A DNA stretch of 35,202 bases from Candidatus Dadabacteria bacterium (GCA_026706695.1 JAPOYE010000105.1:1-35202), one strand, 5' to 3'; counted from the first letter of the stretch, positions 1-35,202 are shown. Notes: a model not told the origin generated them from the sequence alone. Translations and numbers: made by a program.

Positions 1-360
1 GTAGTGGTTACAGGCGCAGAGATTCCCGACGACATGACGGCTTTTGACATAGGGCCGAAGACTGTAGAGAAATTCACCTCGCATATAAAAGGGGAAGGCA
101 CGGTTTTCTGGAACGGTCCCATGGGATTTTTCGAGGTGGACGATTTTTCAAACGGCACAAGCGCCATCGCCAGATCGTTTGCGCTTGCCACATGGAGGGG
201 GGCCACCACGGTTCTCGGAGGAGGAGACAGCGTGGCGTCACTTAAAAAGTCCGGGGTCAAGTTCTCCGAAGCGACCCACGTGTCGACCGGGGGCGGGGCC
301 TGTTTTGAATTTCTAGGCGGCGTAGACCTTCCGGGAATATCGATTCTCAGTGACAGCTAG
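1..360 (+). CDS. pgk: Phosphoglycerate kinase, C-terminal part (5' end outside window)
   Basis: This is the last ~119 codons of phosphoglycerate kinase, which interconverts 1,3-bisphosphoglycerate plus ADP with 3-phosphoglycerate plus ATP in the cytosol. The frame is open from base 1, so the real start lies upstream. The C-terminal nucleotide-binding domain is recognisable: a VFWNGPMGFFE block, the glycine-rich VLGGGDSVASL segment, and HVSTGGGACFEFL close to the end, all hallmarks of the family. The stop is TAG at 358-360. A class I aldolase follows 56 bases later on the same strand, so the two probably form a glycolysis/gluconeogenesis unit. Nothing looks damaged in the visible part. Confidence 0.97.
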   Translation, partial: VVVTGAEIPDDMTAFDIGPKTVEKFTSHIKGEGTVFWNGPMGFFEVDDFSNGTSAIARSFALATWRGATTVLGGGDSVASLKKSGVKFSEATHVSTGGGACFEFLGGVDLPGISILSDS

Positions 361-416
361 GGCCCGATCAGGTATTTATTTCAGTAGGATCTTAAGATTT
401 TTTCAAGGGAGAACCC

Positions 417-1490
417 ATGGCCATAAAGGAACTCAAGAAAATCAGTGATATAGAGGCGGTGCTGGGAGAGGACTCGGAATACCTGCTCGGTCACAAGTGC
501 ACTACGATAAGCAAAAAAGATCTTTATCTTCCCGGCCCGGGCTACGTGGAGGAGGTGTTCGTGCAGAACGACCGGTCGCCCGCCGTGATAAGGAACCTGC
601 AGACTATCCTTGACCACGGTCGCCTAGGGGGAACGGGATACATATCAATCCTGCCGGTGGACCAGGGAGTTGAGCACTCCGCGGGAGCGTCTTTTGCGGT
701 GAATCCCATGTATTTCGATCCGGAGAACATAGTGAAGCTTGCCATGGAGGGGGGATGCAACGGCGTTGCCTCGACCGTGGGAGCGCTGGCTTCGGTCTCA
801 AGAAAATACGCGCACAAGATTCCTTTTATAGCAAAGATCAATCACAATGAGCTTCTGAGCTACCCTAATACTTTTGACCAGATTCTTTTCGGAAACGTGG
901 ATCAGGCCTTTCAGATGGGGGCAGTGGCAATTGGGGCGACTGTATATTTCGGTTCCGAGGAAAGTTCCCGCCAGATCCAGGAAATATCGGAGGTTTTCAG
1001 CCACGCCCATTCCCTGGGACTTGCGACCATACTCTGGGCTTACCTGAGAAACCCGGCTTTCAAGCAGGACGAGGCCGATTACCATGTTTCGGCCGATCTC
1101 ACGGGGCAGGCGAATCACCTCTCGGTGACCATAGGGGCAGATATAGTCAAGCAGAAGCTCCCGGAGAACAACGGAGGCTTTACGGCCCTCTCCTTCGGAA
1201 AGACCCACGATAGGGTTTATTCAGATCTTACCTCTGACCACCCCATAGACCTTACCCGCTACCAAGTCGCAAACTGCTACATGGGGAGGCTAGGACTGAT
1301 AAATTCGGGAGGCGCCTCGGGTTCGGACGATCTTGCAGATGCGGTAAGAACCGCCATTGTAAACAAAAGGGCAGGGGGGATGGGGCTCATAAGCGGAAGA
1401 AAATCTTTCCAGAAACCCTTTAAGGAAGGGGTAGCGCTTCTAAAGAGTGTTCAGAACGTCTACCTGGAGCGGAAAATCACGATTGCCTGA
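417..1490 (+). CDS. fbaB: Class I fructose-bisphosphate aldolase (DhnA/FbaB type)
   Basis: The 357-residue protein matches the archaeal-type class I aldolase family, which uses a Schiff-base lysine, not zinc, to cleave fructose 1,6-bisphosphate to dihydroxyacetone phosphate and glyceraldehyde 3-phosphate. Visible family features are the [13 protein letters not shown] segment near the N-terminus, a [13 protein letters not shown] stretch, and the [15 protein letters not shown] region that holds the probable Schiff-base Lys. The C-terminus has the [12 protein letters not shown] phosphate-binding block. The ATG at 417 is chosen because AAGGGAG sits just upstream (about 404-410). It follows pgk and converges on the LLM oxidoreductase/fbp pair, so glycolytic and gluconeogenic enzymes are clustered here. 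Confidence 0.95.
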
Positions 1491-1504
1491 GAAGTCTCGG
1501 GTTC

Positions 1505-2548
1505 CTACCTGAAGTGACTTATTACTTCTCCCGCAAGGGCATTGAAGGAGTATTCCAGGTCAGGGCTGAAATCCCTGATTATGAAGTGGGTGACTCCGGC
1601 TTCTATATATTCTTCGAACCTTTTTATCGCGTCGCCAGCCGTTCCGTATATAACGAAGTCGGACAGTATATCCCTCGTATAGTATTTTTCTCCCATTTGC
1701 CTGAATCTTGCTAGCATGTCCTGATCGTTGGGCATTATGCTCGTATAGGAAAGCCCCTTGTACTGCGGTTCTATTTCGAGGTCGTACCCGGCTTCCTCTA
1801 TCACGTCGGGCCAGATTATAGCGTGCTTTATTCTGTCAAGGGTCTCGTAGGCGGTGTCCTTATCCTCGGCGACGGACACGAAAATATATATGCACTTCTC
1901 AAAGTTCTCTGCGGCGGCGTTCTCTCCCATGGCCTTCTCCACTTCGGCGAGTTTGCTCGAAAAAACCCATGTGGGCATCGCATTTGTTACCCATCCGTTT
2001 CCGAGCGCGCCTGCGACCCCTAGGGCCTTCGGTCCGGTCGCGGCTATGTATACGGGAACGTCCTTTCCGTTAACTGGAGGTACCCTTACTTCGGCTTCGC
2101 TGAGGGAGAAGAATTCCCCCTTGAAGCTTACCGTCTCCCCGGCCCAAAGCCGCCTCATAAGCGGCACGGATTCCCTAAGACGCGCAAGAGGCCTGTTCCA
2201 GCTTATGCCGTAGTAGTCAAGATTCATTTTTTCCCCGTACCCAAGGCAGCTGAACGCTCTTCCCCCGGAGAGGTTGTCTATGGTTGCGAGTCTGTGGGCG
2301 AACATCGCGGGGTGGGACCTGTGAGGGTCCCCTATGGCTCCAAGGCGGATTCTGTCCGTCTTTACCGCCGCTGCCGTGATTACCGACCATACTTCAGGAG
2401 TCAGTTTTTTCGCCATAAACAGTATGTGGTCTGGATACCACACGGCGTCGAAACCGGCCTCCTCGCAGCGGACGGCGAAGTCCACAAGTTCCGTAACCGG
2501 TTTTCCCGGAAGGGGGGCGGTAAGCCCGAAGCTTATTTTTTCACCCAT
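1505..2548 (-). CDS. LLM-class flavin-dependent oxidoreductase (luciferase-like fold)
   Basis: The 347-residue protein belongs to the bacterial luciferase-like (LLM) superfamily, TIM-barrel enzymes that use FMN or coenzyme F420. The N-terminal CEEAGFDAVWYPDHILF block, the RIRLGAIG strand followed by HPAMFAHRLATIDNLSGGRA, and ATGPKALGVAGALGNGWV are typical of the F420-type branch (MER/F420-dependent dehydrogenase-like). I cannot name the substrate or decide between FMN and F420. It starts 2 bases after the fbp stop on the same strand, so it is very probably co-transcribed and perhaps translationally coupled with fbp. Its 3' end faces the aldolase gene 14 bases away. Full length for the family, no damage seen. 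Confidence 0.88.
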   Translation of the reverse strand: MGEKISFGLTAPLPGKPVTELVDFAVRCEEAGFDAVWYPDHILFMAKKLTPEVWSVITAAAVKTDRIRLGAIGDPHRSHPAMFAHRLATIDNLSGGRAFSCLGYGEKMNLDYYGISWNRPLARLRESVPLMRRLWAGETVSFKGEFFSLSEAEVRVPPVNGKDVPVYIAATGPKALGVAGALGNGWVTNAMPTWVFSSKLAEVEKAMGENAAAENFEKCIYIFVSVAEDKDTAYETLDRIKHAIIWPDVIEEAGYDLEIEPQYKGLSYTSIMPNDQDMLARFRQMGEKYYTRDILSDFVIYGTAGDAIKRFEEYIEAGVTHFIIRDFSPDLEYSFNALAGEVISHFR

Positions 2549-2550
2549 TT

Positions 2551-3570
2551 TTACTCCTCCTCAGGTTCTTTGGGGTTCTTCAAAAAGTTGAGGAACTTAC
2601 TTACCATGTTGTAGGAACCTATATATATGGGGGTTCTCTGGTGAAGTTCCGTCGGCTGAATGTCAAGAGTCCTCTCCGTTCCGCTTGACGACGCTCCTCC
2701 GGCCTGTTCCACGATGAAGGCCATCGGGTTGCACTCGTAGAGAAGCCTGAGTTTTCCGTCGGGAGAATCCGAAGTCCGCGGATAGAGAAATATTCCTCCC
2801 TTGAGCAGGTTCCTGTGTATGTCCGCTACCATGGACCCGACGTACCGAAGCGAAAGTCTGGAACTGCCGTCTCCGTCTCTGCAGTGATCGAGATACTCCT
2901 TTACCCTGTCGGGGAATTTTGAGTAGTTATAGTAGTTGACCGAGAAGATATTGCCGTGGCTCGGGATCTTTATGTTCGGATGGGAGAGGCAGAACTCTCC
3001 TATCGAGGGGTCAAGGGTAAACCCGTTTACTCCGTGGCCGGTAGTGTACACCAGCATGGTCGAAGAACCGTATATTATGTACCCGGCGGCCGTCTGGGCC
3101 TTGCCCGGCTGCAGAAAATCCTCCTTGAGACACGGGGAGAACATCTTTGACGTTCTTCTGTATACGGAAAATATGGTTCCAACCGATACGTTCACGTCTA
3201 TGTTGGAGGATCCGTCGAGAGGGTCGATGGCTATGATGTATTTCGAGTTTCTCGAGTTCTCGTCGGAAAATGCTATAAAGTCCTCGTTCTCCTCAGACGC
3301 CACCCCCGCGCATTCTCCGCCATGTTCAAGCGCGGTCAGAAACTTCTCGTTCGCGTAGGAATCAAGCTTTCTTACCTCTTCCCCCTGGATGTTTACCTGT
3401 CCCGTCTTGCCAAGGATGTCCGCGACCAGCCCCGCTTTGTTCACTTCCCTGTGGACTATTTTCGCCGCGAACCCTATATCCCGAAGCAGTCTTGAGAGCT
3501 CCCCGGTGGAATAGGGGAATTCATACTGATTTCTTATGATGAATTCGTCAAGAGTAGTTATCGAGACCAT
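2551..3570 (-). CDS. fbp: Fructose-1,6-bisphosphatase class I
   Basis: The 339-residue enzyme hydrolyses fructose 1,6-bisphosphate to fructose 6-phosphate, the committed step of gluconeogenesis. The metal-binding signature [17 protein letters not shown] is intact, followed by GTIFSVYRR; the substrate-binding region [19 protein letters not shown] and the C-terminal [16 protein letters not shown] block are all present. The start is an ATG at 3570 with no obvious Shine-Dalgarno. Downstream the LLM oxidoreductase begins 2 bases after the stop. Placement beside pgk and the aldolase supports a gluconeogenic role. Length and motifs are normal for class I FBPase. Confidence 0.96.
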
Positions 3571-3898
3571 GCTGCGAGTCGTTCTGGAGAAAAGCCATGC
3601 GCGAAACGTTCTTTTGATAAGAGTTTAACTGAATCGGCGGGGTTAATTAAGGGAGCGGAGTGTTATGCGATTAAAATATGTTGTGAATGCGGGATTCACA
3701 GGGATGACTTCTGGGCCCGGCGGGGTTATTTTTGGGAAGTTTGTATGATTGGATCTTCCAACAGGCGGGTCTCTTTTTATTGACGGTCAGAAACTCTTCC
3801 ACGGCTTCAGAGAGGCTTTCGGCTATCGATACCCTAATTACGATGCGTGGTAGAGGTCGGTCAATGGCTCTTCAACTCTGATACGATTCATTCAGTGC
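3571..3898. other. Gene-poor spacer between fbp and cvpA (328 bp)
   Basis: No supported gene lies here. On the minus strand an open frame of about 68 codons without a usable start runs through roughly 3860-3660; it resembles nothing I recognise and may be decayed sequence. The one clear structure is a perfect 7-bp inverted repeat at 3682-3700. The divergent/upstream position means promoters for fbp should lie on its left side, but I could not find a convincing sigma70 pair. Confidence 0.5.
3682..3700. repeat. Perfect 7-bp inverted repeat, 5-nt spacer
   Basis: TGTGAAT and ATTCACA flank GCGGG, giving a 19-bp dyad about 112 bases upstream of the fbp start. It could be an operator or a small hairpin. 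It has TGTGA/TCACA half-sites like a CRP/FNR site, but the half-sites are 9 bases apart where CRP needs 6, so I do not call it a CRP box. Confidence 0.4.
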
Positions 3899-4435
3899 TC
3901 ACTCAGAGTTTGATTCCCGCTTTCCTTCCCGCAGTTCCTGGAGTTTTTCCAGACTCTCGTCAAGATCACCCGGCGCCTGTTCCCTGATAATGTGATATCC
4001 GGTGATGACCTTGGGAACCAGAACGGAATTCCTGAGGAAAGGAGCATCCTCATCCACAAACTGCTTGATCCCGGTTACTGCCAGGTAGCAGAGCAGCAGA
4101 CCTATTATAAAGCCCATCGCACCGCCGAGGAGGTGATTGATCCATCCCATCTTGATCTTCTCCAGCAGGTCCGTCAGAAGATGGGAAAGATAGTATATGA
4201 GCATGTATGCAAGGCAGGCTACGACCAGAAATCCCAGGATGTCTGCGATTCTCGGTTCGGCGATAATATTTTTTTCAAGCAGAATAGCCCCAAGCGGCTT
4301 ATAGAAGAAAAAGCCCAGTGCTGCTCCCCCTACTATGGAGGCGAGAGAGAAGACCTGTTTTATAAGGCCTGATCTGAGTCCTGCCCCGAAGGAGGCCAGG
4401 ATCATTAACAAGAGTAAGATATCGAACAGGTTCAA
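3899..4435 (-). CDS. cvpA: CvpA family membrane protein
   Basis: The 178-residue protein has four predicted membrane segments in the usual CvpA arrangement: an N-terminal helix (about residues 4-22) followed by a basic RSGLIKQVF turn, a GG-rich second helix, and two more helices around residues 65-85 and 105-122, with a soluble charged tail. CvpA proteins are inner-membrane proteins linked to colicin V production and envelope stress; their biochemical role is unsettled. The start is TTG at 4435, with AAAGGT about 9 bases upstream; there is no better ATG before the first helix. The IS1595-type element begins about 128 bases upstream, so its insertion lies in the promoter-side region of this gene. 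Confidence 0.85.
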   Translation of the reverse strand: MNLFDILLLLMILASFGAGLRSGLIKQVFSLASIVGGAALGFFFYKPLGAILLEKNIIAEPRIADILGFLVVACLAYMLIYYLSHLLTDLLEKIKMGWINHLLGGAMGFIIGLLLCYLAVTGIKQFVDEDAPFLRNSVLVPKVITGYHIIREQAPGDLDESLEKLQELREGKRESNSE

Positions 4436-4554
4436 AGCGGTTTACCTTTATGTTCTTGAGGACTGTTTTACGAAAAATTTTATTTAAAAAAAGGAAACTT
4501 ACATCAGGTTAACGGTGGTGTCTAGTCTTTGACTTGTCGGTGCAAGGAGTCAAT

Positions 4555-4562
4555 TAAGTTTT
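4555..4562. repeat. Target-site duplication, left copy (TAAGTTTT)
   Basis: Eight bases directly outside the left inverted repeat, identical to 7144-7151 directly outside the right one. Eight base pairs is the duplication size expected for the IS1595 family, which fixes both element boundaries. Confidence 0.93.
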
Positions 4563-4586
4563 GGGAATTATAAAGATTACTTGACA
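4563..4586 (+). repeat. Left terminal inverted repeat
   Basis: Begins GGGAATTATAAAG and ends TTACTTGACA. Against the right repeat 21 of 24 positions match with one gap and two mismatches. Its inner end is a -35 hexamer (TTGACA, 4581-4586). Confidence 0.92.
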
Positions 4587-4610
4587 GCCTCTCTTTAATC
4601 CCACTATAAT
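4581..4610 (+). promoter_or_regulatory. Sigma70-type promoter starting inside the left inverted repeat
   Basis: TTGACA at 4581-4586 and TATAAT at 4605-4610 are both perfect consensus hexamers, separated by 18 bases. Transcription would start near 4617 and run into the winged-helix ORF at 4663. The -35 box lies within the inverted repeat. Confidence 0.75.
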
Positions 4611-4662
4611 CTTCCCTCATGGAATCCAACTGGGCAAATAAAACCATATGGGAGGTTACACA

Positions 4663-4893
4663 ATGATAGAACCAAAAACCCTAGCGACGGTAGGTGTGTA
4701 TTGTCTCAAAGAGGCAGTCTTACAAGAGCTCTCTAGAGAAAGGCTGTCAACAGTGGTTGAGGTTTCAAAGAAACTTGACCTTCCCTTACACGAATGCAGT
4801 TGTAAAAGAATAGTTAAAGCTGTTTTGCATCAATTAGAGAGTGAGGGAAAAGCAGAGAGGGATGGCCCTCAAAAATGGGGTTTAAACCAGTAA
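4663..4893 (+). CDS. Small winged-helix-like protein (element cargo)
   Basis: A 76-residue protein that I read as a small winged helix-turn-helix. Helices are suggested around residues 16-25 and 28-38, a probable recognition helix around 48-62 (IVKAVLHQLESEGKAE), then a short wing ending QKWGL. It may regulate the element or simply bind DNA; function is not known. The start at ATG 4663 is preferred over ATG 4648 because GGAGGT (4651-4656) lies 6 bases before it, inside the longer alternative. A consensus promoter in the left inverted repeat drives it. It converges on the 4932-5342 gene. It contains two nearby cysteines (ECSC), which could be incidental. Confidence 0.7.
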   Translation: MIEPKTLATVGVYCLKEAVLQELSRERLSTVVEVSKKLDLPLHECSCKRIVKAVLHQLESEGKAERDGPQKWGLNQ

Positions 4894-4931
4894 AAATTCT
4901 GGGGACTATATACAATGTTACCCAAGAACCT

Positions 4932-5342
4932 CTAAGGTAATCGTGATTTAGGATAGCAAATAGATTTCATTATCCGAAATCTTTTATGCTTATTATGCTC
5001 AATAAGCCCATAAGAGATTGTTTCTTTTTGATTTTTCTTTGTTTCATAGATTAATTTCCATAGCACGTCATACGCTTTGGTATAAGATGAATATTCGTAT
5101 GGTTTGTAGTAACCGTCATGAACATATCCATACCATTCTTCAATACAATCAAAATATTCATTTTTTGTTTCGGGGTCAGCACCAAGGCCGCTCCAATGCA
5201 TTGTTATTTCACCGTTTTCAAATGCCCAATCCCAACTTCTGGTTTCATCATTTTTATTGGTTTGGGCATGAGCACTCATGCCCATTAGGAATAAACAGAC
5301 AAATAATATGAGTGGATACTTTATGGTGAGTTTTTGTTTCAT
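4932..5342 (-). CDS. Small secreted protein, unknown function (element cargo)
   Basis: The 136-residue product has a clear Sec signal peptide: a basic start (MKQKLTIK), a hydrophobic core about residues 10-22, and an AHAQ cleavage site near residue 27. The mature ~110 residues are rich in Tyr, Trp and acidic residues early and Lys/Arg late, with two cysteines. I recognise no domain. Translation is supported by AAGGAG about 8 bases before the ATG. Composition is AT-rich, as elsewhere in the cargo segment and unlike the chromosome around the element. It is oriented opposite to the other cargo ORFs but the same way as the transposase. An exported protein is an unusual passenger for an IS. Confidence 0.65.
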   Translation of the reverse strand: MKQKLTIKYPLILFVCLFLMGMSAHAQTNKNDETRSWDWAFENGEITMHWSGLGADPETKNEYFDCIEEWYGYVHDGYYKPYEYSSYTKAYDVLWKLIYETKKNQKETISYGLIEHNKHKRFRIMKSICYPKSRLP

Positions 5343-5556
5343 TTATCTCTCCTTAAAAAGTCTTCAATTTCATCAAATATAATTACTTTTGAGAAAACGT
5401 TAAGCCAGCAAGTATATTCTTCCGAGAAATTATAAAAGATCTCCTTGATTTTTTTGTGTGTACAATTATTATCTTGATAACACCTTTTTCGTATTAGTGA
5501 GGCGATCGGAGCCTCTGTTTAAATGTCTGTGATTCGTGCTTATATTTATACGTATC
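5343..5556. other. AT-rich divergent intergenic region within the element
   Basis: This 214-bp stretch separates the minus-strand secreted protein from the plus-strand membrane protein. A plausible plus-strand promoter is TTGATT (5445-5450) with TATTAT (5467-5472), 16 bases apart. A short hairpin GAGGC/GCCTC lies at 5499-5515. Several TATA-like hexamers on the minus strand could serve the secreted gene but none has a good -35 partner. Confidence 0.35.
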
Positions 5557-6030
5557 ATGGGTACTTTCATTGAAAACAATCCTACTATTGTTGTTGCTAT
5601 TATTGTGGCGATTGCTGGGATTTTCTACTGGGCGGGTTCTCTCCGAGCAGATGTAAATACGCTCAAAAAATCGATAGAGGAAATCCGCACAGACATTAAA
5701 GAAATCCTTTCAAATCTTTCGCCAAATCCAACCACCGGAAGATCAAGCCCCTTAGAACTGACAGACTTGGGGAAAGATATTTCAAAAGAAATTCAAGCAT
5801 TTCAGTGGGCAAAAGAAACAGCCCCCGCTCTTGTCAATGAAGTTGCAGACAAGCATCCCTATGAAATTCAAGAATTCTGTCTCGGGTATGTGAGAGGAAA
5901 GGTTTTGCCTGAAAGCATGGAAGAGAAAGTGAAAACATCCGCTTATAAACGCGGGTTGGATAAGGAGCAGGTATTAAGAGTTTTGGCGGTTGAGTTAAGA
6001 GACTGCCTTTTGAATGAGGATAAATCATGA
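5557..6030 (+). CDS. Single-pass membrane protein with coiled coil, unknown function (element cargo)
   Basis: A 157-residue protein with an N-terminal membrane anchor (about residues 8-26, hydrophobic NPTIVVAIIVAIAGIFYWAG) followed by a heptad-like coiled coil (about 30-55, ADVNTLKKSIEEIRTDIKEI) and a soluble, mostly helical C-terminal domain. I do not recognise the soluble domain. The ATG at 5557 gives the more natural N-terminus; an in-frame GTG at 5536 would add seven residues, and neither has a convincing Shine-Dalgarno. The stop TGA overlaps the ATG of the next small ORF (ATGA at 6027-6030), which implies translational coupling. Its 3' end faces the transposase gene. Confidence 0.65.
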   Translation: MGTFIENNPTIVVAIIVAIAGIFYWAGSLRADVNTLKKSIEEIRTDIKEILSNLSPNPTTGRSSPLELTDLGKDISKEIQAFQWAKETAPALVNEVADKHPYEIQEFCLGYVRGKVLPESMEEKVKTSAYKRGLDKEQVLRVLAVELRDCLLNEDKS

Positions 6031-6206
6031 AACCCGTAATCGACAGAGAACGAGACCTCAAGGGGGCAACCCCTGAAACCCTCGCCAAGGCCTTGTTAAG
6101 ACCGAGCAAGGGAAGACAGGCCGTTGTCGGCGACAAGCTCCCTGTAAAGCAAGTTGCGACCCATAAGACCGGCGACCGTGGAACGCATTTGAAAAAGGGT
6201 TCCTGA
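6027..6206 (+). CDS. 59-residue ORF coupled to the membrane protein; antisense to transposase 3' end
   Basis: The frame starts at ATG 6027, overlapping the upstream TGA by four bases, and ends at TGA 6204-6206. The first ~25 residues (charged, with GATPETLAKALLR) look like a genuine short helical motif; the rest reads antisense through the end of the transposase gene (overlap 6096-6206), so that portion could be a by-product of the coding constraint on the other strand. No function can be assigned. Possible roles are a small partner of the membrane protein or simply a spurious extension; the ATGA junction is the main argument that it is translated. Confidence 0.45.
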   Translation: MKPVIDRERDLKGATPETLAKALLRPSKGRQAVVGDKLPVKQVATHKTGDRGTHLKKGS

Positions 6207-7070
6207 ATCCCTCGTGTTGTGCTTGCCGACAAATTCCTGAATGTACCGGTCAAGGTGCTTCGGGCTGATTTTGTGGAAGGTTCCTTTGTGTGCTCTTTTG
6301 AGCATACTCCAGAAGGACTCAATCCCGTTTGTGTGGGCTTGGAGTCTGACCCATTCACCGACACTGTGATTCACTGATTCGTGATTCGGAAGTCCCGAGT
6401 AACTTCTGTGATCATCAGTGTAAACCTTCGCTTCAGGGGATACGTTCTTCCTGATAAAGCCGTGTACAGTCTCCTTGTCCCTGCCAGATACCCGCTTCGC
6501 AACAACCTTGTTGGACTTCCTGTCCTTCATGCCGACTACAACATCTTTGCCGGAAGGCCCCTGCACATGACTTCTCTTGTCATTGTGCTTGTTTCTGTCT
6601 CGGCCACCCATGAAGGTTTCATCTACTTCCACGGGACCTCCGAAATCGTTGTTTCCTTCGCATTGCCACGCTTCCCGGATCCTGTGAAGCATGAACCACG
6701 CCGTGGGTTGGGATACGCCTATATCTCGGTGAAGTTTCATGCTGGATATGCTCATACGACTTGTAAGGCAAAGATACATAGCGATCGCCCACTTCTGAAG
6801 AGGGACGTTGGAACGGGCTATGGCGGTTCCGGTACGGACGCTAAAATAACTTCGGCAGTCCTTACACCAATAAGGCATAGGCTTAGCATTAGGAACTTCC
6901 TTGGTTTCCGTACTTCCGCACTTCCCGCAAAAGCGGTCGTCTCCCCAGATAATGGACTCGAACCAGCGGGTGGCGGTTTCCTCATCGGGAAACATTTCCA
7001 GTAGCTCTAACAGCGTGATTCCTTCTCTATGAGCTTTGCCCGGGGCTTTGAATGTCGCTTTGTCTTTCAT
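6096..7070 (-). CDS. IS1595-family transposase (ISXO2-like DDE)
   Basis: The 324-residue transposase has the family layout: an N-terminal zinc-finger region (CGKCG and CKDC with a TRW/Y context), a helical DNA-binding segment (SISSMKLHRDIGVSQPTAW), then the ISXO2-like catalytic domain with VEVDETFMGGR (first Asp), VYTDDHRSYSG (second Asp) and a C-terminal NGIESFWS motif holding the last catalytic residue, followed by HLDRYIQEFVGKHN. The start at ATG 7070 is preferred over 7106 because AGAGGA precedes it and because the promoter -10 box is at 7098-7103, downstream of the longer start. The reading frame is complete, so the enzyme may be active. It ends convergent with, and overlapped by, the 59-residue ORF. 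Confidence 0.93.
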   Translation of the reverse strand: MKDKATFKAPGKAHREGITLLELLEMFPDEETATRWFESIIWGDDRFCGKCGSTETKEVPNAKPMPYWCKDCRSYFSVRTGTAIARSNVPLQKWAIAMYLCLTSRMSISSMKLHRDIGVSQPTAWFMLHRIREAWQCEGNNDFGGPVEVDETFMGGRDRNKHNDKRSHVQGPSGKDVVVGMKDRKSNKVVAKRVSGRDKETVHGFIRKNVSPEAKVYTDDHRSYSGLPNHESVNHSVGEWVRLQAHTNGIESFWSMLKRAHKGTFHKISPKHLDRYIQEFVGKHNTRDSGTLFQMRSTVAGLMGRNLLYRELVADNGLSSLARS

Positions 7071-7097
7071 GTTGTATCCTCTTGAAATCATGGTAAG

Positions 7098-7126
7098 ATT
7101 ATACATGAAAGAATTTAGTTTGTCAA
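7098..7126 (-). promoter_or_regulatory. Consensus sigma70 promoter of the transposase, -35 in the right inverted repeat
   Basis: On the minus strand TTGACA (7126-7121) and TATAAT (7103-7098) are perfect consensus hexamers with the optimal 17-base spacer. Predicted start is near 7091, about 20 bases before the transposase ATG at 7070. Confidence 0.82.
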
Positions 7127-7143
7127 GTAAGGTTTATAATCCC
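7121..7143 (-). repeat. Right terminal inverted repeat
   Basis: Read inward on the minus strand it begins GGGATTATAAACC and ends TTACTTGACA, matching the left repeat at 4563-4586 apart from one gap and two substitutions. Confidence 0.92.
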
Positions 7144-7151
7144 TAAGTTTT
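7144..7151. repeat. Target-site duplication, right copy (TAAGTTTT)
   Basis: Exact copy of 4555-4562, directly outside the right inverted repeat. Removing the element plus one copy restores an uninterrupted chromosomal sequence upstream of cvpA. Confidence 0.93.
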
Positions 7152-7262
7152 GGATTTTTCGCGATAGGATGGAACTATGAACCGGACAGAGTTACCGCAG
7201 AAGATATTGACGACGCAATTCGAGCAAGTATGTTACGCGCGAGGGTAGCGGGTTTATAAAAA

Positions 7263-7823
7263 TCATGGCGCGAAAGTGTAGTCGAGGCTCAGAACGCCGG
7301 GCTCGCCCGAGTGCCGCGGATGCAGCAAGTGCCGCAGATGCAGCTGGATGATGGAACCTTTGTCTGTCCTGTAGGCTTCCTGATACAGCGTTTTGATAGG
7401 CGTCAGGTCAAAGACATAGCGATCTGTCGGATACGCCTCGCACGTGTCGTCGTTGGCGTCATGTGTCAGGGTGACGACGAGCTGGACGGGATCTGATTCC
7501 ATGAAGCTGCCGTCCGTGACGAGGGTGAAATCGTGTATTTCACAGCCGCCGCTGTACGATACCGTGAGGGTCAGCGTGTCGTTTTCGATGACCGGTTCAT
7601 GCTCGCCGTCTGTTTCGAGTTCATACGCATCGCTTTCCCGGAGTGCGATGTCTCTGTCCACATTGTTGATGACGACCGATCCGCTGAGCGTGCGGTCGTG
7701 CGTGTCAGCGGGAGGCGTGCTTGAGATGCTACCGTCCGGGTTATTGTCTGGCCCTTGTCCGCATGCTGTTGCGGACAGGAGCAGCAGACAGATAATGACC
7801 TTGCTTATTCTCTCCCAACACAT
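7263..7823 (-). CDS. Predicted lipoprotein, unknown function
   Basis: The 186-residue product begins with a type II signal peptide: Arg/Lys after the start, hydrophobic VIICLLLLS, and a lipobox ending LSATAC, so Cys21 would be lipidated. The mature part starts with a Pro/Asp/Ser-rich linker and continues as an acidic, beta-rich domain with repeated Thr/Val strands (for example ENDTLTLTVSYSGGCEIHDF) and a Cys pair that could form a disulfide. I recognise no family. AAGGAG lies about 9 bases before the ATG. It is a single gene between the IS element and the polyprenyl synthase, oriented away from it; the spacer to that gene (7824-8002) holds no other ORF. Confidence 0.78.
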   Translation of the reverse strand: MCWERISKVIICLLLLSATACGQGPDNNPDGSISSTPPADTHDRTLSGSVVINNVDRDIALRESDAYELETDGEHEPVIENDTLTLTVSYSGGCEIHDFTLVTDGSFMESDPVQLVVTLTHDANDDTCEAYPTDRYVFDLTPIKTLYQEAYRTDKGSIIQLHLRHLLHPRHSGEPGVLSLDYTFAP

Positions 7824-7964
7824 GTCATTGATCTCCTTCAGAATGGCCGGTCGCCGCTAACCTAAACGGTTGTCGACCGCTGTCAAGGCATCTGAGAATC
7901 TGTGTAAGAACTGTAACTGATAAACTGATTGTCCAGTTCCCTGCTGCCTTGCTGTCGGCAGTCT

Positions 7965-7991
7965 TTGACTTGGCGGGTTCATTCATATAGT
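7965..7991 (+). promoter_or_regulatory. Possible promoter of the polyprenyl synthase gene
   Basis: TTGACT (7965-7970) and TATAGT (7986-7991) with a short 15-base spacer lie just before the ATG at 8003, so the leader would be only a few bases. This fits the absence of a Shine-Dalgarno, but the spacing is suboptimal and the call is weak. Confidence 0.3.
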
Positions 7992-8002
7992 CTAAGCCTC
8001 CG

Positions 8003-8986
8003 ATGGAGTTCTCAGAGATAATTGAGATAATTCACCCGAGCCTCGCCGAAACGGAGAGGAAAATCGATGAATTCATAAAGTCCGACGTTCCTCTGGTTTA
8101 CGAAATAGCCAGGTATCTGCTTGGCGGAGGCGGAAAGAGAATACGGCCTTCCCTGGTTCTCCTCTCAAGCGCCGCTTGCGGGCTTACCGATGGGGAGGAC
8201 CGGATCGCGGCCGCCGCGGGGATTGAACTTTTCCACGCTGGCACACTCTTTCACGACGATGTGGTTGATCAGGCGGAGTTCAGAAGGGGGAACGCCTCTT
8301 CCAATATGGTCTGGGGAAACAAACCCACCGTGCTCGTGGGGGATTTTATGCTGGCCCGGGGCCTTGAGCTTATATACAGCTGTGGCAGCATTGAACTCCT
8401 GAGAGTGGTTTCCAGGGCCTCATCGCGCCTTGCCGAGGGTCATGTGCTCGAGATTATGAGCGAAAGAAAGATGATCGAAATCTCGGAGGATTTCTGTTTT
8501 TCCGTGATTGACCACAAAACGGCGGCGCTCATTGAGTGCTCGACCGAGACCGGAGCGCTTCTGGCGGATACTTCAAACGGAGCGGTCAGGGCTCTTTCAC
8601 GCTACGGGCGCAACATAGGAATAGCCTTTCAGCTTATAGACGACGCGCTTGACTACTGTTCTGAAGAGAACAAGTTCGGGAAAAAAACCGGACAGGACCT
8701 GGCTGAACGGAAGATGACCCTTCCGCTTTACTACTCAATTGAAAACGCCCCGGAAGACATGAGACGCAAGGTGATCGAAACGCTTGACAAGGAAGATGAT
8801 CTCGATAGTTCCGAGGTAGCGGAGATATCTCAGCTAGTGGCCCACTACCGCGGGGTCGATTTGACTAGGCAGCGGGCAAAGGAGTTTGTGGTTGAAGCGA
8901 AAAAATCTCTGGACGAGATACCGAAGAACGATTATAAAGAATCCCTCGGTCGCCTCGCCGATTACGTGGCTGAGAGAAACTTCTGA
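8003..8986 (+). CDS. ispB: Polyprenyl diphosphate synthase (trans-isoprenyl, IspB/HepT-like)
   Basis: The 327-residue protein is a trans-polyprenyl synthase that adds isopentenyl diphosphate to allylic diphosphates to build the quinone side chain. Both Asp-rich motifs are present: the first as DDVVDQAEFRRG (DDxxD plus the downstream Arg) and the second as QLIDDALDY; the GGGKRIRPSLVLLS substrate-binding segment precedes them. Chain length (octaprenyl, heptaprenyl or other) cannot be read from sequence alone. Its stop region overlaps the end of rimI on the other strand by 25 bases (8962-8986). ispE elsewhere in the window points to the MEP pathway as precursor source. Confidence 0.92.
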   Translation: MEFSEIIEIIHPSLAETERKIDEFIKSDVPLVYEIARYLLGGGGKRIRPSLVLLSSAACGLTDGEDRIAAAAGIELFHAGTLFHDDVVDQAEFRRGNASSNMVWGNKPTVLVGDFMLARGLELIYSCGSIELLRVVSRASSRLAEGHVLEIMSERKMIEISEDFCFSVIDHKTAALIECSTETGALLADTSNGAVRALSRYGRNIGIAFQLIDDALDYCSEENKFGKKTGQDLAERKMTLPLYYSIENAPEDMRRKVIETLDKEDDLDSSEVAEISQLVAHYRGVDLTRQRAKEFVVEAKKSLDEIPKNDYKESLGRLADYVAERNF

Positions 8987-9435
8987 TAGTAGCTGTCAAG
9001 CGCAAGACCCATGACATAGGCGTCCCCCCTCCCCCTGCCATAGTAGTTCTTGCGTGTTCTAACAATCTCAAACCCGAGCTTCTCGTAAAGCGTGGTCGCC
9101 GGTGTGTTTGTCGTTCTTACCTCGAGAATAACCGAGAGAGCCCCCATTTTTTCATAAAAATTAAACGTGTCTGAGAGCAGTTCAATCGCTATTCCCTTTC
9201 TCCTGTGGCAAGACGCCACGGCGATCTTGAATACGTGAATTTCGTCGTAGATAAGGGTGGATATTGAGTAGCCTGCGACCTCTTCGTCGCTTCCGTTTAT
9301 GGCTATATTGCAGAAGAACCCGGATTTCTTGATGTAATCTGCGAGCACCTGTTTCGGCCACGGGGAGATGAAGGACTCGTTTTCGATCTTCACGATCTCG
9401 TTTATGTATTTTGGTGAGAGGGCTTTAATGATCAT
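8962..9435 (-). CDS. rimI: Ribosomal protein S18-alanine N-acetyltransferase-like GNAT
   Basis: The 157-residue GNAT-fold protein has the RimI layout: an N-terminal NESFISPWPKQ block, the acetyl-CoA pyrophosphate loop HRRKGIAIELL, then ILEVRTTNTPATTLYEKLGFE, which holds the Asn and Tyr typical of RimI, and a C-terminal RKNYYG. RimI acetylates the N-terminal Ala of ribosomal protein S18. Its ATG overlaps the meaB stop (ATGA at 9432-9435), so it is the last gene of the mut operon; the link to methylmalonyl-CoA metabolism is not obvious. Its 3' end overlaps the polyprenyl synthase gene tail to tail by 25 bases. Confidence 0.88.
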   Translation of the reverse strand: MIIKALSPKYINEIVKIENESFISPWPKQVLADYIKKSGFFCNIAINGSDEEVAGYSISTLIYDEIHVFKIAVASCHRRKGIAIELLSDTFNFYEKMGALSVILEVRTTNTPATTLYEKLGFEIVRTRKNYYGRGRGDAYVMGLALDSYYQKFLSAT

Positions 9436-10457
9436 TTTTCCTGTACCGACCGAGGTGGACTAAGCCTTTCAAAATAAAGATCGAGCAGATTCGCGGCTCC
9501 CGTGTAGGGATCCGTTTTTCCTTCCATTACTTCTTTTTCCACTTTGCCGAGTGTTTCTTTGATGAGGGAGTCCTCATAGAAGCTGTCCTCAAGATTCTGG
9601 ATGAGTGCTTCATGCAGGCGGTATTTAGCCTGTTTTCTTCTTTTTTCCGTAAAGTATCCATTTTTTCTGCAGAGATCTTCATAGTCCATGACGCACTGCC
9701 AGATTTCACTTATTCCGTAACCCGTAACGGAGGAGCAGGCGTAAGCCTTGGGAACCCACCCGGATTCGGGCGGTCTGTGGAATCCCAGCGACTCTTCCAT
9801 TTCCTGCTTCATAAGCTCCGCTTTTTTCTTGTTTCTCCCGTCCGCCTTGGTTATCAATACCGCGTCGGCGCGCTCGATTATTCCTTTTTTTATTCCCTGA
9901 ATATCATCTCCCGCTCCGGTAATCATGAGCAGCATGAAAAAATCGACCATGGAGTGACAGGTAATTTCAGACTGCCCGACTCCCACCGTTTCTATAAAGA
10001 TTGTGTCGAACCCTGCCGCCTCACAGAGAATCACAGCGTCGCTTGTCTTTTTTGCGACTCCCCCCAGAGAACCGGCCGACGGAGAGGGCCTTATATAAAC
10101 GTTTTCATGCCGGGAAAGCTCCTGCATCCTGAGTTTGTCGCCCAAAACGCTTCCCCCGGTCTGGCTGCTCGTGGGATCGATTGCGAGCACCGCTATCTTT
10201 TTTCCGCACTCGCGGGCCAGATAGAGACCCAGAGATTCTATGAAGCTGCTCTTTCCAACTCCGGGTATACCCGTAATCCCCACCCTTATGGATTTTCCGG
10301 ACCGCGGCAGACACCACGTGATTATTTCCCGTGCAAGCTTTTTATGCTCGGGCAGGGTGCTCTCCGCGAGGGTTATCGCCCTGCTAAGAGCGGGTATTTC
10401 TCCCTTGGCTATGCCTTGGCGGTAAGTTTCCGCTTCCGTTTTTTTGTTCGGGGTCAT
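9432..10457 (-). CDS. meaB: Methylmalonyl-CoA mutase-associated GTPase MeaB
   Basis: The 341-residue G3E-family GTPase escorts adenosylcobalamin to methylmalonyl-CoA mutase and protects the enzyme. The P-loop is GIPGVGKS at residues 63-70; the IDPTSS block after it, the ETVGVGQSE region (switch) and the TKADG base-recognition motif are all present. Length and motif order fit MeaB/ArgK. Its ATG overlaps the mutB stop by four bases (10454-10457) and its stop overlaps the rimI start, so translation is coupled across the operon. Placement directly after both mutase subunits confirms the substrate protein. Confidence 0.96.
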
Positions 10458-12592
10458 GTTCGGGTTTCTGTCAGGGGCACGAGTATGGCTTCGGCCGCTT
10501 CGGACAGCACGGTCCCCGGACCGAATATCTGAGAGACTCCGGCGTTCCTGAGATAGTCGTAATCGCGTTTGGGTATAACCCCCCCTGCGACCACCATTAT
10601 GTCGTCGCCTCCCATCTCGTCGAGCTTTTTTATGAGTTCGGGGATGAGTGTCTTGTGACCGGCGGCCAGGCTGGATATTCCGATTATGTGGACATCGTTT
10701 TCAACTGCCTGTCTTGCCGCTTCTTCAGGGGTCTGAAAGAGCGGGCCTATGTCCACATCGAAACCGAGGTCGGCAAAACCCGTCGCTATTATCTTCGCTC
10801 CGCGGTCATGGCCGTCCTGGCCCATTTTTGCGACCAGTATTCTGGGTCTTCTCCCTTCTAGGCTGGCGAAACGGTCAGCAAGCTCCCTTGCCTTGGCAAA
10901 TCCGGCGTCCTTCGAGATTTCCGATGAATATACTCCCGAGATCGTGCGCCATCCAGGCCTGTATCTTCCCCATGTCTCCTCGCACGCGTCCGATATTTCT
11001 CCGAGGGTGGCGTTTTCCCTTGCGGCCTCAACTGCCAGGGAGAGAAGGTTGCCTTGCTCCGTTTCTGCACATTCAGTGATTTTCCGAAGCGCGCGCTCAA
11101 CCGCCCCGGAATCCCTTTTTTCTTTCAGTTTCTCCAGTCTTTTAATCTGGTTCTCCCTCACCTTGCGGTTATCCACTTCCAGTATATCGAATTCTTCCCG
11201 CGCGTCCGAATTATAACTGTTGACTCCTACTATTACGTCTTTTCCCGAGTCTATCCTCGCCTGTTTTCGTGCCGCCGCTTCCTCTATCCTCATCTTCGGC
11301 AAACCGGTCTCTATGGCTTTGGACATTCCTCCCAGCTCTTCTATTTCCATTATGAGTTCCCAGGCCCTTCTCGCCAAATTATGGGTAAGGTACTCGACAT
11401 AGTAGGATCCCGCCCAGGGATCGATCAACCTGCATACATCTGTTTCTTTCTGAAGATAAAGCTGGGTGTTTCTCGCTATCCTGGCGGAAAAGTCGGTGGG
11501 AAGGGCGATTGCTTCATCCAGGGCGTTTGTGTGGAGTGACTGGGTGCCGCCGAGCACCGCGCTTAGTGCTTCAACGCATGTCCTCGTCACGTTGTTAAAC
11601 GGATCCTGCTCCGTGAGGCTCCATCCCGAAGTCTGGCAGTGGGTTCTGAGCATGAGCGAAGCCGGTTTTTTGGGCTCAAAGGTCCTGACGATCTTGGCCC
11701 AGAGCATCCTCGCCGCCCTCATTTTTGCGATTTCCATGAAATGGTCCATGCCTATTCCCCAGAAAAAGGAAATTCTGGGAGCGAAATCGTCAATGTTGAG
11801 TCCCGCCTCGACTCCCGCCCTTAAATACTCAAGGCCGTCGGCGAGCGTGTAGGCAAGCTCTATGTCCGACGTGGCGCCCGCTTCTTCCATGTGGTAGCCG
11901 CTTACGCTTATCGAATTGAACTTCGGCATGTTCTGCGATGTGTATTCGAAAATGTCCGAGACTATTTTCATCGAGAATTCAGGCGGGTAAATGTAGGTGT
12001 TTCTTACCATGAACTCCTTGAGTATGTCGTTCTGGATCGTTCCGCTGAGTTTTTCCGGTCCCACTCCCTGCCGCTCCGCGACGACTATGTAGAAAGCCAT
12101 GATCGGCAGAACCGCGCCGTTCATGGTCATGGAAACCGAGATCTGATCAAGGGGTATTCGATCGAGAAGAATCTCCATGTCGAGTACCGAATCTATTGCT
12201 ACGCCTGCCTTTCCAACGTCTCCCGAAACTCTGGGATGGTCTGAGTCATATCCCCTGTGAGTGGGAAGATCGAAGGCTATTGAAAGTCCCTTCTGCCCCG
12301 CGGCCAGATTTCTTCTGTAGAAAGCGTTTGACTCCTCCGCAGTGGAGAATCCCGCGTACTGTCTGATGGTCCAGGGTCTCGTGATGTACATGGTCGGGTA
12401 GGGTCCGCGGAGGTAGGGCGGAATTCCGGAGACAAATCCCAGGTGTTCGGAATCGCTGAGGTCGTTTGGGACGTAAAACTCCTTTATGTCTATTTTCTCC
12501 GGTGATTCCCTTGCGATACCTCCGCTCGCACGTGCGTTGCTGCTGCCGTTCGAACCGAAGCCGAGATTTATTTTCGAAAAATCAGGTCTCAT
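10454..12592 (-). CDS. mutB: Methylmalonyl-CoA mutase, catalytic (large) subunit
   Basis: The 712-residue subunit converts (R)-methylmalonyl-CoA to succinyl-CoA using adenosylcobalamin. The N-terminal TIM barrel carries [18 protein letters not shown], the substrate-channel signature; the C-terminal cobalamin-binding domain (from about residue 582) has DGHDRG with the cobalt-ligating His near residue 595, then GISSLAAGH and VVAGGVIP. Its ATG overlaps the mutA stop (12589-12592) and its stop overlaps the meaB start. With MutA and MeaB this supports propionate/branched-chain catabolism or succinate-propionate interconversion. No epimerase gene is in the window. Confidence 0.97.
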
Positions 12593-14496
12593 GGTCCTGC
12601 CTCGTCTGAGAAAAGCAGCTGCTGGTATCGCTCAAGCATGTCGCGGACATCCGACTCCGCATTGATAAAATCATCTACACCTGCCTCGGCGAGCCTTTCC
12701 CGTTCGCCTTGTCCGCCGCCCGGAACGACAATTTTTATTTCCGCTCCCTTGTCCCTGAGTTTCATTGCGGCCTCCTCTGCAAACTGCTCGTAATCTTTGT
12801 CGGAACCGCAAATCCCTACCGCAAGCGGATTCTCGCGCAAGGCTGCCGCAATTCCCTCGTCAATGCCCGGATTGTCCGCTCCGTCGACTATTGAGAACCC
12901 CCCGCACCCGAAGAAATTCATCGAAAAAACCGATCTTGCGACTGTCTGCGGCGAATCGCTCAGGTGAAGCAGGAAAACTTTTGGCGCCTCGCCCGTTCTC
13001 TCCGCGTATTCTTCGCTTAGAAGCCTTATTCTCTCAAAAACTTGAGCTGCCCTTGATTCCGTAAGAGGCGCTACCGTCGGGGCCGAACCGTTTTTCTCTT
13101 TTTCCGCGGGCGGGGTTTTCCGGATGTCTCCCGCCATTTTTTCCAGCAGGTTGGGAAACTCGTTTGTTCCGACAAGCGTTTTTTTCCTCCGGGAGATGTC
13201 GCTCAGGGCTTTTTTTCTGCTGTCCTCGACCGCGTTCTGTATGAAGCCGCTTTTAAGGCACTCAAGGTAGCCGCCTTTTTTCTCTATTTCTTGGAACAGC
13301 TCGAGGGATTTCTGCGAAATGGACTGCGTCAGTTTCTCTATGTGGTAGGAACCACCTCCGGGGTCGGTCACCGCGTCGAGGTGGGATTCGTTTTTTGCCA
13401 GAAGCTGAATGTTCCTCGCCACTCTCCTTGATAATCCGTCGGGTTCTCTGTAGTGGGCGTCAAAGGGCTCCACGGTCAGGGAATCCGTCCCCCCGATTAC
13501 GGACGCCATGGCTTCAAGCGCCGTCCGCAGTATGTTTGTGTGCGGGTCGTAAATAGTTTTGTTGAAGCCCGTGGTGCGGCAATGGATCCTCATTTTCGTG
13601 GATTCGGCGGAGGCGGGGCAAAACTGCTGGGCGACATTCGCCCAGAGTGCTCTTGCGGCGCGAAGCTTGGCAATTTCCGCAAAGTAGCTCGAGCCCGTGG
13701 AGAAGGAAAAAACAAGGTGGCGGCAGGTGCTGTCTGAATCAACGCCTTTTTGGCGGAGCATAACCAGATACTCGACGGCCGCGGCGACAGTGAAGGCGAG
13801 TTCTTGGCTTATAGTCGCGCCTGAGTCTTTAAACGTCGAGCTTTTCACCGAGAACGCCGCGTAGCCGGGCGCGGCGTCTGAGAGATACCCGATGGCTTTT
13901 GCGATTTTTTCCACATTCTCATCAAGCGGTGTTGCAGGGGATTCGTGTCCAAGCAGACGCGACAGAGGGTCGAAGAACATGACTCCGCTGAGTTCCTGCG
14001 TGTCGATTTCTTTTCTGGCGCAGGAGGAGACGAAAAGGGCGCAGGCTTTTTCCGGGTCCTCTCTCAAGGCGAAGTTTATGCCGATGCGCAGGGGGTCTAT
14101 ATCCTTTAGGAGAGTTTCGAGGTCCTTGCGCTTCATTTCCCCCTGCGGGATGAAGGTAAGAGAATCCGCTCCGCCCTCTATTGCCGCAAGCGCCGCGACT
14201 CTGGTCTCTTTCGGCGTGGTGAGCTTTACCTCTTCTGTAAGGAGCCAGCTGTTATCTTTTTCGCTGGTTCCCCGGACGAACGGAAATTCTCCCGGAAGCG
14301 GGGTTTCCCCCAGGAAAAGGTTCCTGGCTTCTTCTTCGGTGTAGAAGGGTTCAACCTCTATGCCGTCTTCGGTATGCCATACGAGATCTTTATAGGAAAC
14401 CCTCTTTTCGGCTTCTTTTTTCCAGGTTTCCTTCGAGATGCTTGGAAAATCATCGAAAAGAAGGACCTGTTCATGTTCTTTTTCTGTCTTGCTCAT
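12589..14496 (-). CDS. mutA: Methylmalonyl-CoA mutase, small (non-catalytic) subunit
   Basis: The 635-residue protein is the small-subunit partner of MutB. It has the mutase barrel ([47 protein letters not shown]) and a C-terminal cobalamin-domain fold in which the DxHxxG cobalt-ligand motif is absent ([13 protein letters not shown] in its place). That is normal for small subunits, which do not bind B12. It is the first gene of mutA-mutB-meaB-rimI; a promoter is visible at 14533-14561 and GGGGAG lies upstream of the ATG. The heterodimeric arrangement is typical of bacteria. Confidence 0.94.
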
Positions 14497-14532
14497 GAAA
14501 GCGCCTTTGCTCCCCTAATTCTCGGGTGAATA

Positions 14533-14561
14533 AGTATATAATTTGGATTTGTTTCTGCCAA
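14533..14561 (-). promoter_or_regulatory. Sigma70-type promoter of the mut operon
   Basis: On the minus strand TTGGCA (14561-14556) and TATACT (14538-14533) are separated by 17 bases, upstream of the mutA ATG at 14496. Each hexamer differs from consensus by one base. Confidence 0.6.
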
Positions 14562-14663
14562 CATGCTGAAACCATTTAAATTACCGTTTTCTCTGCCCGT
14601 TGTTCGGAGCGAGTCCGGTCGGAGCAATTGTCATTTGTTTTTTTCGACTTTAATATTAAGGGA

Positions 14664-15338
14664 GTGTCTGGAAAAGCGGTTGTCATGGTCTCTGGAGGCG
14701 TGGACAGTTCTACTCTCTGCTACAAGGCAGTTCGGGAAGGATACGAAGTCTTCCCTCTTACATTTATCTACGGACAGAAACACGAAAGAGAGGTCTGCTC
14801 CTCAGAAAATGTATGCCGGCATCTGGGGCTTTCTGCCAACATAATTGATCTTTCTTCCGTAAGGACTCTTTTCGGCGCCTCTGCGCTTACCGACCGGGAC
14901 GTCGAGATTCCCAAGGTTTCCGCGACGGCGCGCAATTACGAGACCCTGTCGGCAACAGTCGTTCCGAACCGAAACGCCATCTTTCTCTCCCTTTCGGTTG
15001 CCTATTCACAGGGTATCGGCTGCGACGCTGTGTTCTACGGCGCGCATCATTCCGACAGGGGTGTGTATCCCGACTGCCGAGCGGAGTTCGTTTCGGCTTT
15101 CGAGAAAGCGGAGAGACTCGCGACTGATAACGAACGCCTCACCATAATTGCCCCGTTTATAGATATGGACAAGTCGGGGATAGTCAGACTCGGTGCGCGT
15201 CTCGGGGTTCCTTTCGAAGATACGTGGTCGTGCTACGTGGGTTCCCGTATGCACTGCGGCACCTGCAGTTCGTGCAGGGAGAGAAAAAGAGCCTTTATCG
15301 AAGCGGATGTGGATGATCCGACGGAATATGAGGCGTAA
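14664..15338 (+). CDS. queC: 7-cyano-7-deazaguanine synthase QueC
   Basis: The 224-residue enzyme converts 7-carboxy-7-deazaguanine to preQ0 with ATP and ammonia in queuosine biosynthesis. The PP-loop SGGVDSS is at residues 10-16; VPNRNAIFLSLSVAYSQ and GAHHSDRGVYPDCR follow, and the C-terminal zinc site is formed by the Cys residues of WSCYVGSRMHCGTCSSCRER. The start is uncertain: GTG 14664 gives the family-typical N-terminus (MSGKAVVMVSGG) with AAGGGAG directly abutting it; an in-frame TTG at 14628 would add 12 residues and ATG 14685 would cut the first strand. queE follows after 5 bases. Confidence 0.93.
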   Translation: MSGKAVVMVSGGVDSSTLCYKAVREGYEVFPLTFIYGQKHEREVCSSENVCRHLGLSANIIDLSSVRTLFGASALTDRDVEIPKVSATARNYETLSATVVPNRNAIFLSLSVAYSQGIGCDAVFYGAHHSDRGVYPDCRAEFVSAFEKAERLATDNERLTIIAPFIDMDKSGIVRLGARLGVPFEDTWSCYVGSRMHCGTCSSCRERKRAFIEADVDDPTEYEA

Positions 15339-15343
15339 CTGCG

Positions 15344-15985
15344 ATGAAGGTAAGCGAAATTTTCTTTTCAATACAGGGTGAAGGAATCCATATTGGGCTG
15401 CCGACGGTCTTTCTCAGGCTTTTTGCCTGTGATCTCAGATGCAGTTGGTGCGACACTATGTACGCCGTGGAGGGGAATGACTTCCGGGAGATGGAAGCCA
15501 GCGAGGTCCTGAGCAAGGTTCTTGAATACGGATGCTCCCGCGTCTGCATAACCGGTGGGGAGCCGCTTATTCAGCGGGATGCCGTGGAAGAGGTAACGGA
15601 ATTTCTGCTCGAGAGGGATTTTGTGGTAGTGCTTGAAACAAGCGGACACAAGAAGCCGCCCGGAATTTTTTCCCATCCCAATTCGGTCGTGAGCATGGAC
15701 TGCAAGTGTCCCGGTTCGGGCATGGCCTCCAGGATGGATTTTTCGCTTTATGACGCCTTGGAGGAAAAGGATCAGCTCAAGTTCGTGATAGCGGATAGCG
15801 CGGACTACCAATACGCAAGGAGCGTTATGGCGAAGCGCCGCATAAGGGCTTCAATCATATTCCAGCCCGTTTACGGTACAAAAGCGGACTGGATAGCCGA
15901 GAGAGTCCTGCGCGACGGCATGGAGAATGTAAGAGTGCTTCCGCAGCTTCACAAAATATTCTGGGGAGAAAAAAGGGGATTCTGA
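15344..15985 (+). CDS. queE: 7-carboxy-7-deazaguanine synthase QueE (radical SAM)
   Basis: The 213-residue radical SAM enzyme rearranges 6-carboxytetrahydropterin to 7-carboxy-7-deazaguanine, the step before QueC. The [4Fe-4S] ligands are Cys29, Cys33 and Cys36 in ACDLRCSWCDT, preceded by the family SIQGEG motif at residues 9-14; ITGGEPL is the SAM-binding GGE motif. It begins 5 bases after the queC stop, so the two enzymes that make preQ0 are co-transcribed. The upstream enzymes FolE and QueD are not in the window. Confidence 0.95.
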   Translation: MKVSEIFFSIQGEGIHIGLPTVFLRLFACDLRCSWCDTMYAVEGNDFREMEASEVLSKVLEYGCSRVCITGGEPLIQRDAVEEVTEFLLERDFVVVLETSGHKKPPGIFSHPNSVVSMDCKCPGSGMASRMDFSLYDALEEKDQLKFVIADSADYQYARSVMAKRRIRASIIFQPVYGTKADWIAERVLRDGMENVRVLPQLHKIFWGEKRGF

Positions 15986-16105
15986 CCTCTTCCGTCGTTT
16001 TAAAACTTTCTCGGTTGGTTTTTTTTAATCTTGTTCTTGTTATTATGTTAGAATTCAGGGTATAAAGAGTAAGTCGTTCGGACGGGTCAAGAGCCGAGGA
16101 GAGAG

Positions 16106-16975
16106 ATGATGGAAGAGCATATAGAAGATTACAATTACGAGCCTTTTGCCGATACCGAGGAGTACAGGAAGGTAAACGGCGATATGACCAGAAGCTGGAT
16201 CCAGATAATGGTTGAAAGAGGGGTGGAGAGTCTCGACAGGTTCCTTGACGTCGCTACAGGCGCGGGCACCATGGCGCAGCTTTTTTTCGAAATGCTTCCC
16301 GCAAATCTGAAAGAGTCGGCGGTGTTCTGCCTTGATCAGTCGGCAGGTGCTCTTAAGCTTACCAAGCGCAGGCTTGAAAAAGAGATTGACAAGTTGACTC
16401 TTATCAATTCCTCAATACAGGAACTTGATCTGCCTCCGAAAAGTCTTGACGTGGCCATATGGGGCAACGGCATACATTACCTCGACGAAGAGGAGCAACT
16501 GAAGAGCCTCAAGGCGATCAAGAAAGCGCTTAAACCCGGGGGCTGGTTTTTTTTCAATACCTCTTTTTACGAAGGGGCAAGACCTGAGGAGACCATACCT
16601 TTCTACAGAACCCAGGTGAGAAACGCCGTCCAGTTCCTGAGAAAACAAGGAGTGAAAAGAGTAAAGATCGAGGGGAAAGCCGAAGCCGCGAAGTTTCACC
16701 CGCGCTCCTACTATGAAGAACTCGTGGGCAAGGTGGGATTTGACCTTGTTGACGCTCAGGAATTCGCCGCCGATCTTACGAAAGAGGCATGGGAGTACAT
16801 AAGTTCTTTCCAGCAGTATGCCGCCGGCGCCCTTCACGGCTATCCGGATGAGGCAGTTTCCGATGCTATGAAAAACGCCGTTGAGCCGGCAATTCTTCTC
16901 CACGGGGAAGTGAATGAGGACGGGAACCACTTTGTTACCAGAAAGTGGCTTTCCATAAGCGCACGACGGGCGTGA
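16106..16975 (+). CDS. Class I SAM-dependent methyltransferase, substrate unknown
   Basis: A 289-residue Rossmann-fold methyltransferase. Motif I is LDVATGAGT (residues 47-55), motif II is the acidic CLDQSAG strand, and motif IV/post-I region is DVAIWGNGIHYLDEEE, followed by LKPGGWFFFNTSF (motif V/VI). The C-terminal ~120 residues form a mostly helical cap that would set substrate choice; I cannot name the substrate. GAGGAGAG lies just upstream of the ATG (an adjacent second ATG at 16109 is equally possible). It stands alone between queE and the convergent DUF971 gene. Confidence 0.85.
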   Translation: MMEEHIEDYNYEPFADTEEYRKVNGDMTRSWIQIMVERGVESLDRFLDVATGAGTMAQLFFEMLPANLKESAVFCLDQSAGALKLTKRRLEKEIDKLTLINSSIQELDLPPKSLDVAIWGNGIHYLDEEEQLKSLKAIKKALKPGGWFFFNTSFYEGARPEETIPFYRTQVRNAVQFLRKQGVKRVKIEGKAEAAKFHPRSYYEELVGKVGFDLVDAQEFAADLTKEAWEYISSFQQYAAGALHGYPDEAVSDAMKNAVEPAILLHGEVNEDGNHFVTRKWLSISARRA

Positions 16976-16993
16976 TTTTCCGCCGGGGGGACC

Positions 16994-17314
16994 TTATTCG
17001 CCCGGAACGCTGTTTTTCCTTAAGAAATCAAAGGTATAGAATCCGGTTTCACACCAGTTTTCGCCTATGAACCTTATGGCGTAATTCCCTACGTACTCTA
17101 TCCTCTCCGGCATCATGCTGCTTTTTCCGAGGGGTATCCGTTTCTTAAACGGAAGTTTTCCGGTTCTGCTCTTTTTTCTGAGCCTCCTGCAGGTGGCGCA
17201 GGGACAGATCTCTCTGAGCTCGTCGTAAAAGAATATGCTTTCTTCACCGTTGTCCCAGACGATCTGAAGAGCTTTTTCGGTAAATTCGTTTATTTCCTTA
17301 GGTTTTATGCCCAC
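16994..17314 (-). CDS. DUF971 / GBBH-like N-terminal domain protein
   Basis: A ~106-residue protein matching the DUF971 (gamma-butyrobetaine-hydroxylase-like N-terminal) family. Visible are the opening IKPKEINEF strand, the LQIVWDNGEESIFFYDELRE core, a CPCATC cysteine cluster that could bind a metal, and the ending VGNYAIRFIG and WCETGFYTFDFLR. In other bacteria the family occurs alone or near Fe-S maintenance genes; its role is not settled. The start is uncertain: GTG at 17314 places the domain at the N-terminus, while the longer open frame to 17527 would overlap the sirtuin gene and adds low-complexity basic sequence unlike the family. It converges on the methyltransferase. Confidence 0.8.
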   Translation of the reverse strand: MGIKPKEINEFTEKALQIVWDNGEESIFFYDELREICPCATCRRLRKKSRTGKLPFKKRIPLGKSSMMPERIEYVGNYAIRFIGENWCETGFYTFDFLRKNSVPGE

Positions 17315-17452
17315 GACACGGTATTTTACCCGCCAGCAGAACCGCAATCGATTTAATTGTGTTGAGGCGGGGTTTTTCCGACGGGTTTTGACGGGATGAA
17401 AGGAGCTTTTAGCCTCCTGAATTCGCCCGGTATCGAGCGGGCTGCGATCAAT

Positions 17453-17482
17453 TTGCGGACAGTTAACGCAAGCGGTTATAAT
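17453..17482 (+). promoter_or_regulatory. Possible promoter of the sirtuin-thyX run
   Basis: TTGCGG (17453-17458) and a perfect TATAAT (17477-17482) are 18 bases apart. The predicted start is only about 5 bases before the ATG at 17494, which would give a nearly leaderless transcript and fits the lack of a Shine-Dalgarno there. Confidence 0.4.
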
Positions 17483-17493
17483 CAAAACTTGAA

Positions 17494-18258
17494 ATGAGCG
17501 AGCAGGAACAGGATGCGCTCTCGGCAACGGTCAAGTGGATCCGGGAAGCCTCTCAGGTAGTTTTTCTGACGGGAGTTGAACTTTCTCTTGAAGTCGGACT
17601 GCCTGACGTTTCGGATCTGAGCTTCAATCCTGACATAGGGAAATTCAAGAATCGCCCGGAGGTAAGGAGGGAGTACTGGGAAAAGATAAAGGATTTTTAT
17701 CCCAGAATCTCGGAAGCCAGACCCTCTCCCGCCCACGAAGCCATTTACGAGATGGAGTTTCTCTGCAACGTTGATTGCGTTCTTACCCAAGCGGCCGACG
17801 GCCTGCACAACAAAACCGGCAGCGAAAAAATAATAGAGATATACTCGACGATAAACTGGGTCCACTGCCATGAATGCGGAAACGATTACCGCACCGACGG
17901 GATTCTGCTTGGCCTTGAGGACAGCAAGACCGGCATTCCGAAATGCAAGGAATGCCAGAGCGATCAGATGAAACCTCCGCTGTCCTTCCCGGGACAGCCG
18001 CTTCCTCACTGGGAGATAAGGGAGTCCTGGATGAGGCTTCAGCACTGCGATCTTTTCATAATCGTCGGGGCGAATCTGGAGATCGAGCCCGTGGCTTCTT
18101 TTCCCTTCCAGGTCATGAACAAGGGGAACAAGGTGGTTATTATCGGCGAGAGGGAAACCCCGGCCGACGATTACGTAAGCGCCGTCATATACGGAAGTCC
18201 GAGCCGAGTCATGCCTTACATAGTTGATAAACTCAAGGAAACCCATACGGTCTCCTGA
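17494..18258 (+). CDS. Sir2-family protein lacking canonical catalytic residues
   Basis: The 254-residue protein keeps the sirtuin frame: an N-terminal Rossmann strand, GLPD at 35-38 (as in GIPDFRS), TQAADGLH at 98-105 (as in TQNIDGLH), a CxxC...CxxC zinc site (Cys125/128 and Cys151/154) and GANLEIEP at 192-199 (as in GTSLxVxP). Key positions differ: the NAD-binding GAG is TGVELS at 26-31, the Asn-Asp pair of TQNID is AA, and the catalytic His-Gly after IEL is Tyr117-Ser118. NAD-dependent deacylase activity by the standard mechanism is therefore doubtful; it may bind NAD or ADP-ribose or have another reaction. ThyX begins 38 bases after its stop on the same strand. Confidence 0.82.
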   Translation: MSEQEQDALSATVKWIREASQVVFLTGVELSLEVGLPDVSDLSFNPDIGKFKNRPEVRREYWEKIKDFYPRISEARPSPAHEAIYEMEFLCNVDCVLTQAADGLHNKTGSEKIIEIYSTINWVHCHECGNDYRTDGILLGLEDSKTGIPKCKECQSDQMKPPLSFPGQPLPHWEIRESWMRLQHCDLFIIVGANLEIEPVASFPFQVMNKGNKVVIIGERETPADDYVSAVIYGSPSRVMPYIVDKLKETHTVS

Positions 18259-18295
18259 ACCCCGGGAGCCATGGGAGGGGAGCGGGAGAGCAGTC

Positions 18296-19789
18296 TTGTC
18301 CACCGAGATAAAAATAGATGATGAAGACATCGCCCGTGAGATGGAGCGTTACGTTTCGAATCTCGACAGGGATGTCTACACCATAAGCAACATTCCCGAG
18401 GAAGTCGTTGCCGTCATCTTCGCCTACGTAAGCAGAAGCCCCAAAAGTTTCAGGGAAAACATAGACACCGTGATAAGGGAGCAGGAGATGGGGAGGGACA
18501 GGGCGGAGAAGTTCCACGAGAAGTGGGTTCTTAACTACGGCCACGCTTCTGTTGCCGAGCACGCGACCGTGCACATAGGCGTTGAGAGGGTTTCAAGGCT
18601 TTTCTCTTCCCTGCTTGAATGCGCAAACGAATTCCTCTCGTTTACCGAATACTCGCAGAGATACCAGAGACCGCGCAAAGGCGACAACTATATTCCCCAA
18701 GAGCTTGACTCGCGCCCAGCCCTTAAAAAAGAGTTCGAGGAGCTTTGCGATTTTCAGTACGAGGTTTACTCGAGACTCAACACCGAGCTCTTTGATTTTC
18801 TGAAAAAAAAGTTTCCCGTTCCCGAAGACAAGGAGGAAAGAGTCCACTTCAGGGCACTTGAGAAAATAGCGTTTGAGGACGCAAGGTACGCCCTTAATCT
18901 CTCAACGCTTACGAATCTCGGCATGACGGCAAACGCAAGAGCCATGGAGCAGACCATCTCCGCTCTTCTTTCAAGCCGCTACCTTGAGGCAAGAAACAGG
19001 GCCGAGGAGATAAAAAGCGAGGTCAGGTTCTCGGTTCCGACGCTTGTTAAGTACGCCGATGAGAACCCCTACATGGTCAGAACGCGAGAGGCGCTCGAGG
19101 AGTTCTCCCATAGTCTCGGCGACGCTGGAAAAAGCGCACCCGGTAACGGATCCTCGGTTACCCTTTTCGACTACACGGGGCGGGGAACGGAAAATCCCCA
19201 GGCCGAGGCTTTAAGGGAGATCGCAAGAGGGCTTCTTTTCGAATTCTCGGGGCTTTCTGTCGGAGACATAGAAAGGCACCTTTCCGAGAACACTCCGGAG
19301 CTCAGGAAGATTTTTCTGATGGCCGTCCAGGAACTCGGAAAGCACGACAACCCGGTGGGCATATTCAAATCGATTAACTACAACGCTGAGTTCGTCCTGA
19401 GCGAGGCGGCGTGGCATCAGCTGCTCAGGCACAGGAAAGTCAGCTGGACAGCAAAAGAGCCTTCCGTGGGGGAAGGCGTGACGGTTCCACCACATGTTAC
19501 GGAATCGGGGACGGAGGAGCTTCTGCTCGAAGCCGTCGGGCGAAGCGAGCGGTTCTACGGGGAACTCGTTGACGCCGGTTTTCGCGACGTGGCGAGCTAC
19601 GTTGTCACAAACGCCCACAACAGGAGAGTCTGCGGCAGCTTCGATCTCTGGGAGCTGTACCACCTGACGAACCTGCGGATGTCGGAGGGGGCGCAATGGG
19701 ACATAAAGAACGTCATTGGGCAGCTTGCCCAGGAAATTGGCAAAGTGCACCCGGTCTTTGTTCGTTCCGCTTTGAAAAGGGTTAGCTAA
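18296..19789 (+). CDS. thyX: Double-length ThyX-type (FAD-dependent) thymidylate synthase
   Basis: The 497-residue protein is about twice the usual ThyX length and reads as two ThyX-like halves. ThyX methylates dUMP using methylenetetrahydrofolate, FAD and NADPH. The N-terminal half has GHASVAEH (82-89), then ERVSR and FTEYSQRYQ (116-124), but ANE where the RHR of the RHRx7S signature belongs. The C-terminal half has RHR (378-380) but Glu in place of the signature Ser seven residues later. The start is a TTG at 18296 with GGGAGAG upstream; earlier in-frame codons overlap the sirtuin gene end. It lies between the sirtuin-like gene and a zinc-ribbon gene. No thyA is visible in this window. Confidence 0.88.
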   Translation: MSTEIKIDDEDIAREMERYVSNLDRDVYTISNIPEEVVAVIFAYVSRSPKSFRENIDTVIREQEMGRDRAEKFHEKWVLNYGHASVAEHATVHIGVERVSRLFSSLLECANEFLSFTEYSQRYQRPRKGDNYIPQELDSRPALKKEFEELCDFQYEVYSRLNTELFDFLKKKFPVPEDKEERVHFRALEKIAFEDARYALNLSTLTNLGMTANARAMEQTISALLSSRYLEARNRAEEIKSEVRFSVPTLVKYADENPYMVRTREALEEFSHSLGDAGKSAPGNGSSVTLFDYTGRGTENPQAEALREIARGLLFEFSGLSVGDIERHLSENTPELRKIFLMAVQELGKHDNPVGIFKSINYNAEFVLSEAAWHQLLRHRKVSWTAKEPSVGEGVTVPPHVTESGTEELLLEAVGRSERFYGELVDAGFRDVASYVVTNAHNRRVCGSFDLWELYHLTNLRMSEGAQWDIKNVIGQLAQEIGKVHPVFVRSALKRVS

Positions 19790-19810
19790 GGAAGAAAAAG
19801 GGATAATCTG

Positions 19811-20029
19811 ATGTCGCTTCAGCCTGTAAGAAGATGTGAAGAGTGCGGTTACGAGACCACGGCGAAAACGGATATATGCCTTTCCTGCGGAGAGAGGATG
19901 CGACGCAGGGTGAAAGGTGGGATCAGGGGACTTATTCGAAGCCTGGTACTTATAGCGGTTGCGATTTACATACTTTTGTCCGCGTTTAAGGTTTTCGGAT
20001 TATCACTGGCGGTGAGATGCTGTGGCTGA
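19811..20029 (+). CDS. Small zinc-ribbon membrane protein
   Basis: The 72-residue product has an N-terminal zinc ribbon (CEEC at about residues 9-12, CLSC at about 23-26), a basic stretch (RMRRRVKGG), and one membrane helix (about residues 43-62). Such zinc-ribbon plus anchor proteins are common small membrane proteins of unknown function. It starts 21 bases after thyX and its stop overlaps the start of the pentapeptide-repeat gene by 8 bases, so all are probably in one transcript. Confidence 0.7.
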   Translation: MSLQPVRRCEECGYETTAKTDICLSCGERMRRRVKGGIRGLIRSLVLIAVAIYILLSAFKVFGLSLAVRCCG

Positions 20030-20519
20030 TTCTGAGCACGTCTCGAAGGTACAAGAGGGTACGGCCGCGTGGAACCGGTGGCGGGAGGAGGAGCCCGATG
20101 TTATCCCGGATCTTGGCTGGGCGAATCTTAACGGGATTAACCTTGACGGTGCCGTGTTTGCGAAGTCAGCTCTCAAGCTTGCTTTCTGCAAAGGGTGCAG
20201 CTTGGTAGGCGCGGATTTTTCCGAGGCGAACATGCGCGGAGTGAACCTTGAGGGTTGCGATCTTCGGGGCGCGGTATTCAGGGGCGCCAACCTTGAAGGG
20301 GCCCACATGCTGGGCGCTGACCTTACGGGTGCCGATTTCGCCGGAGCTAACCTCAAGCTTGCGAATTTCGACGGGGCGATTCTCAGGGATGCCAATCTTA
20401 CCGGCGTGAGGAAATTGCGTGCATCCCAGTTGTTTCATCTCAAGGACCTTGGGAATCTCAAGGTTTCAGACGAAATCCTTGAAAAGGTGAAAACTCAGTC
20501 TCCGCATCTGTTTGAGTGA
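20022..20519 (+). CDS. Pentapeptide-repeat protein
   Basis: The 165-residue protein has about 19 consecutive pentapeptides of the A(D/N)Lxx type between roughly residues 32 and 128 (for example GADLTGADFAGANLK), which fold as a right-handed quadrilateral beta-helix. A short N-terminal helix and a C-terminal helical tail flank the repeats. Some family members mimic DNA and protect gyrase; most have no known role, and nothing here picks one. The start is GTG 20022, overlapping the zinc-ribbon gene, with GGTGAG upstream. No signal peptide, so probably cytosolic. Confidence 0.88.
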   Translation: MADSEHVSKVQEGTAAWNRWREEEPDVIPDLGWANLNGINLDGAVFAKSALKLAFCKGCSLVGADFSEANMRGVNLEGCDLRGAVFRGANLEGAHMLGADLTGADFAGANLKLANFDGAILRDANLTGVRKLRASQLFHLKDLGNLKVSDEILEKVKTQSPHLFE

Positions 20520-20596
20520 CTTTCCCCTCATCTTTTAACTGTTTTCCGTTTCGTGTCTTGCCAACGTCTGCCCGACCGATTAATTTACGTTTAAGA

Positions 20597-21748
20597 ATGG
20601 ACAGGAAAATCTACAGCGTATCGGAACTCAATTCCTCGATAAAGGATGCGATTGAACTTGAGTTCGGCGGGGAGACGATATGGGTCGCAGGGGAGATTTC
20701 CGGTTTCAAGGGGCATTACGCAAGTGGCCACTGGTATTTCTCCCTGAAGGACAAGCAGAGCCAGATCTCCGCAGTCTGCTTCAGAGGTAGTAACCAGCAG
20801 ATAAAGTTTGTACCGGAGAACGGGATGGACGTCATCTGCGCCGCGCGCGTTGGAGTTTATGAGAAAGACGGCAAGTACCAGTTGTACGTAAGCGCGATGG
20901 AGCCGAAGGGAGTGGGTGCCGACGCGCTCGCGCTTGAAAAACTCAAGCAGAAGCTTTTCGAAGAAGGACTTTTTGACGACTCGAAAAAACGCCCCCTTCC
21001 TTTTCTCTCCCGCAGAATAGGGGTAGTTACCTCTCCTTCGGGAGCTGCCGTGAGGGACTTTCTCAAAGTCGTATACAGGAGGTTTCCTAATGTTGAGGTT
21101 GTTATTTCCCCCGCAAGCGTTCAGGGAGATAGCGCCCCGGCCGAGATAACAAGAGCTCTTGATAGGCTCTACGGCATGGGTGACCTCGATCTTATAGTTG
21201 TAACTAGGGGAGGGGGATCGAAAGAGGATCTCAGGGCCTTTAACGACGAGGGGATTGCGAGAAAAATTGCTTCTTCCCCCTTTCCAGTGATCTCTGCCGT
21301 GGGTCACGAGGTGGACATGACTATAGCTGACCTGGTATCCGATGTGAGAGCAGCTACCCCTTCAGTAGCCGCGGAATTTGCCGTAAGGGAAAAAGGAGAA
21401 ATCCTCGAAAACCTGGCACAACTTCGCCTTAGGTTAAGCCGTTCCCTCACGAACCGTGTCGATATGTTCTCCATGCAGCTTGACAGGCTCGCAGCTGGTT
21501 TCAGGCATCATATGACCTCGCGGATCGAGAACCTTGAACGACGCATCGAAAATTACTCCGGGAAACTTACCTCCCTGAACCCTTTCAGCGTTCTTGAGAG
21601 GGGGTACGCCATAGTCTCAAAAGAAGAAAGCGGAGAGATAGTGCAGGATTCCCGGACGCTTGAACTCAAGGAAAAACTGGTTTTAAGGCTGAGCAGGGGC
21701 AGGGCGTTTTGCAGCGTTGAGGGAACGGAGAAAGAACCGCAGGTCTGA
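20597..21748 (+). CDS. xseA: Exodeoxyribonuclease VII large subunit
   Basis: The ~383-residue protein is XseA, the catalytic subunit of the single-strand-specific exonuclease VII. An N-terminal OB-fold (IWVAGEISGFKGHYASGHWY and following strands) is followed by the nuclease domain with RIGVVTSPSGAAVRDFL, the VTRGGGSKEDLRAFNDE block and SAVGHEVDMTIADLVSD, which contain the conserved catalytic region, and a C-terminal coiled coil. The ATG at 20597 matches the family N-terminus (MDRKIYSVSELN); an upstream in-frame start would add unrelated residues. The small subunit xseB is not immediately downstream; the next gene is on the other strand 3 bases away. Confidence 0.94.
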   Translation: MDRKIYSVSELNSSIKDAIELEFGGETIWVAGEISGFKGHYASGHWYFSLKDKQSQISAVCFRGSNQQIKFVPENGMDVICAARVGVYEKDGKYQLYVSAMEPKGVGADALALEKLKQKLFEEGLFDDSKKRPLPFLSRRIGVVTSPSGAAVRDFLKVVYRRFPNVEVVISPASVQGDSAPAEITRALDRLYGMGDLDLIVVTRGGGSKEDLRAFNDEGIARKIASSPFPVISAVGHEVDMTIADLVSDVRAATPSVAAEFAVREKGEILENLAQLRLRLSRSLTNRVDMFSMQLDRLAAGFRHHMTSRIENLERRIENYSGKLTSLNPFSVLERGYAIVSKEESGEIVQDSRTLELKEKLVLRLSRGRAFCSVEGTEKEPQV

Positions 21749-21751
21749 TCT

Positions 21752-22747
21752 TCAGGGAACGACCGAAAGACTGCTAAGCTTGACGACGGATATGTTCTGC
21801 GCAAGCAGCAGGTCCCTTGTTCTCTCTGGCGGCAGGGCATCTGTAAGCAGAAGCCTTATTCTTCCTCCGAGATCGCTTCTGAGATTTCCTCCCGAACCGT
21901 TTTCGCCCTGGAGACTGTTAACGACATTTTCGATCTCGGCACCCGGAAGAAAAAGCATAACCGGCATTATCTCGGGAACATCGAGGAAAAAGTCTTCGGT
22001 GCCTTCCGCAATGGCTCCCCTGGCTGAGGTCTGCAGGTTAAGCAAGTTGGCGAACTTGGAAAAAGAACCGCAGCCGGGAAGGTAGGAGAATGTCTGATCT
22101 TCGACTGAGATTTCTCCCAATTCCTCTTCTGAGAGGCGCAGGAGATCGAGTATGTCTCCATGGGAAAAGGTTTTGCTCTCGGCTGCAGTTGCCCCCGCGT
22201 CAAATATTACGGCCGGGGAGTCTTCTTTTACCGAGCTTCCAATTGCGCTTATTTCGTCCTTGAGCTTTTTCCTCGCGAGAAAGCCGAATTTTACGACGCT
22301 TGAGTAACTGACCGTTTTTCCCTCCACCGGGAGCTTTTCGTTTGCGCTTAGAAAAACCTTTTCTATTTTTTCTCCGAGCGTTGGGGTCTCGACGAGTTCT
22401 CGCGCCTCATCCGCGCTTGCGCAAAGAAAAAAGCAGCTTCCGGATGAGTTCACAAGGATTTCCCTTGCTTCCTTCATGTTCCTTGCGGGAAGACAGATTC
22501 CTCCCACCGCGAATACCGCCAGTTCGAAAAAAAGACACGCCAGTGTATTGGGTGAGAGAACAACAATTCTGCTCCCCGTTGAGAAGCCCGAATTCAGAAG
22601 AAAGCAGGCTATGCTTTCAACCTCGGTGACAAGATCGGGCCAGGTGATCTGTTTCCAGCTCCATCCGTCTTTTTTCTGAAACAGCAATCTTGAGCCGTTT
22701 TCCTTTGTCCTTCGTACGAGAAAATTGCGGAAGTTCCTTTCGTTCAT
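21752..22747 (-). CDS. Half-length, degenerate acyl-CoA synthetase-like (ANL) protein
   Basis: The 331-residue protein resembles the N-terminal domain of long-chain acyl-CoA synthetases: a start like FLVRRTKENGSRLLF, a W...ITWPDLVTEVESIACFLL block and IVVLSPNTLACLFFELAVFAVGGICLPAR. Full family members are about 550-650 residues; this one ends without the A8/A10 motifs, and where the ATP P-loop (YTSGTTGxPK) should be it has IFDAGATAAESK (about 181-192). Adenylation activity is therefore unlikely. The frame is intact and free of stops, so it may be a functional non-catalytic relative and not a fresh pseudogene. It is a single gene, convergent with xseA and divergent from cca. Confidence 0.7.
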   Translation of the reverse strand: MNERNFRNFLVRRTKENGSRLLFQKKDGWSWKQITWPDLVTEVESIACFLLNSGFSTGSRIVVLSPNTLACLFFELAVFAVGGICLPARNMKEAREILVNSSGSCFFLCASADEARELVETPTLGEKIEKVFLSANEKLPVEGKTVSYSSVVKFGFLARKKLKDEISAIGSSVKEDSPAVIFDAGATAAESKTFSHGDILDLLRLSEEELGEISVEDQTFSYLPGCGSFSKFANLLNLQTSARGAIAEGTEDFFLDVPEIMPVMLFLPGAEIENVVNSLQGENGSGGNLRSDLGGRIRLLLTDALPPERTRDLLLAQNISVVKLSSLSVVP

Positions 22748-22834
22748 TCTTGTCCGGACCGCCTTTGCGGATTGTGATTCGGGTAGAATTAAAAACTATA
22801 ATTTAACCGTTTTGCAGGCCATGGTGGCGAATTT

Positions 22835-24190
22835 ATGAAAAGGGAACTTGATTTCGAGAAGAAAAATTTCGCGGGGGCGCTTGAGATCGTAAAGACTCTC
22901 GGGGAGAAGGGATACGAGGCTTTCTTCGTGGGCGGCTGCGTGCGCGACGCCCTGCTCGGCGTTTCTTGCGACGAGATTGATATAGCGACAAGCGCGACTC
23001 CGGAGCAGGTGCAGGAGGCGTTTTCAAAAACCGTGGCGGTGGGGAAGAGCTTCGGCGTGGTGCTGGTGATAAAAGGAGACATGAAGTTCGAGGTTGCCAC
23101 CTTCAGGAAGGAATCGAGTTACGGTGACGGAAGACATCCGGAACACGTCGATTACACGAAAAGTGCGGAAGAAGACGTCCGCAGAAGGGATTTTACGATA
23201 AACGGGATGCTCTACAATCCAGTTTCTGGGGAGCTCTACGATTACGTGGGTGGCATCGGGGACCTTGAGCGGAGGCTTGTCAGGACCATAGGAGATCCCG
23301 AGGAAAGGTTCGGTGAGGACAGGCTTAGAATGATTAGAGCGGTGCGGTTCGCTTCATGTCTTGATTTTGAGCTTGACGGAGAGGCCCTTTTGTCTATACG
23401 CAACGAGGCCGCCGCGATATCCGTTGTAAGCGGGGAGAGAATACGTGAAGAACTCGTCAAGATACTCACCCGCCGGAATCCGGGGAACGGACTCAGGCTT
23501 CTTAGCTCCAGCGGTCTTCTTGAACATTTTCTCCCGGAAGTCGAATGTATGCACGGAGTTCGCCAGCCCCCTCAGTTCCATCCCGAAGGAGACGTGTTTG
23601 AGCATACCTGCCTTATAATGGACATGCTCTACGGCAACACCGACGGTCTCTACTCGGAGGAGCTTGCCGTCGCCGCGCTTCTCCATGACGTTGGCAAGCC
23701 GCCTACTTACAGCGAGTCTGACAGGATAAGGTTCAATGGACACGACAGGGTAGGGGCCAGGATGTCTGAAGGCATCTGCAAGAGGCTAAGATTCTCCAAA
23801 AAGCAGATAAAGAGAATTTCCGAGCTTATCCTTGAGCATCTTAAGTTCAAGGATGTTTTCAACATGAGAGAAAGCACCCTTAAAAGATTTCTTGCCCTTC
23901 CGTATTTTGAGGAGCACATGCAAATGCATCTTGCTGACTGTATGGCAAGTCACGGACAAACCGACGCCTACGATTTCATCAGGGAAAAGATGGAAGAGTA
24001 TGGAAGGGAGGAAATAAAACCCCCGCCGCTTCTCAGCGGACAGGATCTTATAGATCTCGGATATTCACCCGGCCCCGTTTTTTCGGAAATACTGGGAAAG
24101 GTGGAAGAATTCCAGCTTGAAAACAGACTTGTCTCGAAAGAGGAAGCTCTAGATTTCGTGCTGAAGAACTATCCCGATAACCGTGATTAG
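22835..24190 (+). CDS. cca: CCA tRNA nucleotidyltransferase (class II) with HD domain
   Basis: The 451-residue protein has the class II nucleotidyltransferase head, FVGGCVRDALLG (residues 31-42) followed by CDEIDIATSATPEQV, the DxD-type metal site, then RRDFTINGM and GDPEERFGEDRLRMIRAVRF, and a C-terminal HD phosphohydrolase domain (ALLHDVGKP). This CcaA/poly(A) polymerase-like layout usually adds or repairs the 3' CCA of tRNA. In strict alignment the first metal Asp is replaced by Glu (EID for DID), though Asp46 is adjacent. The tRNA-Gln in this window seems to encode its own CCA, which suggests a repair role at least there. A bidirectional terminator follows. Confidence 0.9.
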   Translation: MKRELDFEKKNFAGALEIVKTLGEKGYEAFFVGGCVRDALLGVSCDEIDIATSATPEQVQEAFSKTVAVGKSFGVVLVIKGDMKFEVATFRKESSYGDGRHPEHVDYTKSAEEDVRRRDFTINGMLYNPVSGELYDYVGGIGDLERRLVRTIGDPEERFGEDRLRMIRAVRFASCLDFELDGEALLSIRNEAAAISVVSGERIREELVKILTRRNPGNGLRLLSSSGLLEHFLPEVECMHGVRQPPQFHPEGDVFEHTCLIMDMLYGNTDGLYSEELAVAALLHDVGKPPTYSESDRIRFNGHDRVGARMSEGICKRLRFSKKQIKRISELILEHLKFKDVFNMRESTLKRFLALPYFEEHMQMHLADCMASHGQTDAYDFIREKMEEYGREEIKPPPLLSGQDLIDLGYSPGPVFSEILGKVEEFQLENRLVSKEEALDFVLKNYPDNRD

Positions 24191-24254
24191 AGATTATCGT
24201 CGAGATTCCGGTTGCAACCCGTTGCACGGAACCGTACCGCGCAGCGGCAGATAA

Positions 24255-24300
24255 TAAAACGGGGAATAACCTTCTTGCTGTGGTATTCCCCGTCTTTATC
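24255..24300. terminator. Bidirectional hairpin terminator between cca and atpE
   Basis: ACGGGGAATA (from 24259) pairs with TATTCCCCGT (ending 24292) across a 12-15 nt loop, with one bulge near the loop. A T-rich tract follows on the plus strand (CTTTATCTT), and on the minus strand the stem is followed by TTTTATTAT. The two genes converge on it, so it probably ends both transcripts. Confidence 0.82.
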
Positions 24301-24309
24301 TTATGTGCG

Positions 24310-24636
24310 TCAGATTTTTCCCTGAAGCAGAAACGCTATCAGCAGGGCGTAGATTACCAGAGACTCGATAAGGGCGAGACCGATAATCATGGGCGTCTGG
24401 ATCTTCGCGGAAGCGCCCGGGTTTCTGGCTATGCCGTCAACGGCAGAAGCCGTGGCGAGTCCCTGACCTACTCCCGCGACGCCTGCGGCTATACCTATGC
24501 CTACTCCGGCGCCGATGCCAAGTCCCATCTTCGCCAGCTCTCCTAAGCCCCCCTCAGTCGCGGCAAACGCGTCGGGAACAAAAGCACCGAACGAAGCCAG
24601 CGTCGCAAGACCTATAAAAGAAAACAACCTTTTCAT
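24310..24636 (-). CDS. atpE: ATP synthase F0 subunit c
   Basis: The 108-residue protein has a cleavable N-terminal signal-like segment (to about AFAA at residue 26) followed by the two-helix c-subunit hairpin. Helix 1 is glycine-rich and ends [19 protein letters not shown], with the RNP loop; helix 2 has [14 protein letters not shown] with the ion-binding Glu. The Gln before the loop and the ES...Y of helix 2 also occur in Na+-binding rings, but the Thr that helps coordinate water there is Leu here, so H+ or Na+ coupling is undecided. It is the last gene of atpZ-I-B-E, 21 bases after atpB; delta, alpha, gamma, beta and epsilon genes are elsewhere. Confidence 0.95.
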
Positions 24637-24657
24637 TTCTTACCTCCTGAATTTATG

Positions 24658-25347
24658 TCAGTGTTCATGCGCTTCGGCAAGCGCGATATATATGGTCGAA
24701 AGTATAGTGAATATAAAAGCCTGCAAAAAAGATACGAAAATACCTAGTCCCACGAAAGCCATGGGAATCAGTATATGCGTGAGGTTGGTAAACACCCCGA
24801 GCACCATGTGGTCGCCTGTTATGTTCATGAAAAGCCTGAGGGATAGTGACAGAGGCCTTACCAGATGGCTTATAACCTCGATGATCAGCATAAGCGGCGC
24901 GAGGAAAATTACCGGGCCCAGAAAATGCCTGATGTAACCGAGCCCGTGCTCCCTTATTCCGTAGTAGTTGTACATGACGAATATGAGAAGCGAGCACGCT
25001 ACGGTGGTGTTCAGATTTCCGGTCGGCGGAAGAAAACCCGGGATCATTCCCAGCAGGTTCGCAAACAGTATGAAGAAAAACGACCCGGCTAGAAGCGGGA
25101 AGTACTTCTTCGCCTTTTCACGGGATCCGAAAACGTTTTCGATCGTGTTGAAAAGGAACTCAAGCCCCACGAGTTCGAAGAAAATGTTCATCGACGGCTT
25201 CTCTTCGGGGATTACGGACTCTTCCCTAGAGTAATGCTTTGTCACCCTCAGGCCGACAAACAGTATGAACAGGAGTACCAGCACTCCGCCCAGAATATGG
25301 TCGTATTCTATGAGACCGGCAAGGGAAAACCAGCTGAAATGTTCCAT
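24658..25347 (-). CDS. atpB: ATP synthase F0 subunit a
   Basis: The 229-residue protein is the stator subunit of the proton/ion channel. It has the expected five or six membrane helices, NLLGMIPGFLPPTGNLNTT in the middle, and the SHLVRPLSLSLRLFMNITGDH block whose Arg (in SLRLF) is the essential stator charge. A long C-terminal helix ends EAHEH. It starts 2 bases after atpI and ends 21 bases before atpE, forming the standard I-B-E order. Confidence 0.95.
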   Translation of the reverse strand: MEHFSWFSLAGLIEYDHILGGVLVLLFILFVGLRVTKHYSREESVIPEEKPSMNIFFELVGLEFLFNTIENVFGSREKAKKYFPLLAGSFFFILFANLLGMIPGFLPPTGNLNTTVACSLLIFVMYNYYGIREHGLGYIRHFLGPVIFLAPLMLIIEVISHLVRPLSLSLRLFMNITGDHMVLGVFTNLTHILIPMAFVGLGIFVSFLQAFIFTILSTIYIALAEAHEH

Positions 25348-25349
25348 GT

Positions 25350-25691
25350 CTAACCCTTCAGACCTTTACCTATTATTACTATCACCACGGAAGTCAAGCC
25401 TATCATTAAACCATATATATTCAGTTTTGCAAATACGAGCAGGACCGTTATTATCGCAAGCAGCGCGAGCATTTTTGCGACCAGTATGAACATGGAAAAC
25501 GCAAGTGAATATCTTTTTTCCGCAAGCGCTTTTACGACGAATTTTATAGCTACGTAATCGAGCAGAAAAAGGACCCCCGCAACCGCTATGGCCACCGCCA
25601 TTTCCCTTTCTCCGATGGCGATATTCACGACGAAAAGAAGCGCCGTTACGGCCAGGGACAGTTTCTCAACGCCGAAATCAAGGTTTTTCAT
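25350..25691 (-). CDS. atpI: ATP synthase subunit I (AtpI family)
   Basis: The 113-residue protein has four membrane helices in the compact AtpI/UncI pattern, with a conserved basic turn between helices 2 and 3 (KFVVKALAEKRYS). AtpI assists c-ring assembly and ion supply but is not part of the final enzyme. Its ATG (25689-25691) overlaps the last 14 bases of the upstream AtpZ-like frame, and atpB follows after 2 bases. The sequence is weakly conserved as usual for the family, so the call rests partly on position. Confidence 0.82.
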   Translation of the reverse strand: MKNLDFGVEKLSLAVTALLFVVNIAIGEREMAVAIAVAGVLFLLDYVAIKFVVKALAEKRYSLAFSMFILVAKMLALLAIITVLLVFAKLNIYGLMIGLTSVVIVIIGKGLKG

Positions 25692-25905
25692 CGTTTCCGT
25701 CTTTTCTTTCCTGCCTCAGTTTGAGTGTCCGTAAAAGCAGAGTCAGTCCCGCTATCACTCCGCACACAAGACCTAGCAGGGTAAAGAAGGGGAAAGAGGT
25801 GTCAAGTTTTTCGTCGATGTAGTTGCCGAGGAAGAGCCCGGCTATGACGGAGAAGGCGAACTCAATCCCGATTACGGTGAAAAAAAGCCAGTTAGGATTT
25901 CTGAT
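25678..25905 (-). CDS. atpZ: AtpZ-like small membrane protein with no canonical start codon
   Basis: This ~75-residue frame has two membrane helices with the AtpZ/AtpI-associated pattern: IGIEFAFSVIAGLFLGNYID, then DTSFPFFTLLGLVCGVIAGL, followed by a basic charged tail. It sits between hemL and atpI, where atpZ belongs. No ATG, GTG, TTG or CTG is in frame between the last upstream stop and the first helix. The best candidate is ATC at 25905-25903, two bases past the hemL stop, with GGGGGAG about 6 bases before it, near-ideal spacing. Alternatives are a sequencing error or reading through from hemL. The stop is at 25678-25680 and overlaps atpI by 14 bases. Confidence 0.72.
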   Translation of the reverse strand: MRNPNWLFFTVIGIEFAFSVIAGLFLGNYIDEKLDTSFPFFTLLGLVCGVIAGLTLLLRTLKLRQERKDGNDEKP

Positions 25906-25906
25906 T

Positions 25907-27199
25907 TTACTCTCCCCCGGAAATTTCCCGAAGCGACTCGCGGATTGCCTGCAGCGTAAGGTCTATCTGCTTTTTCGTGTGCGCGGTCGAAACGAACACG
26001 CTTTCGAACTGAGACGGCGGGAACATGACTCCGTTTTGAAGAAGATTTCTGAAGAATCTCGCGTATTTCGCAGTATCGCATCCGAGCGCCCCTGCGTAGT
26101 CCGTTACCCTCTTGCCGGTGAAAAACACGGTGAACATGGAGCCGACAGAATTTACGGTGGCGTCAATGCCAAGCTCTGCTATTATTTCCCTTATTCCGGA
26201 TACAAGAGAGGCGGTCAGGCTCTCAAGACGCCTGTAGGTTCTCGGGTTAAGTTCTTTTACCGTCGCAATTCCCGCCGCCATGGCGAGCGGATTTCCCGAG
26301 AGGGTACCCGCCTGGTACATGGGACCTTCAGGCGAAACCATCCGCATTATTTCCGCGCTTGCCCCGTACGCCCCTACCGGGAGCCCTCCCCCTATTATTT
26401 TCCCGAGACAGGTTATGTCCGGGACTACGCCGAACAGTTCCTGCGCGCCTCCTCTTGCGAGACGGAAACCCGTTATTACCTCGTCGAAGATGAGAACCGC
26501 TCCGTGTTTTTTGCATGTGGAGCGCAATTTTCTGAGGAAGTTTTTCTCGGGAGTTACCACTCCCATGTTTCCCGCCACGGGTTCGATTATCACTCCGGCA
26601 ATCTTTTCGGGGTACTTCTCGAAAAGCCTTTTGACGGAATCTATGCTGTTGTACCGGGCAAGCAGCGTTCTGTTCACAAACGATTTCGGGACCCCGGCGC
26701 TGCTTGGATTTCCGAAAGTCGTGGCTCCCGAACCGGATTTCACGAGCAGAAAATCCGAGTGTCCGTGGTAGCATCCCTCGAACTTGATTATGTATTCCCT
26801 TCCGGTGACCGTTCTTGCAAGCCTTATGGCACTCATGGTGGCCTCGGTTCCGGAATTGGTAAGGCGAACTTTCTCAATCGAGGGGAAGTGCCTTGCTATC
26901 AGCGCGGCAAGATCCGTTTCCAGTTCGCAAGGGGCACCGAAGCTCGTTCCCAGGGGAAGCCTTTCCCCGACGGCACCTACCACCGAGGGATGGGAGTGTC
27001 CCAGGATCAGCGGACCCCATGAGGCCACGTAGTCGATGAACCTGTTCCCGTCGGCGTCATATACGTAGGAACCTTCGGCCCTTGATACAAAGAGCGGCGA
27101 ACCTCCCACGGCCGCAAAAGATCTCACGGGACTGTTTACCCCGCCCACAAGCACGTTTCTTGCCCTGCGAAAAAGCTTCTCTGAGTTGATGGTTTTCAT
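25907..27199 (-). CDS. hemL: Glutamate-1-semialdehyde 2,1-aminomutase
   Basis: The 430-residue PLP enzyme makes 5-aminolevulinate from glutamate-1-semialdehyde in the C5 heme/cobalamin route. The N-terminal GGVNSPVRSFAAVGG motif, LTNSGTEATMSAIRLART, the ILIFDEVITGFRLARGGAQ block and CLGKIIGGGLPVGAYG (with the PLP Lys) are all family-typical. B12 is needed by the mutase in this window, which fits an active tetrapyrrole route. It starts 34 bases after cpoB, and its TAA stop is two bases before the unusual AtpZ-like start. Confidence 0.97.
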   Translation of the reverse strand: MKTINSEKLFRRARNVLVGGVNSPVRSFAAVGGSPLFVSRAEGSYVYDADGNRFIDYVASWGPLILGHSHPSVVGAVGERLPLGTSFGAPCELETDLAALIARHFPSIEKVRLTNSGTEATMSAIRLARTVTGREYIIKFEGCYHGHSDFLLVKSGSGATTFGNPSSAGVPKSFVNRTLLARYNSIDSVKRLFEKYPEKIAGVIIEPVAGNMGVVTPEKNFLRKLRSTCKKHGAVLIFDEVITGFRLARGGAQELFGVVPDITCLGKIIGGGLPVGAYGASAEIMRMVSPEGPMYQAGTLSGNPLAMAAGIATVKELNPRTYRRLESLTASLVSGIREIIAELGIDATVNSVGSMFTVFFTGKRVTDYAGALGCDTAKYARFFRNLLQNGVMFPPSQFESVFVSTAHTKKQIDLTLQAIRESLREISGGE

Positions 27200-27233
27200 A
27201 AAAACGGTTCGGTGTCGACCACGGCCGGAGCTT

Positions 27234-28049
27234 TTATTCTCCCGGCGTGGACAAGGTCTTAAGGTGTTCTTTCGCCGTTGCGGCTTCGGGTGAGTCCGGG
27301 TATGCCTCGATCAGAGATTCGAAAAAGAGACTCGCCTCGTTCGGTTTCCCTATTTTCAAGAGTGCGATTCCCTGATTGAGTTGGCAAAGCGGGATTTTAG
27401 GGCTGGCGGGCCAGGTTTCGATTATGTTCTGGTATTCGAGGATGGCCTCCTCGTAGAATTTTTCCTTGAAGTAGGAATCCGCGATGAGGAACATCGCGTC
27501 CGCGGCCTCATCGCTTCTGGGGGCGGCGGCAAGGTACTCTCGAAGCAACGCCCTTGCGGCCTCATAGTTACCGTCGGCAAACTTTTTTAGGCCCAGTTCG
27601 TAGTTCTCCTTGGGGTCTTTTTCCGCGGGGGCTGGCTCAGTTGCGGGTTCCCCGCCCGGACTTTCAGAAGCTTGCTCAGAAGGCGCGGCGGGAGGTGCCT
27701 GCGGTTGCGGAACCGGGGCCTGAGACTTGGCCTCTGCCATTGCCGACATCCCGGTTTCTATTTTTTTGAACCGTTCTTCGCTCTGAGCATGCATTTCGCC
27801 TATTATCTGCTCGAGTTCCAGAAGCTTGTTTTCGAATTCGAAAATCTTTTCGTTAAGATTAAGGATATTGTCTTCTTTTTTAACTTCTGCCTTCAGCCAG
27901 TCGATATCCTTCTGCATCTTCTTGATGTTCGTTTCAGCTTCCCTTTGCCTCGAGTAAAGAAAATCCAGGTCTCCTTCCGATGCTACGCAACCGTACATGA
28001 ACACGGAAGAAAACAATACTGCGGCGACGGCCAGATATTTTTTTCTCAT
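27234..28049 (-). CDS. cpoB: CpoB/YbgF-like lipoprotein (Tol-Pal associated)
   Basis: The 271-residue protein has a lipobox (VFMYGC, Cys21), a trimerising coiled coil (about residues 35-95), a long Pro/Ala/Glu-rich linker (about 105-140) and a C-terminal TPR-like domain with repeated tetratricopeptide helices (NYELGLKKFADGNYEAARALLREYL and following). This is the CpoB layout, which links Tol-Pal to peptidoglycan synthesis at division, except that E. coli CpoB is not lipidated. Its ATG overlaps the upstream pal stop by one base (TAATG). Lipidation here would tether it to the membrane. Confidence 0.88.
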   Translation of the reverse strand: MRKKYLAVAAVLFSSVFMYGCVASEGDLDFLYSRQREAETNIKKMQKDIDWLKAEVKKEDNILNLNEKIFEFENKLLELEQIIGEMHAQSEERFKKIETGMSAMAEAKSQAPVPQPQAPPAAPSEQASESPGGEPATEPAPAEKDPKENYELGLKKFADGNYEAARALLREYLAAAPRSDEAADAMFLIADSYFKEKFYEEAILEYQNIIETWPASPKIPLCQLNQGIALLKIGKPNEASLFFESLIEAYPDSPEAATAKEHLKTLSTPGE

Positions 28050-28819
28050 TAGTTTTCTGAGGAATTATTGTCAGAGAGGGCCATGAAGTGTCCTCGCCTG
28101 TTACGGCTGTACGCCTCATCCGATGTTCCCTCTTGCCATATTTCCGTTTCTCCCTTGCTGATGGAGTGAAGCATGTCGGGAGACACACCTTTTCCGATCA
28201 TGTATTTTTTGATCTCATCCGCTCTTTTCTTTCCAAGGGAGAGGTTGTATTCCTCGGTCCCGCGGATGTCGCAGAAACCGAAGACGAGAATGAATTTGAT
28301 TTTGTCTTTGTTTTTTTCGAAGATGCTTATGTTGCCGTCAATTGCCTCCATTGCCTCTTCCGATATCTCCGCGCTGTCGAATTCGAAGAACACGTCCGAG
28401 GTGGGAAGGTTTATCAGGTTTTCCTTGGAGAAGGCGTCGCTGAGCAGGGATTTCCGTATTTCCTGGGCCTCTTCGTCAAAGCCCTCCATGAAGGCGCCTT
28501 CCCTGGCGGCGCCGATTGCCTGCGTGGCCTTCAGTTCCGCTTGAGAGAGGACCTTCTCGGCTTCCTCAAGTTCCCCTTCGCTTATAAGCTCTTGGGCCAT
28601 CTCGAAAAGCTTTTGTGCCTCTTCATACTCCCAAGTGTCTTCGGCACCCTCCGCCCGGGCTTCCTCAAGCATCTCCGATACCGCCATGACCCTGTCCTGA
28701 GTGCCCGCCGGTTCTTCAGCCGGGGGAGCAGTGGCGGGAACTCTCTTCGAGCACCCCGAGACGTGCAGGACACCAACGACCAGAAAAAGAAAAGCGACCG
28801 CCGGAATTATTTTTCTCAT
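28049..28819 (-). CDS. pal: Pal-like OmpA-domain lipoprotein with extra helical domain
   Basis: The ~256-residue product starts with a lipobox (VLHVSGC). The C-terminal OmpA/MotB domain is Pal-like: VFFEFDSAEISEEA, FGFCDIRGTEEYN, LSLGKKRADEIKKYM and SRNRRGHFM, and binds peptidoglycan. Typical Pal is about 170 residues; the extra ~90 between the anchor and the OmpA domain form acidic, heptad-rich helices (EEAQKLFEMAQELISEGELEE) resembling the DUF4398 type. The ATG at 28819 is preferred over the longer open frame because it starts the signal peptide; a promoter lies upstream at 28887-28915. cpoB follows with a one-base overlap; tolQRAB are not in the window. Confidence 0.9.
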   Translation of the reverse strand: MRKIIPAVAFLFLVVGVLHVSGCSKRVPATAPPAEEPAGTQDRVMAVSEMLEEARAEGAEDTWEYEEAQKLFEMAQELISEGELEEAEKVLSQAELKATQAIGAAREGAFMEGFDEEAQEIRKSLLSDAFSKENLINLPTSDVFFEFDSAEISEEAMEAIDGNISIFEKNKDKIKFILVFGFCDIRGTEEYNLSLGKKRADEIKKYMIGKGVSPDMLHSISKGETEIWQEGTSDEAYSRNRRGHFMALSDNNSSEN

Positions 28820-28886
28820 AGTCAGGGTTTCAGTCCGTTTAAAAGACACTGTCGCATTATAGCGGGTAAACTTAAAAGACGGGGTT

Positions 28887-28915
28887 ACTATAGCACACGG
28901 GGGATGTTTTTTCAA
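28887..28915 (-). promoter_or_regulatory. Sigma70-type promoter of pal-cpoB-hemL-atp
   Basis: On the minus strand TTGAAA (28915-28910) and TATAGT (28892-28887) are 17 bases apart, about 70 bases before the pal ATG. A second TATAAT lies closer to the gene without a good -35. Confidence 0.55.
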
Positions 28916-28961
28916 TCTTCCCGCGGCATTTTCTGCCGGGGACAAAAAAAGGAGTTTTTCA

Positions 28962-29537
28962 GTGAATGACGGGCCTTCAGTTTGCGGGGTTTTCTGGCAT
29001 AACTGCCCTGTGGTGATCATAACCAGCAGGCGGGAGGATGAGATAAACGGCCAGGTAGCGACGACGCTTGTCACCTCCTCCATAGTTCACACCGTGCCCA
29101 GGCTTCTTATGGGGATATGGAAGAGAAATCACACCCACGGGTTCATAATGGAAAGCAGGAATCTCGTGGTGCATCTTCTCAGGAGGGATCAGATCGCTCT
29201 GGTGCGGAACTTCGGCTTTTATTCGGGCAGGGACAAAAAAAAGTTTATCGGCCTAGACCATTTCAAGGGCAGAAACGGCTGCCCCGTCCTAAAGGGAATA
29301 CATTCCTATGTGGAGTGCTCGGTGCTCAACGCCATGGACGGCGGAGACATGACCGCTTTTCTGGTAAGCGTGGACTACGGGGAGATAATGAGGGGAGGGG
29401 AGTGGATGACGCTTGCGGACTTCTACTCTCTGGCTCCCGAGCAGTGGGTGATTGAGTACGGCCAGAAGCTCATGGAGTCGGTGAGTTTCTCCATGCCGAT
29501 AATACACAAGATAAGCCACGAGCCGTTTCAGCCGTGA
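28962..29537 (+). CDS. Flavin reductase-like (FMN-binding split-barrel) protein
   Basis: The 191-residue protein has the flavin reductase-like fold: PVVIITSRREDEINGQVATTLVTSSIVHTVPRLLMGIWKRNHT is the FMN-binding front, followed by NLVVHLL and the second-half strands ending SVDYGEI. Such proteins reduce free flavin or act as stand-alone FMN proteins (DIM6/NTAB class); the partner is not known. The start is GTG 28962 with AGGAG upstream. It is divergent from pal, whose promoter occupies the space between. Convergent with fxsA. Confidence 0.84.
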   Translation: MNDGPSVCGVFWHNCPVVIITSRREDEINGQVATTLVTSSIVHTVPRLLMGIWKRNHTHGFIMESRNLVVHLLRRDQIALVRNFGFYSGRDKKKFIGLDHFKGRNGCPVLKGIHSYVECSVLNAMDGGDMTAFLVSVDYGEIMRGGEWMTLADFYSLAPEQWVIEYGQKLMESVSFSMPIIHKISHEPFQP

Positions 29538-29557
29538 GCGGGCGCCGTTTCGGACCC

Positions 29558-29956
29558 TCAGCGTATTATTATGGTTGCGGAGCCTGAACTTCTCTCCGCG
29601 TATTTCTTAAGCCTGCTTTGAAGTTTTTTCTTGAACCAGTCCCTGGTAAAGGGAATAAGAAGGGAGAAGCCAAGAAGATCGGTAAGCAGCCCGGGTGTGA
29701 GAAGCACAACCCCTCCCACGAGTACGAGAAGACCGTTTATGAGGCTTTCCGTGGGCGGCCTGCCCTCGGCGACCTCCGCTCTTATCGCGCTTATGACCTG
29801 CGTTCCCTGACTTCTGGCAAGCGCCGCTCCCAGCACCCCCGTCGCTATGACTATGAATATGGTCGGCCAGAGCCCTATTACGTTCCCGAGCTTTATGAGC
29901 AGGGCGAGCTCAACGAGCGGAACCACGGTGAACAGAATTAGGAGTCTTGCGAACAT
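29558..29956 (-). CDS. fxsA: FxsA family membrane protein
   Basis: The 132-residue protein matches FxsA: an N-terminal pair of helices with VPLVELALLIKLGNVIG and TIFIVIATGVLGAALARSQG, then LLVLVGGVVLLTPGLLTDLLGF, the family hallmark, and a basic, probably cytoplasmic tail (KKKLQSRLKKY). FxsA proteins alter phage exclusion in E. coli, but the general role is unknown. The ATG at 29956 is chosen because the longer open frame to 30241 overlaps the divergent lipoprotein gene and adds unrelated residues. No clear Shine-Dalgarno. Confidence 0.87.
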   Translation of the reverse strand: MFARLLILFTVVPLVELALLIKLGNVIGLWPTIFIVIATGVLGAALARSQGTQVISAIRAEVAEGRPPTESLINGLLVLVGGVVLLTPGLLTDLLGFSLLIPFTRDWFKKKLQSRLKKYAERSSGSATIIIR

Positions 29957-30026
29957 CTGAAGTTGTTTAGAGATAAATCCCGGTTGTCTGTACGGTATAA
30001 TAATATATCCGGAGGAAAATGCCGAA

Positions 30027-30773
30027 TTGCCGATGGGAAAGCCGACTTCGCAAAGAAAAGTTTTCATATCTTTTCTGCTTGTCTTGTGTCTGGGAGCGGG
30101 GGGATGCCGGCTCTTCAGGTTCCTCGATGTAAAAGGCCAACTCGGGAATTTCAGCGAGAATTTCAGCGTGAGCGACCACGACGGTCTCCGCCTCACCTTC
30201 AAAAACCCCGTACTGCTCACAGGAGACGTCGAGTGGCTCATGGTCTACTCGCCGCCCGTAAAAACCCGTGTTGCCGTGGACACCCAGCTCTGGACCTATC
30301 ATCTGGTGAAGAAGTACCCGGGCAGGAAGAGCGAAAGCGGAAATTTCGATCTGGCCATGGGGATGAAGCTTTGTCAGGGAAGGCTCTGCGAGGTTGTCTT
30401 TCCCGAGCGTCTCACCAAGTATATAAACAAGGAAGTTCTCGGGAAGGTGATGGGTTCGGTGGGCGGCGCGGAAGTGAAAAAGCTTGAGAAGACAAGCACC
30501 GCGGCCGTAAGATCCCTTGAACCCGAGGAAATCCCGAACTTCTCCGAAGTGATAGAGATTCTCGGCCGCCCGTACGCAAAGCTAAACCAGGAAGGCGGCG
30601 GTGTCTTCGTCTACAAGTACAGGCTTCTGGAAAAAACCCCGGAAGGGAAATACATCGTGTTCAGGCTTCTTCTCAGCTTTGATGAAAAAACGGAGAAGCT
30701 AAAAAAACTGGTGCTTCCGCTCAGAAGCGTGGAGCTTACGATGAATTTCGAGCCGGACGTGGCGCGAAAATGA
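30027..30773 (+). CDS. Predicted lipoprotein, unknown function
   Basis: The ~248-residue product has a type II signal peptide (RKVFISFLLVLCLG) and a lipobox ending LGAGGC, so it should be membrane-anchored in the periplasm. The mature part has beta-rich segments (GLRLTFKNPVLLTGDVEWL) and a C-terminal domain ending VLPLRSVELTMNFEP. I recognise no family. TTG 30027 has GGAGGA at a reasonable 10-base distance; ATG 30033 is the alternative and gives the same signal peptide. Its stop overlaps the ispE start (ATGA at 30770-30773), so it is coupled to that gene, although no functional link is evident. Confidence 0.72.
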   Translation: MPMGKPTSQRKVFISFLLVLCLGAGGCRLFRFLDVKGQLGNFSENFSVSDHDGLRLTFKNPVLLTGDVEWLMVYSPPVKTRVAVDTQLWTYHLVKKYPGRKSESGNFDLAMGMKLCQGRLCEVVFPERLTKYINKEVLGKVMGSVGGAEVKKLEKTSTAAVRSLEPEEIPNFSEVIEILGRPYAKLNQEGGGVFVYKYRLLEKTPEGKYIVFRLLLSFDEKTEKLKKLVLPLRSVELTMNFEPDVARK

Positions 30774-31636
30774 GTTTTGTGAAGCTTCTCTCTCCCGCAA
30801 AGGTGAACCTGTTTCTGAGGATTCTCGGAAAACGCCCCGACGGCTACCACGAGATACAGTCGATACTTCAGCCTGTAAGTCTCTTTGACGAGGTGAGTCT
30901 TTCGGTAGAACCGGGGAAGGGGTCAGGTCTTTTGTGCTCGGGGAGGGAAATGCCCTCCGGAGGAGACAATCTTGCCGTGGCCGCCTCCCGCCTTTATCTT
31001 GAAGAAGCCGGGATTCGAAAAAAGGTCTCCATAGGGATAAAAAAGAATATTCCCCTAGGTGCCGGCCTTGGCGGGGGAAGCTCAAACGCCGCGGCGGTTT
31101 TGGTGGGCCTGAACAGGATCCTCGGGGAATTTACCGACCGGAACCTGCTCCGGATGGCCGCATCTCTCGGAGCAGACGTTCCGTTTTTTGTAAGATCCAC
31201 CTCTTCGTTTGTCGAGGGAGCGGGGGAGAAGGTGAAGGTGCTTTCTCGTTTTCCGCTTTTTCACTACGTTATCATTTTCCCGCGAAAAAGCCTCTCTACC
31301 AGGGAGGTATACAGCAGGTGGGAACCTCCTTCCCGCCCGCCTGAGAGAATTGATGCCGTTTCGCTGGCCGGGAGCTTCCACCGGGGAGATCTTCCGCTTA
31401 AAAACGGACTTGAGGACACAGTCTTCGGGATTTTTCCGGAAATCCTTTCCCTGAGGGAAACTTTCCGGTCGCTCGGGGTCCGCTTCGCGCTCGTCTCGGG
31501 GAGCGGCTCGTCGGTTTTTTCCGTTTTCAGAAAGCGGCGGGAGGCTGAGGAAATCCACGAGTATCTGGCGACGTCTTCAGAGTTCGATGTTTTTCTCGCA
31601 AGCGGGATAAGCGGCTGGCACTTTCTTGCTGACTGA
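30770..31636 (+). CDS. ispE: 4-diphosphocytidyl-2-C-methyl-D-erythritol kinase
   Basis: The 288-residue GHMP kinase phosphorylates CDP-methylerythritol in the MEP isoprenoid pathway. The family signatures are present: SPAKVNLFLRILGKRPDGYHEI at the N-terminus (here broken only for length), the ATP-binding PLGAGLGGGSSNAAA, and a C-terminal VSGSGSSVFSVF. It shows that isoprenoids (and hence the polyprenyl chain made by the synthase at 8003) come from the MEP route. It overlaps the upstream lipoprotein gene by four bases. Confidence 0.95.
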   Translation: MSFVKLLSPAKVNLFLRILGKRPDGYHEIQSILQPVSLFDEVSLSVEPGKGSGLLCSGREMPSGGDNLAVAASRLYLEEAGIRKKVSIGIKKNIPLGAGLGGGSSNAAAVLVGLNRILGEFTDRNLLRMAASLGADVPFFVRSTSSFVEGAGEKVKVLSRFPLFHYVIIFPRKSLSTREVYSRWEPPSRPPERIDAVSLAGSFHRGDLPLKNGLEDTVFGIFPEILSLRETFRSLGVRFALVSGSGSSVFSVFRKRREAEEIHEYLATSSEFDVFLASGISGWHFLAD

Positions 31637-31694
31637 GCCTCTTTTGCCCGGATTCCGGGCGAAAACTCGTCCCCTGGAGGACCGTCTGTTTTGC

Positions 31695-31723
31695 TTGACG
31701 CGAGAAGGGGTCAACACTATAAT
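31695..31723 (+). promoter_or_regulatory. Strong sigma70-type promoter of the SRCR/Cache pair
   Basis: TTGACG (31695-31700) and TATAAT (31718-31723) with the optimal 17-base spacer; five of six and six of six consensus bases. Transcription would start near 31730, about 50 bases before the ATG at 31783. Confidence 0.75.
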
Positions 31724-31782
31724 AGGGAGGGGGGAGCAGTTTGGAAAACAGGTGTATTTGTCAAGGAATTACGGAGGTTCAG

Positions 31783-33063
31783 ATGCTGGGAAAACTCAGA
31801 AACGTATTCTGGAGAGGGAAAAGAGGTGAACCGCGTTCCGGGAGAAAATCCGCGGAACCCATGGATATGCCGCGCGTCCTGATTGCGGCCGCCGGGTTTC
31901 TGCTTGGGCTTCTGCTCATGGGCGGACCCGCAGACGTAAGCACGCAGGAAACATACGCCGACGGGGACCTTAGACTGGTGGATGTTAGTACAGGCACCGT
32001 GGTAGATCTCAGTACTGCTACCGCGCCCTCGGGCAGGCTTGAGATATTCGATGATCCCGACGCCGACGGCACCGGCGAATGGAAGGGCATATGCGATGAC
32101 GGGCTCGGGACCCTGGGAAAAGCGCAGGACAACAACATCCGCGTGATCGGCAGGCAGGAGGCCCGCGTGGCGTGCCGCCAGCTGGGCTTTTCAGGGGGGA
32201 CTCCGATTGTCAGGCTCGCGCATCCCTCAAGCTCCGCGCTAGACCCGTCCGCGTATTACCTGCTTGATGACCTTGAGTGCTCAGGCTCTGAAGACAGGAT
32301 TCTCGGCGAAGGAAAGTGCAAGCACCTGTCGCGCGGGCAGAACGACTGCGGTAAAAATGAGGCTTTCGGCGTCACATGCGCCGCCCCGACCTCAAACAAT
32401 GATGCCGTAGGCCATACAGCTATCAGGGGCACCGAAACCAAAACAGGGGTAACCGTGACCGCCGATCACTCGGGGATTACTGACGCGGACGGAAAACCCA
32501 CGGCCGAAAGCGCGTTTTCCTATCAGTGGATAAGGTCCGATATAGCCTGGAACGAAACGACAATCACGGGCGCGACCGCTTCCACTTATACCTTTCAGGA
32601 AGAGGATGAGGAAGAGTGGGTCAAGGTCAGGGTCCGTTTCACCGATAACGCGGGCAACGCGGAAGAGGTGGAAAGCTTTGAAGTGGGGCCTGTCTACACG
32701 AACAAGCCCGACGGCAGCCTCAGATTGCTTCGTACCATTAATACCGGCACCGGCCAGGTATCCGGTCCCAACGAGGGACTGCTCCAGATATTTGACGAAC
32801 AAAGCAAGCGATGGAAGGGAGTATGCGATGACAGCTGGGACGATCAGGACGCGGGGGTGGCGTGCCGGCAGCTTGACTACCAGGCTGGAGGCACCGCGGA
32901 TGGCGAGATAATCTGGCTTGGATATCCTCCGCTTCTCTATCTGCTTGATGAAGTGGGGTGCGACGGTACGGAAAACACGCTGCTTGAATGCGACCACGCG
33001 GGACGGGGAGTGCACGACTGCACCGCCTGGGAGTACGCGGGCGTCACATGCGTGCCGAACTGA
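31783..33063 (+). CDS. Exported SRCR-Ig-like-SRCR protein
   Basis: The ~426-residue protein has a basic N-terminus and one hydrophobic segment (about 32-46), a signal anchor or long signal peptide. Two scavenger-receptor cysteine-rich domains follow, each with six Cys: SRCR1 (about 58-188) with WKGICDD and ACRQLGF, and SRCR2 (about 300-426) with WKGVCDD, ACRQLDY and a final AGVTC. Between them lies an Ig-like domain (about 195-290) with SYQWIRSD and VRVRFTDNAGNAEE, a type repeated in bacterial surface proteins. SRCR is common in animals and rare in bacteria. ATG 31783 is chosen because GGAGG lies 5 bases before it. It is transcribed with the Cache-like gene from the 31695 promoter. No ligand is known. 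Confidence 0.85.
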   Translation: MLGKLRNVFWRGKRGEPRSGRKSAEPMDMPRVLIAAAGFLLGLLLMGGPADVSTQETYADGDLRLVDVSTGTVVDLSTATAPSGRLEIFDDPDADGTGEWKGICDDGLGTLGKAQDNNIRVIGRQEARVACRQLGFSGGTPIVRLAHPSSSALDPSAYYLLDDLECSGSEDRILGEGKCKHLSRGQNDCGKNEAFGVTCAAPTSNNDAVGHTAIRGTETKTGVTVTADHSGITDADGKPTAESAFSYQWIRSDIAWNETTITGATASTYTFQEEDEEEWVKVRVRFTDNAGNAEEVESFEVGPVYTNKPDGSLRLLRTINTGTGQVSGPNEGLLQIFDEQSKRWKGVCDDSWDDQDAGVACRQLDYQAGGTADGEIIWLGYPPLLYLLDEVGCDGTENTLLECDHAGRGVHDCTAWEYAGVTCVPN

Positions 33064-33132
33064 TTTCCGGTGAAGATTGGTTGGTGCTGCAGAGTTTTCG
33101 CCGCGTGAGACCCTGCGGCTTGGAGAGATACC

Positions 33133-34377
33133 ATGAAAAACATAAAAAACCTGATTTTTTTATTCTGTGTTGCGGGGATGCCGGGTGCCGTTTCCTTCCA
33201 TGCGCCCCCTGCCGCCGCCCATAACGGCGGGCACACGATGACCACCGCTGTCTCCGACGTATCGGATGACAGCACTCTTGAGGATTTCGTAGAGCACGCG
33301 GCGGCGCATCTTATGGAGGTCACGACATTTTCCGAGACTCTTGCAATACTGAACGGGTTCAGAGATGAATCGGGGGACTGGAATGACGGTTCCACTTACC
33401 TTGTTCTCCTGACAAGCGCGGGAGGGGTCTATGTTCACGCCAAAAACAGGGAGCTTGAGGATCAGGACTGGTCCCGGCTTGAGGATGCCGAGGGGAACAA
33501 CGTGGGGCAGCAGTTTCTCAGCGGAGGACTTGTAACTTATGTTGGGAATGATAGCAGTACCGGCAAAGCCTATGCGCATCATTTCACGGCTTCCGCAGTT
33601 CCGTTCGCCAATCCGCGCTTGTCCCGGGAAGACGGGTTTGTTCTCGTCGGCGGATTTGATTATGAGCCTGAAGTTATAGGTCAGAAAAGATCCTATGAGG
33701 ATCTGATCGACTCAATCCCTGTTGAGATACGTCCGCGTCCGAGCAAGGAGGCCTTCGAGATAGGCGGCGAAGATACCCGCGAGATGGATGAACAGGAGCT
33801 TAAAACGTTTGTGGAAGAGGCAATCATTTTCTTTACGGGGGCTGTTGCGCTTCCCGATCTTGATCCCGTGAGGCTGCGCACTATTTTCAGGCTTGACAAC
33901 GGGCCATGGAGACACGTATCCACCTATATCTACATAATGGATGCCGAGGGCAACGTGATTTTCAACGGGGCGAACAGAAATATTGAGCAGACCAACCTGC
34001 TCAACGATCCTGATGTCGGGGAGGACATTGCCCGGCTCATTGAAGCGGCGAAAATGCCGGGCGGAGGATTCGTGGAATACAACTGGGAAGACCCCGCAGT
34101 TGTGGGTGACGGGGAGCAAAGCGGAGGTCCCGGCGGCGATTCGCCGAAGCTTGGCTACACAAAAGCCCATTCATCTGACAAGGACAATCCTGACGCGTCT
34201 GTCTATATCTTCGGTTCCGGGCTTTATCTCGGGCCATCGGAAGAAGATGATGATGGAGGATGTGCTCTTTCGGGTACAGCGAACAGGACTGAAAGTGCTC
34301 TTGTGGGCACACTCCTTGTCGTATCCGCCATGCTTTCCGTTGTTTTTGTCCGGCAAAGACGCCGGGGGAGCGCCTGA
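33133..34377 (+). CDS. Exported tandem Cache-like protein with C-terminal sorting-type tail
   Basis: The 414-residue protein has a Sec signal peptide (about residues 1-29) and two similar extracytoplasmic domains (about 45-185 and 215-370), each with a helix-rich start, a strand like STYLVLLTSAGGVYVHA / STYIYIMDAEGNVIFNG, and a following D-rich loop, as in single-Cache ligand sensors. There is no kinase or chemotaxis domain. The last ~40 residues have the tripartite form Gly-Gly-Cys (Cys377, GGCALSG), a membrane helix and a RQRRR end, like MYXO/JDVT-CTERM sorting signals. It lies 69 bases after the SRCR gene, probably in the same transcript. Family assignment is by pattern only. Confidence 0.7.
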   Translation: MKNIKNLIFLFCVAGMPGAVSFHAPPAAAHNGGHTMTTAVSDVSDDSTLEDFVEHAAAHLMEVTTFSETLAILNGFRDESGDWNDGSTYLVLLTSAGGVYVHAKNRELEDQDWSRLEDAEGNNVGQQFLSGGLVTYVGNDSSTGKAYAHHFTASAVPFANPRLSREDGFVLVGGFDYEPEVIGQKRSYEDLIDSIPVEIRPRPSKEAFEIGGEDTREMDEQELKTFVEEAIIFFTGAVALPDLDPVRLRTIFRLDNGPWRHVSTYIYIMDAEGNVIFNGANRNIEQTNLLNDPDVGEDIARLIEAAKMPGGGFVEYNWEDPAVVGDGEQSGGPGGDSPKLGYTKAHSSDKDNPDASVYIFGSGLYLGPSEEDDDGGCALSGTANRTESALVGTLLVVSAMLSVVFVRQRRRGSA

Positions 34378-34461
34378 GCGATCTCTTGCCGGGATTGCGC
34401 TTTGTCCCGGGTCTTTCTTTAACAGTCGCGCGGATGTGATAACATAGGAGTGTTTTGCGAC

Positions 34462-34535
34462 TGGGGCGTCGTCTAACGGCAGGACACCGGGTTTTGGTCC
34501 CGGTAGTGGGGGTTCGAGTCCTCCCGCCCCAGCCA
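34462..34535 (+). tRNA. tRNA-Gln (anticodon TTG), CCA encoded
   Basis: Acceptor stem TGGGGCG pairs with CGCCCCA; a D-arm (GTCT...GGAC), an anticodon stem CCGGG/CCCGG with loop TTTTGGT (anticodon TTG, reads CAA) and a T-arm with TTCGAGT loop follow. The discriminator is G, and CCA is present in the DNA (34533-34535). Confidence 0.95.
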
Positions 34536-34556
34536 GAAATTTCTATTCACGGTACC

Positions 34557-35177
34557 ATGTCAGGCAATTCTCTCAAAGGACTTAACCCTTCCCAGCTTGA
34601 GGCCGTAACCCACGGAGAGGGCCCGCTGCTTGTGCTCGCGGGTCCGGGTTCGGGAAAAACCAGGGTGATAGCCCACCGCATTTCCTACCTCGTGAACGAC
34701 CTTCGCGTGCTTCCGGAGAACATACTGGCCGTTACATTCACCAACAAGGCGGCGGGGGAGATGAAAAAAAGGGTTTTTGATCTGGGCGGCGGTATGGCGG
34801 GCGGGATGTGGATCGGAACTTTCCACTCGATCTGCCTGCGTATCCTTAAAGCGGAAGTGGATTTTCTTCCCGACTACACGAAGGACTTCGTCGTTTACGA
34901 TCAGGACGATCAGTTGAACCTGCTTAAAAGCTCTCTGAAGGAACTTGACTACGGGGAAAGTTTTTTCGTGCCGAAGAATGTGCTTTCTCAGTTTGACCAG
35001 CTTGAGAACAGCGGGCTGGTTTCTTTTCGGGACGATTTTTACGACAGCGCACTCGGGGAGCTTTACGACTTTTACAAAAAAGAGCTTGTCAGGCGAAACG
35101 CGATGACGTTTAACGACCTGCTTTGTGTCACGAACAGGCTTTTCTCTCACCACTTGAACTTTAAAGTGCACCACTGA
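34557..35177 (+). CDS. uvrD: UvrD/PcrA-type DNA helicase, N-terminal part, frame broken near window end
   Basis: The frame shows the SF1A helicase start: Q motif LNPSQLEAVTHGEG, Walker A AGPGSGKT, motif Ia AVTFTNKAAGEM and motif Ib GTFHSICLRIL, followed by MTFNDLL, normally just before the Walker B region. It unwinds DNA in repair and replication. Up to about 35153 (ending NRLFSHH) it matches the family; then LNFKVHH and a stop at 35175-35177 follow where VDEYQDTN-type sequence is expected within about 15-20 residues. The break may be an insertion boundary, a frameshift or a contig-end artefact. It begins 21 bases after tRNA-Gln; the ATG at 34557 gives the family N-terminus. Confidence 0.85.
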   Translation: MSGNSLKGLNPSQLEAVTHGEGPLLVLAGPGSGKTRVIAHRISYLVNDLRVLPENILAVTFTNKAAGEMKKRVFDLGGGMAGGMWIGTFHSICLRILKAEVDFLPDYTKDFVVYDQDDQLNLLKSSLKELDYGESFFVPKNVLSQFDQLENSGLVSFRDDFYDSALGELYDFYKKELVRRNAMTFNDLLCVTNRLFSHHLNFKVHH

Positions 35178-35202
35178 CTTTGATAACTCTCTTTCAGGGG
35201 AG

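Follow-up and report, generated by a model that had tools for sequence, protein, structure and literature searches.

The window, by which we mean the whole stretch of 35,202 nucleotides analyzed here from a Candidatus Dadabacteria bacterium (GCA_026706695.1 JAPOYE010000105.1:1-35202), carries an IS1595-family element that occupies 4563-7143 (2,581 bp). A preliminary description had correctly placed an element here, but its span of 4555-7151 took in both copies of the target-site duplication (TSD). The features are as follows.

4555..4562, no strand: TSD, left copy TAAGTTTT, 8/8 identical to the right copy
4563..4586, no strand: terminal inverted repeat (IR), cargo side (GGGAATTATAAAGATTACTTGACA), from alignment of the ends and comparison with sister elements
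4581..4610, + strand: inward-facing promoter of the cargo end, with TTGACA formed by the final 6 bp of the IR, an 18-nt spacer and TATAAT, 12/12 by sequence match
4663..4893, + strand: passenger, small helix-turn-helix (HTH)-like protein, 76 aa, from a three-helix AF2 model, a sub-threshold BLACT_WH match and a homologue in locus L049
4932..5342, - strand: passenger, 136-aa protein predicted to be secreted, with a signal peptide that ends near SAHA, from translation
5557..6030, + strand: passenger "mem", 157 aa, with one transmembrane helix, a coiled coil and a C-terminal five-helix domain in the AF2 model
6027..6206, + strand: conserved microprotein, 59 aa, motif DLKGATPETLAKALLR, probable second core gene, from motif profile, codon selection and transposase tree
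6096..7106, - strand: IS1595-family DDE transposase of 336 aa, with 7070 as a possible internal start, from PF12762, NF033547 and invariant D/E residues in the alignment
7098..7126, - strand: transposase promoter, TTGACA (in the IR), 17 nt, TATAAT, 12/12 by sequence match
7121..7143, no strand: terminal IR, transposase side (GGGATTATAAACCTTACTTGACA), from alignment of the ends
7144..7151, no strand: TSD, right copy TAAGTTTT, 8/8 identical to the left copy

When the two ends, GGGAATTATAAAGATTACTTGACA and GGGATTATAAACCTTACTTGACA, are aligned, 21 of 23 positions agree and one 1-nt gap is needed, so that the inverted repeats reported earlier as matched are better called near-matched, and 31 bp at the cargo-side end are 97% identical to the transposase-side end of the sister element L056. 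Both ends start with GG (GGGAATTATA... and GGGATTATA...), as terminal repeats of the IS1595 family do, and the perfect 8-bp duplication already noted (TAAGTTTT, 8/8 at 4555-4562 and 7144-7151) has the length typical of the family. The transposase reading frame is uninterrupted over 336 aa and matches the DDE_Tnp_IS1595 domain PF12762 (E=1.6e-38, 132.6 bits, cut-off 27) and NF033547 (E=1.4e-53, 182 bits, cut-off 75), in agreement with its earlier description as intact. The N-terminal zinc ribbon PF12760 scores slightly below its cut-off (E=4e-5, 23.8 bits against 25.4); its cysteines C60, C63, C81 and C84 are all invariant in an alignment with seven relatives, and we count the transposase as possessing the zinc ribbon that is found throughout the family except in the IS1016 group.

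In 13/13 genomes of the same genus, the element is absent at this site, and the gap between cvpA and the polyprenyl-synthase (FPPS) gene is uninterrupted and roughly 130 bp long; in the window, the same gap holds the IS1595 element and, apart from it, some 0.8 kb of further DNA (7152-7958) that includes a NigD-like gene. The window element is therefore an insertion in the cvpA-FPPS intergenic region. The fact that 65 elements in all share its build, taken together with these uninterrupted intergenic regions, shows that it is not a chance arrangement, and its ends, TSD and open transposase bear out the view that it is complete. The DNA of 7152-7958, which is missing from the site in all 13 relatives, adjoins the element as a second, separate insertion, and its ORF (7263-7823, - strand) has a sub-threshold NigD-like match. 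A piece of the normal intergenic region, AGTCTTTGACTTG, is found on both sides (around 4525 and 7961), so the normal intergenic region has been split and partly duplicated.

The element is present in a single copy in its own genome (a 1.87-Mb assembly), where the only other similar sequences are transposase segments that are more distantly related and, on contig C19, two copies resembling the terminal repeat. On that contig, one transposase-less unit (L004 16606-17370) has repeats nearly identical to those of the window element and contains one 187-aa ORF without an assigned family; it has no TSD and is a candidate mobile insertion cassette. The same contig carries a second IS1595 transposase, 55% identical to that of the window (L004 363-3480); the gene right after it encodes an N6/N4 methyltransferase-HNH fusion, and small ORFs come next. 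The right repeat lies at 3480, and the left end was not found. Single-copy status, the differences between the repeats (two mismatches and a 1-nt indel), and the AT-rich cargo (GC down to about 0.33 as against about 0.51 in the transposase gene) might together suggest a dead element filled with accumulated debris. We consider this quite unlikely, however, as the TSD is perfect, the transposase and all other ORFs are open, and the predicted promoters at both ends match at 12/12 positions.

Relatives of the element were collected by scanning one genome per species, which yielded 80 with 50-67% transposase identity from many phyla, mostly in uncultured MAGs, at least one of them from a sponge. 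The 65 end-defined elements, in which both ends are set by repeats and TSDs and among which same-genus elements are included, measure 1.4-5.4 kb, the median being 2.78 kb and the transposase accounting for about 1 kb; nearly all of these relatives bear cargo, and their TSDs are 79% AT as compared with 45% in the flanks. Movement of the whole unit is seen in the closest sister pair: L056 and L057 are 99.96% identical over 2.77 kb, methyltransferase (MTase)-HNH cargo gene included, and occupy different sites in two species whose flanks are only about 95% identical. The site of L057 is empty in two other genomes, G009 and the window genome, the latter matching the L057 flank up to the insertion point and then running on without the element. 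A further pair of identical 1,444-bp relatives (L167/L168) with different TSDs lies within one genome. An element of this lineage thus moves as a unit together with its cargo, in this instance an MTase; given that the window's genome holds no second exact copy, the mobility of the window element with its own cargo is extrapolated from these sisters. The search suggested earlier for other copies of the whole 2.6-kb unit accordingly gave sisters with the same ends in the genus, but no second copy in the element's own genome, and the cargo of the sisters differs.

This difference is sharply delimited. The transposase of L056 is 84% identical to that of the window and its ends are the same, and the shared DNA extends from the transposase-side end to about 6022 in the window, i.e., 5 bp before the tiny ORF; beyond this point, only the last 31 bp, the terminal repeat, match, and L056 carries a DNA methyltransferase there. 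Because homology ends so abruptly before the tiny ORF and gives way to an MTase, the cargo has been exchanged rather than kept as a set; the probable mechanism is that co-resident elements, or derivatives of them lacking a transposase, recombine. Methyltransferases occur in 23/65 elements, and their presence changes 14 times on the transposase tree against a mean of 19 after shuffling, so that the distribution is still somewhat clustered. The preliminary description had proposed that a conserved set of passengers travels with the element, and had named related elements whose ends exclude the cargo genes as the evidence that would count against it; L056/L057 with their MTase-HNH gene and L058 with different small ORFs are such elements. 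The idea of four passengers forming one conserved module was dropped for this reason, namely that cargo differs between same-ended sisters.

The passengers themselves are obscure. All four ORFs described earlier exist as intact frames, though the tiny ORF goes with the transposase rather than with the cargo, as argued below. None of the window's four non-transposase ORFs scores above threshold in Pfam, NCBIfam, PHROGs or PADLOC, which bears out for the carried genes the earlier statement that none is a recognized resistance or modification gene; the lack of a PADLOC match also leaves them outside the known defence systems. The HTH-like protein (single-sequence AF2 model, three helices, pLDDT 61; sub-threshold BLACT_WH match) has one relative (E=6e-12), located in L049 on the same contig as a mem homologue. 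For the secreted protein, neither 15 family genomes nor the scanned related loci yielded a homologue, and its gene could for that reason be decaying sequence. In the AF2 model of mem, which rests on two sequences, the C-terminal helical domain reaches a pLDDT of about 90; a Foldseek comparison with PDB folds gave no significant hit (best E 0.35), neither mem nor the HTH-like protein matches PDB significantly by sequence, and mem was found neither among viral contigs nor among plasmids.

Besides that of the window, seven copies of mem are known: six in the genus (one frameshifted), spread over 4 genomes, and one in another phylum, in the Rhodothermaceae locus L162 (E=1e-32), which also contains a transposase, a DUF2513 gene, a small ORF of similar motif and a methyltransferase. 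Six of the 8 copies lie within or beside IS1595 sequence. In L050, mem is inside IS1595-type repeats; in L053 (4908-5993), the frameshifted gene stands alone between such repeats; the transposase is truncated or absent in both, being wholly missing from the L053 unit. A degenerate transposase adjoins mem in L048, and in L049 it lies between directly oriented copies of the same terminal repeat (318 and 1004), with a DUF3800 gene and the HTH-like homologue beyond them. The remaining two copies (L051, L052) have no IS1595 sequence nearby, though both are near contig ends. Judged from these surroundings, mem is a recurrent IS1595 passenger. It might be supposed that the HTH-like, secreted and membrane proteins are a functional module selected as a unit, for instance in host interaction or defence, given the presence of HTH-like and mem homologues on one contig in L049 and the recurrence of mem in four genomes of the genus and in another phylum. 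Yet the three genes occur together in no other element found, the secreted gene is an orphan, the DUF3800 gene separates mem from the HTH-like gene in L049, L162 and L050 appear to have mem without either of the other two, and PADLOC recognizes nothing here; we thus regard such a module as very unlikely.

The tiny ORF behaves differently from these genes. It overlaps mem by ATGA (6027-6030) and, on the other side, overlaps the transposase 3' end in antisense over 111 bp (6096-6206), a feature absent from the preliminary description. A profile of its motif, GATPExxA[K/R]ALLR, matches exactly once in each of 39/65 end-defined elements and in only 1/4,489 ORFs outside elements, that one beside another IS1595 fragment; the 26/65 elements without a profile match include the deepest branches of the tree. 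In sister elements, the homologues keep the antisense overlap with the transposase 3' end whatever is upstream, at 64-69% identity, in elements that lack mem and have an MTase or other ORFs in its place. In some relatives, the microprotein is sense-oriented, often just inside the opposite end and without transposase overlap. On the transposase tree, only one clade, of 20 rows, shows the antisense form at the transposase 3' end; another member of this clade also has the ORF in antisense, but at a greater distance from the transposase. The arrangement in the window's clade thus probably has a single origin.

Outside the overlap, in 13 codons, pN/pS of the microprotein is 0.30, an approximate value as synonymous sites are near saturation, and differences by codon position are 0.26/0.21/0.62; the best-conserved part, aa 10-23, also lies outside the overlap. 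This pattern indicates that the microprotein is under purifying selection. The 111-bp overlap could by itself suggest that the ORF is a functionless shadow, produced when the conserved 3' end of the transposase gene is read in antisense; this notion becomes scarcely credible in view of the position of the conserved part, the pN/pS there, and the sense-strand homologues at the other element end that overlap nothing. Separately, clusters of transposase-antisense ORFs arising in the all-against-all cargo comparison were discarded as transposase shadows by position and length.

The preliminary description had treated the tiny ORF as coupled to the membrane protein, and the ATGA overlap in the window is indeed real. 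On this basis, the element could be an ordinary transporter IS in which the tiny ORF is one more passenger, translationally coupled to mem as, e.g., a small partner or antitoxin, and L162, where a small ORF whose motif is similar (GKTPKEVAKILF, below the HMM cut-off) comes after the mem homologue, fits such coupling. We think this unlikely, since the ORF is retained in sisters without mem and its presence follows the transposase tree, which largely refutes the coupling. Because it is kept with the transposase while the upstream cargo changes, and follows the transposase tree, the tiny ORF is probably a core gene alongside the transposase, and we favour the view that its product regulates transposition or acts as a partner in it. 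Neither Pfam nor PHROG yields a significant match to the motif family, which was not encountered among plasmids or phages either; the sources that we read contain no description of this ORF, although it may have been noted before. Elements L043, L063, L068 and L070, which are devoid of the GATPE motif, have other short acidic ORFs (e.g., PDMSEFEIDDVVSILMG) that are possibly a diverged counterpart. A distant IS1595 element (31% identity) on a Pseudosulfitobacter plasmid has, at 5262-5411 in L188, a small charged ORF without the GATPE motif between its transposase and far repeat, and other distant IS1595 lineages may have microproteins of their own.

The predicted sigma-70-type promoters are perfect at both ends of the window element, and in each the inner end of the repeat supplies the -35 box. 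Promoters scoring >=10/12 are found at the transposase end of 32/65 elements (3.7 expected) and at the cargo end of 13/65 (1.7 expected). Among the 23 MTase elements, a cargo-end promoter (>=9/12) is present in 8/14 with the MTase reading inward and in 0/9 with it reading outward (p=0.007), a suggestive association in view of the elements being related and not independent.

Taken together, these observations make it highly probable, in our judgment, that the window holds an intact IS1595-family transporter IS composed of a core and an exchangeable cargo block. The core would comprise the transposase, the terminal repeats and the microprotein gene, which overlaps the transposase 3' end in antisense; the cargo block would run from the microprotein start (about 6022) to the far repeat and here contain the HTH-like, secreted and membrane-protein genes. 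From what is known of the family, the DDE transposase would pair the two ends of ~24 bp and insert the DNA enclosed by them at an AT-rich target of 8 bp. The TTGACA at the inner side of each repeat would serve as the -35 of an inward promoter, so that genes at the cargo end would be transcribed from the element's own end, and the microprotein might, more speculatively, regulate or assist the transposase. Cargo would probably change through recombination involving co-resident elements or transposase-less derivatives.

Annotation treats IS1595 elements as insertion sequences of a single gene that carry passengers only occasionally. The present lineage is cargo-rich (median 2.8 kb, of which the transposase takes up about 1 kb), and one small protein is retained alongside the transposase through changes of cargo. 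We tentatively entertain the broader proposal that the members of this large IS1595 lineage are transposons with two core genes, in which a previously undescribed microprotein of ~50-65 aa (GATPExxA[K/R]ALLR) acts as a core transposition regulator or cofactor beside replaceable cargo, so that the elements themselves would be interchangeable gene cassettes shared across phyla. If the microprotein does control transposition, it would add a missing gene to a widespread family and offer a simple handle on how small transposons gain and lose passengers; mem and the methyltransferases are candidates for genes spread between phyla by this route.

A canonical IS1595-family IS has a single transposase gene (PMC8101967); the window element shares the DDE_Tnp_IS1595 domain, N-terminal zinc ribbon, 8-bp TSD and terminal GG, but is 2.6 kb long and has four further ORFs. 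Mobile insertion cassettes (MICs), such as the modular IS231-MIC231 elements (cited in PMC3129680), likewise hold a passenger between IS ends and undergo modular exchange, and IR-bounded transposase-less units exist among the related loci too (L004 16606-17370; L053 4908-5993); unlike MICs, which have no transposase inside their ends, the window element encodes its own. Closest are the transporter IS (tIS), that is, IS with passenger genes, already described for IS1595 (PMC3129680, crediting Siguier, Gagnevin & Chandler 2009). The window element resembles these in its IS1595 transposase, GG-ended repeats, 8-bp TSD and passengers unrelated to transposition inside the ends, with three such ORFs between the IR and the microprotein gene and other genes in their place in sisters. 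It differs from tIS as described, the 2009 paper being known to us by citation only, in the conserved microprotein gene at a fixed antisense position, the IR-borne inward promoter at the cargo end, and the clean replacement of cargo beside the microprotein in the window's lineage. Passenger-bearing IS1595 elements are thus a kind already known, and what appears to be new is the conserved microprotein, together with the modular replacement of the cargo next to it.
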